Shown here: positions 1 to 64,000 of the stretch, piece by piece
How the letters are laid out: each line of letters begins with the position of its first letter
How positions within the stretch are numbered: the first letter of the stretch is position 1
NCBI RefSeq assembly: GCF_000383915.1
Contig: NZ_KB912942.1
Location: forward strand, 5,172,367-5,236,366
DNA length: 64,000 nt
Origin: Amycolatopsis benzoatilytica AK 16/65
GTDB lineage: Bacteria; Actinomycetota; Actinomycetes; Mycobacteriales; Pseudonocardiaceae
Direction of reading: 5' to 3'
Position numbers and translations under genes: made by a program
The notes under the pieces: model-generated
Database searches by the model: none
The model's input: the letters and a program-made list of their open reading frames with translations, nothing else
What the model was told of the DNA's origin: nothing

Positions 1-997
1 GGTCGCGGCTGAGAGCGAGAGCACGGCGCATCCACTCGTTCGTGGCTCCGGCCAGCCCGCATGCCGGCGTTGGGACCGCGCGCTCGGCGAGAATCGAACG
101 GTTGAAACCCAGCCGGTCGACGAGCTTGAGGGCCGGTGCCGCGACCTCTTTCAGGGTCGGAGCGACCGTCGGGCCGAGGGCCGGAACGAGCCCGAGGAAC
201 AACGACATCCCGCTGTCCCAAGCCTCGCCGATCTCGTCCAGAAGCTCCGCTGACGCACCGGCGAGCGCGCTGACGTCGAATGCGACCGCGCCGGCGCCAG
301 CAGCGCGGAACAGCGCAAATGGCGGCCGCGGAGCACAGCAGTGGACGATGACCGGCTGACCGGTGATCGCGCCGACTCGCTCGATCGTCGCGGCCAGCAG
401 TTCCCGCACCTCAGGCTCGGGAATCGCCGGAACATTCCCGTATCCCGACGGCGTGCGCAGATTCCCGGCAAGAACCGCAGGCAATGTCGGCTCGTCGAGC
501 TGCACGACGACCGGCGCTCCACTCCGCGTGACCAGTTCGGCGACGTGCTGGGTGAGCCCGTCGAGCAACGACTCAGTGAAGTCCCGCAGCGCGCCGCGGT
601 CGGTGAGAACTCGGTGTCCGCGGGCCAGCTCGATCCCGGCGCCGAGTGTCCACGGCCCGGCGATCTGTGCTTTGAGCACAGCCGGCGCACCGGCGTTCTC
701 CCTCGCCTCCTGGACCGCGTCGAGGTCCCACTGGAGCAGGTCACGCCCCCGGCGATGGTCGTGACCAGGCCGCCCAGCCACGCGGTAACCGCTCGGCACG
801 ACTTCGACAGCGAGGTCGACCAACAGCGCGGCGCTCCGGCCCACCAGATCGGCACCAACGCCCCGAGCAGGCAGTTCAGGCACATACGGGAAGCTGGGAA
901 GCTCGCCGAACACCACAGCGGCAGCCTCGACGGGATCGGTCCCGGGCATGGACCCGATCCCGGTAGCGGCACCCGCGGGCCAAGGTCGTTCACTCAC
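1..997 (-). CDS. Cobalamin-independent methionine synthase-like protein (partial, 3' end outside window)
   Basis: A frame with no stop runs from a GTG at 997 to the left edge, about 332 codons, so the C-terminus is missing. The translation begins VSERPWPAGAATGIGSMPGT. It carries the UROD/MetE barrel hallmarks VVVQLDEPTLPAV, VIVHCCAPRPPFALF (zinc-ligand-type His/Cys) and TPACGLAGA near the end. This matches the short actinobacterial MetE-C-like proteins such as Rv3015c, which lack the N-terminal half of MetE; methyl transfer to a thiol is inferred from the family. GTG at 997 was chosen because it directly precedes the conserved N-terminus; no clear ribosome binding site is visible. It is transcribed divergently from the gene at 1144. 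Confidence 0.85.
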   Translation of the reverse strand, partial: MSERPWPAGAATGIGSMPGTDPVEAAAVVFGELPSFPYVPELPARGVGADLVGRSAALLVDLAVEVVPSGYRVAGRPGHDHRRGRDLLQWDLDAVQEARENAGAPAVLKAQIAGPWTLGAGIELARGHRVLTDRGALRDFTESLLDGLTQHVAELVTRSGAPVVVQLDEPTLPAVLAGNLRTPSGYGNVPAIPEPEVRELLAATIERVGAITGQPVIVHCCAPRPPFALFRAAGAGAVAFDVSALAGASAELLDEIGEAWDSGMSLFLGLVPALGPTVAPTLKEVAAPALKLVDRLGFNRSILAERAVPTPACGLAGATNEWMRRALALSRD

Positions 998-1143
998 AAG
1001 CCGAATTGTCGCGGAACGGGACGCCGCTCGCCGCACCACCCCTTCCGAACACATTCACCCGAGTGCGCGTAACTAGCCGGACATTCGCCGCATATCCCTT
1101 TGCCTGCACCGAATTCGGGGCCATCAGGTTAGTCTGGATCGTC

Positions 1144-1836
1144 ATGACCAGCGCCGCCCCGCCACCGCCCGGCAAAACACCCGGTGACGCATCCGCCCGG
1201 GAGCCGCAGCGAGTAGCCATGCCCGGAGCACTGCCGCGCCGAACCTCGGGCCGATCCCTCGAACGGACGCTCTTCACCGAGCCAGTCCTCTTCGTAAGCC
1301 GCACCCCGAAGCCGACGAACGCCGGCGACGAATACGGCGTGTTCGACGGCCAGGGCATCCACATCGGGGCGGTCACGGTCACGACTCCGAGCTTTCTCCG
1401 CAGACTCATTCAACTTCTGTGGAAATCCGACCAGTACGTCGGCCGCCGGTTCGAAGTCCGCGACGCAGACCAGAGCACGGTCTTGAAGGTGGCGACACCG
1501 GCAAAGGACCCGGTCGCTCGGTTCATTGTCACCCGAGCTGATGAAACTCCGATCGGCAAGATCGCGCCTGACGGCAACGGCCGCTTCGCTCTCCGCGGCG
1601 AGAGCACGACAATCGCCACCGCCACCGTTTCGGCGCGGCACCCGTGGGAAGTCGCCGTCGAGGACCACTCCGGCACTGAGGTAGCCCGAGTCGCGCGCAT
1701 CGCGCCGGACGCTTCCCCGATCAGCGGCGACGCCTGCGTCGTCGAGATTCCACAGCAAGTCCCCGAGCCTCTGGCCAGCATGCTTGTCGCCGCCACGCTG
1801 ACGATGGACATCGCCTTCGCTCCGCAATCCCGCTGA
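1144..1836 (+). CDS. LURP-one-related / phospholipid-scramblase-like protein
   Basis: 230 aa. A disordered Pro/Arg-rich N-terminus (about 1-45) precedes a beta-rich domain starting near LFTEPVLFVSRTPKP, with the repeating strand pattern (EYGVFDGQGIHIGAV, RFEVRDADQSTVLKV, FALRGESTTIATATV) of the tubby-C-like LURP-one/scramblase fold. There is no signal peptide and the C-terminal segment is only weakly hydrophobic. Biochemical function is unknown; bacterial homologues are usually unnamed. The ATG at 1144 is preferred over an in-frame codon at 1006 because a TAGTCT box (1130-1135) ends 8 nt upstream, which suggests a leaderless transcript, and because the extra 46 residues would overlap the divergent gene's promoter. 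Confidence 0.7.
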   Translation: MTSAAPPPPGKTPGDASAREPQRVAMPGALPRRTSGRSLERTLFTEPVLFVSRTPKPTNAGDEYGVFDGQGIHIGAVTVTTPSFLRRLIQLLWKSDQYVGRRFEVRDADQSTVLKVATPAKDPVARFIVTRADETPIGKIAPDGNGRFALRGESTTIATATVSARHPWEVAVEDHSGTEVARVARIAPDASPISGDACVVEIPQQVPEPLASMLVAATLTMDIAFAPQSR

Positions 1837-1940
1837 CCACGTGACCGGCGTCTCACCCCCACTCGGTGGACAGCGCACGAAACGCGGCTCAATGTAAGGA
1901 AAGTCCGGGACGTCGGAGTCCCGCTGGGACGGAGGTCGCC

Positions 1941-2984
1941 GTGGAGCCGTTGCCCGAAGGCAGCAACTCGAATTGGGCGGACCCCGGGGTTTACGAAGTA
2001 GCCACGGGTGTCTACCGAATCCCGTTGCCCTTGCCGAACGACGGCCTGCGCGCAGTCAACGTCTATGCCGTTACCGACGGCACCGACCTTGTGCTCGTCG
2101 ACTCGGGCTGGGCACTCGAAGAGTCTCGCCGCCTGCTGACCGAAGCGCTCGACGCGATCGGTGCCGAACTGGGTGACGTTCGCGAGTTCCTCATCACCCA
2201 CGTCCATCGGGACCACTACACCCAAGCCGTCGCACTCCGGCGCGAGTTCGGCAATCGCATCGCCCTCGGCAAGCTCGAAGAGCCCTCGCTAGACGCAAGT
2301 GCCGATCCGAACAAGTTCCCTTTGCAGGCTCAGGTCGACCTCCTTCGTCGCAGCGGCGGCCAAGCGGTCATCACCGCACTGAGCCAGATGTTCGGCTCAG
2401 CACCTCGCCCTACCGAGGACGATCTTTGGGAAGCCCCGGACGAGTGGCTGGCACCTGGCCGGCGCACCGTGCTGCCCGGACGAGAGCTGGACGTCGTCCA
2501 TACACCGGGCCACACCAATGGTCACGTGGTTTTTGTGGACGCCGCAGCCGGCCTGTTGTTCTCCGGCGACCACGTGCTGCCTCACATCACGCCCTCGATC
2601 GGTTTCCAACCTGTTCCCGCGGACTTGCCGCTCAACGACTACCTCGAATCGCTCCGCTTGGTGCGGGCCATGCCTGACCACCGCATGCTGCCGGCCCACG
2701 GACCGGTCACCGACAGCGTGCATGCGCGCATCGACGAACTCCTTGCCCATCACAGCCAACGTCTCGAGACGATGGCCGCCCAAATCGAAGCCGGCGCAAG
2801 CACAGCGTTCGAAGCGGCCAGCCGCCTGGGCTGGACGCGCCGTGGCCGCAAACTGTCCGAAATGGATGCCTTCAACCAGATGCTCGCCGTTCTGGAAACC
2901 GGCGCGCACCTGGATCTCCTGGCCTCACAGGGCAAGCTGGCGGTCGAAGAGACCGACGAAATTCGCCGCTACAAGACCGCATAG
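1941..2984 (+). CDS. MBL-fold metallo-hydrolase
   Basis: 347 aa. The metallo-beta-lactamase core is clear: ITHVHRDHYTQA supplies the HxHxDH metal motif, HTPGHTNGHVV the next His ligand, and LFSGDHVLPHITP the bridging Asp. A C-terminal helical extension (about 275-347) ends in a winged-helix-like segment, as in LACTB2/PksB-type hydrolases that open thioester or lactone bonds. GTG at 1941 is chosen because a GGGACGGAGG ribosome binding site lies 5-6 nt upstream; the in-frame ATG at 1866 would add 25 low-quality residues. The substrate cannot be read from the sequence. Monocistronic or co-transcribed with the GNAT 42 bp downstream. Confidence 0.85.
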   Translation: MEPLPEGSNSNWADPGVYEVATGVYRIPLPLPNDGLRAVNVYAVTDGTDLVLVDSGWALEESRRLLTEALDAIGAELGDVREFLITHVHRDHYTQAVALRREFGNRIALGKLEEPSLDASADPNKFPLQAQVDLLRRSGGQAVITALSQMFGSAPRPTEDDLWEAPDEWLAPGRRTVLPGRELDVVHTPGHTNGHVVFVDAAAGLLFSGDHVLPHITPSIGFQPVPADLPLNDYLESLRLVRAMPDHRMLPAHGPVTDSVHARIDELLAHHSQRLETMAAQIEAGASTAFEAASRLGWTRRGRKLSEMDAFNQMLAVLETGAHLDLLASQGKLAVEETDEIRRYKTA

Positions 2985-3026
2985 CGTCCGACCGCCGATC
3001 ACTCACCCGATGGAATACTGACTGTC

Positions 3027-3482
3027 ATGACACCCCTGGCCGTAAGGAAGGCCCGCCGCGACGATGTCGAAGCGATCGTGCGGATGCTTGCCGACGACCA
3101 GCTCGGCGCAACCCGAGATTCGCCCGACGACCTCGACCCTTACCTGCACGCTTTCGAAAGCATTGCCGCAGACCCGAATCAGCTGCTGGTCGTCGCGACC
3201 TCCTCGGACGACCAGCCAGTGGCGACGCTTCAGCTGACGATCATCCCCGGTCTCGCTCGACGCGGCGCGCTTCGCGGGCAAATCGAGGCGGTCCGCGTAC
3301 ACCAGGACCGCCGCGGTTCGGGCCTTGGTGCGCGACTCGTGCAATGGGCCATCGACGAATCCCGGCGACGCGGCTGCAACCTGGTCCAACTCACGTCGGA
3401 TACAAGCAGGCAGGACGCGCACCGTTTCTACGAACGACTGGGTTTCGTCCCAAGCCACACCGGCTTCAAGCTGCGTCTCTGA
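3027..3482 (+). CDS. GNAT family N-acetyltransferase
   Basis: 151 aa, the usual length for a single-domain GNAT. Motif A with the acetyl-CoA pyrophosphate loop is VHQDRRGSGLGARL (about 92-105), and motif B is AHRFYERLGFVPSH near the C-terminus. Such proteins transfer an acetyl group from acetyl-CoA to an amine; the acceptor is unknown. The ATG at 3027 follows an AATACTGA stretch by only a few bases and has no Shine-Dalgarno sequence, consistent with leaderless initiation. It follows the MBL gene on the same strand. Confidence 0.88.
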   Translation: MTPLAVRKARRDDVEAIVRMLADDQLGATRDSPDDLDPYLHAFESIAADPNQLLVVATSSDDQPVATLQLTIIPGLARRGALRGQIEAVRVHQDRRGSGLGARLVQWAIDESRRRGCNLVQLTSDTSRQDAHRFYERLGFVPSHTGFKLRL

Positions 3483-3614
3483 TTCCCCCCTCCGAGCAAC
3501 TCGGCCGTCTCGCGATCACGCGTTCGACTTTCACCGTGCCAGAACCGCCGCGGAAATGCCAAGCCGCTGCGCGAGGGGTCCGTTCGCGCATTTTAGCTGA
3601 CAGTATCCGCCTCG

Positions 3615-4904
3615 ATGCGTATCGTGACATTTATGAACATGTCCGCCGCCGCGGCAAACCAAGCCGACCACGGCACCACCACCGAAACCGCCGACCTTGT
3701 CTTTTTGCTTCGCGCCATGCAGTCAAATCTGGAACTTTTCGGGCGTCTGCAAGCCGAACAACTCATGGCAGCAGCCAAGAGCGCAGACCGGCAGATAGCG
3801 CAGCTGCAGGCTCTGCAGCTGCGCTGCCTGGCCGCACTGCGAAGACGAAGACCGGACCAGCGTGAACTGGCTTGCGAACTCGCCCTTGCTTTGCACATCA
3901 CGGACACCCGCGCTGGAGCGATGCTCTCCGCCGCCGACGCTTTGACCGAGCGCTTGCCACGGACCCTGCGCCTCATGGACCAGGGCGAGTTGGACCTCTA
4001 TCGAGCTATGAAGGTCACCATCGGCACGAGTCGCCTCTCCGACCACCACGCACAGCTGGTCGACGTTCTGCTCGAGCCCCGGTTGGCCGATAAGAACCCG
4101 ACGCAGATCCGCAAAGCAACCGCATACGCTGCAACAAAAATCGATCCGGACGGCGCAGCGAACCGGATGACGCAGAGGCACTCCGAGCGACGGGTCATGC
4201 TCCACCACCAAAGCGAAGGCATTTCGCAGCTTACCGTCGACAACGTATCGACCGACAAGGCCACCGCAGCCTATCTTCGCATCGATCGGATAGCTCGATC
4301 GCTCAAGACCGGCAGTGAAAAACGCACCCTCGACCAACTACGAGCCGACGTCGCGGTAGACCTCTTGCTCACGGGCAAGGGCGGCGTGCCGGAGCGAAGC
4401 GAGGTGTACCTCTATGTCGACCTGCAGACGTACCTGGGGCTCAACAACAATCCAGCAGAGCTGACCGGTCATGGACACATCCCCGCCGAGTTGGCGCGCC
4501 ACATCGCGACCGGCCCCGACACCACCCTCCGCAGGGTGATCACTGATCCGCTGACCGGGCAGGTCATCGAGGTCGGGAAATTCAGGTACCGGCCCAACAT
4601 CGACGTGGACGAGCTCATTCGAGTCCGTGACCGAGAGTGCCGGCAGCCGGGATGCCCGCGACCAGCGCAGAGCTGCGTTACGGAAGCAACCGGCTCTGAT
4701 CCCACAGACACCGATTCGACGTTGAGCTATTGCCGTCGTCATCGCCGGTTGAAGAACCGCGCAGACTGGACCTACCAGGTCTTGGAAGACGGAAAGCTCG
4801 TTGTCACAACACCGACCGGGGAAACGGCAGAAAGCACAGCTCCGCCGCTACACGATCCGCAACCGAATCCTGAGCATCCAGGCCAAGAACGCCTGGGCGC
4901 GTAA
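3615..4904 (+). CDS. DUF222 / 13E12-repeat family protein with a degenerate HNH domain
   Basis: 429 aa. Residues about 20-330 form the alpha-helical DUF222 (13E12 repeat) domain common in actinobacteria, often in several copies per genome. The C-terminus is the position of an HNH endonuclease module: CRQPGCPRP is present as the first zinc knuckle and YCRRHRRLKNRADW as the second. Between them the catalytic segment, normally DxDHxxPW, is replaced by CVTEATGSDPTDT, so the metal-binding and general-base His residues are absent. Probably catalytically dead. ATG 3615 follows a TATCCG box (3604-3609); 3633 and 3639 are alternative starts. The stop lies 6 bp from the convergent mnmA stop. No mobility gene is nearby. 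Confidence 0.75.
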   Translation: MRIVTFMNMSAAAANQADHGTTTETADLVFLLRAMQSNLELFGRLQAEQLMAAAKSADRQIAQLQALQLRCLAALRRRRPDQRELACELALALHITDTRAGAMLSAADALTERLPRTLRLMDQGELDLYRAMKVTIGTSRLSDHHAQLVDVLLEPRLADKNPTQIRKATAYAATKIDPDGAANRMTQRHSERRVMLHHQSEGISQLTVDNVSTDKATAAYLRIDRIARSLKTGSEKRTLDQLRADVAVDLLLTGKGGVPERSEVYLYVDLQTYLGLNNNPAELTGHGHIPAELARHIATGPDTTLRRVITDPLTGQVIEVGKFRYRPNIDVDELIRVRDRECRQPGCPRPAQSCVTEATGSDPTDTDSTLSYCRRHRRLKNRADWTYQVLEDGKLVVTTPTGETAESTAPPLHDPQPNPEHPGQERLGA

Positions 4905-4909
4905 GGAGA

Positions 4910-6004
4910 TCAGCGCGTTCCCGAGATCTTGGCGCTGCCGAGAACGAGGTCGCCTGCCTCGCCGTCTTGCTGGTAGAGGACCACGACCTGACCGGGTGCC
5001 ACACCCCGCAACGGCTCGCGCAGCTGGATGGAAACTCTCCCGTCGTCGCCCACTTCGGCGACGGCATCGGCGATGCCGCCGTGTGCACGGACCTGAACCG
5101 TGCATTCGGTCGGCCCGTCGAGAACTCTCCCGCTCGGCCAGATCGCCCGGTCTGCATCGATAGCTCCGACACCGAGATCAGCCGACGATCCGACCTTCAC
5201 CGTGCCCGAAACAGGTTCAAGGGAAAGGACGTACCGCGGACGGCCATCGGCAGCCGGCGCATCGATGCCAAGTCCCTTCCGCTGCCCCACCGTGAACCCG
5301 TGCACACCGGTGTGGCGTCCCAGCACTGCGCCCGTCTCCGCGTCGACCAACTCTCCCGGACGCTCGCCAAGTCGCTTCTCGAGGAACTTCTTGGTGTCGC
5401 CATCCGGAATGAAGCAGATGTCATGGCTGTCGGGCTTGCGTGCAACGGAAAGCCCGCGCTGCTCAGCTTCTGCTCGCACGTCCGACTTCCAGGAGTCGCC
5501 GAGCGGAAACATTGCATGGCGAAGCTGCTCCGGCTGAAGGGAAGCCAGTACGTAAGACTGGTCCTTGCCCTCGTCCGCGCTCCGGCGGAGCTCCAGTTCA
5601 CCGTCGACCGTAGCCAGACGCGCGTAGTGACCCGTCGCGACGGCGTCGAATCCGAGCGCAAGCGCCTTCTCGAGCAGGGCCTCGAACTTGATCTTCTCGT
5701 TGCAGGTCACACAGGGGTTCGGTGTCCGGCCGGCGGCGTACTCACCCACGAAGGTTTCGACGACCTCTTCGGTGAAGCGCTCCGCGAAGTCCCAGATGTA
5801 GAAGGGGATGCCGAGGATGTCCGCGGCCCGTCGCGCGTCATGTGAGTCTTCGATGGTGCAGCAGCCACGCGAACCGGTCCGCAGCGTGCCCGGTTGAGCC
5901 GAAAGCGCCAGGTGCACTCCAACGACGTCGTGGCCGGCATCCACCGCACGCGCTGCGGCTACGGCCGAGTCGACTCCTCCGCTCATTGCAGCCAAAACCC
6001 GCAT
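4910..6004 (-). CDS. mnmA: tRNA-specific 2-thiouridylase MnmA
   Basis: 364 aa, full length. It thiolates U34 of tRNA-Lys, -Glu and -Gln using ATP and persulfide sulfur. The PP-loop SGGVDS is at 8-13, the catalytic nucleophile is Cys101 in the [10 protein letters not shown] segment, and the persulfide-accepting Cys197 lies in [17 protein letters not shown] and the C-terminal beta-barrel (about 270-364) are intact. Its start lies 3 bp downstream of the iscS stop, so sulfur donor and user are translated from one message, the same order as Rv3025c-Rv3024c. ATG 6004 begins the conserved [14 protein letters not shown]. Confidence 0.97.
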
Positions 6005-6007
6005 TGC

Positions 6008-7204
6008 TTACACCTCTTGCTTCTGGATCTGTTTACGCATGCCGGCGAGGCCGGCCTGTCGAGCGCGGGCGACGACACCGCCGATCTCACGGGCAAGGGT
6101 GTGCACGTCGTCCAGTGTCGACGTGTGACCGAGCGAAAATCGGAGGGATCCCCTTGCTGCGGAAGCATCCGCACCCATTGCGAGGAGAACGTGACTTGGC
6201 TGCGCGACGCCTGCCGTGCAGGCCGAGCCGGTGGAGCACTCGATGCCCTTTGCGTCCAGGAGCATCAGCAGGCTGTCGCCCGCGCAGCCGGGGAAAGTGA
6301 AATGGGCGTGGCTCGGGAGGCGGTCTCCTTCACGGCCGTTGAGGATCGCGTCTGGGACCTCACGCAGGACTGCGGCCGCGAGTTCATCACGCAGCTTTTC
6401 GACCCGAGCGGCGTAATCCGCACGTCCGCCGACGGCAGCTTGCACGGCGGCTGCGAAGCCGGCGATGGCGGGAACGTCGAGGGTGCCGGAGCGCACGCTG
6501 CGCTCCTGCCCGCCGCCGTGCAGCACCGGGACGCAGGAGGTGTCACGGCTGAGCAGCAGTGCGCCGACGCCGTAGGGGCCACCGAGTTTGTGACCAGTAA
6601 GAGTGAGCGCGGCCGCCCCGGAAGCGGTGAAGTCGACGGGCACCGCACCGACTGCCTGTACTGCGTCGGTGTGCAGGGGGATGTTGTACTCGTTGCAGAC
6701 CGAGGCGAGAGCGGCGATCGGATTGACGGTGCCGACCTCGTTGTTCGCCCACATCACTGTGGCCAACGCGACGGTCTCCGGCGACGATTCGATCGCGGTG
6801 CGAAGCGTGTCCTCAGCAACCCGGCCCTGATCGTCGACTTCGAGCCAGGTGATCTCCGCGCCGGAATGCTGTTCCAGCCACTCGACTGTGTCCAGAACCG
6901 CGTGGTGTTCAACCGTGCTGCAAAGGATACGGCGGCGGGCTGGGTCATCACCATTGCGTGCCCAGAAGATGCCCTTGACCGCGAGATTGTCGCTCTCGGT
7001 GCCTCCACCGGTGAAAATGACTTCCGACGGACGCGCACCCATCGCCGCGGCGATCGCCTCGCGCGCCTCCTCGACCGACCGGCGAGCCCGCCGGCCCGAA
7101 GAGTGCAGCGCGGAGGCGTTGCCCACGGTGGACAAAGCCTCAGTCATCGCCGCCACGGCTTCGGGCAGCATCGGAGTGGTCGCCGCATGGTCGAGATAGG
7201 TCAT
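6008..7204 (-). CDS. iscS: Cysteine desulfurase (IscS/NifS type)
   Basis: 398 aa. A PLP enzyme that removes sulfur from cysteine as a persulfide. The PLP lysine is Lys206 in [12 protein letters not shown]; the persulfide Cys is Cys329 in [13 protein letters not shown], the flexible-loop arrangement of group I (IscS) enzymes. LDHAATTPM at the N-terminus fixes the start at ATG 7204; a longer frame to 7267 adds non-conserved residues. It is followed at 3 bp by mnmA and has no isc scaffold genes nearby, so a dedicated role in tRNA thiolation is the simplest reading, with Fe-S supply possible as well. Confidence 0.96.
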
Positions 7205-7268
7205 CGCTCTACCAGCGTAGACCGCTGCGGCCTGTGACGAAGCTCGCCCCAGCCCGCAGAGTGGCACG

Positions 7269-8633
7269 TCACACCTGTTTCGGCCACCTGCTGGTGAGGC
7301 GGACGCCGAGCAGCGCGAGCAGTACGAGCGCGATGGCGAGCACCGCCATCGGCAGCGACGGCTGAGCGGCCGACGCGACGACGGTTAGGAGAACCCCGCC
7401 GAGGCCAATGAGCAGCGCCGCTCCGACCCAGTCCGCCAACTGCATGGCTGAGGTGTTGAACCCGCGCTCCCCCTCCGGCGAATAGCGCAGCAGCAGGACT
7501 GAGATGGCGGGCATTGCGATGCCCATCCCTGCGCCGCCAACCGCGCAAATGATGAATGCCACCCAGGCCGGGAACCACGGTTGGGCGACGAAACCGAACC
7601 CGACCAAACCGGCAGCGACCAGGGCGAACCCGGTTCTCAGCGATACCTCGCGCGACCAATCGAGAAACCGGCCCTGGAGCGCGGACGCGGCGGACCAGCC
7701 GAGCGCGGTGATGGTCAGCGGCAGACCGGCAAGAGCGGGGCTGTAGCCATGCACAGAGCTCATCGTCAGCGGGAGGTACGCCTCCATCCCGGCGTACGCG
7801 CCGGAGATCAGGGCGCGGGAGGCAACCACCGTGGGCAGCCCGGGCCGAGACGTCATCGTGCCAACGGGCAATAGCTTCCGCAGCGCGACCGCCAGCGCGA
7901 CCAGCCCCGCGGCACCGTAGATGATCGCGACCGGCGACGGGTGTTGCCCCGCCCAACTCAGCGCCGCGACGCCCAACGCAGCGACCACCGCAGGGATAAC
8001 TCCGGCACGACGTCCGCGCGACGACGGGACATGGGCCGGCAACCGGCGAGTGACCGCGTAGAGGAGGGCTACTCCTATCCCGACCAGCGGAATCAACCCG
8101 AGGAACACCCATCGCCAGCCGACGGTGACGGTCACCAAACCGGCCACCGAAGGGCCGATGACGGCTGGCAGAACCCATGCCGCCGCGTTGGCGGCGTAGA
8201 TGACGGGGCGTTCGCGGTCGCTGAACGTCAGAGCGATCAGAAGCGACACCGAGACCAGCAGGAACCCCGAGCCGAAGCCCTGCAGGGCACGGCCGGCGAG
8301 GAGCGCTGGCATGGTGGTCGCGGTGCCCGCGACGAGGAGTCCGGCTGCGAACAACGCCGGCCCGACCAGCAACGCCGGGGCCGGGCCCCGGCGATCTCCC
8401 AGCCGGCCGGACAAGACTGTGGCCACGACGCTCGCCACCAGGAAGGTGGTGAACGGCCACGAGTACAGCGCGAAGCCGTGCAACTCGGCGACCAAGGTCG
8501 GCATCGCAGTGGCAACGCCCATGTTCTCGAACGCCACGAGCGTGACCACGAGCAGCAGGCCGACAGTGACGAGACGGTGCTCGGGACTCCACAGAACACT
8601 TTTGTGCGGCCGCGTTTGGACGGTCTGACTCAT
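7269..8633 (-). CDS. MFS transporter
   Basis: 454 aa with about 12-14 hydrophobic segments. The first helix is [21 protein letters not shown] and the loop 2-3 motif [12 protein letters not shown] is the MFS motif A. Motif-C-like glycines ([11 protein letters not shown]) suggest the drug:proton antiporter subgroup; the substrate is not recognisable. A GGAGGT sequence lies 15 nt before ATG 8633 but only 9 nt before an in-frame GTG at 8639, so the protein may start two codons earlier. It lies 64 bp upstream of iscS on the same strand and could share its transcript. Confidence 0.9.
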
Positions 8634-8892
8634 GATCACGAGACTGCAACCTCCAGCACTGTGGAAGTCAAGCGGGTTGGCGAGGCACGCGCGCGCCGGG
8701 GTGATGCGCAAGACCGCGACGGAAACGCTGGGTGACGCCGCTCTGGAACTTGGCGGCGAGGCCCAGCAGGTCGGCCAGCCGATGCGGTGAACCAGGTTCA
8801 CCGCAGCTGTCGCTGAGCACCGCTTATGCCGAGCCGGGACTAGCGTTGGCCGCTGGCAGGCGAATAGAGCATGGCTCGGAATGTTCCGGGCG

Positions 8893-8920
8893 TTGACCAG
8901 CTTGAGATAGGACGTACGGC
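8893..8920 (+). promoter_or_regulatory. Candidate promoter of the quinone oxidoreductase gene
   Basis: TTGACC (8893-8898) and TACGGC (8915-8920) are separated by 16 bp, close to the housekeeping sigma spacing. A ribosome-binding site (AAGGAG, about 8937-8942) and the ATG at 8954 follow. The rest of the 320-bp divergent gap (8634-8953) shows no gene or repeat. Confidence 0.4.
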
Positions 8921-8953
8921 GTGCCGCCGCGGATCGAAGGAGAGTGCGATCGA

Positions 8954-9859
8954 ATGCGAGCTATCACTTTCGCCGAGTACGGCGGACCCGAAGTCCTTCA
9001 ACTGGCCGAAGTCCCGGCACCGGAGCCTGGCCCGGGCCAGGTGCGCGTCGCCGTTCGGCGGGCAGGCGTGAACCCGATCGACTGGAAGATCCGGTCCGGA
9101 GCGATGGCCGGCGGCGCAGCACTCGAAAACCCGCAGATCCCGGGCCTGGAGATCGCGGGGGTAGTCGACGCGATCGGCGGCGGCGCTGAGTTCAGCGTCG
9201 GCGACGAGGTGTTCGGATGGTCGTCGACCGGCGGGTATGCGGAGTTCGCGCTCGGTGGAACGATTGTCCGCAAGCCGGCGGATCTCTCATGGGAAGACGC
9301 GGCGGCGTTGCCGGTCGCCGGCGAGACGGCGTTGCGGGTCTTGCGTTTGCTCGAGGTCAAGCCCGGTGAGCTTCTCGTAGTTCACGGCGCGAGTGGCGCT
9401 GTCGGGCGGTTTGCGACCCAGATAGCGGTCAGAACAGGGGCGACCGTCATCGGAACGGCTGGGCAACGAAGCCTCGATGAGGTTCAGTCGTTAGGAGCGA
9501 CTCCGGTGCGTTACGGCGAGGGTTGGCTTGAGCGAGTCCGGGCAGCGGCTGACCGGCCTGTCGACGCGGTGTTCGATGCGTCCGGCCATGGGGTCTTGCC
9601 GGAGTCGGTCGAGCTGCGTGGGTCGAAGGAACGCATCGTAACCATCGCGGATCCGGCGGCATTCGAGATGGGGATTCCGTTCACTTCCGGCGGACAAGAT
9701 GGCCAGACGCCTGAGGTACTCAACGAGATCCTCGGATACGTCCAAGCTGGGCTGCGGATTGCTCAGGGGAAGAGCTACCCGCTGGCGGAAGCAGCAGCCG
9801 CGCAGGAGGAGAGCCAGAACGGCCATCCCGGCGGGAAGCTGACCATCGCCGTTTCTTGA
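8954..9859 (+). CDS. NADP-dependent quinone oxidoreductase (zinc-free MDR family)
   Basis: 301 aa. A medium-chain dehydrogenase/reductase: the GroES-like domain starts MRAITFAEYGGPEVL with GVNPIDWKIRSG, followed by the Rossmann fold with VVHGASGAVGRFATQIA (about 142-158). No structural or catalytic zinc cysteines are present, which places it with quinone oxidoreductases or zeta-crystallin-like enone reductases. The physiological acceptor is unknown. ATG 8954 is preferred over an upstream codon at 8921 because an AAGGAG motif lies about 10 nt ahead. It stands alone, divergent from the MFS gene and convergent with the acyltransferase. Confidence 0.9.
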   Translation: MRAITFAEYGGPEVLQLAEVPAPEPGPGQVRVAVRRAGVNPIDWKIRSGAMAGGAALENPQIPGLEIAGVVDAIGGGAEFSVGDEVFGWSSTGGYAEFALGGTIVRKPADLSWEDAAALPVAGETALRVLRLLEVKPGELLVVHGASGAVGRFATQIAVRTGATVIGTAGQRSLDEVQSLGATPVRYGEGWLERVRAAADRPVDAVFDASGHGVLPESVELRGSKERIVTIADPAAFEMGIPFTSGGQDGQTPEVLNEILGYVQAGLRIAQGKSYPLAEAAAAQEESQNGHPGGKLTIAVS

Positions 9860-9933
9860 CTGCCATTGCCGCGTACAGTCGATCATGAGGACGGTCTGGG
9901 GCGAAGTGGTCCGGGGCGGTCGACGGTTCAAGG

Positions 9934-10167
9934 TTGCCGTTCGCTGACGACGGTTCGGGCAAGTGTGGCTGCCCAGCACCGTCAGAGCCGAGCGGTTTCT
10001 TTGACGACAGCAGGTTCTGACTCTCGCCGTTCAGCGGCGACAACGTGCCAGGAGCCGCTGGCAGGAAGGGACGGATTGCCCTCGCCGTTCAGGGGCGACG
10101 GTAGTGAGCAACAGGCATGCCGGGAGCCGACCGGAATGGCGAAGCGGGTGTCGCCAGAAATCGGCAA
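9934..10167. repeat. Cluster of four 17-bp palindromic elements (TCGCC-N7-GGCGA family)
   Basis: The 342-bp convergent gap 9860-10201 has no gene but holds four family copies. They are TTGCCGTTCGCTGACGA (9934, degenerate), TCGCCGTTCAGCGGCGA (10024), TCGCCGTTCAGGGGCGA (10082) and TCGCCAGAAATCGGCAA (10151), spaced 58-90 bp apart. The 10024 copy is identical to one at 18217. Confidence 0.8.
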
Positions 10168-10174
10168 CACCCGC
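10144..10174. terminator. Bidirectional hairpin between convergent genes
   Basis: GCGGGTGT (10144-10151) pairs perfectly with ACACCCGC (10167-10174), and an inner GCC/GGC pair extends the stem. It is followed by TTCTTA. The last 17-bp element of the cluster forms the inner part of this stem. Placed between the ends of the quinone oxidoreductase (+) and acyltransferase (-) genes. Confidence 0.65.
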
Positions 10175-10201
10175 TTCTTAGGTCATGACCAGGCAATTCG
10201 G

Positions 10202-11086
10202 TCAGCGAACCGCCGGGTGAGCCGGTTTGCGCGAGCTGACCAGGATCCGACGGCGCTGCGGCGGAATGCGGACCGTGCCGAGCGCGGAATGGACCGCGGA
10301 CTCTGCCAGGGCGGCCAGGGAATGACGGTCCTCCGCCCTGCCCGGGGCGATCTCCGGACAGACGTGCACTTCGAGAACCAGACCGCGCAACGAGGCGACT
10401 CGGCCCAGCGATGCGATCAAGGACTCCGGGCCGATGAACGCAGGCTGGCTGGTTTCGCGGCCGTCGGCCAGTCGATAACGCAAGGCAATCGGCCGGACCG
10501 GAACGCCGCCGTCGATCGCGGCCTGGAAGGTGGCCGTCGTGAAGCGGCCCGACGCCAGGCCGCACCAAGTCGTGCCCTCGGGAGTGACATTGACGAGCGC
10601 ACCGCCGCGCAGGCTGTCGGCTAGCTCAGTCATCGTGCCCGGCAGGGTGCGCAAACGGTTGCGGTCGAGAAAGATGCTGCCGCCTCGGCGGACGAGCGTT
10701 CCGAGGATCGGCCAGGAGCCGATTTCGATCTTCGCGAGTGCGCGCATCGGGCGCAGCGCGTTGATGGCGATGATGTCCAGCCACGAGATGTGGTTGTTGA
10801 CAACCAGCGCGCCTCGGCCTGCGGGAGCGGCTAGGAAGTCTTCACCGCCGACCACGGACAGCCGAACGCCGAACGCCCGCAGGACCGAGCGGAAGATCCG
10901 GCGCAGCAAGCGATCCCGGCTCTGTCCGCGGACCACGAGCAGAGCCGGCGAAACCAGCAGTGCCGCGAAGACCACCGTCACCGCGGCGGCGTAACGCATG
11001 ACCCGGCGGGGCAGGGCGACGGTAGGCGCGCCTTCGGTAAGGCAACCGTCCCCGCACGGGGACGTTGGCATCCAGGCGTGGCTCAT
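10202..11086 (-). CDS. PlsC-type 1-acyl-glycerol/lyso-lipid acyltransferase (Rv3026c-like)
   Basis: 294 aa. An N-terminal membrane segment (about 31-53) is followed by the acyltransferase motifs: NHISWLD (98-104, the HX4D catalytic pair His99/Asp104), SIFLDRNR (about 137-144) and TPEGTTWCG (168-176). It attaches a fatty acyl chain to a lysolipid at the membrane. The gene overlaps the upstream OlsB-like GNAT by 4 bp (ATGA), and the same pair occurs as Rv3027c-Rv3026c. Because OlsB makes lyso-ornithine lipid and a PlsC homologue (OlsA) completes it, ornithine-lipid synthesis is the likely pathway, but general glycerolipid acylation is possible. Confidence 0.85.
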   Translation of the reverse strand: MSHAWMPTSPCGDGCLTEGAPTVALPRRVMRYAAAVTVVFAALLVSPALLVVRGQSRDRLLRRIFRSVLRAFGVRLSVVGGEDFLAAPAGRGALVVNNHISWLDIIAINALRPMRALAKIEIGSWPILGTLVRRGGSIFLDRNRLRTLPGTMTELADSLRGGALVNVTPEGTTWCGLASGRFTTATFQAAIDGGVPVRPIALRYRLADGRETSQPAFIGPESLIASLGRVASLRGLVLEVHVCPEIAPGRAEDRHSLAALAESAVHSALGTVRIPPQRRRILVSSRKPAHPAVR

Positions 11087-11865
11087 GACTTCACTCCGAG
11101 GAAGAACTTCAAATAGCGCTCGTCGACCTGCTGCAGGTCAAGAAGGACGAAGAAGTCCGCGACACCGAAGTCCGCGTCGAGGGCAGGCGGGCCGCACACC
11201 TTGGCGCCAAGCCGCACATAGCCCTTGATCAGCGGCGGGAGAACTGCCCGGTCCGGGCGTGCGACGCTGCCCGATTCCCAGGGGTGCAGCGGGGAAACGC
11301 GCAGCGAGTCCTCGGCGTGGTGCTTGGTGCGCAAGACGTCCCAGACGCCCGCGGCGTAGCTGCCGCCGCCGGTCAGGGGGACCGACGCGCAGCCGGCCAG
11401 GTAACGGTGACCGGAAAGGAGCATGTAGCGCGCGATTCCTGCCCAGACCAAGCTGACGACGGCACCGCTGCGGTGGTCGGGGTGAACACAGGACCGTCCG
11501 GTCTCGACCAGAGAGGGCCGCAGGTCGGCGAGGGCGGAGAGATCGAATTCGCTGTCCGAATAGAGTTTCCCGGCCTGCGCGGCGCGTTCCGGTGGGAGCA
11601 TCCGGTAACAGCCGACGATCTCGCCGGTGTTGTCGTCGCGGACGACGAGGTGGTCGCAGAATTCGTCGAAGTAGTCGACATCCCGGCCGGGTACCGGGGA
11701 ATGCAGTTCCGCTCCCATCTCCTCGGCGAAAACCCGGTATCGCAGCTTCTGCGCGGCGAGCACTTCGTCGTTCCCGTTGGCGACCAGGAGCGAATACCTC
11801 GGCGCACCCGCGGGAAGGTCGACACCCGCCTGATCAGTACTGACGAGGAGCTGTGACGACGTCAT
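11083..11865 (-). CDS. OlsB-like GNAT N-acyltransferase (Rv3027c-like)
   Basis: 260 aa. This is the OlsB / putative hemolysin acyl-transferase fold (Acetyltransf_5): AQKLRYRVFAEEMGAEL near residue 40, DEFCDHLVVRD, the GCYRMLP strand, then ETGRSCVHPDHRSGAVV and GCASVPLTGGGS. OlsB enzymes transfer a 3-hydroxyacyl group from acyl-ACP to the amino group of ornithine. ATG 11865 is preferred to an upstream TTG at 11871. It is translationally coupled to the PlsC-type gene downstream. Confidence 0.8.
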   Translation of the reverse strand: MTSSQLLVSTDQAGVDLPAGAPRYSLLVANGNDEVLAAQKLRYRVFAEEMGAELHSPVPGRDVDYFDEFCDHLVVRDDNTGEIVGCYRMLPPERAAQAGKLYSDSEFDLSALADLRPSLVETGRSCVHPDHRSGAVVSLVWAGIARYMLLSGHRYLAGCASVPLTGGGSYAAGVWDVLRTKHHAEDSLRVSPLHPWESGSVARPDRAVLPPLIKGYVRLGAKVCGPPALDADFGVADFFVLLDLQQVDERYLKFFLGVKS

Positions 11866-11993
11866 GGTCAAGGTGTACCTGCCGGTAAGCGGCCGCGGAG
11901 AGTGCGAATCGATGACCGGTCAGTGCACGTTGAGTTAATAGCCGGTTCTCAGGTTCTTCTCAGGCACAAGAGCCGTCCCGGGAAACGCGGAAA

Positions 11994-12020
11994 GCCGCCG
12001 CGTGACGGGCACGCGGCGGC
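11994..12020 (-). terminator. etfBA terminator hairpin
   Basis: GCCGCCGCGTG (11994-12004) and CACGCGGCGGC (12010-12020) form a perfect 11-bp stem with a 5-nt loop, just beyond the etfA stop at 12041. It has no U tract, as is usual in actinobacteria. Confidence 0.75.
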
Positions 12021-12040
12021 CTTCCGGGTGAAAGAAAACG

Positions 12041-13000
12041 TCAGCCCTTGCGCTTCTCGACGGCCTCGGTCAGCTGCGGCGCGACGTTGAACAGGTCGCC
12101 CACCACGCCGAAGTCGGCGATCTCGAAGATCGGAGCTTCGGCGTCCTTGTTGACGGCGATGATCGTCTTCGACGTCTGCATGCCGGCGCGGTGCTGGATC
12201 GCACCGGAGATGCCCAGCGCGATGTACAGCTGCGGAGACACCGTCTTGCCGGTCTGGCCGACCTGGAACTGCGCCGGGTAGTAGCCGGAGTCGACGGCCG
12301 CGCGGGATGCGCCGACCGCCGCGCCGAGCGAGTCGGCCAGCTTCTCGACGACGTCGAACTTCTCCGCCGAGCCGACGCCGCGGCCACCGGACACGACGAT
12401 CGACGCCTCGGTCAGTTCCGGACGGTCGCCACCGACGACCGGCTCGACGCCGGTGATCTTGGCGGCCTTGGCCGGGTCCTGCGCCGGGATCTCGACGGTC
12501 TCCTCGGCAGCCGCGCCTTCCGCAGCCTCCGCCTCGACCGCACCGGGACGCACCGACACAACCGGCGCACCCTTGGCAGCCTTGGCCTTCACCGAGAAGG
12601 CACCACCGAAGATCGACTGGTCCACGGAGCCGTCAGCGTTCACGCCGACCGCGTCGTAGAGCAGACCGGAGCCCAGGCGCAGCGCGACTCGCGCGGCAAC
12701 CTCCTTGCCCTCGGCGCTGGCGGCGACGAGCACCGCGGCCGGGGAGACCTGCTCGGCCAGCTTCGCGAGCACGTCGACCTTCGGCGTCACCAGGTAAGCG
12801 CCGGCGTCGTCGCCCTCGGCGACGTACACCTTCGCAGCGCCATAGCCGGCAAGTGCTTCCTTGGCCTTTGCCGCGGAGCCGGTCTGGCCCACCACGACGG
12901 CGGACGGCTCGCCCAGGGCGCGCGCAGCGGTCAGCAACTCGAGCGTGACCTTCTTGACATCACCGTCGACGTGGTCGACGAGGACGAGTACTTCAGCCAT
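12041..13000 (-). CDS. etfA: Electron transfer flavoprotein alpha subunit
   Basis: 319 aa. Forms a heterodimer with EtfB that carries electrons from acyl-CoA and related dehydrogenases to ETF-quinone oxidoreductase. The C-terminal FAD domain is intact: [62 protein letters not shown] and [21 protein letters not shown]. The N-terminal half is the ETF Rossmann-like domain. It starts 28 bp after the etfB stop. Same gene order as Rv3029c-Rv3028c (fixA-fixB). Confidence 0.97.
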
Positions 13001-13028
13001 TTTCCGGAATCCTCCTCGAAACCGTGTC

Positions 13029-13814
13029 TCAGATGAGCTTCTGCGCGACCAGGTACTCGGCGACCTTCGAACCGCCGTCGCCCTCGTCCTCGACCTTCTC
13101 GCCCGCGGTGCGCGGCGGCTTCGGCGATGCCTCGACGACGGTCGACCACGCGTTGGCGAGGCCGACCTCGCCCGCGTCGATGCCCAGGTCGGCGATGGTC
13201 AGCGTCTCGACCGGCTTCTTCTTCGCGGCCATGATGCCCTTGAAGGACGGGTAGCGCGGCTCGTTGATCTTCTCGCTCACGCTCACCAGCGCCGGCAGGT
13301 TCGCCTCGAGGTGGGTGATGCCGTCTTCGGTCTCGCGGTCAGCCTTCACGGCGGAGCCTTCGACCGTCAGCTGGCGAACGTAAGTCAGCTGCGGCAGGCC
13401 CAGCAGCTCGGCCAGGATCGCGGGCACCGCGGCACCGCGGCCGTCGGACGCTTCGTTGCCGGCGATGATCAGGTCGTAGCCCTCGACCTTGCCGACAGCG
13501 GCGGCGATGACCTTCGCGGTGGCGATCGCGTCGGAGCCGTGCAGCGCCTCGTCGGACACGTGGATGGCCTTGTCGGCGCCCATGGACAGCGCCTTGCGGA
13601 TCGCGTCGGTGGCGCGGTCCGGGCCGACCGAGATCACGGTGACCTCGCCTTCGCCGGCTTCCTTGATCTTGAGGGCCTCTTCGACAGCCTTCTCGTTGAT
13701 CTCGTCGAGCACGGCGTCGGCGGATTCGCGGTCAAGGGTGTTGTCGGAACCGGAGAGCTTCCGCTCCGAGTAGGTGTCCGGTACCTGCTTGACCAGGACA
13801 ACGATGTTCGTCAT
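13029..13814 (-). CDS. etfB: Electron transfer flavoprotein beta subunit
   Basis: 261 aa. The AMP-binding partner of EtfA. Typical segments are MTNIVVLVKQVPDTYSERKL at the N-terminus, DEINEKAVEEALKIKEAGEGE, the AMP-loop region GYDLIIAGNEASDGRGAAVP and LPQLTYVRQL. ATG 13814 is chosen from this conserved N-terminus and a GAAGAAG ribosome binding site; the frame stays open to 13940 without homology-like sequence. The 244-bp gap to the divergent degV gene holds both promoters; I saw no strong operator there. Confidence 0.97.
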   Translation of the reverse strand: MTNIVVLVKQVPDTYSERKLSGSDNTLDRESADAVLDEINEKAVEEALKIKEAGEGEVTVISVGPDRATDAIRKALSMGADKAIHVSDEALHGSDAIATAKVIAAAVGKVEGYDLIIAGNEASDGRGAAVPAILAELLGLPQLTYVRQLTVEGSAVKADRETEDGITHLEANLPALVSVSEKINEPRYPSFKGIMAAKKKPVETLTIADLGIDAGEVGLANAWSTVVEASPKPPRTAGEKVEDEGDGGSKVAEYLVAQKLI

Positions 13815-14058
13815 GGGTCTTCTTCGACCTCCCGGTTGGGGCCGGCTCTCGGCCGCGGGACAGTGCTCTACTGAGCGGTAGATTAGGGCCAATTCCGCAG
13901 CCGGACCCGTCGAGGTGACCGCATTCACCTGGAAGAGCAATCTATTGGGACCATCGTCCCGGTAACTGAGTCAGTTAGCTCGTCCAGCCAGCCGCTCGCC
14001 CGATCGGAGCAACGGCTGCCTACTCGCAGTAGACCGTCAGGGATTACGCTCGACCACC

Positions 14059-14898
14059 ATGTCCGCGCACATCGCCGTAGTCACCGACTCGACCTCGTGC
14101 TTGCCCGAGCAGCTCGCCGCCCAGTGGCGAATCGGCGTCGTCCAGGTTCAGCTGCACGTCGGAGACCAAACGGACGACGAGCACCGCTTCGATCGGGGCG
14201 AGCTCGTCCAGGCCATGAAGTCCGGCACGACCGTCACGACGTCCCCGCCCGATCCAGGCGCGTTTTTCTGGGCCTACCAGGACGCGGCGTCGGCCGGTGC
14301 GTCGGCGATCGTGAGCCTGCACATCTCCGGACGGCTGTCGCAGACCGTGGAAGCAGCGCGGGAAGCCGCCCAGCAGGTGCGGATCCCGGTCCACATCCTC
14401 GACAGCGGAACGGCCAGCATGAGCCTCGGCTACGCGGCGATCTCGGCAGCGCGCGTCGCGGCTGCCGGCGGACAGCTCGAACGGGTACTGGACGCCGCCG
14501 AACGCCGGGTCCGCAACTCGACCGAGATCATCTACGTCGACACGCTCGAGTACTTGCGGCGATCGGGACGGATCGGCGCGGCCCAGTCGATGCTCGGAAG
14601 CGCGTTCGCGATCAAGCCGCTGCTCACCGTCCGCAATGGCGAGGTGAGCCCTCTCGCCCGGGTTCCAGGCGCCAAGCGGGCGATGAACCGGCTCGTCGAC
14701 CTGGCTGTGAAGGCGGCTGGCGACCAGCAGGTGGACCTCGCGGTAACCCGGTTCGGTTCCGACGAGAGCGAGGTCGTCCGGCGGCTGCGCGAACGGGTGC
14801 CGGGCGCGGGCGAGATCGTGGTGGCCGACGCGAGCACCGTGATCGGCGCCCACGTCGGCCCGGGCGCGCTCAGCATCACGGTGTCGCCGACGAACTGA
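14059..14898 (+). CDS. DegV family fatty-acid-binding protein
   Basis: 279 aa. The family signature VVTDSTSCLPEQLAAQWRI begins at residue 5. Further conserved segments are SGTTVTTSPPDPGAFFWAYQ, IVSLHISGRLSQTVEAAREA, ILDSGTASMSLGYAA and DTLEYLRRSGRIGAAQSMLG. DegV/FakB proteins bind a fatty acid and present it to a FakA-type kinase; no fakA is visible here, so use by another acyl-handling system is possible. A TACGCT box (14045-14050) ends 8 nt before ATG 14059, suggesting a leaderless mRNA. Its 3' end overlaps the convergent membrane-protein gene by 23 bp. Confidence 0.92.
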   Translation: MSAHIAVVTDSTSCLPEQLAAQWRIGVVQVQLHVGDQTDDEHRFDRGELVQAMKSGTTVTTSPPDPGAFFWAYQDAASAGASAIVSLHISGRLSQTVEAAREAAQQVRIPVHILDSGTASMSLGYAAISAARVAAAGGQLERVLDAAERRVRNSTEIIYVDTLEYLRRSGRIGAAQSMLGSAFAIKPLLTVRNGEVSPLARVPGAKRAMNRLVDLAVKAAGDQQVDLAVTRFGSDESEVVRRLRERVPGAGEIVVADASTVIGAHVGPGALSITVSPTN

Positions 14899-15307
14899 CC
14901 TCGGCTCGCCGGCCCGGAATCAGCAGCGCCGCCAGCGGGATCAGCACGGTCACCGCCAGGCCGCCGACGATGAGCACCTGGTCGAGCTGCGGAAACTGCC
15001 CGACATGCCCCACGTGGTAGATCAGATGCGGGACAGCGAACAGCAGGGCCGCGACGGAAACCAGCCTCGCGACGGTTGTGGTGCCCATCACGGCGGCACC
15101 GACGAGCATCGTGCCGAGCGCGAGGCTCAGGCCGCCGAAATCGATGATGAAGTGCACGTTGTAGGGGCCGTCCATGGACACCCAGCCGTGCCGGAAACCG
15201 GGGAAGTCCTGGTAAAACCCCATCGGGTCGAGCAGGGGCCACAGCCCTTGCACCAGGGTGTAGAGACCGAGCAGTGCCAGGAGGATGCGCGTGATCGTCC
15301 GTTGCAT
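14876..15307 (-). CDS. Small four-helix membrane protein of unknown function
   Basis: 143 aa with four predicted transmembrane segments (about 7-27, 49-72, 79-101, 110-131). Between the first two lies a conserved-looking extracytoplasmic loop, MGFYQDFPGFRHGWVSMDGP. I do not recognise the family with certainty; the layout resembles small DUF4345/DoxX-like integral membrane proteins. It overlaps the end of degV in the convergent direction and starts 53 bp from the divergent methyltransferase gene. Confidence 0.75.
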   Translation of the reverse strand: MQRTITRILLALLGLYTLVQGLWPLLDPMGFYQDFPGFRHGWVSMDGPYNVHFIIDFGGLSLALGTMLVGAAVMGTTTVARLVSVAALLFAVPHLIYHVGHVGQFPQLDQVLIVGGLAVTVLIPLAALLIPGRRAEVSSSATP

Positions 15308-15360
15308 GGGGCTGGAACGAGACAGCTGGGCGGAACGTGACAGGCGCTAGGGTCGCGCAG

Positions 15361-16134
15361 GTGACCAACGCAGCCGCCCGGGCCGAGGCACTCCACCTCA
15401 CCGGCGAACGAACCGTCCCCGGCATCCCCGAGGAGAACTACTGGTTCCGACGCCACGAAGCCGCGTACCTCGCCCTCCTGCCCCACTGCGCCGACGCGAC
15501 GGTGCTCGAAGCCGGCTGCGGCGAGGGCTACGGCGCCGGGCTCATCGCCCAGCACGCCGGTCGGGTGCTCGCGCTGGACTACGACGTGCCGACCACTGAA
15601 CATGTCGCGCGCCGGTACCCGGAAGTCTCCGTCGCGCGGGCGAACCTGGCCTACCTGCCGGTGCCCGACGGCGCGGTCGACGTCGTCGCGAACTTCCAGG
15701 TGATCGAACACCTGTGGGATCAACACGGCTTCCTGGCGGAATGCTTCCGGGTGCTGCGCCCGGGCGGGAAGCTGCTGGTCACGACGCCGAACCGGCTCAC
15801 GTTCACGCCGGACAGCGACACGCCGCTCAACCCGTTCCACACCCGCGAACTGGCACCGTCCGAACTGAACGAACTGCTGCGCGCCGCTGGATTCTCCGTG
15901 GCGACGCTGCACGGACTGCACCACGCGGAAACCCTGCGCACGGCTGAGACCAGTTACGGCGGCTCCATTATCGACGCGCAGCTGAACGTGGTCATGGGCT
16001 CCCTTCCCGGGCAGGCGACCTGGCCCGCGGACCTCCTCGCCGACGTCGCCGCGATCCAGGCCAGCGATTTCGCGATCCACGGCGACGACCTCGACGCCAG
16101 CCTGGACCTCGTCGCCGTGGCGGTGCGCCCGTGA
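15361..16134 (+). CDS. SAM-dependent methyltransferase, Rv3030-like (methylglucose polysaccharide locus)
   Basis: 257 aa. Class I methyltransferase: motif I VLEAGCGEGYGAGL, the acidic loop LALDYDVPTT, VANFQVIEHLWD and the post-II VLRPGGKLLVTTPNRL. By gene order and family this corresponds to Rv3030, assigned to methylation of glucose units in mycobacterial 6-O-methylglucose lipopolysaccharide. GTG 15361 is preferred because a TAGGGT box (15348-15353) ends 7 nt before it; GTG 15337 is possible. The stop overlaps the start of the GH57 gene by 4 bp, implying translational coupling. Confidence 0.85.
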   Translation: MTNAAARAEALHLTGERTVPGIPEENYWFRRHEAAYLALLPHCADATVLEAGCGEGYGAGLIAQHAGRVLALDYDVPTTEHVARRYPEVSVARANLAYLPVPDGAVDVVANFQVIEHLWDQHGFLAECFRVLRPGGKLLVTTPNRLTFTPDSDTPLNPFHTRELAPSELNELLRAAGFSVATLHGLHHAETLRTAETSYGGSIIDAQLNVVMGSLPGQATWPADLLADVAAIQASDFAIHGDDLDASLDLVAVAVRP

Positions 16135-17660
16135 GCACCCGGAACCCGGAATACGAAGGAACGTTCTGCCTCGTCCTGCACAGCCACCTGCCGTGGCTAC
16201 CGCATCACGGCAACTGGCCGGTCGGCGAGGAATGGCTGTACCAAGCGTGGACGCATTCGTACCTGCCGGTGGTCGACCTGCTGCGCCGTTTCGCCGCCGA
16301 GGGGCGACGCGACGTGCTGACGCTCGGCATGACGCCGGTCCTCGCAGCGCAGCTCGACGATCCATACGCCATCCGCGCCTGTCACGACTGGATCGGCCAC
16401 TGGCAGCTGCGCTCGCAGCACGCATCGACCCTGTGGCGCGGCGACCCGCTGCTGCGCGACCTCGCTGCGGCCGAGCACCAATCCGCGGTTCACGCCGCCG
16501 AGGAACTGGAAACGCGCTGGCGGCACGGCTTCTCGCCGATCCTGCGGTCGCTTGTGGACAGTGACACGATCGAGCTGATCGGCGGACCGCTAGCGCATCC
16601 GTTCCAGCCCTTGCTGGACCAGCGGGTGCGCCAGTTCGCCCTCCAGGCCGGCCTGGAGGACACCGCGCTGCGCATCGGCCGGGCACCAGAAGGTATTTGG
16701 GCACCTGAATGCGGTTATGCACCGGGAATGGAACGAGACTATCAGGACGCGGGAGTCCGGCGCTTCCTCGTCGACGGGCCTTCACTCCGTGGTGACACTT
16801 CGTCCGCGCATCCTGTCGGGGACTCCGACGTCGTCTGCTTCGGCCGCGATCTCGAGGTCACGTACCGGGTTTGGTCGCCGAAAGCTGGCTATCCAGGCCA
16901 CGCCGCGTACCGGGATTTCCACTCCTGGGCGCACGAGGTCGGCCTGAAGGCGTCCCGCGTCACGGGAAAAACCGTTGAGCCGCAAGATAAAGCACCGTAT
17001 GAGCCGGCGCTGGCCGCAGAGGTTCTCGGCTCGCATGTGAAGGACTTCGTCGAGACAGTCGTCGCCCGGTTGCGCTCGCTCCGTGAACAACGCGGCCGCG
17101 AGTCACTGGTCGTCGCCGCGTATGACACCGAACTGTTCGGCCATTGGTGGCACGAAGGTCCCGCGTGGCTCGAAGGAATCTTGCGCGCCCTGCCCGAAGC
17201 GGGAGTCCGGGTGACCACTCTGCGCGGAGCTCTCGAAGCTGGACACCTCGGGGAACCGGTCGACCTGCCGGCTTCTTCCTGGGGCTCCGGCAAGGACTGG
17301 CGGGTCTGGGACGGCGAACAGGTCGCCGACATGGTGCAGGACAACGCCGCACTCCAAACCCGGCTGCTCGACCTTGTCGATGCGCACGAGGGGACCGCTC
17401 GCGACGCCGTCGCCGACCAGGCAGTCGTGGAAGCGATGATGGCCTTGTCCAGCGACTGGGCCTTCATGGTCACCAAAGACTCCGCCGCCGACTACGCCCG
17501 CCGCCGCGCCCGCGTGCACACCGAGCGATTCGACGCACTGGCCGGCCTGCTCCGCAGCGGGGACCGCGCTCGCGCCCTCGCGCTAGCCGCTGAATACCGT
17601 CGGGCCGACGGCCCGTTCGGCCACCTGGACGCGCGCGCCCTGCGCCGTCCTCCCGCATGA
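16131..17660 (+). CDS. GH57 1,4-alpha-glucan branching enzyme, Rv3031-like
   Basis: 509 aa. The protein opens with the GH57 first motif FCLVLHSHLPWLPHHGNWPVGEEW. Further on are GRAPEGIWAPECGYAPGMERDY (carrying the expected catalytic Glu in the WAPECGY motif), RVWSPKAGYPGHAAYRDFHSW, then YDTELFGHWWHEGPAWLEG (catalytic Asp region), and a C-terminal helical DUF1957-type domain. Rv3031 is the proposed branching enzyme for the methylglucose polysaccharide; a role in glycogen branching cannot be excluded. GTG 16131 overlaps the preceding methyltransferase stop (GTGA). Confidence 0.92.
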   Translation: MSTRNPEYEGTFCLVLHSHLPWLPHHGNWPVGEEWLYQAWTHSYLPVVDLLRRFAAEGRRDVLTLGMTPVLAAQLDDPYAIRACHDWIGHWQLRSQHASTLWRGDPLLRDLAAAEHQSAVHAAEELETRWRHGFSPILRSLVDSDTIELIGGPLAHPFQPLLDQRVRQFALQAGLEDTALRIGRAPEGIWAPECGYAPGMERDYQDAGVRRFLVDGPSLRGDTSSAHPVGDSDVVCFGRDLEVTYRVWSPKAGYPGHAAYRDFHSWAHEVGLKASRVTGKTVEPQDKAPYEPALAAEVLGSHVKDFVETVVARLRSLREQRGRESLVVAAYDTELFGHWWHEGPAWLEGILRALPEAGVRVTTLRGALEAGHLGEPVDLPASSWGSGKDWRVWDGEQVADMVQDNAALQTRLLDLVDAHEGTARDAVADQAVVEAMMALSSDWAFMVTKDSAADYARRRARVHTERFDALAGLLRSGDRARALALAAEYRRADGPFGHLDARALRRPPA

Positions 17661-17677
17661 CAAGCGAAGGGACCTCA

Positions 17678-18169
17678 ATGGGAATCCGCGAATTGCCGCT
17701 CAAGACCCTGTCCGGCGAAGGCACCACCCTCGACGGGCCGCTGGCCGGCAAAGCGCTGCTAGTGGTGAACGTGGCGTCGAAGTGCGGGCTGACTCCGCAG
17801 TACACCGGCCTTGAGCGGCTTCAGGAACGATTCGGCGACAAAGGTTTCTCGGTCGTCGGGTTCCCGTGCAACCAGTTCGCGGGCCAGGAGCCGGGCACAG
17901 CGGAAGAGATCCAGACGTTCTGCTCCACGACGTACGGGGTGTCCTTCCCGCTGTTCGAGAAGATCGAGGTGAACGGCGAGGGCCGGCACCCGCTCTACGC
18001 GAGCCTCACCGAAACTGCCGACGCCGAGGGCGAGGCGGGCGACGTGCAGTGGAACTTCGAGAAGTTTCTGATCAGCCCGAACGGCGAGGTCCTCGGCCGG
18101 TTCCGTCCGCGGACCGAACCGGAAGACGACACCATCGTGTCCGCGATCGAGGCGGCCCTTCCGGCCTGA
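17678..18169 (+). CDS. Glutathione peroxidase-family thiol peroxidase
   Basis: 163 aa, full length for the family. The peroxidatic Cys36 is in NVASKCGLTPQY (Cys, not selenocysteine), followed by GFPCNQFAGQEPG (Gln66) and WNFEKFLI (Trp125, Asn126), completing the catalytic set. Cys64 and Cys82 are candidate resolving cysteines, so thioredoxin rather than glutathione is the expected reductant in an actinomycete. ATG 17678 has an AAGGGA motif 7 nt upstream; an ATG at 17657 overlaps the GH57 stop. It sits in the methylglucose operon but its chemistry is unrelated, so co-transcription is probably incidental. Confidence 0.92.
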   Translation: MGIRELPLKTLSGEGTTLDGPLAGKALLVVNVASKCGLTPQYTGLERLQERFGDKGFSVVGFPCNQFAGQEPGTAEEIQTFCSTTYGVSFPLFEKIEVNGEGRHPLYASLTETADAEGEAGDVQWNFEKFLISPNGEVLGRFRPRTEPEDDTIVSAIEAALPA

Positions 18170-18180
18170 GTTCCGGTTCC

Positions 18181-18214
18181 GCTCTCCGGCCCGCGTCGAA
18201 CGCGGCCGGAGAGC
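18181..18214 (+). terminator. Hairpin after the methylglucose/GPx operon
   Basis: GCTCTCCGGCC (18181-18191) and GGCCGGAGAGC (18204-18214) make a perfect 11-bp stem with a 12-nt loop, 12 bp after the peroxidase stop. Confidence 0.8.
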
Positions 18215-18216
18215 AT

Positions 18217-18412
18217 TCGCCGTTCAGCGGCGATACGGTTCGTGACCGCCTGCGGCGAGCGCGGCACCAGAAGCAGCCGGCGGTCGCCGCGGGTCCGTCT
18301 CCAGCTGCCGCGCAGTCGTCGCTGTTTACTGGCGAATCCACCGCCATGAACGCCGGACCGGCCTCCTCCGCCGCACCGGATGTCTCGTGACAGTCTCGCC
18401 ATCCAGCGGCTA
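18217..18412. repeat. Cluster of three 17-bp palindromic elements
   Basis: The gap 18170-18420 between convergent genes carries TCGCCGTTCAGCGGCGA (18217), TCGCTGTTTACTGGCGA (18319) and TCGCCATCCAGCGGCTA (18396). The first is identical to the copy at 10024 and starts 2 bp after the terminator stem. Confidence 0.8.
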
Positions 18413-18420
18413 ATCGCAGG

Positions 18421-20235
18421 TCAGCCGCCCTGTGCGGCATCTTTATGCGGTTCGCCAACGGTCTTCACCACTGGATGCGAACCCCGCACGATCACCGCTC
18501 GGTTGTGGTTCGCGGCGTCGACGAAGTCAAGCTTCTGGACGCGCCGGTCGTAGGTGAGGAGGCCGTTCACTTCATTTTCGACATCCGTCGTCTGAGTGTA
18601 GATCGCGCCGGAGAGACCGCGGTCGGAAACCAGCCGTTCGAGGCGTTCGCTGACCTCTGCGTACCGGCGGGTGAGATGCGCGGAATCCGTCGTCATTTCG
18701 TAGGCGTTGGGCGGACCAGGCCAGCGGTGGTCGTCGAGAACCAGTCCGAGGCCACCATATTCGCCGTCGACCAGTGCACGACTGTCCCCGTCGTGCGGTT
18801 CGCCCGGCCCGACATACGTGTGGTCGTCGTAGATATCGCCGGCACCGGTGTCCGGACGGGAGAAACAACAGTTCACCCCGCTGTTGGCGACCACCAGCCG
18901 CGTCGGGTCGAGTTCTTTGACGAGCGCTGCGATCCGGGCTGTGTCGAATTCTCCCCAGCCCTCGTTGAACGGCACCCACGCGACGATCGACGGGACGTTG
19001 CGCAGCTGAGCGACCAGTTCCCGCAGCTCCGCCTCGAACCGCCGCTGGCCCTCGGGCAATGGATCCGGCGCGTGCCCAGGCGGCCCTGCGAACGACACGA
19101 CCAGCGACGGCATGTCCTGCCATACCGCCAGACCCAGCCGGTCTGCCCAGTAATACCAGCGGGCGGGCTCGACCTTGCCATGCTTTCGGACCAGATTGAA
19201 CCCGAGTTCTTTCGTCTTCTCGAGGTCGAACCGGAGCGCCTCGTCGGTCGGCGCGGTGTAACCGCCGTCCGGCCAGTAGCCCTGGTCGAGTGGTCCGTGC
19301 AGGAAGGTGACCCGACCGTTCAGCGCAATCCGCGACTGTCCGTTGACATCCGGGACAATTTCTACCGTTCGCAGGCCGCAATAACTGGCCACCTCGTCCA
19401 GGACGTCACCGTGCGCATTCAGCAGACGCACTGTGAGGTCGTAAAGAAATGGATCGTCCGGCGTCCACAGATGCGGCTCGGGAAGGTCAGCCCGCAGCCG
19501 TCCGCCGGCCGGGCCGCGGACGCACACCACGCCGTCGCCAGTTGGCGGCGAAACCGCCAGTTCCACTTCAGTTCCGCCCGTAACCTGCGGGAACACCGTC
19601 ACGCCGGACAAGTCGGAGGAGATCTCGAGCGCGGAAATCCGGTCCGTGGGCACCGGTTCGAGCCACACGCTCTGCCAGATTCCCGACATCGACGTGTAGC
19701 AAATCCCGCCCGGTTCGTTACGTTGCTTGCCGACCGGGTAGGGCTCGATGTCTGTGCGGTCCTCGGCGCGAATGGCGATTTCCTGCGGCCCGGATGCACG
19801 GAGCGCATCGGTGATGTCCGCGGAGAACGCGGTGTACCCACCCTCGTGAGTGACCACCGATTGGTTGTTGACCCGCACCTCGGCTTTCTGGTCGACTGCG
19901 CCGAGATGCAGCAACACTCGTCGCCCGTGCCAGCCATCCGGAATCTCGAACAACCGCCGGTACCAAAGGACTTCGTCACGCCGGCCGATCCCGGACAACG
20001 CGGATTCCGGCGCGAACGGAACCAGAATGCGCTCGTTGTAGCCGACCGGCCGTGGCCCGGTCGGCGAGGCCGGCCAGCCGGCGTACTCCCAGATGCCGTT
20101 GAGGTTAAGCCAATCCGGTCGGCGGAACTGAGGTCTCGGGTACTCGGGCAGCACCGCGGAGGGATCGACTTGGTCAGTCCACGGGGTGGTCAGCAGCGGT
20201 TCGACGCGTCGCCAGTCAGGCTCTGGTTGAGTCAT
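18421..20235 (-). CDS. Glycoside hydrolase family 2 protein (beta-galactosidase/glucuronidase-like)
   Basis: 604 aa. The GH2 architecture is a sugar-binding jelly roll (about 30-195, with PRPQFRRPDWLNLNGIWEYAG and GIWQSVWLEPV), an immunoglobulin-like sandwich (about 196-290) and the TIM barrel. The proton donor is Glu425 in VPFNEGWGEFD; Glu492 in VDGEYGGLG is the likely nucleophile. There is no signal peptide, so an intracellular glycosidase is expected; the sugar specificity is unknown. Residues 229-234 read SPPTGD, encoded by a copy of the dispersed 17-bp palindrome (19535-19551) in the sandwich domain. It is inserted between the GH57 and GT4 genes of the methylglucose locus. ATG 20235 begins MTQPEPDWRRVEP. 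Confidence 0.9.
   Translation of the reverse strand: MTQPEPDWRRVEPLLTTPWTDQVDPSAVLPEYPRPQFRRPDWLNLNGIWEYAGWPASPTGPRPVGYNERILVPFAPESALSGIGRRDEVLWYRRLFEIPDGWHGRRVLLHLGAVDQKAEVRVNNQSVVTHEGGYTAFSADITDALRASGPQEIAIRAEDRTDIEPYPVGKQRNEPGGICYTSMSGIWQSVWLEPVPTDRISALEISSDLSGVTVFPQVTGGTEVELAVSPPTGDGVVCVRGPAGGRLRADLPEPHLWTPDDPFLYDLTVRLLNAHGDVLDEVASYCGLRTVEIVPDVNGQSRIALNGRVTFLHGPLDQGYWPDGGYTAPTDEALRFDLEKTKELGFNLVRKHGKVEPARWYYWADRLGLAVWQDMPSLVVSFAGPPGHAPDPLPEGQRRFEAELRELVAQLRNVPSIVAWVPFNEGWGEFDTARIAALVKELDPTRLVVANSGVNCCFSRPDTGAGDIYDDHTYVGPGEPHDGDSRALVDGEYGGLGLVLDDHRWPGPPNAYEMTTDSAHLTRRYAEVSERLERLVSDRGLSGAIYTQTTDVENEVNGLLTYDRRVQKLDFVDAANHNRAVIVRGSHPVVKTVGEPHKDAAQGG
19535..19551. repeat. 17-bp palindromic element inside the GH2 coding region
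   Basis: TCGCCAGTTGGCGGCGA on the plus strand. On the coding (minus) strand it reads TCG CCG CCA ACT GGC GA, giving Ser-Pro-Pro-Thr-Gly-Asp, the same frame as the copies in the NlpC/P60 gene. Confidence 0.75.
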
Positions 20236-20597
20236 CGCCGTCCATGGTGGCAGAGAACTGCACGCTAGGGCACGGTCGCTAGGGGCGGCTAGTTCGCTGC
20301 CGGACGCAGTGGAGCCTGTGCCCCGCGACGCGTTCGTAGGGTCGCCGTCGTGGTCGCCTGTCAATGACGAATGACCCGGCGGTGGCCGGAGACCGACGAT
20401 CTGGCGCTCGGCGTCAAATACTTCGGAAGGTCTGTTGACGGCCAGCCGGCTGGCAGGAGTCTTTGGGCCGGTGGTTAGCCAGCCAGGAGCGACGGAGAGA
20501 TGCCATTAGCCGACGCGCGGCAAACACACCGAGCCTGCGGCAGCCGGCCGCACCATCGCAGAGCCCTGTCGGCGGACCGTTGACCAGCACCGATGTC

Positions 20598-20650
20598 CTG
20601 CCGGACAACGGTGAACTCACCATGCAGAAGCCGTCGCCACTTTCCGGCAA
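20598..20650. repeat. Pair of 17-bp palindromic elements in the GH2-GT4 intergenic gap
   Basis: The 535-bp divergent gap 20236-20770 contains no convincing gene. It holds CTGCCGGACAACGGTGA (20598, partly degenerate) and TCGCCACTTTCCGGCAA (20634), 36 bp apart. At its right end a TAACCT box (20759-20764) precedes the GT4 start by 6 nt. Confidence 0.65.
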
Positions 20651-20770
20651 AACGCTCTGACCAGCAGTTTCTTCTACCTGCAGTCGGTCTTTGGCCGAGC
20701 GTCAGCGGTGCTGCGAGCTGGCAGCTCGGGCGGCCGCCCAAGGTAAGCGACTGGCGAGTAACCTCGGGCC

Positions 20771-22027
20771 ATGCGCGTGCTGATGCTGTCCTGGGAGTAC
20801 CCGCCGGTGGTCATCGGCGGACTGGCCCGGCACGTCCATGCGCTGGCTAGGCATCTCGTCCAGCAGGGACACGAGGTCGTGGTCCTCTGCCGGCACACCG
20901 CGGGGACCGACGCGTCGACGCATCCGCGCAGCGATCGGGTCGTCGACGGAGTCCGGGTCATCCGCGTGGCGGAGGACCCGATGCACCTCACTTTCGAGCG
21001 CGACCTCGTCGCGTGGACGCTGGCGATGGGGCACGCCATGATCCGGGCCGCGCACGATCTCCTGCGCGCCTGGCAGCCCGATGTGGTGCACGCCCACGAC
21101 TGGCTGGTCACTCACCCGGCCATCGCGGTCGCGGAGGCGGCGCGGGTTCCGCTCGTCGGCACGATCCACGCGACTGAGGCCGGCCGGCATTCGGGGTGGC
21201 TGTCGCATCCGTTGAACCAGCAGGTGCACTCGGTGGAGTGGTGGCTGGCCAACCGCTCCGACGCGGTGATCACTTGTTCCCAGGCGATGCGGAAAGAAGT
21301 CGCGCACCTCTTTGAAATCGATCCGGCCGACGTCGCGGTGATCCACAACGGCATCGAAGGCCGCAGTTGGCGGGTGTCGTCTGGCGAAGTCGAACGGATG
21401 CGGGACCAGCACAGCCCGGACGGTGCTCCGTTCCTGTTGTTCTTCGGCAGGCTCGAGTGGGAAAAGGGTGTGCAGGACCTGCTGGCCGCACTGCCCCGGA
21501 TCCGGCGGCAGTTCCCGGGGACAAGGGTCGTCGTCGCCGGAAAAGGGCGACATCACGACGAGCTCGTAGCACAGGCTCGCAAGCTGCGGATTCGCCGGGC
21601 AGTCGACTTCGTCGGACACCTGTCCGACCGGGATTTGCGCGCGCTCCTGGCCGCGGCCGACGCGGTGGTGCTGCCCAGCCGGTACGAGCCGTTCGGAATC
21701 GTCGCGCTCGAGGCAGCGGCCGCAAAAGCGCCGCTGGTGGCATCGACCGCAGGCGGTCTCGGCGAGGTCGTCATCGACGGGGAAACCGGGTTGGCGTTCG
21801 CGCCTGGCGACGTCACCGGGCTCACCAAAGCGGTGACGACAGTGTTGAACGACGTCCCGTCCGCGACCCGACGTGCGCGGGCTGCCCAAGGCCGGCTCGC
21901 GGCGGACTTCGACTGGGGCCGGATCGCGGAGGCGACCGTCGAGGTTTACCGACGGGCCCGGGTGGGCGAACCAGTGGAGCTCGGGCGGCCGAAGATCGCT
22001 ACCGGGAACGCGTTCGAGGTACAGTAG
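20771..22027 (+). CDS. GT4 alpha-1,4-glucosyltransferase, Rv3032-like (GlgA/MGLP elongation type)
   Basis: 418 aa. A GT-B glycosyltransferase beginning MRVLMLSWEYPPVVIGGLAR, the sugar-nucleotide-dependent glycogen-synthase-like N-terminus. The donor domain has LFFGRLEWEKGVQDLLAALP and the EX7E motif PSRYEPFGIVALEAAAA. Rv3032 elongates the alpha-1,4-glucan backbone of methylglucose lipopolysaccharide and contributes to glycogen and capsular glucan. Its branching enzyme and methyltransferase lie upstream at 15.4-17.7 kb, separated by the GPx and GH2 genes. A TAACCT box just upstream suggests a leaderless mRNA. Confidence 0.92.
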   Translation: MRVLMLSWEYPPVVIGGLARHVHALARHLVQQGHEVVVLCRHTAGTDASTHPRSDRVVDGVRVIRVAEDPMHLTFERDLVAWTLAMGHAMIRAAHDLLRAWQPDVVHAHDWLVTHPAIAVAEAARVPLVGTIHATEAGRHSGWLSHPLNQQVHSVEWWLANRSDAVITCSQAMRKEVAHLFEIDPADVAVIHNGIEGRSWRVSSGEVERMRDQHSPDGAPFLLFFGRLEWEKGVQDLLAALPRIRRQFPGTRVVVAGKGRHHDELVAQARKLRIRRAVDFVGHLSDRDLRALLAAADAVVLPSRYEPFGIVALEAAAAKAPLVASTAGGLGEVVIDGETGLAFAPGDVTGLTKAVTTVLNDVPSATRRARAAQGRLAADFDWGRIAEATVEVYRRARVGEPVELGRPKIATGNAFEVQ

Positions 22028-22054
22028 CCGCAGGTCAGCGCATTGCTCGGGTTT

Positions 22055-22158
22055 TTGCCGATTGGTGGCGAATCTGGTCGGGCGGCTGAAGCACCTGCTC
22101 GCCGTTTGTAGCGTGAGCTGCGAGGCGGCTGGTGGAGAGCTTCGCCGGTCCGCAGCGA
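22055..22158. repeat. Cluster of three 17-bp palindromic elements downstream of the GT4 gene
   Basis: TTGCCGATTGGTGGCGA (22055), TCGCCGTTTGTAGCGTG (22099, weak) and TCGCCGGTCCGCAGCGA (22142) are spaced 43-44 bp apart. The 536-bp gap 22028-22563 holds these and a terminator; no convincing gene is visible. Confidence 0.65.
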
Positions 22159-22451
22159 ATGGCACCGGCGGGTGCTTGATCGGGTCATCTGCACGGCCGC
22201 CCGGATTTCGCCAGTTGACGACGATGACCGATCGCCGGGCCGACGCTGCCTGCGGTCGGCTTAGCGCGGGCGGCAGGTGTCAGCGAGGGTCGACGGCTGC
22301 GACAATGTCCCGGTAGTCCGGGTCGGCGGCGACGCGGTCGAAGGCGCTCGCCAAGACCGCGTCGGTGATCTGCGCTGATCGCGACAAGGCCGAAGCCCGC
22401 GCCCTCCGCCCTGAAGTGGACGACGGAGAAGCGCGGGCTCGGGAAAGACCC

Positions 22452-22486
22452 GGGTCCGGTGGCGGGGAGCCTCCGCCACCGGACCC
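22452..22486 (-). terminator. Strong hairpin downstream of aceB
   Basis: GGGTCCGGTGGCGG (22452-22465) pairs perfectly with CCGCCACCGGACCC (22473-22486), a 14-bp stem with a 7-nt loop, about 80 bp beyond the aceB stop. It can act on both convergent transcripts. Confidence 0.8.
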
Positions 22487-22563
22487 GTCCCCCGCCACCA
22501 TCCCAAACGTGGTGCGGGGCAACCGGTCGCCTGTGGTCAGGTCACGGGCGACCGGAACTGGGG

Positions 22564-24174
<1,611 letters not shown>

Positions 24175-24244
24175 CTCGTACCTCCGCGAAGGGGGAAAGG
24201 GAAGGGGCGGGCCGGCGACCGGAGTCGCCGGCCCGCGAGGTGTG

Positions 24245-25534
24245 TCAGTGGAACTGGTCTTCTTCGGTCGAACCCTTGAGCGCGGTGGTCGAGCTCTCCG
24301 GGTTCAGCGCGGTGGAAACCAGGTCGAACCAGCCGGTGCCGACCTCGCGCTGGTGCTTCGTCGCGGTGTAGCCGCGCTCCTCCGAAGCGAACTCGCGCTC
24401 CTGCAGATCGACGTAGGCGGTCATGCCCTCGCGGGCGTAACCGTGCGCCAGGTCGAACATCGAGTAGTTCAGCGCGTGGAACCCGGCCAACGTGATGAAC
24501 TGGAACTTGTAGCCCATGGCGCCGAGTTCGCGCTGGAAACGCGCGATGGTGTCGTCGTCCAGGTGCTTCTTCCAGTTGAACGACGGCGAGCAGTTGTAGG
24601 CCAGCATCTGGTCCGGGTACTGCGCCTTGATCGCCTCGGCGTACTTGCGGGCGACCTCGAGGTCCGGCGTGGAGGTTTCCATCCACAGCAGGTCGGCGTA
24701 CTGCGCGTAGGCCAGGCCGCGGTCGATGCACGGCTCGATGCCGTTGCTGACCTCGTAGAAGCCCTCAGAGGTACGGCCGCCGGTCAGGTACTTGCGGTCA
24801 CGCTCGTCGACGTCGCTGGTCAGCAGGGTCGCGGCCTGTGCGTCGGTGCGGGCGACGACCAGGCTCGGCACGTTCAGCACGTCCGCGGCGAGGCGGGCGG
24901 CGTTCAGAGTGCGCTCGTGCTGCTTGGTCGGGATCAGGACCTTGCCGCCGAGGTGGCCGCACTTCTTCTCGGACGCGAGCTGGTCTTCCCAGTGCACGCC
25001 CGCGGCACCGGCCGCGATCATGCCCTTCATCAGCTCGAACGCGTTCAGCGGACCGCCGAAGCCGGCTTCCGCGTCGGCGACGATCGGGGCGAACCAGTCG
25101 ATGTCGCCGTTGCCCTCGGCCCAGTTGATCTGGTCCGCGCGGCTCAGCGCGTTGTTGATGCGGCGGACCACGGCCGGGACCGAGTTGGCCGGGTAGAGGC
25201 TCTGGTCCGGGTAGGTCTGGCCGGCCAGGTTGGCGTCGGCGGCGACCTGCCAGCCGGACAGGTAGATGGCCTTGAGGCCGGCCCGCACCTGCTGCACGGC
25301 CTGGTTGCCGGTGAGCGCGCCCAGCGCGTGGACGTAGTCCTCGCTGTGCAGCAGCTCCCACAGCTTCTCGGCGCCGCGGCGCGCGAGGGTGTGCTCTTCG
25401 ACGACCGAACCGCGAAGCTTCACCACGTCGGCGGCGGAGTAGGTCCGCTGGACGCCCGCCCAGCGGGGGTCGGTCTTCCACTGCTCGGCCAGCTCGGCCG
25501 CCGCCTGCTCGAGCTGATTGGCCTGCTCGGTCAT
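24245..25534 (-). CDS. aceA: Isocitrate lyase
   Basis: 429 aa, the short form of Icl1 enzymes. Splits isocitrate into glyoxylate and succinate, allowing growth on acetate and fatty acids. The active-site loop [15 protein letters not shown] carries the catalytic Cys; [26 protein letters not shown] and [13 protein letters not shown] are also intact. ATG 25534 follows a short leader containing a TTGCGAAG repeat right after the ribosome binding site region. Divergent from ramB; together with etfBA, the FadE-type electron sink, this suggests a lipid/acetate catabolic region. Confidence 0.97.
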
Positions 25535-25546
25535 CGGACTCTCCCG

Positions 25547-25703
25547 TGTTGCGAAGTTTGCGATTGCTCGCCTTGCCTGGTCACGACCCTGACACGAGCG
25601 GGAAAACCGGGTCTACACCTCCAATTTGCCAATTTCTGCGAAGGCCGCCTAGCATGTTGCGAAGGTTGCGAATCCACGGTTCGCAACCACAGCGAAAATT
25701 CGC
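25547..25703. promoter_or_regulatory. TTGCGAA repeat array in the aceA-ramB divergent promoter
   Basis: The 229-bp gap contains TGTTGCGAAGTTTGCGA at 25547-25563 and the near-identical TGTTGCGAAGGTTGCGAA at 25655-25672. The second forms a perfect 9-bp inverted repeat with TTCGCAACC at 25680-25688 (7-bp spacer). A further inverted pair GCGAA-AA-TTCGC lies at 25692-25703. The half-site resembles the RamB box described in Corynebacterium glutamicum (AACTTTGCAAA-like). One site lies almost at the aceA start, the others nearer ramB, so repression of aceA and autoregulation are both plausible. Confidence 0.65.
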
Positions 25704-25763
25704 GGGCTTGATCGTTCACGTAATCGTTCAGGCCCGGAAACCTTCCGGCCGAACGGAGCTCCC

Positions 25764-27188
25764 ATGGACAAAACTTTCGCCGGAGCGCGGCTACGGCATC
25801 TGCGCGAGAGCCGGTCGATGAGCCAGGCCGACCTGGCCCGTGTGCTCGAGATCTCACCTAGTTACCTCAACCAGATCGAGCACAATTCGCGCCCGCTGAC
25901 CGTGCCGGTGCTGCTGCGGATCACGCAGGCGTTCGGCGTCGACACGGAGTTCTTCGCCAACAACGACACGTCTCGGCTCGTCGCCGACGTGAAGGAAGCG
26001 CTGCTGGACGAGGTCGTGGGCGTCGACGTGACCACGACCGAACTGAACGAGCTGGCCAGCAACCTGCCGTCGATCGCGCAAGCGCTGGTGAAGCTGCACC
26101 GCAGCTACCGCAACGCGGTCGAAAGCACCGCCGCGCTGACCACGGAAAACGGTCTGGGCCTGCACGGCAGCGCGGCCGCGTCGCTGCCGCACGAAGAGGT
26201 CCGCGACTTCTTCTACGAGCGGGAGAACTACGTCGCCGAGTTGGACGAACGCGCCGAGCGGATGGCCGCGTCGATCCCGCTTCGCCGCGGTTCGGTGCTC
26301 GGGTCGTTGAAGGACCGGTTGTGGCAGCGCTATGGCGTCGAGGTGACCAGCGAGGGCATCGACGAATCCGCCGGCGAGCAGCACCGGTACGAGCCGGCGA
26401 CGCGAATGCTGCGGCTGGCCCCGAGCTTGCGGGTCGGGCAACAGGCGTTCCGGATGGCATCGCAGATCGCGTTGCTCGAGTACGACGACCTGATCACCGA
26501 ACTCGCCGATTCGTGGGCGTTTTCCGGCCCGGCGGCGCGGACGCTCGCCCGGGTCGGCCTGGCGAACTACTTCGCCGGCGCGCTGATCCTGCCGTACGGA
26601 CCGTTCCTGGCCGCGGCGGAGGAGTTCCGGTACGACATCGAGCGGTTGTGCGACCACTTCGGCGTTGGATTCGAAACCGCATGCCACCGACTGTCGACGC
26701 TGCAGCGGCCGAAGCAGCGCGGAGTCCCGTTCTCGTTCGTGCGGGTGGACCGTGCCGGGAACATGTCGAAGCGCCAGTCAGCGGCAGGCTTCCACTTCTC
26801 GCGCGTCGGCGGGGCGTGCCCGTTGTGGAACATCTACGAGGCGTTCACGTCGCCAGGCAAGATCCTCACCCAGATCGCGGCGCTCCCGGACGGCAAGCGG
26901 TACTTCTGGGTCGCGCGGACCGTTTCGCGCAACATCGGCGGCTACGGCAGCCCAGGCAAGACGTTCACCGTCGGCCTCGGCTGTGAACTGCGGCACGCGG
27001 GCCGGCTGATCTACTCGATGGGTCTCGACCTGGACGAACCTGCCGCCGCGACGCCGATCGGCATGGGCTGCAAGGTGTGCGACCGGCCGGCGTGCTCGCA
27101 GCGCGCGTTTCCGGCGATCGGCAAACCGCTCACCGTGGACGAAAACACCAGCACCTTCGTCCCGTATCCGGCAGTGCCGAAGACGTGA
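25764..27188 (+). CDS. ramB: RamB-type regulator of acetate/glyoxylate metabolism (XRE + ImmA/IrrE-like + DUF2083)
   Basis: 474 aa. The N-terminal XRE helix-turn-helix is ARLRHLRESRSMSQADLARV...SPSYLNQIEHNSRPL (about 7-50). The middle contains the ImmA/IrrE-like region, and the C-terminus the short-chain fatty-acyl regulator domain ending in the cysteine cluster GCKVCDRPACSQRAFPAIG. This is the full RamB layout, which represses aceA/aceB in corynebacteria and controls the glyoxylate and methylcitrate pathways in mycobacteria. Divergent from aceA across a gap filled with TTGCGAA repeats. Confidence 0.93.
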   Translation: MDKTFAGARLRHLRESRSMSQADLARVLEISPSYLNQIEHNSRPLTVPVLLRITQAFGVDTEFFANNDTSRLVADVKEALLDEVVGVDVTTTELNELASNLPSIAQALVKLHRSYRNAVESTAALTTENGLGLHGSAAASLPHEEVRDFFYERENYVAELDERAERMAASIPLRRGSVLGSLKDRLWQRYGVEVTSEGIDESAGEQHRYEPATRMLRLAPSLRVGQQAFRMASQIALLEYDDLITELADSWAFSGPAARTLARVGLANYFAGALILPYGPFLAAAEEFRYDIERLCDHFGVGFETACHRLSTLQRPKQRGVPFSFVRVDRAGNMSKRQSAAGFHFSRVGGACPLWNIYEAFTSPGKILTQIAALPDGKRYFWVARTVSRNIGGYGSPGKTFTVGLGCELRHAGRLIYSMGLDLDEPAAATPIGMGCKVCDRPACSQRAFPAIGKPLTVDENTSTFVPYPAVPKT

Positions 27189-27246
27189 GCGGCAACGATG
27201 AGATGTGTTGACGCGAGTGCCCCGGACGTGTTCGCCGGGCGCGAAG

Positions 27247-27252
27247 TACATT
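27247..27252 (+). promoter_or_regulatory. -10 box of ilvA
   Basis: TACATT ends 7 nt before the GTG start at 27260 with no Shine-Dalgarno sequence between, indicating a leaderless transcript. Confidence 0.5.
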
Positions 27253-27259
27253 CACCCGA

Positions 27260-28516
27260 GTGCAGGACATCGACACGGTGAACGCAGAACTGGTCGAGCA
27301 GGCCGCCGCTCGTCTCGCGGGCGTGGTCACGCGGACGCCTCTCGAACCCAACGCGCGGCTCTCGTCGCGCGTAGACGCGCGCGTCTGGCTCAAGCGCGAG
27401 GACCAGCAGACGGTCCGTTCGTACAAGATCCGAGGCGCGTACAACTTCATCGTGCAGCTCGACGCTGCAACGCGGGAGCGGGGCGTCGTGTGCGCGAGCG
27501 CGGGCAACCACGCGCAAGGTGTCGCGTACGCGTGCCGTCGGCTTGGAGCAGACGGCCGCGTCTACGTGCCGGGTACTACGCCTCGCCAGAAGCGTGAGCG
27601 CATCGCGGCGCTCGGCGGGACGCACATCGAGGTCATCGTTGTCGGCGAGACGTACGAAGATGCCTTCGCGGCGGCTCAGGATGACGCCCGGCGCACGGGG
27701 GCGACGCTCGTGCCTGCGTTCGATGACGTCCGCACTGTCGCCGGTCAGGGCACGGTGGCCGTTGAGGTGGTTTCGCAGCTCGGGTTCGTCCCGGACGTCA
27801 TCGTGGTGCCGGTCGGCGGCGGCGGATTGCTCGCCGGGATCGCGACCTGGGTCCGGGAGCGGCACCCGGAGATCCGAGTCGTCGGCGTAGAGCCGGCCGG
27901 CGCGATGTGCATGGCGGCCGCGCTCGAAGCGGGCTCGCCGGTGCGGATCGACTCGGTCGACCCGTTCGTGGACGGTGCGGCGGTGCGCGAGGCGGGGAAG
28001 GTGACCTTTCCGTTGATCCGCGACAGCGGCGCGGAACTGACCTCGATCGCCGAGGGTGCGGTGTGCACGGAAATGCTCGCGTTGTACCAGTCGGACGGGA
28101 TCATCGCCGAGCCCGCGGGCGCACTCGCCGCTGCGGCGCTGGGGACGAGCGTGCAGGTCGAGCCGGGTCAGACGGTGGTGTGTGTCGTGTCCGGCGGCAA
28201 CAACGACGTCAGCCGCTACAGCGAGATCCTCGAGCGTTCACTGATGCACGAGGGGCTGAAGCATTACTTCCTCGTCAGCTTCCCGCAGGAACCCGGCTCG
28301 CTGCGCCGGTTCCTTGACGAGATCCTCGGGCCGGAGGACGACATCACCCGGTTCGAGTACGTGAAGCGCAACAACCGGGAGATCGGGCCGGCACTGATCG
28401 GCGTCGAGATCCCGCGCCGGGCAGACCTTCCGGGCTTGCTGGCACGGCTGGAGAAGAGCCCGCTGCAGGTGGAACGGGTGGAGCCGGGGAGTCCGTTGTT
28501 CCATTTCCTGCTCTGA
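27260..28516 (+). CDS. ilvA: Threonine dehydratase (biosynthetic)
   Basis: 418 aa. PLP enzyme converting threonine to 2-oxobutanoate, the entry step of isoleucine synthesis. Lys56 in TVRSYKIRGAYNF binds PLP; VGGGGLLAGIATWV is the phosphate-binding glycine loop, and SGGNNDVSRY follows. The C-terminal domain (about 335-418, YFLVSFPQEPGSLRRFLDEIL) is a single ACT-like regulatory domain, as in corynebacterial IlvA, so isoleucine feedback is expected. The start is a GTG placed 7 nt after a TACATT box. Confidence 0.95.
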   Translation: MQDIDTVNAELVEQAAARLAGVVTRTPLEPNARLSSRVDARVWLKREDQQTVRSYKIRGAYNFIVQLDAATRERGVVCASAGNHAQGVAYACRRLGADGRVYVPGTTPRQKRERIAALGGTHIEVIVVGETYEDAFAAAQDDARRTGATLVPAFDDVRTVAGQGTVAVEVVSQLGFVPDVIVVPVGGGGLLAGIATWVRERHPEIRVVGVEPAGAMCMAAALEAGSPVRIDSVDPFVDGAAVREAGKVTFPLIRDSGAELTSIAEGAVCTEMLALYQSDGIIAEPAGALAAAALGTSVQVEPGQTVVCVVSGGNNDVSRYSEILERSLMHEGLKHYFLVSFPQEPGSLRRFLDEILGPEDDITRFEYVKRNNREIGPALIGVEIPRRADLPGLLARLEKSPLQVERVEPGSPLFHFLL

Positions 28517-28592
28517 CCTGGTCGAGACAGTATTAGTCAGGCCTGGCCGAGCGTGGCGAGCGCACTCCGGCGACCGAAAGCCCGCTGCTTCT

Positions 28593-28650
28593 TCGCCACC
28601 TCAGGGCGAGTCGTTTCCGCAGGTCAGCAAGTTTCGCCAGAAAACGGCAA
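28593..28650. repeat. Pair of 17-bp palindromic elements between ilvA and the SnoaL-like gene
   Basis: TCGCCACCTCAGGGCGA (28593-28609) and TCGCCAGAAAACGGCAA (28634-28650), 41 bp apart, sit in a 141-bp convergent gap. The second differs from the 10151 copy at one base. Confidence 0.75.
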
Positions 28651-28657
28651 CGCCTGG

Positions 28658-29002
28658 TCACTCCAGCTCGGCCGTGCCTTCACGGTAGATCTTCGCCGAC
28701 GCGATCCGGTCCCCTGCCAGCCGGTAGAACCCGGCGATGGCGAACACGAGGTCGTCACCGTTGTGAGTCAGCCGTTCCGTCAGCTGGGCTGCTGCTTGAT
28801 CGCCGTCCACCAGGACGTTCTCGATGGTCAGCGTCGGGAGAAGCTGTTCCATGGCACCGCTGAACAAGTCAGTCAGTTCCGCGCGCCCGCGCGCGACGCT
28901 GGTACCGGTGATCCAGACCGCGTCGTCGGTGAAACCGTCGAGGAGGGTTTGCAGATCCCGGTTGTTGAACGCGGCGACATGCTGGTGCAAAGCATCGCTC
29001 AT
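28658..29002 (-). CDS. SnoaL-like / NTF2-fold protein
   Basis: 114 aa. One cone-shaped NTF2-like domain: HVAAFNNRDLQTLLDGFTDDAVWI, the turn SVARGRAELTDLFSGAM and the strand pair DDLVFAIAGFYRLAGDRIASAKIYR. Members are small ligand-binding or cyclase/isomerase proteins or stand-alone domains of unknown function; no catalytic residues can be assigned. The 183-bp gap to the next gene (29003-29185) has no gene and at most degenerate traces of the 17-bp element. Confidence 0.8.
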   Translation of the reverse strand: MSDALHQHVAAFNNRDLQTLLDGFTDDAVWITGTSVARGRAELTDLFSGAMEQLLPTLTIENVLVDGDQAAAQLTERLTHNGDDLVFAIAGFYRLAGDRIASAKIYREGTAELE

Positions 29003-29185
29003 GGGGAGACGCTACCGACGCGGTCCAACAGTTTTTCTGAACCGCTCGCACCCAATGCGCGGGAAGTGCCAATTACTGCCACTCGCACGACCACGGCAGA
29101 TGACCAGCGTCCTAAGCGGCAAACCCCGCCGATGCCGCGGATTCCGCTGCACCGCACCAGAATCCTCGGGACAAACGGTTCCGCG

Positions 29186-29941
29186 TCAGCTTTCGCCGAG
29201 CGTTTTCTGCAGTGCTTTGTTCGCCTTGCGCGCCATGTCGGCGACCGCTTCCCGGCGGGCCGCATCCGCGGCGTAGTCGTCCTGACGGTTTCGGACCACC
29301 CGGGCAGGTGAACCGACCGCGATCGAGTAGTCCGGGATGTCACCGCGCACCACCGCATGCGCGCCGAGCACGCTGCCGCGGCCGATGCGGGTGCCCTTGA
29401 GGACGCTGACCTTGGTGCCGAGCCAGGTGTCCGGTCCGATCCGGACCGGCGACTTCACGATGCCCTGGTCCTTGATCGGCACGTGGATGTCGGCGGTGAC
29501 GTGGTCGAAGTCGCAGATGTAGACCCAGTCGGCGACGAGCGTGGCCGCGCCGAGCTCGATGTCGAGGTAGCAGTTGATCACGTTCTGCCGCCCGAACACC
29601 GACTTGTCACCGATGCGAAGGGACCCCTCGTGACAGCGGATCGCGTTGCCGTCCCCGATGTGTACCCAGCGGCCGATCTCCATCCGGCCGTAGCCGGGGC
29701 GGCAGTGGATCTCTACATTCTTGCCGAGGAACAGCATCCCGCGGAGAATGATGTGCGGGTTCGCGATGCGGAATTTGAGCAGGCGGTAGTACCGGACGAG
29801 GTACCACGGCGTGTACGCGCGATTGCGCAGCACCCAGCGCAGCGAGTCAGCCGTCAGGAACTTCGCCTGGTGCGGGTCCCGACGGGCCCGCCGCCAGGCG
29901 CGTACGCGCGACAGCGCGGGCGCACCCCACATCGACGTCAT
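29186..29941 (-). CDS. Left-handed beta-helix acyltransferase, Rv3034c-like
   Basis: 251 aa. Hexapeptide repeats fill about residues 65-200 (GKNVEIHCRPGYGRMEIGRWVHIGDG, IGDKSVFGRQNVINC, IGPDTWLGTKVSVLKGTRIGRGS, PDYSIAVGSPARVVRNR), the trimeric LbetaH fold of sugar O-acetyltransferases. A catalytic-type His is in DFDHVTADIHVPI. Its mycobacterial counterpart in the methylglucose locus is the proposed acetyltransferase Rv3034c, so acylation of the polysaccharide is the best guess. ATG 29941 lies 7 nt after a TACGGT box (minus strand of 29949-29954); a second ATG at 29932 is possible. Confidence 0.85.
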   Translation of the reverse strand: MTSMWGAPALSRVRAWRRARRDPHQAKFLTADSLRWVLRNRAYTPWYLVRYYRLLKFRIANPHIILRGMLFLGKNVEIHCRPGYGRMEIGRWVHIGDGNAIRCHEGSLRIGDKSVFGRQNVINCYLDIELGAATLVADWVYICDFDHVTADIHVPIKDQGIVKSPVRIGPDTWLGTKVSVLKGTRIGRGSVLGAHAVVRGDIPDYSIAVGSPARVVRNRQDDYAADAARREAVADMARKANKALQKTLGES

Positions 29942-29993
29942 ACCGTTGACCGTAACCTGTCGACGACGGCCGGCCGCAGGCAAGGGGAGCAGG

Positions 29994-30941
29994 ATGGGGA
30001 CCAAGCTGATCATCGACACCGATCCCGGGGTCGATGACGCTTTCGCGATCGCACTGGCCGCGAGGTCGGAGGACGTCGACCTGCTGGGCGTCACGACCGT
30101 CTTCGGGAACGTGCCGCTGGCCACCACGACGTCCAACGCGCGCCGGTTGCTGCAGCTGTGCGACCGGCCGGACGTCCCGGTCGCGGCAGGCGCCGCGCGG
30201 CCGCTTGTTTACCGCGAGCTGCACCGAGCCAGCACCGTGCACGGTTCGGACGGATTGTCCGGACGCGGCGGTTCGCTGCCGGAGGCCACCCGTCCGCTTG
30301 AAGACTCGGACGCGGTGAGCCTGATGGTCTCGCTGCTCGAAGCCGCGGACGAGCCGGTGACCATCGCTCCGATCGGTCCGCTCACGAACATCGCCGCCCT
30401 GCTCGCGGCACACCCTGGCGTGCGGTCGAAGATCGCGCGGATCGTCCTGATGGGCGGCGCGATCGTCCGTGGCAACGCGACCGCGGTCGCCGAGTTCAAC
30501 ATCTGGGCCGACCCGGACGCGGCGCGACGGGTGATCGTCGAGGACGACGTCCCGTGCGTGATGGTCCCTCTCGACCTCACCCACCGCTGCGCCGTCGACG
30601 GCGAATGGCTGGCGAAACTCGCCGCGTCCGGGCCGGTGGGGCAGGCGCTGAACGGGTTCACGCCGGACTACCTCGCGCACTATCGGCAGGTGCTCGGCTA
30701 CGAAGGCATCGTGATGCACGACGCGGTGGCGGTCGCCGAAGCGATCCGGCCGGGCCTCCTGCGCACGGAGACGCATCCGGTCAACGTCGATTCGACGCCC
30801 GGCCCGACTCGCGGCATGACGATCGTCGACCAGCGGGCGGTGCCGAAGGCGCCGACCGGACGGCTGGTCGAGGTGGCGGTCGACACGGAACTGGACGGGC
30901 TGCGTGAGTTCGTGCTGTCGAGACTCGCCGGGGGTCGGTGA
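29994..30941 (+). CDS. Inosine/uridine-preferring nucleoside hydrolase
   Basis: 315 aa. IUNH family: the calcium-binding N-terminal motif DTDPGVDDAFAIAL (8-21) is complete, followed by NPLTNIA-type VTIAPIGPLTNIAALLA, VLMGGAIVRGN and AEFNIWADPDAARRV, and C-terminal MHDAVAVAEAI carrying the last Asp ligand. It hydrolyses ribonucleosides to base and ribose; specificity is uncertain. GGGGAGCAGG is the ribosome binding site of ATG 29994. Its stop overlaps the start of the NlpC/P60 gene (TGATG). Confidence 0.94.
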   Translation: MGTKLIIDTDPGVDDAFAIALAARSEDVDLLGVTTVFGNVPLATTTSNARRLLQLCDRPDVPVAAGAARPLVYRELHRASTVHGSDGLSGRGGSLPEATRPLEDSDAVSLMVSLLEAADEPVTIAPIGPLTNIAALLAAHPGVRSKIARIVLMGGAIVRGNATAVAEFNIWADPDAARRVIVEDDVPCVMVPLDLTHRCAVDGEWLAKLAASGPVGQALNGFTPDYLAHYRQVLGYEGIVMHDAVAVAEAIRPGLLRTETHPVNVDSTPGPTRGMTIVDQRAVPKAPTGRLVEVAVDTELDGLREFVLSRLAGGR

Positions 30942-32521
30942 TGGCGGCGGTCGGGGGGTCGCCGTTTGACGGCGAGTCGCAGGTCGGGGCCAGCTCGGGG
31001 GGCGGCGGCGAGTCGTTGCCGACTATTGGCGACGGGGCTGGCGGCTCCTCGGCCGCGAGCGGCGGAGCGTCGGGCAGCGTGTCGCCGACGGATGGCGAAA
31101 GCTTGGCCAACGGGGGCGGGTCGCCGGCAAACGGCGACGCCGCAGGAGCCGAGGGCGCGTCGCCGGTAAGCGGCGAAACCGCGAAGGGCGAGCGTGGGTC
31201 GCTAGTAGGCGGCGACAACGTGACGGGCGAGCGTGTGTCGTCGCTTACCGGCGAAGAGGCCGGCGAGCTGTCGCCGCTCAATGGCGACAGCCCCGGTCTC
31301 CCGGCACAGAGCGGCGAGATTTCTACGTCGACCAGCGTGTCGCCATTGGGTGGCGAAACGGCTGAGCCCTCGAGCACCGGGACCGTGGGTCCAGCGAAGG
31401 CGGGCTTTCTTGCCCGGAATCGGCGAGTCGCGGTCGTGCTGGCGACGGTTGTCGTGGTCGTCGCCGCGGTGACGGTCGCGTTCCAGGTTCTGCCTGGCGG
31501 TCGTGGCCAAGCGGAGCCCGGGAACGTCGCGGCGACGTCGGCGCCCGCTCCGGCGAGCGCGGCTGCCTCGTTGCCGCCGTCGGCGTCCGCGGTGCCAGCT
31601 CAGCCGGGCGTGCCGCAGCCAGGCGAGTTCGGGCCGTGGGCGTCGCGGACGAGTCAATGGCTCGACATCCCGCTGCGGGCGATGAACGGGTACGCGCAGG
31701 CGACCGTCACGCTCAGCAAGGAACAGCCGGAGTGTCACCTTTCCTGGATAACCCTTGCCGCGATCGGGAAGGTCACCAGCGACCACGGGCGTGCGCAGGG
31801 TGGCCACATCGGCGACAACGGGACTCTCGGTAAGCCGCTGGGCACCGTCGAAGTCCGCGACTTCTACCACCGCGTCGTCTCGACGCCGGGTGCTGCCGGG
31901 CCGTTGCAGCTCTCCCCCGAGGTGTGGTCGAAGTGGCAGCGGAGCGCGTCCGGCGGCAAGCCGGACATCCAGAACGTCGACGACGCGGCCCTCACCGCCG
32001 GCCGGGCGCTGTGTGCGAATGGTCGCGATTTGGCGACGGACTGGTGGAACGGCGTCGCCACGCTAGAACCGGCGCCGGTCGTCCTGCACCGGACGCTCGC
32101 GACGATGAACGTCTACGGCACGGTCGGCCAAAGCGCCCAGCCGCCGAACCCGGCAGTCCTGACCGCGGTCGACTTCGCGATCGACCAGATCGGGCTCCCC
32201 TATGTCTGGGGCGGCAACGGCACCCACGACGCGGATCCCGGATTCGACTGCTCGGGCCTGACGACAGCCGCGTACGCGAGCGCGGACATCAAACTGATGC
32301 GCACGGCCGACACGCAGTTCCGCAGCGTCACCCGCGTGAACGAGCCGCAGCTGGGCGACTTGATCTTCTACGGCGAGCCGGCCACGAAGATCCATCACGT
32401 GGGGCTGTACATCGGGAACCAGCAGATGATCGACGCGCCCCAAACCGGGCAAGCGGTGCAGGTTCATCCGTACCGGAAGCCGGGCGACGACTACGCGGGT
32501 GCCGGGCGGCCTACTGCTTGA
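30941..32521 (+). CDS. NlpC/P60 cell-wall hydrolase with transglycosylase-like domain and a repeat-built cytoplasmic tract
   Basis: 526 aa. Residues 1-145 are a low-complexity tract with nine to ten S-P-x-x-G-D/E motifs, several at exact 13-residue intervals (SPTDGE 49, SPANGD 61, SPVSGE 74). One transmembrane helix follows (about 163-183), then a Pro/Ala linker. Next is a lytic-transglycosylase-like domain (about 240-400: IPLRAMNGYAQA, CHLSWITLAAIGKVTSDHG) in which the catalytic Glu position is Thr279. The C-terminal NlpC/P60 peptidase has Cys437 (FDCSGL) and His486 (HHVGLYIG). The expected role is peptidoglycan stem-peptide cleavage outside a type II membrane anchor. ATG 30941 overlaps the nucleoside hydrolase stop; GTG 30938 is possible. 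Confidence 0.85.
   Translation: MAAVGGSPFDGESQVGASSGGGGESLPTIGDGAGGSSAASGGASGSVSPTDGESLANGGGSPANGDAAGAEGASPVSGETAKGERGSLVGGDNVTGERVSSLTGEEAGELSPLNGDSPGLPAQSGEISTSTSVSPLGGETAEPSSTGTVGPAKAGFLARNRRVAVVLATVVVVVAAVTVAFQVLPGGRGQAEPGNVAATSAPAPASAAASLPPSASAVPAQPGVPQPGEFGPWASRTSQWLDIPLRAMNGYAQATVTLSKEQPECHLSWITLAAIGKVTSDHGRAQGGHIGDNGTLGKPLGTVEVRDFYHRVVSTPGAAGPLQLSPEVWSKWQRSASGGKPDIQNVDDAALTAGRALCANGRDLATDWWNGVATLEPAPVVLHRTLATMNVYGTVGQSAQPPNPAVLTAVDFAIDQIGLPYVWGGNGTHDADPGFDCSGLTTAAYASADIKLMRTADTQFRSVTRVNEPQLGDLIFYGEPATKIHHVGLYIGNQQMIDAPQTGQAVQVHPYRKPGDDYAGAGRPTA
30959..31356 (+). repeat. In-frame array of 17-bp palindromic elements in the NlpC/P60 gene
   Basis: Nine 17-mers of the TCGCC-N7-GGCGA type start at 30959, 31016, 31082, 31121, 31160, 31199, 31238, 31271 and 31340, with a tenth degenerate copy at 31301. 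Examples are TCGCCGTTTGACGGCGA (30959), TCGCCGGTAAGCGGCGA (31160) and TCGCCGCTCAATGGCGA (31271). Five consecutive starts are exactly 39 nt apart (17-nt repeat, 22-nt variable spacer). Every copy is in the frame encoding S-[P/L/S]-x-x-G-[D/E]. Confidence 0.88.
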
Positions 32522-32632
32522 CGCCGTCCGGGCCGGCCACGGTGTTGCCGTGCCGGTCCGCCGTGCGCGGCAGAGCGGACGCGGTCGTCTCGTTGAGACT
32601 GCTCGGCTAGGACTCCCGGGTCGTTGCGGGTC

Positions 32633-32688
32633 GGCTCGGGTATCTGCGACCGCTCGCCAATTGGCTCGCCGGCGCGGATACCCGAGCC
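32633..32688. terminator. Long hairpin between convergent genes
   Basis: GGCTCGGGTATC (32633-32644) pairs perfectly with GATACCCGAGCC (32677-32688); the loop contains a nested GCCAATTGGC palindrome (32656-32665). It lies in the 233-bp gap after the NlpC/P60 gene and before the stop of the SRPBCC gene. Confidence 0.65.
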
Positions 32689-32754
32689 TTCTCGTTCACC
32701 CGGGCGGGGTTCCGCACTCGGTCATCCCGGTGCGAAACCTCGTTACCGCCGGAC

Positions 32755-33168
32755 TCAGGTCTCGGATCGCGGGACGTCGAGGGTCCGCTTGACGACGTCC
32801 AGGCCGCGCGACATCGCGTCGGCCATCGGTGCAGCGAGCGTCTCCGGGAGTACGTCGCGGATCCACACCAGCCGGCACCGTTGCGCGCCATCCGCGATGA
32901 TCTGCATGGAAGCGTTGTCATGTTCTGGTTTAACGGTGCCGTCGACGACCGAGTAGACGATGCGGCGCGCGTCGTGGTCGACCGCGACGCGTCGTTCGCG
33001 GACCACAGTGCCGTCGGCGAAGGTGACGACTCGGCAGTCGGCCTCTGGGCGGGTGTCCGTCACGAAACCGGGGGCCATGCGCGAGGGGCCGGCGGTGAAA
33101 TCGCCGATCACCTCCCACACGGCCTCGGCATTGGACTCGATCGTGATTTCCTTGCGGATGGAAGCCAT
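32755..33168 (-). CDS. SRPBCC family protein (START-like)
   Basis: 137 aa. The polyketide-cyclase/START-like fold is shown by ASIRKEITIESNAEAVWEVIGDFTAGP at the N-terminus, EADCRVVTFADGTVVRERRV and the C-terminal helix TLAAPMADAMSRGLDVVKRTLD. Such domains bind hydrophobic ligands; no enzyme function can be assigned. ATG 33168 has an AGGAG motif 4 nt upstream. It lies 25 bp downstream of the VOC gene and probably in one transcript with it. Confidence 0.83.
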   Translation of the reverse strand: MASIRKEITIESNAEAVWEVIGDFTAGPSRMAPGFVTDTRPEADCRVVTFADGTVVRERRVAVDHDARRIVYSVVDGTVKPEHDNASMQIIADGAQRCRLVWIRDVLPETLAAPMADAMSRGLDVVKRTLDVPRSET

Positions 33169-33193
33169 CTCTCCTGCTTGTCTCGTCAGCGGA

Positions 33194-33553
33194 TCAGTCG
33201 CGTGCGGCCAGGCACAGAAGGTGCCCCTGCGGATCGGCCAGGACCACCCATTGGCCTTCGCCGGGTTGAAAGTCGGGCTGCCTGGCGCCGAGTTCGCGCA
33301 GCCGGGCGATGGTCGTGTCCAGGTCGGACACCAGAAAGTCCAGGTGGGCTTGCTTCCCGGGGCCAGGCCAGGCGGGCGGTTGATAGCCCTCGACCCGCAC
33401 GAAGGCGAGCTGGAGCTCACCGTCGCCCAGGTAGACGGAGTCCTCGTCGCTGGCGGTCGTCGGCCAGCCGGTGATTTCTTGGTAGAACTCGGCCAGTGCT
33501 GCGGGATCGGCGCAGTCGAGCACGACTGTGGCGAGTTGGACCAGTGCGGGCAT
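33194..33553 (-). CDS. VOC family protein (glyoxalase/bleomycin-resistance fold)
   Basis: 119 aa. Two beta-alpha-beta-beta-beta modules: VQLATVVLDCADPAALAEFYQEITGW and AHLDFLVSDLDTTIARLRELGARQ, ending with the typical VVLADPQGHLLCLA. His/Glu metal positions are partly kept (AHLDF, GELQLAF), so it could be a dioxygenase/isomerase or a binding protein. The 103-bp gap to the divergent AraC regulator at 33657 makes that regulator the likely controller of this gene and the SRPBCC gene. Confidence 0.85.
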   Translation of the reverse strand: MPALVQLATVVLDCADPAALAEFYQEITGWPTTASDEDSVYLGDGELQLAFVRVEGYQPPAWPGPGKQAHLDFLVSDLDTTIARLRELGARQPDFQPGEGQWVVLADPQGHLLCLAARD

Positions 33554-33656
33554 GGCGTACCTCCTCGGGTTCGGTCTGCACCAGCCTGCGCCGAAGCCGC
33601 TGTCCGGTCTTGAAGATCTTTGCGGAATTGTCAGACCCTCCGCATAGCCTGCGACG

Positions 33657-34472
33657 GTGCTGTCCTTTGAAGCTCTCGCGACTCGTACGGAATTCGCCGT
33701 CGCTGCGGTGGACTGCCAAGACGACCACCGCGGATGGTCGGCCGAGCAGCCGCGCGACGACGTGCGGCTCGTCCTCGTGCGCGAGGGCGGGTTTCGCCGA
33801 CGGGTGCGCGGCGTCGACGTGGACCTTGATCGCACTGTCGGTTACCTCGGACTGCCGGGCGAGGAGGAACATTTCGCCCACCCGGCAGGCGGTGACAAGT
33901 GCACGTCGATCAGCTTGACCCCTGAGTTCTGGCGCGCCTTCGCGGGCGATGCACCCCGGTTGGCTCGCGGATCGTTGTATGTGGACGGCAGGCTCGAACT
34001 TGCCCACCGCCAAGTCCTCGCGACGGCGCGCACTGCTGGCGACGCGGGCGAGGAAGGGCTGGCCGAACTCGTGGCAGAGGCCGTTCGGCAGGTGGTGGTG
34101 TCGACTTTTCCGGACAGTGGCCGGGCGGGGGTCCACGACAGGGCGCTGGCAGCTCGGGCCCGCGCTGCGATCAACGACGGTCATCCGGCTGCGGACGGAC
34201 TAGTTTCGCTCGCGGCGTTGCTGGACGTCTCGCCTTATCGGCTGAGTCGGGTTTTCCGTCGCGAGCTAGGGGTTTCGTTGACGCGCTATCGAAACCGGGT
34301 CCGGGTTTCCCGTGCGATGGACCGGCTGGCGAGCGGCGAGCCGAGTCTGGCGGTCCTTGCCGCCGACCTCGGTTTCGCCGACCAAGCACACTTGTGCCGG
34401 ACGGTTCGTGAGCACTTGGGTCATACGCCGACCGCGTTGCGCGGGCTGCTCAGGCCGGGTGGCCGCGGGTAG
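33657..34472 (+). CDS. AraC family transcriptional regulator
   Basis: 271 aa. An N-terminal cupin-like sensor domain (about 1-110, with HFAHPAGGDKCTSISLTPEFW) is followed by two C-terminal helix-turn-helix motifs: VSLAALLDVSPYRLSRVFRRELG and PSLAVLAADLGFADQAHLCRTVREHLG. The start is GTG 33657. Divergent from the VOC/SRPBCC pair. The inducer is unknown. Confidence 0.9.
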   Translation: MLSFEALATRTEFAVAAVDCQDDHRGWSAEQPRDDVRLVLVREGGFRRRVRGVDVDLDRTVGYLGLPGEEEHFAHPAGGDKCTSISLTPEFWRAFAGDAPRLARGSLYVDGRLELAHRQVLATARTAGDAGEEGLAELVAEAVRQVVVSTFPDSGRAGVHDRALAARARAAINDGHPAADGLVSLAALLDVSPYRLSRVFRRELGVSLTRYRNRVRVSRAMDRLASGEPSLAVLAADLGFADQAHLCRTVREHLGHTPTALRGLLRPGGRG

Positions 34473-34504
34473 GCCCATACGATCAGAGGTCCGAGAACCC
34501 AAAG

Positions 34505-35227
34505 TCAGCTGGACCGCTCGCCTAGTGCCGCGACCAGGCGCTTCGCTGCGGCATCGAGCGCGGGACTGTGCTGCCCCGCCCGGTATCGGCGCGCAGCAAC
34601 GATAATCGCGGCCGCCACGGTTGCCCGGTCGAAGACCGGGACGGCGATCGCGCGGATGTCCGGGTCGGCCAGCCCGTCGCTGCGGGCGATCCGCTGCGCC
34701 CGGATCGTCGGCAGTTCAGCGTGGAACGCCTGGACCAGCTCGACGTTCGGCTCAGCTCGTAGCAGCTCTTCCCGGTCACGGTCCGCGGCGAAAGCCAGCA
34801 GCAGCCGGCCAGCCGCTGTCCGGAGGGCTGGACGCGGCGCGTGTTCGTCGGTGACCCGTTGGATCCGTTGCGGCGCACGCGGACCCGCGTGGTCGAGGTA
34901 CAGCACCTGCCGTCCGACCAGCACCGCGAGGGCCAGCGGAGCGCGGGCCGTCTGGCTGAGCCGTTCGAGTTCGCCGTGGTGCAAGCCCGCCGGGGCGGTG
35001 AAAGCGCCTGCCAGCAGTCCCAGTACTTGCGGGCGCAGGCCCAGCCGGTATCGCCGGTCCTCGGCGACCAGGTATCCGCAGGCGCGAAGTTCCTGGACCA
35101 GGTCCTGAGTGGAACTGACCGGGGCGTCGACGGCGGCCGCGATTTCGGACAACGTCAACGGAACTGGCGCGCGAGCCACGACATCGAGGATCTGATCCGC
35201 TCGCCTGAGCGCGCGTTGTCCGGCCAT
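34505..35227 (-). CDS. IclR family transcriptional regulator
   Basis: 240 aa. N-terminal winged helix: ALRRADQILDVVARAPVPLTLSEIAAAVDAPVSSTQDLVQEL, then the IclR effector domain with LERLSQTARAPLALAVLVGRQVLYLD, LRTAAGRLLLAF and the C-terminal AIAVPVFDRATVAAAIIVAARR. ATG 35227 is chosen; an in-frame codon at 35233 is possible. It is divergent from the CoA-transferase gene with about 64 bp between starts, so it most likely controls it. Confidence 0.9.
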   Translation of the reverse strand: MAGQRALRRADQILDVVARAPVPLTLSEIAAAVDAPVSSTQDLVQELRACGYLVAEDRRYRLGLRPQVLGLLAGAFTAPAGLHHGELERLSQTARAPLALAVLVGRQVLYLDHAGPRAPQRIQRVTDEHAPRPALRTAAGRLLLAFAADRDREELLRAEPNVELVQAFHAELPTIRAQRIARSDGLADPDIRAIAVPVFDRATVAAAIIVAARRYRAGQHSPALDAAAKRLVAALGERSS

Positions 35228-35291
35228 GGCCACACTTTACGCATATCCGGAAAGACGCTCAGCGGTGCCGAGACCGCGAAATGCTGGTGTC

Positions 35292-36659
35292 ATGAGCGAA
35301 GAAATCGTTGCCGCGCTAGCGGCGGACCTGGGTGTCGAGGCAGGAAAAGTCCAGATCGTGGGAGCCGATCCGGTGACGCCGTCGCCGCACCGGCTCGGCG
35401 AATCGGCCGCGGCCGCGATCGCCCTTTTCGGGCAGCAGATCGCCGCGATCGCGGAGACCGGGCAACCGGTCCGGGTGCGTGTTGACGAGGCCGTCGACCA
35501 GTTGCGTTCTTCGTATCTGACCACGATCAACGGCCAGCCGGCGCATCATCTCGCCGAAGACCCCGCCGCGCTCGGCAACAACGACTTCTACCGGGCACGA
35601 GACGAGCGGTGGATCTTTCTCATCACCACGTACCCGCACCAGCGCGACGCGGTGTGCAAGGTGCTCAACTGCCCGCCGTCGCGGGATCGGATCGCTGAAG
35701 CTGCCCAGCATTGGGACGCGTTCGCGCTTGAGGACGCAGTGTGCGCGGCCGGCGGTGTCGCGGCGGTTGTGCGCAGTGCCGAAGAATGGCGCGCGTCAGC
35801 CGTCGGACAGGCGAGTCTGGCTCATCCGGTGATCCGGCTGGAGCGCATCGGCGACGCCGAGCCGCGCCCGTTGCCGGAAACCGGCCACTGGCCCCCGCTC
35901 GGCGGGTTGCGGGTGCTTGACCTCACGCATGTCATCGCGGGTCCGTTCGCGACCAAGCTGCTCGCCGCGTTCGGGGCGAACGTTCTGCATGTCACGCGTC
36001 CGGACCTGCCGGACCCTCAGGCGATGATCGCGCTGACCGGCGGCGGCAAGCGCAACGCCTACTGCGACCTCCGCGAGCCGGGCCAGGCGGATCGGCTCGG
36101 CGAGCTCTGCGCCGAGGCTGACGTCTTCGTCAACGCCTACCGCGGGATGACCGCCCGGGGTTTCGACGCGGAAACCCTCGCTGCGCGGTCTCCGGGCCTC
36201 GTCGCGCTCGATTTTCACTGCTGGGGCGCGGACGGGCCGTGGGCGCGTCGTGGCGGATTCGATCAGTTGGCTTGCGCCGCCACGGGATTCGCACAAGCTG
36301 AGGCGCGGGACGGGATTCCGTCGTTGCCGCCGACCTACTTGCTCAACGACTACCTGGCCGCCTACCTCGGTGCTGCCGGGGTGCTGGCGGCCGTGCGCCG
36401 ACGCGCCGTCGAAGGGGGCAGCTGGCGAGTGCGGGTCGAGCTGGCGCGAGTGTGCACCTGGGTGCAGGAGCTCGGCGTGTTTCCGCTGGAGCAGGTCCGC
36501 CATCTCCCCCGGCCGGATGCGCCGGCGATCGGTCGGCACCCGACCCAGGGTCCGATGGGCACGATCGTCGAACCTGCTCTGCCACTGGACTTCGGCGGGT
36601 TGCCGACGCCTGTTCCGAAGCCTCCGCATCTGCTGGGAACGTCGCCGTTGGCGTGGTGA
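35292..36659 (+). CDS. Class III CoA-transferase (CaiB/BaiF) with permuted halves
   Basis: 455 aa. Residues about 215-290 match the canonical N-terminus of class III CoA-transferases (LRVLDLTHVIAGPFATKLLAAFGANVLHV). The preceding part resembles the middle and C-terminal portion of the same family: GQPVRVRVDEAVDQLRSSYL (catalytic-Asp-like), then RARDERWIFLITTYPHQRDAVCKVL and EDAVCAAGGVAAVVRSAEEW. A second active-site-like segment, SWRVRVELARVCTWVQE, occurs near 375-390 with Glu in place of Asp. A natural permutation or partial duplication is the simplest reading. The substrate is unknown. The last codons lie in a 21-bp tandem repeat. Start ATG 35292 gives MSEEIVAALAADLG. Confidence 0.82.
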   Translation: MSEEIVAALAADLGVEAGKVQIVGADPVTPSPHRLGESAAAAIALFGQQIAAIAETGQPVRVRVDEAVDQLRSSYLTTINGQPAHHLAEDPAALGNNDFYRARDERWIFLITTYPHQRDAVCKVLNCPPSRDRIAEAAQHWDAFALEDAVCAAGGVAAVVRSAEEWRASAVGQASLAHPVIRLERIGDAEPRPLPETGHWPPLGGLRVLDLTHVIAGPFATKLLAAFGANVLHVTRPDLPDPQAMIALTGGGKRNAYCDLREPGQADRLGELCAEADVFVNAYRGMTARGFDAETLAARSPGLVALDFHCWGADGPWARRGGFDQLACAATGFAQAEARDGIPSLPPTYLLNDYLAAYLGAAGVLAAVRRRAVEGGSWRVRVELARVCTWVQELGVFPLEQVRHLPRPDAPAIGRHPTQGPMGTIVEPALPLDFGGLPTPVPKPPHLLGTSPLAW

Positions 36660-36679
36660 ACGTCGTCGTTGGCGTGGTG
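36638..36679 (+). repeat. 21-bp tandem repeat across the CoA-transferase stop codon
   Basis: Two 21-bp units (36638-36658 and 36659-36679) built on GTCGCCGTTGGCGTGGTG differ at one base; a degenerate third unit follows. Related GTCGCCGTTGCG pieces recur at about 36704 and 36797. The 365-bp gap 36660-37024 contains no convincing gene. Confidence 0.7.
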
Positions 36680-37024
36680 CACATCGGCGTTCCGGGCGGT
36701 TTGGTCGCCGTTGCGATCGTCGCAGGCAGGGCAAGACCGGGGGTTCGCGGGGTTGCGACGTCGCGACAGCCCGGTCGGCGGTCGGTGCGAATCGATCGCC
36801 GTTGCGGATGCTCCCGGCGGCACCGATCCGCGGCGACGATCGAACCGGCTTCCTCGCCAGCTCCGAGCCACGATTGCGATGTCCACGGCCAATGCGCGTG
36901 TCAGGCCTGGCAGCCCGGACGATCGGGACGTTTACGTCGCCGGTCCGAGCGGATTGTCGATAACGCACCGCCAGCGGCCGTCCGCGCCTTCCCTGGCGAC
37001 GGCGGCGGCAGGCCCGCGGCCCGG

Positions 37025-37999
37025 TCAGTTTTGCCGAATCAGGTCGACGGAGACCTCCCAAAGCTGTTGCGCTGCCATCGGGTCGCACGCCCACTGCTTG
37101 ACGGCATGGCTGTTGCCGGCCAACTCCGCTTCGTCGGCGACGGTGGCCGCTTCGTTGCAGTCGTCGAGGTAATGCCCGCCGCTGCGCGCGAACTCCGGCG
37201 CGGTCGCTGCGACGAGCGTGGTCGCCGCGCCTTGTTCGACGGTCTTGTAGGCGAAAACGCCGGCCGCCTCCAACCGGTCCAGGTGATCCTTCATCTCCTG
37301 GGTAAAATCTCGTTGCAGGCCAGTGGAAACGCCGCCGGGATTGACCGCGTTGGCGACGATGCCGTCCGCTGCCCACCGCCGCGTCGCCTCTACCGTGAAC
37401 AGCGAGTTCGCCGTTTTCGACTGCCCGTAGGCCAGTTGCGGGTCATAGGCGCGACGGACGAAGTGCAGATCCTCGAAGACCACCGGCGAGTACATGTGCG
37501 CCCCCGAGGTCAGCGCGACGATCCGCGCGCCGCCGCGTTCGGCCGCGCCGGCGGCGAGCGCGCGATGCAATCCGGCGGCCAGTGCGAAGTGGCCGAGGTG
37601 ATTGGTCGCGAACTGCAGCTCCCAGCCTTGCCGGGTGCGGCCCAGCGTCGACAGCATGACGCCGGCGTTGTTGATCAGCAGGTGCAGTGGCCCCTCCCAG
37701 CGGTCAGTGAACCGGGCGATGGCGGCCGGGTCGGCGAGGTCGAGGCGAGCGGACTGGACTGCCGGATTTCCGGTGGTCGCGGTGATGTCGGCAGCGACGG
37801 CGGCGCCGCGTGCGGGATTGCGCACGGCGAGGGTGACTTCGGCTCCGGTTGAGGCGAGAGCGCGGGCCGTTTCGCGGCCGAGGCCCGACGTGGCGCCGGT
37901 GACGATCGCCCGGACCCCCGCGAGGTCAAGCCCGGCCACGACGTCGTCGGCGGTGCTGCCAGCTCCGAAGGAAGTGCGGATCAACGAGTGGTGCGACAT
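37025..37999 (-). CDS. Short-chain dehydrogenase/reductase
   Basis: 324 aa. Rossmann motif VTGATSGLGRETARALAS (about 35-52), LLINNAGVM, and active-site Tyr-Lys in YGQSKTANSLFTVEATRRWA. The length and the LxFxRxxYDPQLAYGQSK context resemble WW-oxidoreductase/protochlorophyllide-reductase-like SDRs; the substrate is unknown. ATG 37999 lies inside a divergent promoter with the TetR gene, 42 bp apart. Confidence 0.92.
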   Translation of the reverse strand: MSHHSLIRTSFGAGSTADDVVAGLDLAGVRAIVTGATSGLGRETARALASTGAEVTLAVRNPARGAAVAADITATTGNPAVQSARLDLADPAAIARFTDRWEGPLHLLINNAGVMLSTLGRTRQGWELQFATNHLGHFALAAGLHRALAAGAAERGGARIVALTSGAHMYSPVVFEDLHFVRRAYDPQLAYGQSKTANSLFTVEATRRWAADGIVANAVNPGGVSTGLQRDFTQEMKDHLDRLEAAGVFAYKTVEQGAATTLVAATAPEFARSGGHYLDDCNEAATVADEAELAGNSHAVKQWACDPMAAQQLWEVSVDLIRQN

Positions 38000-38005
38000 G
38001 CCCCG

Positions 38006-38035
38006 ACTATACGTCTTGAACAGATCTTGTATAGT
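38006..38035. promoter_or_regulatory. Operator/promoter between SDR and TetR genes
   Basis: ACTATAC (38006-38012) and GTATAGT (38029-38035) form a perfect 7-bp inverted repeat 16 bp apart. Each arm doubles as a TATAGT-type -10 box for one of the divergent genes; the right one ends 6 nt before the TetR ATG. TetR binding here would silence both. Confidence 0.7.
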
Positions 38036-38041
38036 GGGTTT

Positions 38042-38563
38042 ATGACCGATCGGCGGACTCAGGTACTGGAGTCGGCGCTGCAGGTCTTCGCGCGCTACGG
38101 CTATCGCAAGACATCGATGGACGACGTCGCGAAGGCTGCCGACATCTCGCGCCCGGGACTGTATTTCCACTTTTCGTCCAAACCGGAGCTGTTCCGCGCC
38201 ACCGTCCAGCACTCGCTCGAAGACGGTGTCGAGGCCGCGCGGCGTTCCCTCGCCGATTCCGGGCAGTCGCTGCCCGAACGGCTGGCCGAGGCGTTCGACC
38301 AGTGGTGCGGCCGGTACGTCGGACCGATGTCCGCGGAGATCGACGTGCTCGTGGACGCGAACCCGGATCTGCTCGGCGACCTTCCCGCCGAGTACCCGCG
38401 GCGCTTCCGCGACATCGTCGCGGAAGCGATCGGCGGCGACCGCGCGGACGCGGTGGCCGACACGCTGATCAGCACGGCGGCCGGGATCAAGCACAACGCC
38501 GTCACCCGGGACGAGTTCCGCACCCGGATGACGATCGCGATCGACCTCTACTGCGGGCGTTGA
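38042..38563 (+). CDS. TetR/AcrR family regulator
   Basis: 173 aa. N-terminal helix-turn-helix: RTQVLESALQVFARYGYRKTSMDDVAKAADISRPGLYFHFSSKPELF. The ligand-binding half (about 55-173) is short and has no recognisable subfamily. ATG 38042 follows a TATAGT box by 6 nt (leaderless); an in-frame codon at 37988 would overlap the operator and the SDR start. Most likely represses itself and the divergent SDR. Confidence 0.92.
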   Translation: MTDRRTQVLESALQVFARYGYRKTSMDDVAKAADISRPGLYFHFSSKPELFRATVQHSLEDGVEAARRSLADSGQSLPERLAEAFDQWCGRYVGPMSAEIDVLVDANPDLLGDLPAEYPRRFRDIVAEAIGGDRADAVADTLISTAAGIKHNAVTRDEFRTRMTIAIDLYCGR

Positions 38564-38662
38564 CCTAGCCGCCCCTAGCCGTCCCTGGCCACTCCTTCGA
38601 CCGCCCGCACGTCTTCCCGGCCGGGCCGCGTCGGCGTCCGGCGATACCTCACCCTCGCCGAG

Positions 38663-39073
38663 TCAGTCCCAGTAGTTGAACAGTGCCTCGCCGACCGTCA
38701 CGGGCTTCCAGTGCGCGACGTCGGCGGGCAGCAGATGGGGCCACTCCGCGGCCACGAAACTGCGTTCGAGATCAGCGGGGGCGAGCACACGGAACTCCGC
38801 GTAGCCGGCGAGGACGGCGGACAGCTCCGGTTCGTCGACGAACTCGAGCGGGCTCCAGTCCCGGGTCGGCGTGAAGTCGAACGAGCGCGGGCGGGCGATC
38901 GCAAGCACCGGCAGATCCTGGGCAGCGACGACCGCGACAGTCCGGTCGCGATACTCGACTACCGCTTGCCAGAAATTCGGAGTGGCGCCCGGGATACGGA
39001 AATCGGCCAGTGTCCCGCCGGTGAACCGAGCGGACTCGAAGCAGACCCGACGTACCGCGCGCAGATCGACCAC
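38663..39073 (-). CDS. Hypothetical protein, C-terminal part of a probably frameshifted gene
   Basis: 136 codons from GTG 39073: MVDLRAVRRVCFESARF... ending VTVGEALFNYWD. I recognise no domain. The same frame stays protein-like upstream of the GTG (RLRREIGRYAATVVDLRAV), and a second frame with strongly GC-biased third positions covers 39108-39315. The annotated start is therefore probably internal to a longer, broken gene of about 210 codons. Confidence 0.5.
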   Translation of the reverse strand: MVDLRAVRRVCFESARFTGGTLADFRIPGATPNFWQAVVEYRDRTVAVVAAQDLPVLAIARPRSFDFTPTRDWSPLEFVDEPELSAVLAGYAEFRVLAPADLERSFVAAEWPHLLPADVAHWKPVTVGEALFNYWD

Positions 39074-39107
39074 TGTCGCAGCGTACCGGCCGATCTCCCG
39101 CCGGAGT

Positions 39108-39315
39108 CGCGGAATGCGCCCGTCATCAACGCCGTACAGCCCTCGTCCTTCCGGAACTCGCGGGTGATCACTGCGCCCTCGATCTCCAGCGGCGGGTCCA
39201 ATGGCAGTACGCGAGTCGACGTCGCCGTCGCTTGGTCGGCGGGCAGGAGCGCCCAGGTGTCTGGCGCGGCACCGACCGCAACGGACGACGCCCCGCCTTC
39301 CCAGTAGGGCCTTCC
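39108..39315 (-). pseudogene. Upstream fragment of the frameshifted hypothetical gene
   Basis: In this frame the minus strand reads WEGGASSVAVGAAPDTWALL...PLDPPLEIEGAVITREFRKD..., with about 80% G/C at third positions. It is bounded upstream by TAG (39316-39318) with no ATG or GTG start before the conserved-looking part. It would join the downstream hypothetical gene by a frameshift near 39100. The rest of the 305-bp gap to the lipase (39074-39378) holds only that gene's promoter. Confidence 0.4.
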
Positions 39316-39365
39316 CTACCGGAAACCCTCCGGTCGCCTGGCGTGTGGGCGGGACTCGTCTTTCC

Positions 39366-39371
39366 TAGCGT
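39366..39371 (+). promoter_or_regulatory. -10 box of the secreted lipase gene
   Basis: TAGCGT ends 7 nt before ATG 39379, again without a Shine-Dalgarno sequence. Confidence 0.45.
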
Positions 39372-39378
39372 CTTAGCC

Positions 39379-40611
39379 ATGCTGATCTCCCTTCTGTCCA
39401 GAACAGCCGCGGTCGTCGCGGCGGGGGCGCTTGCCTTGGGCACAGCTGTCCCGGTGTCGGCTTCAGGCCAGGACGATCGCGGGCGAGTGGTGTCGGCCGT
39501 CCACCTGTCCGGGCTGGACCCGGCCAGCGCCAGGGCCGCGCTCGGTCATGCTGGCTTCGACTCAGCTGCCGCGGTCTACGGCGTCGACCTCTACCGGCTC
39601 GAGTACCGCACGATCGATGCCGCTGGTCGGCCGACTACGGCCAGCGGGTTGCTGGCACTTCCCCGTAGTCGCGCGCGGGCATTGTGGACGGTCTCGTTCG
39701 CGCACGGCACCGAGAGCTACCGGCCGGACGCACCGTCCTCGCTCGAGCCCAGCGGCTTCCTTTCCGCGCCGGCAGTCACTTACGCGGCAGCCGGTTTCGC
39801 CACCGTGGCACCGGACTACCTCGGACTGGGCCAGGGGCCTGGCGCGCATCCGTGGATGGACGTCCCCTCCGAAACCACCGCGTCGTTGGATCTGCTGCGC
39901 GCGGCTCGGTCCTTCGTGCCTGGCACCGGGCGGAGGCTGGAGCGGAAGGTGCTGGTCACCGGTTTTTCCCAAGGGGCTTCTGCGGCTCTCGGGCTGGCAC
40001 GAGCGGTCCAAGCCGGGGCGGATCGGCGGTTCGAGCTCGCCGGCGTCGCGCCGATCAGTGGTGCGTACGAATTCCAGCGCGCCGAACTCCCCGCGCTGCT
40101 GGACGGGCGGATTACCGGAAAGACCGCGGTCGCCTACACCGCCTACCTGCTTGTTGCCTGGAATCGGCTGCATCACCTGTACCGAAGCCCGGGCGAGGTG
40201 TTTCGGGCACCGTATGCCGATCGGGTCGACGCGTTGTTCGACGGCAGCACGCCCGGGCTCAAGATGCTGGCAGCGTTGCCGGACAGCATTTCCCAGTTGC
40301 TCACCAGTCGCGGCCTTGCGCTGCTGAAACAACCCAACCAGCAGTTCCGCCAGGCGCTACAGGTCGCGGACAGTGTGTGTGCCGACTGGGCAACGCAGTC
40401 GCCGATTCGGCTGTATCAGGCCGCGGGCGACGAGCAGGCCGTCACGGACAACACCGCGGGCTGCCATTCCGCTTTCGCGGCCAGGCAGGTGAACGCACCG
40501 GTGGTCGAGCTCGGAACGCCCGACTACCACGGCTCTCGGCACCTCGGTTCCGCTGTCGCCGGGACGGCGGACATCGTGCGGTGGTTCACGCAGGTGTCGC
40601 GAGCCGCCTGA
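39379..40611 (+). CDS. Secreted alpha/beta-hydrolase (lipase-like)
   Basis: 410 aa. A signal peptide (about 1-28, LLSRTAAVVAAGALALGTAVPVSASG) leads to an alpha/beta-hydrolase domain. The nucleophile elbow is GFSQG (Ser197); AAGDEQAV and YHGSRHLG supply the probable catalytic Asp and His. The oxyanion-like HGTESYRPD follows the third strand. The fold resembles secretory lipases/PGAP1-like esterases of actinomycetes that hydrolyse external acyl esters. ATG 39379 starts the signal peptide; the longer frame to 39232 is not supported. It stands alone. Confidence 0.88.
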   Translation: MLISLLSRTAAVVAAGALALGTAVPVSASGQDDRGRVVSAVHLSGLDPASARAALGHAGFDSAAAVYGVDLYRLEYRTIDAAGRPTTASGLLALPRSRARALWTVSFAHGTESYRPDAPSSLEPSGFLSAPAVTYAAAGFATVAPDYLGLGQGPGAHPWMDVPSETTASLDLLRAARSFVPGTGRRLERKVLVTGFSQGASAALGLARAVQAGADRRFELAGVAPISGAYEFQRAELPALLDGRITGKTAVAYTAYLLVAWNRLHHLYRSPGEVFRAPYADRVDALFDGSTPGLKMLAALPDSISQLLTSRGLALLKQPNQQFRQALQVADSVCADWATQSPIRLYQAAGDEQAVTDNTAGCHSAFAARQVNAPVVELGTPDYHGSRHLGSAVAGTADIVRWFTQVSRAA

Positions 40612-40654
40612 AGCGGGCCCGGTCTGGTTGAGACGTTGCGGCCAGACCGGGTGC

Positions 40655-41149
40655 TCAGGCGAGCGAAACGGCGACTTCTTCCAGGGCGTCCAACGATTCC
40701 TGCATCCCGGTTTCCATGCCGGACTCGATGATCGCGTCGCGGAGTTCCTTCGTGGGCGTACGGGTCAGCATGGTCACCGTTGTGCGGCCATCGGATTCGG
40801 CGAAAGTCACGGTGACCACCGGAGCATCCACTTCGGACACTTCCGGGGTTTCGTAGACCTCCGTGTGGACCAGCCGCTCGTTCGGGACGATTTCCCGGTA
40901 CTCGCCGTGGAACGCGACTTCGAAACCGCCGTCCGCGGCCATCACGTAGCGCCAGCGGCCGCCGACCCGCAGGTCGATGTCCACCGACGTGACCGTCCCC
41001 CGCTTGCCCGCCCACCAGCGTTTCACCAGTTCAGGCGTGGTCCAGGCGCGGTAGACCTGCCGTGCGGGGGCGGCGAAGTCCCGGGTGATCCGGATCTGGT
41101 CGTCAGCGGGCAGGGTCAGTTTCGCGGTGCCGCTCGTCGTTTCCGCCAT
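40655..41149 (-). CDS. SRPBCC (Aha1-type) protein
   Basis: 164 aa. AHSA1/Aha1-like START domain: ITRDFAAPARQVYRAWTTPELVKRWW, the DLRVGGRWRYVMAADGG strand, RLVHTEVYETPE and TMLTRTPTKELRDAIIESGMETGMQESLDALEEV. Proteins of this type paired with ArsR regulators are common and their ligands mostly unknown. The start ATG 41149 lies within the 3' end of arsR, a 47-bp overlap. Confidence 0.9.
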   Translation of the reverse strand: MAETTSGTAKLTLPADDQIRITRDFAAPARQVYRAWTTPELVKRWWAGKRGTVTSVDIDLRVGGRWRYVMAADGGFEVAFHGEYREIVPNERLVHTEVYETPEVSEVDAPVVTVTFAESDGRTTVTMLTRTPTKELRDAIIESGMETGMQESLDALEEVAVSLA

Positions 41150-41489
41150 GATCGTCCTCCTCTGTCGAGCCGATTTCCTCCAGTACGGCGTCCAGCGCCG
41201 CGAACCGGTCCTCCCAGGACCGCTCGTAGCGGCGGACCCAGTCGTGAATCGGTTTGAGCGCGGTGCCGTTCAGCCGGTAGAGCCGCTGCCGGCCGTCCTC
41301 GCGCACTTGCACCGCGCCGACCTCCCGCAGCACCCGCAAGTGCTTCGACACCTGCGGCTGCCCCAGCCCCAGCAGCCGGACCAGGTCGCCGACCGGACGC
41401 TCGCCTCCGGCGAGAACGTCCAGGATTTCCCGGCGCCTCGGTTCGGCTACCGCGTTGAAGACGTCGGTCGTGGTCGCGGCCCGTGCCAT
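41103..41489 (-). CDS. ArsR family regulator
   Basis: 128 aa. Winged helix: DVFNAVAEPRRREILDVLAGGERPVGDLVRLLGLGQPQVSKHLRVLREVGAV. No metal-binding cysteines are present, so this is a non-metal ArsR of the SRPBCC-linked kind. An AT-rich dyad with CCCAT/ATGGG arms (41493-41513) just upstream of the start is a possible operator. The 3' end overlaps the SRPBCC gene by 47 bp in another frame, so the two are coupled. Confidence 0.9.
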   Translation of the reverse strand: MARAATTTDVFNAVAEPRRREILDVLAGGERPVGDLVRLLGLGQPQVSKHLRVLREVGAVQVREDGRQRLYRLNGTALKPIHDWVRRYERSWEDRFAALDAVLEEIGSTEEDDHGGNDERHRETDPAR

Positions 41490-41519
41490 GCGCCCATCAT
41501 ATTCCGATATGGGTATGCG

Positions 41520-42110
41520 TCAAGAGGCGGGCCGGGCACGGACGTGGAAGCGCTCCCCCTGCGGGCCGAAAAGAGCGAGCAGTTCGCAGACGGGCTGGCC
41601 TGCGTTGCCGAACCAGTGCGGAACATGGGTGTCGAACTCGGCCACCTCGCCGGGCTGCAGGACAACGTCGTGTTCGGCGAGGCGCAGGCGCAACTGTCCG
41701 GAAAGGACATACAGCCACTCGTATCCCTCGTGGACGCGCAGCTCCGGCAGCTCCGCGTGCTGCTCCGGCGGCAGCACGATCTTGTATGCGCGGACTCCGC
41801 CCGGCCGGCGCGTGAGCGGCAGGTAGGTGCGGCCCTGCCGGACGAATGGTTTCGGATGCAGGCGCGGGTCTCCGATCGGCGGGGCACCGACGAGTTCGTC
41901 CAGCGGGACCTGGTACGCGCGGGCCAGCGCCAGCAGCAGTTCGAGGGTCGGTTTGCGCTGACCGGCCTCCAGCCGCGACAGGGTGCTCACCGAGATGCCG
42001 GTGGTTTCCGACAGCCCGGACAGCGTCGCGTTCCGCTGTTTGCGCAGCGCACGCAGTCGCGGGCCGACCGCGTTCAGGACCTCGCCGGGGTCTTGGCCGT
42101 CTTCGCTCAT
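41520..42110 (-). CDS. XRE regulator with cupin domain
   Basis: 196 aa. N-terminal helix-turn-helix: LRALRKQRNATLSGLSETTGISVSTLSRLEAGQRKPTLELL; C-terminal cupin: HEGYEWLYVLSGQLRLRLAEHDVVLQPGEVAEFDTHVPHWFGNAG, with the expected His residues. This sensor type often responds to small organic ligands. A perfect inverted repeat lies directly upstream of its ATG, in the promoter shared with the reductase-methyltransferase gene. It lies 30 bp upstream of arsR on the same strand. Confidence 0.92.
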   Translation of the reverse strand: MSEDGQDPGEVLNAVGPRLRALRKQRNATLSGLSETTGISVSTLSRLEAGQRKPTLELLLALARAYQVPLDELVGAPPIGDPRLHPKPFVRQGRTYLPLTRRPGGVRAYKIVLPPEQHAELPELRVHEGYEWLYVLSGQLRLRLAEHDVVLQPGEVAEFDTHVPHWFGNAGQPVCELLALFGPQGERFHVRARPAS

Positions 42111-42114
42111 GCCC

Positions 42115-42135
42115 TATTTGCTACTTCGGCAAATA
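42115..42135. promoter_or_regulatory. Operator-like inverted repeat at the XRE-cupin start
   Basis: TATTTGC (42115-42121) and GCAAATA (42129-42135) are a perfect 7-bp dyad with a 7-bp spacer, beginning 5 bp from the XRE ATG and 64 bp from the divergent GTG at 42199. Confidence 0.65.
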
Positions 42136-42198
42136 TCTTTGTCAAGTCGGCGGGTTCTGCGGATAGTCCGAGGAGCAGCGACGATTCAGGAGGATCCA

Positions 42199-43806
42199 GT
42201 GGACGAGAAGTACGACGTCGTAGTGGTCGGCGGCGGCGCGGCCGGGCTCAGCGCGGCGGTGGCGCTCACCCGGTCGCGACGGTCGGTGCTGGTGGTGGAC
42301 TCGGGCGAGCCGCGCAACGCGTCCGCTGGACACGTGCACAATTATCTGGCCCGGGAAAACACGCCGCCGGCCGAGCTGCTCGCGATCGGGCGGGACGAGC
42401 TGGCCGGTTACGGCGGCGAAGTGGTCCGGCAGACCGTGACGTCGGTGTCCCGCGCCGAGGAAGAGTTCACGGTTTCGCTGGCGGACGGCCGGCGCGTGCG
42501 GGCGCGGCGGGTGCTGGTCGCGTCCGGGCTGGCCGACGAGCTGCCCGAGGTGGCCGGACTGGCGCAGCGGTGGGGCCGCGACGTGCTGCATTGCCCGTAT
42601 TGCCACGGCTGGGAGGCACGCGACCAGGCGATCGGCGTGCTGTCGACCGGGCCGATGACCGTGCACCAGGCGCTGATGTGGCGGCAGCTGACCGACGATG
42701 TCGTCGTGTTCCGGCACACGTATGGGGATTTCGACGAGGCGCAGCTGCGGGCGCGGGGAATCCGGATCGTGGACGGACTGGTCGCGGCAGTCGAAACGGA
42801 GAGCGGCCAGCTGACCGGCGTCCGGCTCGAATCGGGCGAGGTCGTGGCGCGCGAGGCGTTGGTCGTCGCGCCGAGGTTCACCGCTCGGGCGGATTTCCTT
42901 GCGCCGTTGGGCATCGAGCCAGCGCCGGTGGAGGTAGACGGGTTCGTGGTCGGCACAGCGGTGCCGGCGCAGCCGACCGGTACGACGTCGGTGCCGGGGC
43001 TGTGGGTCGCCGGGAACGTCACAGACATGCACGCGCAGGTAGTCGTAGCAGCAGTGGCAGGACTCAAGACCGGCGCGGCGATCAATGGGGAACTTGTCAT
43101 GGAGGAGGCCGAGGCCGCGGCACGGTTGGCGCAGGAGCCGTTCTCGCATGAGATGGAACGCGAGGTCGCGAGGCGGGTCAACGCGCATCAGCACGAGGCG
43201 TCGCCGTTCGACCAGAGCTCCTGGGAGGAGCGGTACCGGTCGCGTCCGGAGATCTGGAGCGGGCGGCCGAACGAGCAGCTGGTGACCGAGGCGACCGGTC
43301 TCGAACCGGGCCACGCGCTGGACGCCGGCTGCGGCGAAGGCGGCGACGCGATCTGGCTCGCGCAGCGGGGCTGGCAGGTGACGGCAGTCGACTTCTCGGT
43401 CACCGCGGTCGAGCGCGGGCGGGCACAGGCCGAGAAACTCGGGGTGGCGGAACGGATTTCCTGGGTGGTCGCGGATCTCGCCGAGTGGGTTCCCGCAGCG
43501 AAATTCGATCTGGCGACGTCGCATTTCCTGCATGTGCCGCCGACGGCGCGGAAAGCGGCGTTCGAGAGGCTGGCGGACGCGGTGTCACCGGGCGGGACGT
43601 TGCTCGTGGTCGGACACGACCTGACCGACCCGCACGCGTCGCGGCCGCACCTGGCGGACATGGTGTTCACGGCGGAGGAAGTGGCGAAGACGCTGGACTC
43701 GTCGTGGGCGTCCGTGGTGACGGAGCTTCGGGAGCGGACGGCTGCCGGGGCGGACGGAGCGGAGATGGCGGCCCGGGACACGGTGCTGGTGGCCCGGAAG
43801 GGGTGA
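42199..43806 (+). CDS. Fusion of thioredoxin-reductase-like FAD oxidoreductase and SAM methyltransferase
   Basis: 535 aa. Residues 1-300: FAD-binding VVVVGGGAAGLSAAVALTRS, the redox pair Cys132/Cys135 in HCPYCHGWEARD, and a second FAD segment VPGLWVAGNVTDMHAQVVVAAVAG. The NADPH GxGxxA motif is weak (IGVLSTGPMTVHQAL). Residues about 340-535: class I methyltransferase with HALDAGCGEGGDAIWLAQRGW. Such bifunctional proteins occur in actinobacteria; the substrate is unknown, and a reduced then methylated thiol is conceivable. AGGAGG lies 5 nt before GTG 42199. Divergent from the XRE-cupin gene, its likely controller. Confidence 0.9.
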   Translation: MDEKYDVVVVGGGAAGLSAAVALTRSRRSVLVVDSGEPRNASAGHVHNYLARENTPPAELLAIGRDELAGYGGEVVRQTVTSVSRAEEEFTVSLADGRRVRARRVLVASGLADELPEVAGLAQRWGRDVLHCPYCHGWEARDQAIGVLSTGPMTVHQALMWRQLTDDVVVFRHTYGDFDEAQLRARGIRIVDGLVAAVETESGQLTGVRLESGEVVAREALVVAPRFTARADFLAPLGIEPAPVEVDGFVVGTAVPAQPTGTTSVPGLWVAGNVTDMHAQVVVAAVAGLKTGAAINGELVMEEAEAAARLAQEPFSHEMEREVARRVNAHQHEASPFDQSSWEERYRSRPEIWSGRPNEQLVTEATGLEPGHALDAGCGEGGDAIWLAQRGWQVTAVDFSVTAVERGRAQAEKLGVAERISWVVADLAEWVPAAKFDLATSHFLHVPPTARKAAFERLADAVSPGGTLLVVGHDLTDPHASRPHLADMVFTAEEVAKTLDSSWASVVTELRERTAAGADGAEMAARDTVLVARKG

Positions 43807-43853
43807 GCCGGTCGGGGCCAGGCCCGGCCTGGAGAGTGCTGCGGGCAGTACCG

Positions 43854-43890
43854 GTCAGCCCCGGCGTGGCAGCACCGCGCCGGGGCTGAC
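43854..43890 (+). terminator. Terminator of the reductase-methyltransferase gene
   Basis: GTCAGCCCCGGCG (43854-43866) and CGCCGGGGCTGAC (43878-43890) form a perfect 13-bp stem with an 11-nt loop, 48 bp beyond the stop. Confidence 0.8.
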
Positions 43891-44014
43891 AAGGCACGCA
43901 TCGCGACGGCGCGGACTGCCGCCTGGCATCGGGACAAAGAACCGACCGATGAGTTTTGGCGGTCCCGCCGGTCTACCCCCTGCGAACCGAACCGACCGGA
44001 GCAGGGAGCACCTC

Positions 44015-44563
44015 ATGGGCAAAGTGTTGTGGCACGTCGCGATGTCGCTGGACGGCTTCGTAGCGGGCGAAGGCCACGCGATGGACTGGATGTCGGGCGT
44101 CAACGTCGCCCCGGGAGTGCACGAAGCGGCCATTGCCCGCATCGGGGCGATTCTCGGCGGACGACGCGGGTTCGACGCCGCAGTGGCGAAGGCACCTGGC
44201 CAGGTCGGCAAGCAGCCCTACGGCGGCGGCTGGACCGGGCCGATCTTCGTCCTCACTCATCACCCCGATGACGCGCCCGCGGAAAACGGCATCACGTTTC
44301 TCGACTGCGGCCTCCGCGAGGCCGTCGAGACAGGGCTGGAAGCAGCGGGCGGGAAGGATCTCGAGCTGCACAGCCAGGACATCGCACGGCAGTGCCTGGA
44401 ACTCGGGCTCGTGGACGAGTTCGCCGTGCACCTCCTGCCGGTGATGCTCGGCTCCGGCGTCCGGCTGTTCGACAACCCGGGCGGGCAGCCGGTCCGGTGG
44501 CAGCGGATCTGGGACGGGGACCCGGTGCGGGCGGTCGATCTGCGGTACGCACCGGCCCGCTAG
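44015..44563 (+). CDS. Dihydrofolate reductase family protein (RibD C-terminal type)
   Basis: 182 aa. Starts GKVLWHVAMSLDGFVAGEGHAMDW, the family's substrate-cleft strand, and continues with GAILGGRRGFDAA, IFVLTHHP, DLELHSQDIARQCLELGLVDEFAVHLLPVMLGSGVRLFD. This is the RibD-C/DHFR-like fold of small NADPH reductases in actinobacteria, usually of unknown substrate rather than true folate enzymes. GCAGGGAG precedes ATG 44015; a codon at 43949 is also in frame. Confidence 0.88.
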   Translation: MGKVLWHVAMSLDGFVAGEGHAMDWMSGVNVAPGVHEAAIARIGAILGGRRGFDAAVAKAPGQVGKQPYGGGWTGPIFVLTHHPDDAPAENGITFLDCGLREAVETGLEAAGGKDLELHSQDIARQCLELGLVDEFAVHLLPVMLGSGVRLFDNPGGQPVRWQRIWDGDPVRAVDLRYAPAR

Positions 44564-44619
44564 TCCCGGTCAGCGGGACGGCGCGGCATCCGAATGGCCG
44601 ATGGCCTCCACGCGACTAT

Positions 44620-44631
44620 TGGTCTATACCA
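44620..44631 (+). promoter_or_regulatory. DasR-type operator (dre) upstream of chitinase
   Basis: TGGTCTATACCA matches the Streptomyces DasR consensus TGGTCTAGACCA at 11 of 12 positions and sits 50 bp upstream of the chitinase ATG, overlapping the promoter region. Confidence 0.65.
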
Positions 44632-44681
44632 CATGGACAGGGTTTTTCCGCCCGCCGGTCCTCACCGTGGAGGTTCCACTC

Positions 44682-45653
44682 ATGCGTCTCCCCCGGAAAC
44701 TGGCCGCCGCGTTCGGCGGGTTGCTGGCTGTCGCCGGGTTGGCGGTGCCTTCGGGCACCGCCAACGCAGCCAGTGCTTCGATTCCGCTCGCACCGTATGT
44801 GGACATGGGAGCTTGGCCGACTCCGGTGCTCTCCACCATGTCCGCACAGAGCGGCGTCAAGAGTTTCTCGCTCGGTTTCGTCACCGGAGCAGGCTGCAAG
44901 GCCAGCTGGTTCGCCGCCTACGATCCCCGGCAAGGCTGGCAATCCGACGAAATCGCCAAGATTCGCGCAGCGGGCGGGGACGTCAAGGTCTCCTTCGGCG
45001 GCGCGTCCGGCGTCGAGCTCGCGCAAGCGTGCGGCGACGTCGATTCGCTGGCCGCCGAGTACGACGCGGTGGTCAAAGCCTATGCCCTCAAGTACATCGA
45101 CGTCGACATCGAGGGCGCGGCGGTCGCCGATCCGGGCTCGATCCAGAAGCGGTCGCAGGCGCTCAAGAAGGTCCAGGACGCCAATCCCGGTCTGAAGATC
45201 TCGCTGACACTGCCAGTGCTGCCCAGCGGCCTCACCTCCGACGGGCTGAACGTGGTGACCTCGGCCAAGAACGCCGGCGTGAACCTCGACTTGGTGAACG
45301 TGATGGCGATGGACTACTACCAGGGTGCCGGCGACCAGGGTGCCAAGGCGATCCAGGCGGCGCAATCCACGCAGGCGCAACTGAAATCCGCGCTCGGACT
45401 GTCCGATGCGGACGCCTGGCAGAAAGTCGGGCTCACTCCGATGATCGGCGTGAACGATTCGCAGAACGAGATCTTCTACCAGAAGGACGCCACCGCGGTG
45501 GTGGACTTCGCCCGCAGCGTCCACTTGGGAATGCTGTCGATGTGGGAGGTCGGCCGCGACGCGAACGCGTGCACCGGCGCGCTGTACAAGTGCACCAACG
45601 TTCCCCAGCAGCCGTACGAGTTCTCGAAGATTTTCGCCGGCTACACCGGATGA
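44682..45653 (+). CDS. Secreted GH18 chitinase-like protein
   Basis: 323 aa. A Sec signal peptide (about 1-29, cleavage near TANA-A) is followed by a single GH18 barrel with no chitin-binding domain. FVTGAGCKASWFAAYD and KVSFGGASG (SxGG motif) precede the catalytic DxDxE, Asp140-Asp142-Glu144 in YIDVDIEGAA; MAMDYY and LSMWEVGRDA complete the barrel. The barrel resembles bacterial chitinases of the ChiC/ChiD type; endo- or exo-activity on chitin is inferred. GGAGG lies about 9 nt before ATG 44682. The DasR-like box upstream suggests control by N-acetylglucosamine-derived signals. Confidence 0.9.
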   Translation: MRLPRKLAAAFGGLLAVAGLAVPSGTANAASASIPLAPYVDMGAWPTPVLSTMSAQSGVKSFSLGFVTGAGCKASWFAAYDPRQGWQSDEIAKIRAAGGDVKVSFGGASGVELAQACGDVDSLAAEYDAVVKAYALKYIDVDIEGAAVADPGSIQKRSQALKKVQDANPGLKISLTLPVLPSGLTSDGLNVVTSAKNAGVNLDLVNVMAMDYYQGAGDQGAKAIQAAQSTQAQLKSALGLSDADAWQKVGLTPMIGVNDSQNEIFYQKDATAVVDFARSVHLGMLSMWEVGRDANACTGALYKCTNVPQQPYEFSKIFAGYTG

Positions 45654-45660
45654 GACGGGC

Positions 45661-45692
45661 GCGGCCCGGGCCCGGCGCGGGACCCGGGCCGC
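45661..45692. terminator. Hairpin between chitinase and acid phosphatase genes
   Basis: GCGGCCCGGG (45661-45670) and CCCGGGCCGC (45683-45692) form a perfect 10-bp stem in the 48-bp convergent gap. Confidence 0.7.
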
Positions 45693-45701
45693 GACCGGAA
45701 A

Positions 45702-46463
45702 TCAGGGCAGGTAGTACATCGGGTTCGGCAGCTTCACGGGACGGTCGGCGTAGCCGCCTTCCAGGTCGCTGAACTGGTCGCCGAGGTTCAGCACGATGTG
45801 CGCGCCGGTCGCCTGGATGTGCGCCCGGGTGCCCGACTTGTACTGCACGGTGTTGCAGGTCAGCCCGCACGGAAGGTAGTCCGGCGGGGTCGTCTTCGGC
45901 TTGAAGTACGCGCCGGCTGGCGCCGGGTAGCCCTCGTTGGCCAGGTTCTTCAGCGACTGCGGACCCTGCCGGTCGTTGCGGCCGGTCAGGAAGTAGACCC
46001 GCACGCCGTGGCCGGCGGCCCAGTTCGCCAGCTCCAGCACCGGTTTGTTCGGCCCGAACGTGCCCTCGTCGATGGCCTTCTGCTGCTTCACCGGGTCGAA
46101 GCCGAAGTCGTTGTCGACCTCCCAGCCGTAGGTGATCTCGGCGGTGTCGTCCACGTCGAGCACGATCGCCGGGTTCTTCACCGTGCCCAGCTTCTGCTGC
46201 AGGAACCGCTTCGCGTCAGCGACCACGCGCTTGGTGTCGGCGACGAACCGGCTGCTTTCGGAGTAGTGGTGCTTGCCGGACGCGTCGATCCAGTCGCCGT
46301 AGTACGCCTTGACGTCCAGCTTTGCCTGGCCGACGTTGGCCGGTTCCCGGCCGTGCGCGGCGGTGACGGCGTCCGAACCGGCCAGTGCGGTCGCACCGCC
46401 GGCCACGGTGGCGCCGATCGCCGCGGCGGCGGCCAGCTTGACTAGAGCGGGAAAACGAGACAC
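45702..46463 (-). CDS. Secreted HAD-family acid phosphatase
   Basis: 253 aa. A signal peptide (about 1-29) is followed by the HAD superfamily IIIB acid phosphatase domain. DVDDTAEI (Asp103/Asp105) is the nucleophile motif, VYFLTGRN motif II, YKSGTRAHIQ carries the motif III lysine, and NLGDQFSDL is motif IV. It removes phosphate from external organic phosphates. ATG 46463 starts the signal peptide. It may serve with the neighbouring chitinase in scavenging nutrients, but the two are convergent and not an operon. Confidence 0.9.
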   Translation of the reverse strand: MSRFPALVKLAAAAAIGATVAGGATALAGSDAVTAAHGREPANVGQAKLDVKAYYGDWIDASGKHHYSESSRFVADTKRVVADAKRFLQQKLGTVKNPAIVLDVDDTAEITYGWEVDNDFGFDPVKQQKAIDEGTFGPNKPVLELANWAAGHGVRVYFLTGRNDRQGPQSLKNLANEGYPAPAGAYFKPKTTPPDYLPCGLTCNTVQYKSGTRAHIQATGAHIVLNLGDQFSDLEGGYADRPVKLPNPMYYLP

Positions 46464-46509
46464 AGCGACCCTCCAGTGATCATTCGGAACCCGGAGAATC
46501 TACGCTCCG

Positions 46510-47697
46510 TCAACCGGAATGAAAACCCTCCGTAGGTATGCGTTCAGCGCGGCACACGAACGCCACCGGCGACCGGCCGATCCGAGTCAGCACCACAGTG
46601 GACTCGTCGTGGCCGCGCGGCTTCAGCCTGCGACGCAACGCGTCCGGGTCGACGTCCAAGCCACGCACGAGGATTTCCAGCCGGCCGACGTCCAGCTTCT
46701 TCAACGCCTGCCCGAGCGTCTTCTCCCGGTACGGCAGCTGTTCCCGGATCCGGAACGCCCGCACCCCGGGCGGCGGTGTGTCCCCGGTCAGGTAAGCGAT
46801 GCGTTCGTCCAGCTGCCACAATCCGTGCTGGGCGGCGTAATGCCGGACCAGGCCGGCCCGGACGACCGCGCCGTCCGGATCGATGAGCCACTCCCCGGGA
46901 TCCCGGACCGGAATGTCATCCGGCAGGGAGTCCGTCAGAGTCCACTGTGTACCGTCCGACCGCAACACGGTCGCCCGGCGCGTGACGCCCGAGGAAACGC
47001 CGCGCCACAGACACGCCTCGCGGACTTGACCGTCGAGCGACACGAGTTCGACCTCGTCCGCCCACGGCGCGATGGAGAAGTCCATGCCAGGTGCGCATTT
47101 CACGGACAAGATCCGGCCCGGATAGGCGTCGACCAGTTCGTCCAGCGGCGGCAGGAAATCCGCCGGACGCCAGACCCGGCGGCCGGCGGAATCGCGCCGG
47201 GCCGGGTCGGCGGCCACCGCGGCATCCCGCGAGACCGGGCGCAATGCGTCCGCACGAGCCACCAGGACCGCAACCTCGGCGACCGCGGCGTTGTGCCGGG
47301 CCATTTCCAGCCGCACCGGGTCCACATCGGACCCCAGCGCCACCCGGGCCACCCGGCCCAGTTCGATCAGATCGGCGCCGACCGAACAGGTCACGTCGTG
47401 CACGGCCAGGCCGGCCAGCCGCGCGGCGCGATGGCGGGCCACTGGAGTGGCGCTCGCCTGCTGGACGGCATCGCCGGTGAACAGCCAGTCCGAAGAGGAC
47501 TCCAGCTTTCCGGCGGATTTCCGGCGCAGGGACACGGTCTCCAGCACCGCGGCCGCGCGCTGCTCCCCTACCGCACGCCGCGCGGCAGCGACGTCAGCGA
47601 TGCGCGACGCGTCCAATTCGGAACAGCCGGCGAGCGCCGCCTTCCCCGCGTCCGAGCGGAGGAAGGCGACGTCGTCGAGCGTGAAACTGTAAGGCAA
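46510..47697 (-). CDS. THUMP-like domain methyltransferase
   Basis: 395 aa. Class I SAM methyltransferase fold with HDVTCSVGADLIELGRVA as motif I and VAADPARRDSAGRRVW in the catalytic region, then the THUMP-like C-terminal domain (about 310-395: LPYREKTLGQALKKLDVGRLEILVRGLDVDPDALRRRL). The DPARR motif points to an RNA- or protein-N methyltransferase; the target is not known to me. It begins 1 bp after the upstream methyltransferase stop, so it is the last gene of an operon. Confidence 0.85.
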   Translation of the reverse strand: MPYSFTLDDVAFLRSDAGKAALAGCSELDASRIADVAAARRAVGEQRAAAVLETVSLRRKSAGKLESSSDWLFTGDAVQQASATPVARHRAARLAGLAVHDVTCSVGADLIELGRVARVALGSDVDPVRLEMARHNAAVAEVAVLVARADALRPVSRDAAVAADPARRDSAGRRVWRPADFLPPLDELVDAYPGRILSVKCAPGMDFSIAPWADEVELVSLDGQVREACLWRGVSSGVTRRATVLRSDGTQWTLTDSLPDDIPVRDPGEWLIDPDGAVVRAGLVRHYAAQHGLWQLDERIAYLTGDTPPPGVRAFRIREQLPYREKTLGQALKKLDVGRLEILVRGLDVDPDALRRRLKPRGHDESTVVLTRIGRSPVAFVCRAERIPTEGFHSG

Positions 47698-47698
47698 T

Positions 47699-48655
47699 TC
47701 AGGACGGCCGCTTGGTCCCGGTGATCATCACGTTGTAGAACAGTTCGCGCGGCAGCACCTTCGACAGCAGCTTCTTGTCCAAAGCGGACAGCCGCAGCCA
47801 CAGCCGGTAGGCGAACAGCCGCCAGCGCACCGTGAGCTTCTCCTGCGGCACCGCCGCTTCGAAGGTGCGGATCGGCCAGCCGGCGAGCGCCGCGGAGAAC
47901 TCCTCGGTCACCGCGCGCACGTCCTGAGCGCCAGCGCCGCGAGCCATCGCTTCCAGCTCCGACGGGTCGAAGGTGTGGATGTCGACCACGGCCTCCAGCG
48001 CGGCGGCACGGGATGACTCGTCCAGCTCCTCCTGCGGCCGCCGCCAGCCGCTCAGCGCGGGCAGCTTGGTGATGTTCGTGGTGAGATACCAGGTGACCTG
48101 GCCCAGCCGGCGCGCGTACCGGTCGCCGATCTTGGTCGGCTCGCCGGCGAACACGAACCGCCCGCCCGGCTTGAGCACCCGCAGCACCTCGCCGAACGCC
48201 TGGCGCACGTCCGGGATGTGGTGCAGCACCGCGTGCCCGACCACCAGGTCGAAGGTGTTGTCGTCGTAGGGGATCCGCTCCGCGTCGGCGACCCGGCCGT
48301 CGACGTCCAGGCCGAGGCCCTCGGCGTTGCGCAGCGCGACCTGCACCATGCCCGGTGACAGGTCGGTGACCGAGCCCTTCTTCGCGACGCCGCCCTGCAT
48401 CAGGTTCAGCAGGAAGAAACCGGTGCCGCTGCCCAGCTCCATCGCGTGCTGGTACGGCTGGCCGTCGTCGCCGGCCACCGCGTTGAACACGTCGGTGGCG
48501 TAGGAGATGCAGCGCTCGTCGTAGGAGATCGACCACTTCTCGTCGTAGGTCCCGGCTTCCCAGTCGTGGTAGAGGACGTTCGCCAGCTTCGGGTCGTCGT
48601 AGGCGGCTTTGACCTCTTCGGCGGTGGCGTGCGGATTCGGCGCCGGGTCCGACAC
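47699..48655 (-). CDS. Class I SAM-dependent methyltransferase
   Basis: 318 aa. Motif I AMELGSGTGFFLLNLMQGG, the motif-II-like region PYDDNTFDLVVGHAVLHHIPD and post-II RVLKPGGRFVFAGEP. The N-terminus (KAAYDDPKLANVLYHDWEAGTYDEKW) and a long C-terminal helical part, including FAYRLWLRLSALDKKLL, mark a small-molecule or lipid methyltransferase of unknown target. GTG 48655 has GAGGGGAAG 8 nt upstream; GTG 48664 would overlap the enoyl-CoA hydratase stop. Confidence 0.9.
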   Translation of the reverse strand: MSDPAPNPHATAEEVKAAYDDPKLANVLYHDWEAGTYDEKWSISYDERCISYATDVFNAVAGDDGQPYQHAMELGSGTGFFLLNLMQGGVAKKGSVTDLSPGMVQVALRNAEGLGLDVDGRVADAERIPYDDNTFDLVVGHAVLHHIPDVRQAFGEVLRVLKPGGRFVFAGEPTKIGDRYARRLGQVTWYLTTNITKLPALSGWRRPQEELDESSRAAALEAVVDIHTFDPSELEAMARGAGAQDVRAVTEEFSAALAGWPIRTFEAAVPQEKLTVRWRLFAYRLWLRLSALDKKLLSKVLPRELFYNVMITGTKRPS

Positions 48656-48660
48656 GGAAG

Positions 48661-49440
48661 TCACTTCCCCTCGAAGACGGCTTTGCCCGGGCCGTTGTCG
48701 ATGAACGACTGCATGCCGTTCTTCTGGTCCTCGGTCGCCCACAGTGCGGTGAACAGCTGGGTCTCGATCTTGAGGCCGGTGGCCAGGTCGACGTCCAGCC
48801 CGGAGTCGATCGCGGCCTTGGCCGCGCGCAGCGCCACCGCCGGGCCGTTCGCGAACTGCGACGCCCACTTGTGCGCGGCCGCGTACACGTCGTCCGGCGC
48901 GACGACCTCGTCGACGATGCCGAGTTTCAGCGCCTCGTCGGCCTTCACGAACCGGCCGGTGAAGATCAGGTCCTTGGCTTTGCTCGGGCCGATCAGCCGG
49001 GTCAGCCGCTGAGTGCCGCCGGCGCCCGGGATGATGCCGAGCTGGATCTCCGGCTGGCCGACCTTCACGTTGTCGCCCGCCACCCGGTAGTCCGCGGTGA
49101 GCGCCAGCTCCAGGCCGCCGCCGAGGGCGTAGCCGGTGATCGCGCAGACGACCGGCTTCGGGATGTTCGCGACCCGGGCGAGCGACGCGGTCAGCTCGGC
49201 GCCGAACTTCGCGATCTCCGGGTAGGTGCGGGAAGCCATCTCCTTGATGTCCGCGCCGCCGGCGAAGGTCTTCTCGCCGCCGTAGAGGATCACCGCGCGC
49301 ACGTCGTCGCGGTCGGACGCCTCGCGCGCGGCCTCGGCGAGCTCGGCCTGGACCTGATTGTTCAGCGCGTTGACCGGCGGCCGGTCGAGCCGGATCGTGC
49401 CGATCCCGCCCTCGACCTCCAGGGTTACGAACTCTCCCAC
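48661..49440 (-). CDS. Enoyl-CoA hydratase
   Basis: 259 aa. Crotonase fold: the oxyanion-hole segment AGGADIKEMA and the GYALGGGLELALTADYRVAG loop, then GQPEIQLGIIPGAGGTQRLTRLIG with the catalytic Glu pair (GxPExxLGxxPGAGG). It hydrates trans-2-enoyl-CoA in beta-oxidation. GTG 49440 follows a GAGGAG motif by 5 nt. It is the first gene of a likely three-gene operon with two methyltransferases. Confidence 0.93.
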   Translation of the reverse strand: MGEFVTLEVEGGIGTIRLDRPPVNALNNQVQAELAEAAREASDRDDVRAVILYGGEKTFAGGADIKEMASRTYPEIAKFGAELTASLARVANIPKPVVCAITGYALGGGLELALTADYRVAGDNVKVGQPEIQLGIIPGAGGTQRLTRLIGPSKAKDLIFTGRFVKADEALKLGIVDEVVAPDDVYAAAHKWASQFANGPAVALRAAKAAIDSGLDVDLATGLKIETQLFTALWATEDQKNGMQSFIDNGPGKAVFEGK

Positions 49441-49504
49441 GCGACTCCTCCTCGTGAACGGGCGTTGACGGGCTGCCAAAAGGCTACCGGCCGGTAAGGA
49501 CAAG

Positions 49505-50317
49505 CTACCGGCGACGGGCGAAGAACCGCTCGCCCGAGCGCTGCAGCACCAGGTCCTGGTCGAACGTCTTGGACAGGTTCTCGCTGGTGATCACGTCGTC
49601 CACCAGCCCGGACACCACCGCGCGGCCCTCGCGCAGCAGCAGCGCGTGCGTGAAGCCGGGCGGGATCTCCTCGACGTGGTGGGTGACCAGCACCATCGCC
49701 GGCGCGTCCGGGTCCATCGCCAGTTCGGACAGCCGGGCCACCAGGTCCTCGCGGCCGCCGAGGTCGAGGCCGGCCGCCGGCTCGTCGAGCAGCAGCAGCT
49801 CCGGGTCGGTCATCAGCGACCGGGCGATCAGCACCCGCTTGCGCTCGCCCTCGCTCAGCGTGCCGAAGGTGCGCTCGGCCAGATGTCCGATGCCGAGCGC
49901 GCCGAGCAGCTCGCCGGCCCGGTCGATGTCCATCCGGTCGTACTGCTCGCGCCAGCGGCCCATCACCGCGTAGCCGGCGCTGACCACGACGTCGGACACC
50001 TTCTCGTCGCCCGGCACCCGCTGGGCGATCGCGGCGGAGGTGAACCCGATGCGCGGGCGCAGGTCGAAGATGTTCACCTTGCCGATCCGGTCGCCGAGCA
50101 GGTCGAGCGTGCCGGAGGTGGGGTGCAGCTCGGCGGCGGCCAGCCGGAGCAGAGTGGTCTTGCCCGCGCCGTTGGGGCCGAGCACCACCCATCGCTCGTC
50201 CAGCTCGACCGCCCAGTCCAGGGCCGCGAGGAGGTCGTTTCCGGTGCGGCGGACGCCGACACCGGACATCCGCACGACGAGGTCGTCGGGATCGCTGGGC
50301 AGGATCGGCTCGCTCAC
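49505..50317 (-). CDS. ABC transporter ATP-binding protein
   Basis: 270 aa. Walker A GPNGAGKTTLL, signature LSEGERKRVLIARSLM, Walker B ELLLLDEPAAGLDLGGRED and H-loop VLVTHHVEEIPPGF are all present. The N-terminus (VVRMSGVGVRRTGNDLLAALDW) starts at GTG 50317; a much longer open frame upstream lacks homology. No permease is encoded next to it. The ModF/YlmA-like features (EEIPPGFTHALLLREGRAV) suggest an orphan ATPase that may not drive transport. Confidence 0.92.
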   Translation of the reverse strand: MSEPILPSDPDDLVVRMSGVGVRRTGNDLLAALDWAVELDERWVVLGPNGAGKTTLLRLAAAELHPTSGTLDLLGDRIGKVNIFDLRPRIGFTSAAIAQRVPGDEKVSDVVVSAGYAVMGRWREQYDRMDIDRAGELLGALGIGHLAERTFGTLSEGERKRVLIARSLMTDPELLLLDEPAAGLDLGGREDLVARLSELAMDPDAPAMVLVTHHVEEIPPGFTHALLLREGRAVVSGLVDDVITSENLSKTFDQDLVLQRSGERFFARRR

Positions 50318-50590
50318 GGCCCCATTGTGGCGGTCGCCCGCGCACCCGTGCGCACCCGCCCGGGGGTAACCGTCCAGCGGCTGGGACAAGCGGCCGTACA
50401 ACGGACGGTTGTGGCAGCATCGAAGGCATGTCCAGGTCCGTGACCGCCGCCGCGCCCGCTCTGTGGCGCCGTCGTGCGATCGACCTGCTCCTGGTGGCTT
50501 CCAGCGGATGTACCCGGGCGCGGCGCTGAGCCCTTCGCCGGCGCGGCGCGCTGTGCCCGGCCCATTCCGACTCGCCCCAGGAGCACCCCG

Positions 50591-51136
50591 TTGACCACGT
50601 CCATCGTCCGCCACGACGTCGAAATCCATCCCCGGCTGACCGATCCGCTGCTCGCCGAGCTGCTGCACCCGTCGCGGCTGCTGTGGACGCCGCGCGAGCT
50701 GGCCGGCCTGACCCGCGCCGTCGCCACGGAACTGACCACCGGCCTGCGCGGCATTCTCCGGTTCGATGAAGACCAGCGCTGGTGGGCACGGCTCGCGCTG
50801 ACCGGCGGCGTCGAGCTGTGGCTGCTGTCCTGGCTGCCCGGCCAGCACACGAAACCACACGACCACGGCGGCGCGGCTGGCTCGTTCACCGTGCTGCAGG
50901 GCGAACTCGGCGAGGAGTACCGCTACCCCGGCGGCCCGGTCCGCCGCCGCACGCACGCCGCCGGCGAGGGCATCGGGTTCGGCGCCGGGCGCGCGCACCA
51001 GGTGCTCGGCGTCAGCGACGAGCCCGCGGCGAGCGTGCACGCTTACTCGCCGCCGTTGGTGCAGACGCGCGAGTATGCGAGCCTGGCCGACGTGCCGAAC
51101 GAAATTCCGCCGCTGCCCTCGATCGTGCGGCCGTGA
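50591..51136 (+). CDS. Cysteine dioxygenase
   Basis: 181 aa. Bacterial cysteine dioxygenase cupin: KPHDHGGAAGSFTVLQGELGEEYRY gives the first two iron His residues, and GRAHQVLGVSDEPAASVHAYSPPL the third His and closing strand. It oxidises cysteine to cysteine sulfinate. TTG 50591 is proposed as start because a CAGGAG sequence lies 7 nt upstream and the conserved region begins soon after; no ATG or GTG fits as well. The stop overlaps the rhodanese start (GTGA), so the two are coupled. Confidence 0.85.
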   Translation: MTTSIVRHDVEIHPRLTDPLLAELLHPSRLLWTPRELAGLTRAVATELTTGLRGILRFDEDQRWWARLALTGGVELWLLSWLPGQHTKPHDHGGAAGSFTVLQGELGEEYRYPGGPVRRRTHAAGEGIGFGAGRAHQVLGVSDEPAASVHAYSPPLVQTREYASLADVPNEIPPLPSIVRP

Positions 51137-51528
51137 CCGCGATCGACCGTTTCCTCGCCGCCGCCCGGTCCGCTCTGGACCGGGCGGAGCCGGCGCGGGC
51201 GGCTCAGTTGCAGGCGGACGGCGCGCTGATCGTGGACATCCGGCCGCACGCGAACCGGGCCGCCGAAGGGGAAATCCCGGGCTCGGTCGTGGTGGAGCGG
51301 ATCCATCTGGAGTGGCGGCTGGCGCCGGACAGCGAGTGGCGGCTGCCCGGGGTCACCGCGGAGACGGTCGCGGTGGTGGTGTGCAACGAGGGCTACGCGT
51401 CAAGCTTGGCGGCGGCGGATCTGCAGCGGCTCGGGCTGGCCGGGGCGACGGATCTCGTCGGCGGCTTCCGGGCCTGGGCCGCGGCCGGACTGCCGGTCCA
51501 GGCGGGCGGCTCCCCGGCGGTCCGGTAG
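51133..51528 (+). CDS. Rhodanese-like sulfurtransferase
   Basis: 131 aa. Single rhodanese domain: GALIVDIRPHANRAAEGEIPGSVVV followed by the active-site loop VVVCNEGYASSLAAADL with the catalytic Cys, and GGFRAWAAAGLPV. Translationally coupled to cysteine dioxygenase, so a role in cysteine breakdown is likely, for instance handling persulfides or the sulfite released from cysteine sulfinate. Confidence 0.9.
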   Translation: MTAIDRFLAAARSALDRAEPARAAQLQADGALIVDIRPHANRAAEGEIPGSVVVERIHLEWRLAPDSEWRLPGVTAETVAVVVCNEGYASSLAAADLQRLGLAGATDLVGGFRAWAAAGLPVQAGGSPAVR

Positions 51529-51558
51529 CCGCCGGTCCGGGCGTGGCTGCGCGGCGGT

Positions 51559-51637
51559 CCGTGAAGGGAACATCGAGGGACTCTGAGTACCTCAATGTTC
51601 CCTTCACGGCATCTCAGTCCCTCAAGGGGCCCTTCAC
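51559..51637. repeat. 51-bp palindrome (long-palindrome family) plus a half copy
   Basis: 51559-51609 is a near-perfect palindrome whose arms begin CCGTGAAGGGAACAT and end ATGTTCCCTTCACGG. A right-arm-only copy of a related version, GTCCCTCAAGGGGCCCTTCAC type, follows at 51617-51637. It lies between the convergent rhodanese and phosphorylase genes and probably terminates both. Confidence 0.8.
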
Positions 51638-51661
51638 CGACGACCGGCGCTGCGACGCGGG

Positions 51662-54205
51662 TCAGGCCAGGACGACCCGGGCCAGTTCCGCGGGGCTGGC
51701 CAGCAGCCGGTGCTTCGGCAGTACCCGCACGGTGTAGCCGACCGAGCCGGCGCGCGGCAGCCGCAGGGTCGCGGCGAACGCGCCGATGCCCGCCGGGGCC
51801 ATCTCGACCTGGACCGAATCGGCGAGTTCGTCGCCGTCGCCTACCTGGCCGACCACCGCCTGGATATCCACTTCGGACGGTTCGAGGCCGGCCAGGTCGA
51901 TCCGGGCCCGGATGGTCACCTCGGTGCCCACCACGAGCCGTTCGGTGTGGTCGTACTCGAGTTCGGCGTCGAAGATCCGCACCCGCGGCCAGGCGACCTC
52001 CAGTTTGGTCCGGTAGTCGGCCAGCGAAAGCGCGCCCTGGTTGCCGTCCTCGGTCGCGGCGGCGACCATCCGCGAGGCAGGCAGGTAGCCGGAATCCACG
52101 TACTCGCGCACCATCCGGGAGGCCTGCACGCGCGGGCCGAGCGTTTCCAGCGTGTGCCACACCATCGACAGCCAGCCGGTCGGCACTCCTTCCGCGCCGG
52201 TGTCGTAGTACAGCGGCGCGATCTGCTGGCCCAGCAGGTCGTACAAGGCGGCGGCTTCGAGGTCGTCGCGGCGCAGCGGGTCGGTGACGCCGTCGGCGGT
52301 CGGGATGGCCCAGCCGTTCGAGCCGTCGTAGCACTCGTCCCACCAGCCGTCCTTGATGGACAGGTTCAGGCCGCCGTTGAGCGCCGACTTCATCCCGGAC
52401 GTGCCGCACGCTTCCAGCGTCCGCACCGGGTTGTTGAGCCACACGTCGCAGCCGCGGTAGAGGTAGCGGGCCATCGACATGTCGTAGTCCGGCAGGAAGA
52501 CGATCCGGTGGCGCACCTGCGGATCGTCGACGAAGCGCACGATCTGCTGGATCAGCTGCTTGCCGTTCTCGTCCGCCGGATGCGACTTGCCGCCGATCAC
52601 GATCTGGATCGGGCGTTTCTCGTCCAGCAGCAGCGCGCGCAGCCGGTCCGGGTCGCGCAGCATCAGTGTGAGCCGCTTGTACGTGGGCACGCGGCGGGCG
52701 AAGCCGACGGTGAGCACGTCCGGATCGAAAACCCGGTCCGTCCAGCCCAGTTCGAGCGCCGACGCGCCGCGCTGCATCCACGCCGCGCGCACCCGTCGCC
52801 GGACCTCGCCCACCAGCTTCTCCCGCAGCTCGCGGCGCAGTTCCCACAGCTGCTGGTCGGTGACGCCGTCGCGCAGCGAACTGCCCGGAGTGCGGCCCTC
52901 GTGACCGAACTCCTCGTGGTTGCCGCCGAGCAGCGCGCTCAGCTCGCGAGCCACCCAGGTCGGCCCGTGCACGCCGTTGGTGATGGACGAGATCGGCACC
53001 TCGTCGTCGTCGAAACCGGGCCACAGGCGGGAGAACATCCGGCGCGTGACGCGTCCGTGCAGTTCGGACACGCCGTTCGCGCGCTGCGCCAGCCGCAGCC
53101 CCATGTGCGCCATGTTGAACAGGCCCGGGTTGTCCTCCGCGCCGAGCTGCAGGACGCGCCGCACGTCGACGTCCGGGACCAGGCGGCCGTCGGAGAAGTA
53201 GCGCTGCACCAGGTCGACCGGGAAGCGGTCGATGCCCGCGCTGACCGGCGTGTGCGTGGTGAACACCGTGCCGGCGCGGACCGCGGGCAGCGCCTCGTCG
53301 AAGGCGAGCCGGTCGGTCTGGACGATCTCGCGGGCGCGCTCCAGGCCGAGGAATCCGGCGTGGCCCTCGTTGGTGTGGAAGACCTTCGGCTGCGGGTGCC
53401 CGGTCAGCTCGCAGAACTTCCGCACCGCGCGGAAGCCGCCGATGCCGGCCAGGATCTCCTGCCGGATGCGGTGGTCGGCGTCGCCGCCGTACAGCCGGTC
53501 GGTGACCGAGCGAAGGTCCTCGTCGTTGCTTTCGATGTCGGTGTCGAGCAGCAGCAGCGGGATCCGGCCGACGCGCGCCCGCCACATCTGCGCGTGCAGG
53601 TCGCGTCCGCCCGGCATGGCGACCTCGACGAGCACCGGGCGGCCGCCTTCGGCGACCAGCTCCAGCGGGAACGCGTTCGGGTCGATCACCGGGTAGTGCT
53701 CGACCTGCCAGCCGTCCAGCGACAGGCCCTGGCGGAAGTAGCCGGACCGGTAGAGCAGACCCACGCCGATCATCGGCACGCCGAGGTCGGAAGCGGCTTT
53801 GAGGTGGTCGCCGGCGAGCACGCCGAGGCCGCCGGAGTAATTCGGCAGCGCCTCGGTGACGCCGAACTCCATCGAGAAGTAGGCGACCGCCCGCGGCAGG
53901 CCCTCGTCGGTGCGCCGCTGATACCAGCGCGGTTCGGTGAGGTAGCGCTCCAGGTCGGCGGCCGCCTCGTGGGTGCGCTGCAGGAAGTCCGCGTCGCGGG
54001 CCAGCTCTTCGAGGCGCTCCGGCGGCAGCGCGGTGAGCATCCGCAGCGGGTCGCGGATCTTGTTGAACAGCTCGGCGTCCATCGAGGCGAACAGGTCGCG
54101 GGTCGGCGGATGCCACGTCCAGCGGAGATTGGTCGCGAGTGCGCCGAGCCCGGCGAGCGGCTCGGGCAGGCTGGCGCGGACGGTGAACCGGCGGACTGCA
54201 CGCAT
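51662..54205 (-). CDS. glgP: Alpha-glucan phosphorylase (GlgP/MalP family)
   Basis: 847 aa. Releases glucose 1-phosphate from alpha-1,4-glucans. The short actinobacterial form (with an N-terminal DUF3417) opens with RRFTVRASLPEPLAGLGALATNLRWTWHP. AYFSMEFGVTEALPNYSGGLGVLAGDHLKA is the glucan/phosphate region, and GMKSALNGG in the segment ACGTSGMKSALNGG supplies the PLP lysine, preceded by YDMSMARYLYRGCDVWLNNP. ATG 54205 is chosen over TTG 54217. It stands between other genes alone; it could use glycogen or the methylglucose-type polysaccharide made by the upstream locus. Confidence 0.94.
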   Translation of the reverse strand: MRAVRRFTVRASLPEPLAGLGALATNLRWTWHPPTRDLFASMDAELFNKIRDPLRMLTALPPERLEELARDADFLQRTHEAAADLERYLTEPRWYQRRTDEGLPRAVAYFSMEFGVTEALPNYSGGLGVLAGDHLKAASDLGVPMIGVGLLYRSGYFRQGLSLDGWQVEHYPVIDPNAFPLELVAEGGRPVLVEVAMPGGRDLHAQMWRARVGRIPLLLLDTDIESNDEDLRSVTDRLYGGDADHRIRQEILAGIGGFRAVRKFCELTGHPQPKVFHTNEGHAGFLGLERAREIVQTDRLAFDEALPAVRAGTVFTTHTPVSAGIDRFPVDLVQRYFSDGRLVPDVDVRRVLQLGAEDNPGLFNMAHMGLRLAQRANGVSELHGRVTRRMFSRLWPGFDDDEVPISSITNGVHGPTWVARELSALLGGNHEEFGHEGRTPGSSLRDGVTDQQLWELRRELREKLVGEVRRRVRAAWMQRGASALELGWTDRVFDPDVLTVGFARRVPTYKRLTLMLRDPDRLRALLLDEKRPIQIVIGGKSHPADENGKQLIQQIVRFVDDPQVRHRIVFLPDYDMSMARYLYRGCDVWLNNPVRTLEACGTSGMKSALNGGLNLSIKDGWWDECYDGSNGWAIPTADGVTDPLRRDDLEAAALYDLLGQQIAPLYYDTGAEGVPTGWLSMVWHTLETLGPRVQASRMVREYVDSGYLPASRMVAAATEDGNQGALSLADYRTKLEVAWPRVRIFDAELEYDHTERLVVGTEVTIRARIDLAGLEPSEVDIQAVVGQVGDGDELADSVQVEMAPAGIGAFAATLRLPRAGSVGYTVRVLPKHRLLASPAELARVVLA

Positions 54206-54321
54206 GGTCAGCGACAATATCCGGCTCGGCCGCGGCCCGCTTCGGGGATTGTCCGCGCGCCGCGCCCGGCGACTAAGTAAGGTCCGGGTTCGTTGTCGAC
54301 CCGGAAGTGGAACGAGGGAAC

Positions 54322-55764
54322 ATGAGCCGAGGGGGACGCCGGTACGCGCTGGTCGCGATGGCCGCGCTGGTGGCGCTGGGCACGACGGCGTGCGGCGGGA
54401 GCAGTGCCGCTCCCGCGACGGCGGGCGCGGGCAACGTCGCCGGACTGCCGGTCACGCACTTCGAGAGCGGGCTGAAGGCGGACGCGCCGAAGCCGAATCT
54501 GCAGGTGCAGAACGCGGCCGGCACCGAGGACGACCAGATCGCCACCGCCGCCATCGCCGACGTGCAGGCGTACTGGGGAGAGATGCTCCCGGCGGACTTC
54601 GGCAAGCAGTTCGAGCCGGTGAAGTCGCTGCTGTCCTACGACGCGAAGACCGACACCGAGGAGACGGCCTGCGGCAGCGTCAAGCAGCTCGTGAACGCGT
54701 TCTACTGCGCGGGCGACGACTCGGTGGCCTGGGACCGCGGCGTGCTGCTGCCGATGCTGCGCAACCGGTTCGGCCCGATGTCGGTGGTGACGGTGCTCGC
54801 GCACGAGTTCGGGCACGCGGTCCAGTACCGCCTCGGCCCGGCGGCCGGCATCTCGAAGTCGACGCCGTCGGTAGTGAAGGAACAGCAGGCGGACTGCTTC
54901 GCGGGCGGCTACTTCCGCTGGGTCGCCGAAGGCAAGAGCAAGTTCTACCAGGTGTCCACCGCCGAGGGACTGGACAAGATCATGGCCGCGATGTTCCTGA
55001 TCCGCGACCAGGCCGGCTCGAGCGCGACCGACAAGCAGGCGCACGGCACTGCGTTCGACCGCACGTACGCGTTCCAGGCCGGGTTCGAGAAGGGCCCGAA
55101 GGAATGCGCCGGGATGAACGCGCAGAACGTGAAGGCGCGAGTGGTGGAGCGGCCGTTCGACCCGGGCGACAAGGGCAAGGGCGACAAGACCTTCGACGAG
55201 CAGATCGTGGCGCTGCTGAAGGACAGTCTTGACGACGCGTTCAAGGGTGCGGGCGTGCCGGGCCCGCAGTTCGTCGCCGGAAACGGCAGCTGCGCGGGCG
55301 GGGCGAACACGCCGCCGGTGTCGTACTGCGCGAACGACAACACGGTGAACTACGACCTGAACGCGTTGCGGAAGCTGGCTCAGCCGGTGGACCAGGAAGC
55401 CGAGTTCAAGGGACAGGCCGGCGGCGGATCAGGCGACTTCGCGGCGTTCGCCGAGCTGGCGTCGCGGTACGCGCTGGGGATCCAGAAGGGCGTCGGCGCC
55501 TCGCTGGACACCCCGAATGCCGGGCTGCGGACGGCATGCCTGGTGGGCGCTTGGGCGAAGTTCACCACCCGGACCGACGGCAAGGCGAAGCTGCGGCTGT
55601 CCGCGGGCGACCTGGACGAGGCGATCTCGGACTTGCTGCGCCCGGACGGCCTGGTGTCGGCGAATGTGAACGGCGACCGGCCGGACAGCGGGTTCGACCG
55701 GGTGGAATCGCTGCGGCGGGGCTATCTGGAGGGGTCGCCGGCTTGCTCGAAGGCGTATCCGTGA
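54322..55764 (+). CDS. Putative neutral zinc metallopeptidase, secreted/lipoprotein
   Basis: 480 aa. A hydrophobic leader ends at LGTTACGG, a lipobox-like site (Cys24). The core has the zinc motif HEFGH (His160, Glu161, His164) and the downstream EQQADCFAGG that provides the third ligand, as in the PF04228-type neutral zinc metallopeptidases. The N-terminal part has YWGEMLPADFGKQFEPVK; further cysteines (YCAGDD, GSCAGGANTPPVSYC) could form disulfides outside the cell. Substrate unknown. ATG 54322 follows CGAGGGAAC; GTG 54307 is in frame too. Confidence 0.88.
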   Translation: MSRGGRRYALVAMAALVALGTTACGGSSAAPATAGAGNVAGLPVTHFESGLKADAPKPNLQVQNAAGTEDDQIATAAIADVQAYWGEMLPADFGKQFEPVKSLLSYDAKTDTEETACGSVKQLVNAFYCAGDDSVAWDRGVLLPMLRNRFGPMSVVTVLAHEFGHAVQYRLGPAAGISKSTPSVVKEQQADCFAGGYFRWVAEGKSKFYQVSTAEGLDKIMAAMFLIRDQAGSSATDKQAHGTAFDRTYAFQAGFEKGPKECAGMNAQNVKARVVERPFDPGDKGKGDKTFDEQIVALLKDSLDDAFKGAGVPGPQFVAGNGSCAGGANTPPVSYCANDNTVNYDLNALRKLAQPVDQEAEFKGQAGGGSGDFAAFAELASRYALGIQKGVGASLDTPNAGLRTACLVGAWAKFTTRTDGKAKLRLSAGDLDEAISDLLRPDGLVSANVNGDRPDSGFDRVESLRRGYLEGSPACSKAYP

Positions 55765-55786
55765 GGTGAATCTGTCCCCGGCCAAC

Positions 55787-55841
55787 GTCCGGGAAGGGCC
55801 CCGTGAGGGAATCCAAGTCCCTCAAGGGGCCCTTCCCGGAC
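55787..55841. repeat. 55-bp palindrome (long-palindrome family)
   Basis: Arms at 55787-55810 and 55818-55841 (beginning GTCCGGGAAGGGCCCC) have one mismatch and a 7-nt loop. Placed between the convergent metallopeptidase and thioredoxin genes; a probable bidirectional terminator. Confidence 0.82.
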
Positions 55842-55847
55842 AGCTGG

Positions 55848-56831
55848 TCAGAACAGTGCCGACGCCAGGTCCCGCCGGGCCTTCATCACGCGTTCGTCCG
55901 CGGCGTCGAACAGCTCGAACAGCGCCACCAAGTGCTCCCGGACCCGGTTGCGGTCCTCCCCGGCCGTCCGGCGCACCACATCCACCAGCCGCCGGAACGC
56001 GCCCTCGACGTCCTGCTCGGCGATCTCCAGGTCCGCGGCGGCCAGCTGCGCATCCAGATCCGACGGGTCGGCCTCAGCGCGCTCCCTCGCCGACGGGTCC
56101 GCTGCCTCCGCGCGGGCGGTGAACCGCACCTGCGCCAGCGCGTTCTTCGCCAGTTCGTTGGCCGGTTCCGCGTCCAGGATGCGCTCGTACGCGGCTTCCG
56201 CGGCGGCGAAATCGCCCTGTTCGAATGCTTCTTCGGCCTCGGTGAACCGGGGGTCCTCCGGCTCTTCTACCGGCCCGCGCGCCTCCTCGGCCGCGCGGAT
56301 GCCGGGCAGCCGGTCGCGCAGGGCGTCCAGCAGCGAGCCCAGCCACTTGCGGATCTCCGGCTCCGGCAGCGCCCCGGAGAACGCGTCGACCGGCTGGCCG
56401 CCGGCGATCGCCACGATCGTCGGGATCGACTGGGCGCCGAACAGCTGCGCGATCCGCGGGTTCGCGTCGACGTCGACCTTCGCCAGCACCCAGGCGCCGC
56501 CCGCTTCGCCGGCCAGCCGCTCCAGCACCGGGCTCAGCTGCTTGCACGGCCCGCACCACTCGGCCCACAGGTCGACGACCACGAGCTGGTTCAGCGACCG
56601 CTCCACGACGTCGGCCTGGAAGGTCGCCTCGGTGACCTCGAGCACGGCGTCCGACGGCGGCGGGGCCGAACCGTCCGAGGGAGGGGCCGCTCCGGCCGGC
56701 GGGGCCGGCGGCTGGTTCCGGGTGGCTTCCGCCCGGGCCTTGAGCGCGGACAGGTCGACCGCGCCGGACAAGGCGGCGGACATGGCCGCTGACTTCGCTG
56801 CAGATCCGCGTGGGTGTGTCACGCCCTCCAT
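55848..56831 (-). CDS. Thioredoxin-domain co-chaperone-like protein (CnoX/YbbN type)
   Basis: 327 aa. A Pro/Ala-rich N-terminus, a thioredoxin domain (about 60-165, [22 protein letters not shown] with CGPC, and [12 protein letters not shown] with the cis-Pro), then tetratricopeptide-like helices ([35 protein letters not shown]). This is the YbbN/CnoX layout of proteins that protect clients under oxidative stress; unlike E. coli CnoX it keeps both redox cysteines, so it can also reduce disulfides. ATG 56831 begins MEGVTHP; ATG 56783 is an alternative. Confidence 0.9.
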
Positions 56832-56949
56832 CCTGGCACGGCTCGCCCCGGCGGTTCAGCAGCATCCCCGGGGTTGGGATCGGTTCGCGTTGGCAGGACG
56901 CCGCGGCTGGGGCATGCTCTGCCCCGGGAACACCGAGGAGGATCCGAGG

Positions 56950-57357
56950 ATGCTGAGCCGGCGCAACGCCACCGTGGTGGGCGCTGTCGTGGTGGGCGCG
57001 GGATGGATCGCCGGTGTCACCCTGCTGATCACGCATCAGGACGAGCCGGGCGCGGCGTCCGCGCCGGAACTGCGCCAGCAGCTGGCCGCGGCGCTGGCCG
57101 ACCGCGACTCGGGCGCGCTGTCCGGCCTGTTCGACCTTCCCGGCTCCGGCGGCAGCGACCTCGCCGACGACTACGTCCGCGTCCTCAAGGACGCCAACGC
57201 GCACGACATCACGGTCCGGCTCGCCCCGGACGAGCGCTCCCCGACCGCCGCGCTCGTGCAGGGCAAGACCGGCCAGGGCACGCCGTTCAGCTACCAGCTA
57301 GCGGTGACCACCGCGAAGGGCCGCTGGACGGTCGCGTTCACCCCGCCGATCCCCTGA
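56950..57357 (+). CDS. Small membrane-anchored protein of unknown function
   Basis: 135 aa. One N-terminal hydrophobic segment (about 8-28, ATVVGAVVVGAGWIAGVTLLI) with an exported remainder: ELRQQLAAALADRDSGALSGLFDL and the beta-rich C-terminus YQLAVTTAKGRWTVAFTPPI resemble a small SnoaL/NTF2-like extracytoplasmic domain, but I do not recognise a family. GAGGAGG precedes ATG 56950. Divergent from the thioredoxin gene. Confidence 0.75.
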   Translation: MLSRRNATVVGAVVVGAGWIAGVTLLITHQDEPGAASAPELRQQLAAALADRDSGALSGLFDLPGSGGSDLADDYVRVLKDANAHDITVRLAPDERSPTAALVQGKTGQGTPFSYQLAVTTAKGRWTVAFTPPIP

Positions 57358-57380
57358 GAACGGGTAACCGACCGGCGGAC

Positions 57381-57410
57381 AGCCCCGGCCGCGTTGCGGA
57401 AGCCGGGGCT
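57381..57410. terminator. Hairpin between convergent genes
   Basis: AGCCCCGGC (57381-57389) pairs with GCCGGGGCT (57402-57410), a perfect 9-bp stem in the 137-bp gap. Confidence 0.6.
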
Positions 57411-57494
57411 CGCTCGCGCGGCGGCCTCGCGGAACCTCCTGATCGCCTGCTCCGCGAGCGAAGCACGGGTACGTCGCTTGGCTGCCAAGCCGCG

Positions 57495-57800
57495 TCAGTC
57501 CTCCCGCAGGTGCGCCTCGATCCGGTCCACCTTCGCGGTCAGCTGCCCGGAGTCGAAGCCCGGCCGAATGTCCGCCTTGAGCACCAGCCCCACCCTCGGC
57601 GAGCCCTCGCCGGCCGCCTCGACGGCCTGCTTCACCACCGCCATCACGGAATCCCAGTCGCCTTCGATCTCGGTGAACATCGAGCTGGTCGAGTTCGGCA
57701 GCCCGGATTCGCGCACCACCTTCACCGCGCGCGAGACGGCCTCGCTGACGCCGCCGTCCGGATCTCCGCCCGACGGGCTCACGCTGAATGCCACGATCAT
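57495..57800 (-). CDS. MTH1187/YkoF-like thiamine-binding family protein
   Basis: 101 aa. One ferredoxin-like domain: MIVAFSVSPSGGDPDGGVSEAVSRAVKVVRESGL, then NSTSSMFTEIEGDWDSVMAVVKQAVEAA and RVGLVLKADIRPGFDSGQLTAKVDRIEAHL. This is the MTH1187 (DUF77) family, whose members form tetramers and bind thiamine-like compounds in some cases; the role here is unknown. GGAAG lies upstream of ATG 57800. Divergent from the MarR gene with 84 bp between. Confidence 0.9.
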   Translation of the reverse strand: MIVAFSVSPSGGDPDGGVSEAVSRAVKVVRESGLPNSTSSMFTEIEGDWDSVMAVVKQAVEAAGEGSPRVGLVLKADIRPGFDSGQLTAKVDRIEAHLRED

Positions 57801-57884
57801 TCCGGCTTCCTTTCCCCGCGGGCTTTGCCGCGCTGAGCAGGGCGATCGCCGCCACCGGGGTACCCGCTGGTAGCTTCGCGTGTC

Positions 57885-58385
57885 ATGAACCGTCCGCTGC
57901 CGTTCGATCCGATCGCCCGTGCCGCCGAGCTGTGGCAAGACCGGATCGGTCCCGCCGGAACGATGGCCGCGGTCACCGGTGTGATGCGGGTGCAGCAGAT
58001 CATCCAGTCCGCGGTCGACGGCGCGCTCAAGCCGCACGGACTCACCTTCGCCCGCTACGAGGCTCTCGTGCTGCTCACCTTCTCCCGCAACGGGCGGCTG
58101 CCGATGCGAGTGATGGGCGAACGGCTGCAGCTGCATCCCACCAGCGTCACCAACATAGTGGACCGGCTGGAGCGGGACGGGCTCGTCAAGCGGGTGCCGC
58201 ATCCCACCGACCGGCGCACGACGCTCGTGGAGATCACCGACGAGGGCCGCGCGCTCCGGGAGACCGCCACCGTGTCCGTCACCGGCATCGACTTCGGTCT
58301 CACCGGGCTCACCGAGCGGCAGGTGGAGCAGCTGACCGAGCTGCTCACCAAGGTCCGCAAGTCGGCGGGCGACTTCACCGGCTGA
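57885..58385 (+). CDS. MarR family transcriptional regulator
   Basis: 166 aa. Winged helix: LTFARYEALVLLTFSRNGRLPMRVMGERLQLHPTSVTNIVDRLERDGLVKRVPHPTDRRTTLVEITDEGRAL, with the DxRxT wing (DRRTT). A TAGCTT box (57871-57876) ends 8 nt before ATG 57885 (leaderless). A target among the neighbours is likely but no operator is obvious. Confidence 0.93.
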   Translation: MNRPLPFDPIARAAELWQDRIGPAGTMAAVTGVMRVQQIIQSAVDGALKPHGLTFARYEALVLLTFSRNGRLPMRVMGERLQLHPTSVTNIVDRLERDGLVKRVPHPTDRRTTLVEITDEGRALRETATVSVTGIDFGLTGLTERQVEQLTELLTKVRKSAGDFTG

Positions 58386-58400
58386 CCGGCAGGCAACGCG

Positions 58401-58435
58401 AAACGGGCCCGTGCGAAGTTCGCACGGGCCCGTTT
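58401..58435. terminator. 17-bp perfect-stem bidirectional terminator
   Basis: AAACGGGCCCGTGCGAA (58401-58417) and TTCGCACGGGCCCGTTT (58419-58435) are perfect complements around one base, ending in a T-run on each strand. It lies between the convergent MarR and DUF3817 genes. Confidence 0.9.
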
Positions 58436-58450
58436 GCGCAAGCGGGGAGG

Positions 58451-58819
58451 TCAGGCGTTGGCCGGCTCCGGCACGCGGACGAACAGGCCGACGCCGCCCT
58501 GGGCGAGACGCTCCGGGCCGTCCAGGCGGCCGTTGCGCAGCGCCCACTTCTCGAACAGCCAGGTGAACAGCGGCGGGATGCTCGCCAGCAGCGCCAGCAG
58601 CAGCGTCTTGCCGCGCCATCCCAGCGGCTTCGCCACGGACAGGGAGGTGATCACGTACAGGACGAAGACGACGCCGTGCACCATGCCGAGGACGGGCACG
58701 CCGCCCTCGTTAGACGCGCCGACGACGTACTTGAGAAACATCCCGATCAGCAAGCCGAGCCAAGACAGAGCCTCGGCAACTGCGGCCACGCGGAACACGA
58801 GAGCGGCCTTGCTGGACAC
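58451..58819 (-). CDS. DUF3817 integral membrane protein
   Basis: 122 aa. Three hydrophobic segments (about 5-27, 38-60, 68-88) with FRVAAVAEALSWLGLLIGMFLKYVVG and GVPVLGMVHGVVFVLYVITSL, the typical DUF3817 pattern (His in MVHG). Function unknown. GTG 58819 is chosen because AGGAGG lies about 6 nt upstream. Confidence 0.88.
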   Translation of the reverse strand: MSSKAALVFRVAAVAEALSWLGLLIGMFLKYVVGASNEGGVPVLGMVHGVVFVLYVITSLSVAKPLGWRGKTLLLALLASIPPLFTWLFEKWALRNGRLDGPERLAQGGVGLFVRVPEPANA

Positions 58820-59131
58820 GACATCCTCCTGTGCGTCACCTGGTGCGTGCCGACTGCACACACAAAAAACACGTCCGACGGACTGTCCAAGGGGGACTGG
58901 CCACCCCTGGCGTCAACTGCGCTGTCGAACGCGATGTGACCAGTGTGAGGCGTGATCGGCCTCACCGGAACACCGGGGCCCGTGACCCTGGTCACGAGCA
59001 GGCGCAAAATGGTCTGAACCACTTTAAGGCAGTCGGCGGAAACGCGCGGGAAATGCCCGGTTAACGACGAAGGCCGCCCCTCGATCCCAAGATGCGAGAG
59101 GCGGCCTTCACCGAACGTCCACAAACGAACA
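58820..59131. other. Intergenic region upstream of the DUF3817 gene with two operator-like dyads
   Basis: No gene is visible in these 312 bp. CGTGACC-CT-GGTCACG (58981-58996) is a perfect 7-bp dyad. TGGTCTGAACCA (59010-59021) matches the DasR consensus at 10 of 12 positions. The GH92 terminator stem lies at 59069-59109. Confidence 0.5.
59069..59109 (-). terminator. Terminator of the GH92 gene
   Basis: GAAGGCCGCC (59069-59078) pairs with GGCGGCCTTC (59100-59109), just past the GH92 stop at 59132. Confidence 0.7.
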
Positions 59132-61519
59132 CTAAGCGGCACAAGGAGACGCTGGCGCCGACGAAGGTGATGTTCCCCACGCGGCCCGCGCCGCGTCGCC
59201 GGTCAGCGTGAAGTCCAGAGTGGACCCGCGGCGGAGCTGTTCCAGGCTGACGAACGTCTTGTCCGACGAGGTCCCGTTCACCCGCAGCCCCGACACGTAC
59301 TGCAGCTGCGCGCCGTTCGCGCTGCCCGCCTTGATGGTGATGTCCCGCCCGTTCTGCAGGTGCAGCACCGACTTGGCGAACCGCGGCGCGTTCAGCGCGA
59401 AGTTCCCGGTGCCCGGAACGGCCGGGTACAGGCCGAGCGCGCTGAAGACGTACCAAGCGGACATGGTGCCGAGGTCGTCGTTGCCGGTGGCGCCGTTGGG
59501 CTTGTTGGTGAACAAGGTGTGCGCGGCCCGGACCACCGCGGAGGTCTTCCACGGCTGCCCGGCGAGCGTGTACATCCACGGCGAGTGCAGGTCGGGTTCG
59601 TTGTTGGGGTTGTAGCGGAACTGCTTGTAGTAGTCGTAGGGACCGACCACCCACTTCTCGTGCGCGGTCTTCGCCGGGTCCTGCACGAGGTCGGAGTAGT
59701 CGAAGAAGTCGTCGAGCCGCTTGCCGACGTTCGCCAGGCCGCCCATCTTCGCGGCCAGCCCGGGCACGTCCTGCTGTACCAGCCACTGGTACTGCCATGC
59801 GGTGCCTTCGTGGAAGCCGTCCTGGCCCTGCGGGCTGTACGGGCCGTCTGCCGGGGTGTACCAGCTGCCGTCCGCGCTCTTCGGCCGGAAGTAGCCGGTG
59901 AAGCCGCGGTCCGTGACCGACGGGTCCCACAGCGTCGCGTACGTCCGGCCCTTGGCGGCCAGCTGCTTCGCGTCCTGCTGACGGCCTAGGGCGGAGGCCA
60001 TCACCGAGAGGGAACAGTCGGCGAGGGCGTACTCCAGGGTCGCGGACGCGCCGTGCGCCGGGTCGATGTCCTGGCCCTTCTTCGGGAAATTCGGGTCGTA
60101 CTGCACGAATCCGTTGGCCTGGTAGCTGGCGTTCCCGGACCGGCCCTGGAACGGAGAACTAGCCGGCGGGATTTCGCGCGAGTTCTGCAGCAGCGCTTCG
60201 TAGGCGTGCAGCTCGTCGCCGCGCAGCGCGCCGAACCGCCACAGGTCGACCAGGAACGGCGTGACCGGATCTCCGGTCATGGTGTTCGTTTCCTGGCTCG
60301 CATACGCCCAGCGCGGCAGCCAGCCGCCCTGGTCGTGAATGGCGAGGATGCTCTTCGCGATGTCCCGCGCCCGGTCCGGCTTCAACAGGGCGAGCAGCTG
60401 GTTCTGCGACCGGTAGGTGTCCCACAGGGAGAAGAAGTCGTAGTACGTCCAACCGACAGCGCGGTGGATCTTCTTGTCGAAGCCGTAGTACCGGCCGTCG
60501 GCGTCGTTGGCGGTCAGCGGCTGCAGGAACGCGTGGTAGAGCGAGGTGTAGAAGACCGTGCGGTCGTCTGGTGTGCCGCCGGTGATGTCCACACTGGACA
60601 ATTCGTGCCGCCAGGCGCGCTGGACCTCCGCCCGCACCGCGTCGAAGGGCAGCACTCGGGACGCGGCGAGGTTGCCGTCCGCGCCGCGGGCGTCCACTTG
60701 GGACAGCGAGGTGGTGGCGGTGATCTGTCCGCCGTCCGGGAAGGTCAGCCACGCGCCGCGCAGGCCCGCGCCGCCCTGCGCGGCCCGGCTGCCGGGCGTG
60801 CCGCCCTCCGGCGACCAGGTGCCGTACGAAGCGAACGGCTTGTCGAACTTCGTGGTGAAGTAGGTGGTGTAGGGCTTGCCGCCGCAGAACGCCTGTGACT
60901 CGACGGTGCCCGCGATGGTGTGGTCGTCGACGATCCGGACGCTGCTGCCGCTCACCGGTTCCTTCGCGTTGGCCTGGCCGACGTTGACGAACACGTTGGC
61001 CGGACCCGGCTTCGCGAACGAATACCGCTCGACGCCGCTGCGGGTGCTGGCGGTGGTCTCGACGTCGATGCCGCCGTAGCCGGTGAGGTGCACCTTGTAA
61101 TAGCCCGGCTTGCCGACTTCACCGTCGTGGGTGTACGGCGCGGCGTACTTGGCCTGGTCGAACGTCGCGGCCTGGCTCGTGTCGAAGGCCGCGCCGGGAC
61201 CGACGTCGCCGGTCGTGGGCAGCATCGACACCAGGCCGCCCTGCTCCCAGCAGCCCGCGCCGGACAGGAAGAAGTGGCCGAAGCCGCGGATCGCGGTGTC
61301 GGTGTAGAGGTAGCCCGCGTAATGGGTGGTGATCGGGCTGGACTGCACCATGCCGAACGGGGCCGAGGCGCCGGGGAAGGTGTTGCCTTCGTCTTGCGTG
61401 CCGATGAACGTGTTCACCGCGTCCAGCGGGTCGCCGGGGCGCGCTTGCGCGGCCACTGGGGTGAGCGCCGCGGCGACGACCGCCAAGACCGCCGCTCCCG
61501 CCACAACTCTGCTTCTCAT
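59132..61519 (-). CDS. Secreted GH92 alpha-mannosidase
   Basis: 795 aa. A signal peptide (about 1-27) is followed by the GH92 N-terminal sandwich (NTFIGTQDEGNTFPGASAPFGM) and the (alpha/alpha)6 domain with FSLWDTYRSQNQLLALL, EGTAWQYQWLVQQD (with the catalytic Glu-type residue) and NDDLGTMSAWYVFSALGLYPAVPG. Calcium-dependent exo-alpha-mannosidase activity is expected, on mannans or mannosylated proteins outside the cell. GAGGAG lies upstream of ATG 61519. It follows a second GH92 gene on the same strand, separated by a long palindrome. Confidence 0.93.
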   Translation of the reverse strand: MRSRVVAGAAVLAVVAAALTPVAAQARPGDPLDAVNTFIGTQDEGNTFPGASAPFGMVQSSPITTHYAGYLYTDTAIRGFGHFFLSGAGCWEQGGLVSMLPTTGDVGPGAAFDTSQAATFDQAKYAAPYTHDGEVGKPGYYKVHLTGYGGIDVETTASTRSGVERYSFAKPGPANVFVNVGQANAKEPVSGSSVRIVDDHTIAGTVESQAFCGGKPYTTYFTTKFDKPFASYGTWSPEGGTPGSRAAQGGAGLRGAWLTFPDGGQITATTSLSQVDARGADGNLAASRVLPFDAVRAEVQRAWRHELSSVDITGGTPDDRTVFYTSLYHAFLQPLTANDADGRYYGFDKKIHRAVGWTYYDFFSLWDTYRSQNQLLALLKPDRARDIAKSILAIHDQGGWLPRWAYASQETNTMTGDPVTPFLVDLWRFGALRGDELHAYEALLQNSREIPPASSPFQGRSGNASYQANGFVQYDPNFPKKGQDIDPAHGASATLEYALADCSLSVMASALGRQQDAKQLAAKGRTYATLWDPSVTDRGFTGYFRPKSADGSWYTPADGPYSPQGQDGFHEGTAWQYQWLVQQDVPGLAAKMGGLANVGKRLDDFFDYSDLVQDPAKTAHEKWVVGPYDYYKQFRYNPNNEPDLHSPWMYTLAGQPWKTSAVVRAAHTLFTNKPNGATGNDDLGTMSAWYVFSALGLYPAVPGTGNFALNAPRFAKSVLHLQNGRDITIKAGSANGAQLQYVSGLRVNGTSSDKTFVSLEQLRRGSTLDFTLTGDAARAAWGTSPSSAPASPCAA

Positions 61520-61538
61520 GGGACTCCTCGGGTAACGG

Positions 61539-61589
61539 CCGTGAAGGGAACATCGAGAGACTCAGAGTCCCTCGATGTTCCCTTCACGG
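61539..61589. repeat. 51-bp palindrome (long-palindrome family)
   Basis: 25-bp arms (61539-61563 and 61565-61589, beginning CCGTGAAGGGAACATCGAG) differ at one base around a single central A. It lies between two same-strand GH92 genes and probably ends the upstream transcript. Confidence 0.85.
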
Positions 61590-61603
61590 AACGACAGACG
61601 GGA

Positions 61604-64000
61604 TCAGCCGGCCGCGATCGCGAAGACGTGCATGTCTCCGCCGCTGACGCCGCTCGGCAGGCTCACGCTCGCCACGGTTTTGCCCGCATCCAGCGTGATC
61701 GGCGCGGTGGCGAACACCATCGTGCGGATCTGCTGCGGGTCGCCGCCCGCGGAATTGCGGTACGGCGTGGACAGCGCGATCCGGTTGCCGAACGCCGGCT
61801 GCGCTCCCCCGCCGCCCAGGGTCCAGTCGGAGAACCCGACCGCGGCGGTGGACTTGCTGCCGTCGGTGTAGGTCACGGTCAGCGTGCCTTGGGCGTTGCC
61901 GTTGCTGGCGGAGCCGAGCAACGCCAACCGGCCCGAGCCGGACACGCTGATCGTCTGGCCGGCGGCGACGACATTGTCCGGGTCGCCGACTGGATACGAC
62001 GGCCAGGTGAAGTTCAAGCCGTCACTGGACACCGTGCTGCCCGGCTTCGCCCCGGCCTGGGCCAGCGCATCCGCCGAGTAGCTCCAGCCGCCCCCGTCGA
62101 AGTTGCCCGCTGCCGAATTCGAATCCGGCGAAAGGCCGGTGTTGTCCACTGTGGCCAGCCAGCTGCCCGGCTTCGCGACCAGCACCGTCAACACCGTCTG
62201 CACGTCGGCCAGGCCCGGCGAGGAGAACGTGACCGGGATCCGGCGCGGGCCGTCCGCGGTGCCGGCCGGGACGCTCACCGTCACCGCGGCATGTCCCTTG
62301 CCCGCTGCGGGCACCTGGATGGACCCGGTCGCAGGGGACAGCGTGATGCCGTCCACGCTGCCCGCGGAGTAGGTCCAGGTCTTCGCGGTGCCGGACAGAT
62401 CCTGCACCCCGACCGAAACCGAAGCAGTCGTGCCGGCGGGCACCACCGCGCGGGCCGGGTCCGCGAAGGACAGACTCGGCTTTTCCTGTTCCCGGAACGA
62501 CGGCGGTGCATCGGACGGAGAAGAGCCCCAAGCGGTCTCGGTCGTCGAGCGGGTGAAGTCGAGCTGGCCGCCCTGCGAGATCAGCCCTTCGGGCAGCCAC
62601 GCCTTGCTGGCCGCGCTGCCGTTGACCTTCAGGCTGCCGACGTACTCGCCGGTGCCGGGCGCGTTCACGGTGATCTTCTTGCCCGCGCCGGTGGTCAGTT
62701 CCGTGTGCGGGAACCGAGGTGTGGTCAGGACCGTTTCGGCGCGGCCCGGGATCTCCGGGTAGATGCCGAGGGCCGACCACACGTACCAGGCCGACATCTG
62801 GCCCAGGTCGTCGTTGCCGATCAGGCCCTCCGGACGCGGGTTGTACAGCTCGTCCATCGCCCGGCGCACGATGTTCTGCGTCTTCGCCGGCGCGCCGGCG
62901 AACGAGTACACGTACGGCGCGTTCGAGTTCGGCTCGTTGCCCAGGAACGCGTACGGCTCATGGGTTCCGGCGTTCAGCTTCGTGAAGAAGGTGTCCAATC
63001 GCGACTGGACAGCGGTGTTGCCGCCGAACGCGGTGGTCAGACCGCCGAGGTCGTAGGGGACCATCCAGTCGTACTGCGCGCCGTTGCCTTCGACCCAGCC
63101 CTGCGAGCTCGACGGGTCGTAGTTCGCGGAGAACGAGCCGTCGGAGTTGCGCGGCTGCAGATGCCCGGTACCGGGGTTGTAGAGGTTCTGCCAGTTCTGC
63201 GCGCGCTTCATGAACGTGGTGTAGGTGGCTCCGTCGCCGAGCCGTTTCGCGAACTGGGCGATGGCGAAGTCCGCGCTGGTGTACTCCAGCGTGTCCGCCG
63301 CCGCACCCGGCACGTAGCCGAGCTTCTGGTAGTCGGCCAGACCTGGCCGTTCCACGTAACCCTGCGTCGGCTGGGTTGCGCCCTTGATCATGAGCAGCAA
63401 TGCCTTCTGCGCGTCGAAGTCACGCGCGCCGTAGGCGTAGGCGCTGGAAACGATGATGTGGTACGGATCCCCGTTCATCACGCCGGTGTAGTCGTTCGCC
63501 ACCGTCCAGCGGTCCCACGAGCCGCCTTGTTCGGCGTAGGCCATCATCGAGCGCACCAGGTCGGAAGTCTGGTGCGGATCGATGGTGGCCAGCAGCGGGA
63601 CCTCGGACCGGTAGATGTCCCAGCCGGAGATGTTGGTGTACATCGCGTGCCCGCGCTCGGCCTGGTGGATGCGGCCGTCGAAGCCCGGGTACCGGCCGTC
63701 CGCATCGGAAAACACGTTCGGCTGGATCAGCGCGTGATACAGCGACGTGTAGAACGTCGTCGTGTCGGCGTCGCTGCCCCCGCTGACCTGGATCTTGCCG
63801 AGCTGGTCGTTCCACGCCTGGCGAGCCGAGGCAGCGACCACGTCGAACGGCTTCTTCCCGTCGTTCTCCGCCTTCAGATTCGCCTTCGCCCCGTCGACGG
63901 ACACAAAGGACAGCCCGACCTGGACGTTGACCTGCGCGCCGTTCAGATTCGGGAACGTCACGTACCCGCCGCTGCCCGGGCCGCTGACCGTGGTGTCCTG
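61604..64000 (-). CDS. GH92 alpha-mannosidase with C-terminal NEW3/NPCBM-like domains (partial, 5' end outside window)
   Basis: The frame runs without stop to the right edge (about 798 codons, N-terminus missing). GH92 core: ISGWDIYRSEVPLLATI, AYAEQGGSWDRWTVAND, EGNGAQYDWMVPYDLGGL and NDDLGQMSAWYVWSALGIYPEIPG. Beyond about residue 500 of the visible part come an Ig-like NEW3-type module (PSLSFADPARAVVPAGTTASVSVGVQDLSG) and a jelly-roll carbohydrate-binding NPCBM-type module (STVSSDGLNFTWPSYPVGDPDNVV). These modules, absent from its neighbour, suggest it binds polymeric substrates such as mannan or glycoprotein. Confidence 0.9.
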   Translation of the reverse strand, partial: QDTTVSGPGSGGYVTFPNLNGAQVNVQVGLSFVSVDGAKANLKAENDGKKPFDVVAASARQAWNDQLGKIQVSGGSDADTTTFYTSLYHALIQPNVFSDADGRYPGFDGRIHQAERGHAMYTNISGWDIYRSEVPLLATIDPHQTSDLVRSMMAYAEQGGSWDRWTVANDYTGVMNGDPYHIIVSSAYAYGARDFDAQKALLLMIKGATQPTQGYVERPGLADYQKLGYVPGAAADTLEYTSADFAIAQFAKRLGDGATYTTFMKRAQNWQNLYNPGTGHLQPRNSDGSFSANYDPSSSQGWVEGNGAQYDWMVPYDLGGLTTAFGGNTAVQSRLDTFFTKLNAGTHEPYAFLGNEPNSNAPYVYSFAGAPAKTQNIVRRAMDELYNPRPEGLIGNDDLGQMSAWYVWSALGIYPEIPGRAETVLTTPRFPHTELTTGAGKKITVNAPGTGEYVGSLKVNGSAASKAWLPEGLISQGGQLDFTRSTTETAWGSSPSDAPPSFREQEKPSLSFADPARAVVPAGTTASVSVGVQDLSGTAKTWTYSAGSVDGITLSPATGSIQVPAAGKGHAAVTVSVPAGTADGPRRIPVTFSSPGLADVQTVLTVLVAKPGSWLATVDNTGLSPDSNSAAGNFDGGGWSYSADALAQAGAKPGSTVSSDGLNFTWPSYPVGDPDNVVAAGQTISVSGSGRLALLGSASNGNAQGTLTVTYTDGSKSTAAVGFSDWTLGGGGAQPAFGNRIALSTPYRNSAGGDPQQIRTMVFATAPITLDAGKTVASVSLPSGVSGGDMHVFAIAAG

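Follow-up and report, generated by a model that had tools for sequence, protein, structure and literature searches.

Known site systems and palindromic elements

The closest described systems are MatP/matS, RefZ/RBM, ParB/parS, Noc/NBS and the palindromic elements of Rickettsia (see also PMC5023128, PMC6749651). In E. coli, matS is a 13-bp site that occurs 23 times in 800 kb, in the Ter macrodomain (PMC3330122). The RefZ/RBM system of Bacillus combines near-palindromic motifs with a TetR-family protein, and the motifs keep their positions with respect to oriC (PMC6657595). Besides its full site, ParB binds half-sites (PMC10419367), and Noc/NBS is described as sites bound by a dedicated protein (PMC4331003). 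Rickettsia palindromic elements are repeats that occur in frame inside unrelated genes as well as at other places (PMC10969869). Among the literature matches listed from open-access full text, the titles and abstract openings contain no description of the palindrome analysed here.

This palindrome, TCGCC-N7-GGCGA, came to attention as an array inside a wall-hydrolase gene of Amycolatopsis benzoatilytica AK 16/65. The window, meaning the whole stretch of 64,000 nucleotides that was analysed, corresponds to C1:5172367-5236366 of the source genome (G000), which is 8.70 Mb long and a single contig. The repeats are probably DNA sites rather than a protein motif, and a putative dimeric protein would read them and thereby mark a mid-arm chromosome domain.

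An in-frame palindrome array in an NlpC/P60 gene

The NlpC/P60 wall-hydrolase gene occupies 30938..32521 on the plus strand and encodes 527 aa, as judged from its open reading frame and Pfam match. It starts either at GTG 30938 or at ATG 30941, the latter overlapping the stop codon of the preceding gene. The NLPC_P60 match covers residues 419-515 (E 3.6e-24). A hydrolase match at E<=1e-40 is present in 80 of 80 Amycolatopsis genomes, and the domain is 91-92% identical across six named Amycolatopsis species.

The N-terminal tail of this protein is encoded by the array (30959..31356, plus strand), whose nine copies form units of the SPxxG(D/E) type. Six copies match the palindrome exactly (30959, 31082, 31121, 31160, 31271 and 31340), three carry one arm mismatch (31016, 31199 and 31238), and all nine share the reading frame of the 30938/30941 start. 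A tenth, poor copy lies near 31301, so that the nine copies plus one degenerate copy counted in the initial annotation are recovered in full; directly past the array, a one-mismatch copy at 31410 lies in a different frame. The spacing reported for five consecutive starts is also correct, with exactly 39 nt between 31082, 31121, 31160, 31199 and 31238, and Tandem Repeats Finder detects a period of 39 nt at 31118-31255 with 72% matches. The statement that every copy encodes S-P-x-x-G-D/E is right for six of the nine, while the other three read LPTIGD (31016), SLVGGD (31199) and SSLTGE (31238). On the 3' side of the array, at 31400..31500 on the plus strand, the translation contains a basic stretch followed by a single hydrophobic helix, which would act as an N-in membrane anchor. 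Given the position of the array tail ahead of these two features and the positive-inside residues, the tail is predicted to be cytoplasmic.

Such a tract is found in 16 of the 17 genomes whose hydrolase domain is at least 83% identical, the exception being G055. Within limits set by script, the 16 tracts give tails of 122-458 residues with 5 to 16 motifs. Unit spacings differ by lineage (21, 33, 36, 39 and 54 nt) and the frame is kept; tract length varies greatly, and the 39-nt step is one of several. A protein search with the tract (P0001 residues 1-290) returned no match at E<=0.001 among 7993 candidates scored, a result that says little because the query is of low complexity.

Concentration of the palindrome in one chromosome block

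The palindrome is concentrated in one chromosome block of about 200 kb. With block limits set by eye after the sites were known, 27 of the 75 exact copies in the source genome fall within 192 kb (5,015,730 to 5,207,433), and 53 of the 94 in G071 fall within 210 kb (3,792,156 to 4,001,952) of 9.68 Mb. In the source genome, 23 of the 27 block copies occupy the last 127 kb, from 5,080,759 on, and the other four lie in a thin far part at 5.0157-5.0433 Mb. Single sites within the block limits, such as the one at window position 35051, can be chance occurrences.

The NlpC/P60 array coincides with, or lies very close to, the origin-proximal end of the block in both genomes. The distance from the NlpC/P60 gene to dnaA is 1.70-1.91 Mb in eight genomes, where G009 and G048 are treated as circular and their distances run over the contig end, and 1.55 Mb in G073, over two contigs. 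These dnaA positions in nine genomes rule out an origin cluster. One of the eight is G055, which has the gene at that distance and lacks the sites. The site lists of G000 and G071 show no mirror block on the other chromosome arm.

Beyond the block, the loose pattern TCGCC-N7-GGCGA is noisy genome-wide and fails to separate tract genomes from others, so a strict consensus, TCGCCRYTNARYGGCGA, derived mainly from G071, was adopted. The loose pattern is in excess outside the clade (78 vs 32 for the control in G034, 77 vs 32 in G019 and 67 vs 27 in G012), and in G012 its sites are scattered over the genome. Of the 16 tract genomes, 14 carry 4-22 copies of the strict consensus; G055 has none, the 63 other Amycolatopsis genomes have 0-2 each, and 310 genomes from other genera have 0-1 each. 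The two remaining tract genomes, G046 and G068, carry tracts and many loose-pattern sites, yet have no strict match.

Within the window, the same palindrome occurs between genes, as first annotated, with exact copies at 10024, 10082, 18217 and 28593 (the intergenic features are recorded without strand). The cluster at 10024..10167 joins the first two to a half-degenerate copy at 10151, in a gap that also holds sites in G071 and G009. The exact site at 18217..18233 lies in a convergent gap that is occupied in G071, G068 and G009 and empty in G055. Another convergent gap holds the pair at 28593..28650, made of the exact copy at 28593 and a half-degenerate one at 28634, and is occupied in G071, G009 and G021 and empty in G068 and G055. 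Further half-degenerate sites stand at 20634..20650 in a divergent gap (occupied in G071; empty in G068, G009 and G055), at 22055..22071 in a convergent gap (occupied in G021), and at 9308. The intergenic element and the coding array belong to one sequence family, and the common origin suggested for them stands.

Occupied gaps hold 1 to 10 copies. Convergent gaps are preferred: they hold 14 of the 24 intergenic sites of G000, where 6.6 would be expected, and 36 of the 69 of G071 (16.8 expected). Divergent gaps are under-occupied (2 of 24 vs 6.0; 9 of 69 vs 17.1), where the division into coding and intergenic sites is approximate because genes were called by a crude script. Related species tend to have the same gaps occupied: nine of ten pairs of tract genomes give p from 5e-8 to 0.011, and G068/G021 gives p=0.13, values that overstate independence because tract rows and genomes have common ancestry.

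Joint absence of sites and tract in a nested species

The block-scale comparison covers six tract genomes (G021 only to about 69 kb upstream) together with G055, G006 and G063. Phylogenetic analysis nests G055 within the clade as sister to G009+G059, with support of 1.0 from 54 proteins (19,650 columns) and 0.997 from 4 proteins; the placement of G046/G068 beside the outgroups is unsure (support 0.299 and 0.764). The G055 block is syntenic and retains most block genes, several G000 genes being missing. It contains no exact site in 140 kb, its near-matches are at background level or lower, its NlpC/P60 gene has no tract, and its comparable gaps are empty of sites. Genome-wide, G055 has 41 exact matches that form no cluster.

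The tract is also missing in the four outgroup genomes viewed. The absence was viewed directly in G055 and these four outgroups, and in other Amycolatopsis it is judged mainly from site counts, which cover all 51 loci. A constant tract in species without the intergenic element was not found.

Arrays in other genes and sites formed by codon choice

Dense coding arrays are not confined to the hydrolase. Upstream of the FecCD siderophore permease gene, the reading frame of G071 stays open and holds 8 frame-0 sites and 1 in another frame, and the corresponding putative coding extension in G000 contains 3 sites in frame 0 and one outside it. The FecCD extension of G068 consists of a site-free Ser/Ala/Thr repeat, and sites close to FecCD in G009 fall in mixed frames. 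Additionally, a FakA-like kinase of G068 carries a 172-residue insert in its DAK2 region with 7 frame-0 sites in 36-nt units, and its sister G046 has an insert of 90 residues with 4 frame-0 sites. No such insert is present in the 15 other genomes scored, two outgroups having been left unscored by the script. A blastn search at E 1e-3 found no match between the FakA insert and other arrays in the sequences compared; the insert matched only itself and therefore looks grown in place. Open frames with at least three frame-0 sites also occur antisense to arrays and in gaps, and frame alone is no proof of coding because the palindrome reads alike on both strands.

Sites are also frequent in ordinary genes. 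With array genes excluded, exact coding sites number 5 in G000, 6 in G071, 12 in G068, 20 in G009, 15 in G059 and 3 in G021, where synonymous permutation within genes predicts 0.1-0.9 per block. Pooled over the non-array coding DNA of these six site-bearing blocks, the count is 61 vs 4.6. Ten control patterns, five with a different gap and five with different arm pairs, give observed/expected ratios of 0-3.8. No coding-site excess is seen in G055 (0 vs 0.4), G006 (1 vs 1.2) or G063 (1 vs 0.5), nor in an adjacent region of the same genome (1 vs 0.6). The non-array coding sites fall in all three frames.

Alignment with G055 indicates how such sites arise. The five blocks compared contain 227 exact sites, counting those in arrays and each orthologous site once per species, and 52 coding windows around them could be aligned: 20 have identical peptides, 26 show residue changes without a gap, some of these alignments being poor, and 6 are gapped. 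The ratio of 61 to 4.6, together with the lack of an indel in 46 of the 52 windows, indicates that sites arise by codon choice and that insertion is not the sole route.

Examples within the window span these classes. In a conserved GH57/branching-enzyme-like gene, the exact site at 16291..16307 (plus strand) encodes FAAEGR, and G055 has the same peptide in other codons and no site; the glycosyltransferase gene site at 21534..21550 (plus strand) encodes VAGKGR, also kept in G055 without the site. At 14114..14130 (plus strand), in a DegV-family gene, the site reads LAAQWR, and G055 differs by three residues with no gap. A glycosyl hydrolase family 2-like gene contributes the minus-strand site at 19535..19551 (SPPTGD), where the alignment with G055 is gapped.

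A threonine dehydratase gene offers the clearest case. Its invariant peptide CRRLGA carries an exact site, spelled TGT CGC CGY TTA/TTG/CTA GGG GCG, in 12 of the 14 tract genomes found by script; the site is missing in G000 and G059, and G055 and the outgroups G006 and G054 use common codons and have no site. The rare leucine codon TTA (16 of 7005 Leu codons) is used at this site in eight of eight close relatives, which share ancestry, so TTA was kept rather than gained independently.

These results bear on the strongest rival, a selfish palindromic element of the Rickettsia kind, able to insert both between genes and, in frame, within them and to grow by tandem duplication. It is favoured by the presence of in-frame arrays in three genes unrelated to one another (NlpC/P60, FecCD and FakA-like), and the FecCD and FakA cases show that the sequence can arise in new genes as a mobile element would, which counts against reading the repeats as domain sites. 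Such an element would nevertheless have to be reconciled with gap-free alignment in most windows comparable with G055 and with a FakA insert that resembles no other array by blastn. It would also find the concentration in one block and the complete absence from G055 hard to explain, and the arms show no overall hairpin compensation. We regard a selfish element as unlikely, and as less likely than selected binding sites. The initial annotation had also offered neutral host space for the DNA element; this is not supported as the main idea, as the copies formed by codon choice in conserved genes and their concentration in one block point to selected binding sites.

Candidate reader proteins

Searches for known site-binding proteins gave no candidate. 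MatP is absent from the six genomes searched, the same search being positive in the E. coli control, and is rejected as the reader. ParB_N proteins occur once per genome in eight of nine genomes, G055 included, and twice in the outgroup G006; a ParB_N gene lies within 10 kb of dnaA in all seven genomes with dnaA mapped. An extra ParB is likewise rejected, as none exists in the seven clade genomes searched.

Among genes of the block, a MerR/HEAT pair is not kept in all tract blocks, and a TetR gene is present in the blocks of G071 and G068 and not in those of G009 and G059, which removes both from consideration. An OmpR-type response regulator and its histidine kinase (G000 5105363-5107536) have near full-length matches in G071, G068, G009 and G059, the G021 sequence compared ending short of them, and G055 retains only pieces in different frames, as broken genes would give. 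The regulator is the one DNA-binding candidate, among the block genes scanned, with this pattern. The matches are unbroken in the outgroups G006 and G063, which lack sites, so the response regulator is at best part of the answer. The break in G055 may be due to chance, and this lead carries little weight either way. Direct repeats are the usual targets of OmpR-type regulators. The block genes scanned and the MatP and ParB searches identified no reader protein.

The repeats could instead be operators through which a transcription factor controls a regional regulon. Their odd-centred dyad and operator size suit this idea, as does the broken regulator/kinase pair in site-free G055. It sits poorly with the shortage of sites in divergent gaps, where promoters lie, with arrays and sites inside genes, and with an unbroken regulator in outgroups without sites, and we consider it improbable.

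Symmetry and pairing of the palindrome

The consensus of 44 non-array G071 block sites (33 intergenic and 11 coding by the crude gene caller) is K-TCGCC-R-YTNAR-Y-GGCGA-M, a dyad around one base whose letters are symmetric by construction, since the counts were symmetrised. Unsymmetrised array copies show similar half-site preferences, and the consensus agrees with the other blocks, G068 being looser. Read in the frame of the array, it gives S-P-L-S/N-G-D/E.

In the pooled blocks of five related genomes, TC..GA occurs 156 times, TC..AA 102 times, TT..GA 44 times and TT..AA 4 times (p=1e-5), which means that the doubly changed, fully paired form is depleted rather than enriched. Among two-mismatch copies with one change per arm, 43 of 542 are compensatory. 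Watson-Crick pairs number 50 vs 66 expected at pair 5-11 and 44 vs 54 at pair 6-10, and a small excess appears at pair 7-9 (76 vs 64). This last excess is compatible with the dyad and also with a pairing stem. A hairpin kept by pairing is not supported, the arms and pairs 5-11 and 6-10 showing no compensatory excess and pair 7-9 a small one only. The depletion of the doubly changed form and the scarcity of compensatory pairs fit a dimeric protein that requires at least one good half-site.

RNA stem-loops 3' of genes, serving as terminators or mRNA stabilisers, would account for the preference for convergent gaps and for the Watson-Crick excess at pair 7-9. They would not account for depleted compensatory arm pairs, for pairs 5-11 and 6-10 below expectation, for a would-be loop, YTNAR, that is itself dyad-symmetric, or for sites within genes in all three frames and concentrated in one block. 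This explanation is quite improbable.

The half-degenerate sites are polar along the replichore, with GGCAA on the gene strand 102 times vs 44 for TTGCC (pooled, p=2e-6). Such polarity suits sites affecting replication or a DNA translocase, as a fork trap or in a KOPS-like manner. The core site is symmetric, the polarity is weak in G009 (p 0.12) and G021 (p 0.63), and strand-biased C-to-T mutation may also produce polarity of half-sites; we give polar sites slightly less credence still than stem-loops.

Constraint on the array as DNA

Codon resampling shows that the array arms are held at the DNA level, as first suggested. Sequences encoding the same peptide as the array described here contain a mean of 1.48 exact palindromes, with a maximum of 5 in 1000 runs, vs 6 observed. 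Across the 16 orthologous tracts, 130 palindromes are observed vs 35.3 expected under genome codon usage (maximum 53) and 27.4 under the tracts' own usage (maximum 41). The G021 tract shows little excess, its 3 palindromes lying within its resampling runs (mean 1.84, maximum 5).

Individual codons agree with this result. In the 16 tracts, with the motif defined as SPxxG(DEN), serine is encoded by TCG in 138 of 144 motif positions vs 275 of 592 other serines. Proline is CCA or CCG in 138 of 144 vs 154 of 239 elsewhere, and GGC serves for 140 of 144 motif glycines vs 259 of the 669 others. Orthologues that keep SPxxGE in different synonymous codons were not encountered. Selection on the SPxxGE peptide alone is scarcely credible, and SPxxGE is rejected as a protein-level motif: the exact copies of the NlpC/P60 tract do sit in the SPxxG(D/E) frame, but synonymous codons are nearly fixed in the motifs and free in the spacers, palindromes exceed resampling, and the same DNA occurs between genes and in other frames.

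A proposed domain-marking site system

Several lines of evidence show that a dyad-symmetric sequence of 17-19 bp is selected at the DNA level across a block of about 200 kb located 1.55-1.91 Mb from dnaA. Sites lie in gaps, preferentially convergent ones, in ordinary genes through codon choice, and in dense in-frame arrays where the peptide is tolerated, such as N-terminal tails or an enzyme loop. By analogy with MatP/matS, ParB/parS and RefZ/RBM, a putative dimeric DNA-binding protein would organise, position or mark the domain.

The SPxxGE tail would mainly be a translated site array that grew by tandem duplication on the origin-facing border of the domain. It is best seen as a by-product that hosts sites, perhaps tolerated because N-terminal tails are disordered. 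The block, its disappearance from G055 and the FecCD and FakA arrays go beyond what was annotated at the outset.

A broader reading joins these elements into a previously undescribed actinobacterial domain system, in which a dimeric protein would read dozens of palindromes over about 200 kb of mid-arm chromosome. Selection for site density would override codon bias and stretch three unrelated proteins, and the whole site set would have disappeared from one species, the nested G055. We hold this joint reading tentatively, at slightly under even chances.

If true, it would place domain-marking sites outside the origin region, in a genus noted for antibiotic producers. The present case shows selection on DNA sites working by way of synonymous codons and in-frame protein extensions, so that repeats of low complexity in some bacterial proteins may represent translated arrays of binding sites. 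Moreover, the site-free, nested G055 provides a natural control for finding the reader protein.

Comparison with known systems

The locus resembles MatP/matS in having a short site repeated inside one chromosome domain, here with 27 of 75 and 53 of 94 copies in the block. It differs in that no MatP exists in six genomes, that the block is mid-arm by dnaA distance, and that dense arrays occur, some within genes; the palindrome presumably also differs in sequence from matS. With RefZ/RBM it shares a conserved position, here relative to dnaA. Bacillus has five motifs, two per arm and one near oriC, whereas here dozens lie in one block on one arm.

Unlike ParB/parS, the block is 1.55-1.91 Mb from dnaA and the seven clade genomes have no extra ParB, and we take K-TCGCC-R-YTNAR-Y-GGCGA-M to differ from the parS consensus. 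As in the Rickettsia elements, palindromic repeats lie in frame in unrelated genes. The FakA insert is a discrete in-frame unit, and 46 of the 52 alignable coding windows show no gap. The Rickettsia elements are inserted units of about 150 bp, whereas the Amycolatopsis sites are 17 bp long, arise also through codon choice and are gathered in one block.

Palindromes within coding sequences

Palindrome units (TCGCC-N7-GGCGA) also lie in reading frame outside the window's NlpC/P60 gene. In the Amycolatopsis genome G068, the DAK2 region of a FakA-like kinase (locus L122:11812-13983, + strand) carries an in-frame array of 172 aa. The sister genome G046 has a shorter array in the same gene, and none was found in 15 other genomes. 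In the NlpC/P60 genes of G046 and G068 (loci L086 and L088, respectively), the N-terminal tail contains a long Ala/Ser/Thr-rich stretch followed by a short palindrome array with a spacing of 21 nt.

A FecCD permease of the relative G071 (L103:5537-7501, − strand) contains eight frame-0 palindromes within a long open N-terminal extension; its G068 orthologue has a long Ser/Ala/Thr repeat tail in their place, with no palindromes there. In threonine dehydratase, the exact palindrome falls at an invariant peptide in 12 of the 14 genomes with an NlpC/P60 array in which the gene was found, with the rare codon TTA at this site in eight. The A. benzoatilytica gene (window 27260-28516) lacks the exact palindrome.

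Surrounding features and site polarity

Just 3' of the NlpC/P60 gene, window 32633-32688 holds an inverted repeat of two 28-nt arms, 82% complementary and abutting without a spacer, which could be a terminator stem. Within the palindrome-rich block, a histidine kinase and OmpR-type response regulator (L006:5366-7536, − strand) have unbroken matches in G071, G068, G009, G059 and the site-free outgroups G006 and G063; in G055, a nested species without sites, the counterpart on L110 matches in pieces, in different frames.

Half-degenerate sites, pooled from the blocks of A. benzoatilytica, G071, G068, G009 and G021, are polar: on the NlpC strand, GGCAA outnumbers TTGCC (102 vs 44, p=2e-6), which may reflect either replication-strand mutation bias or function.
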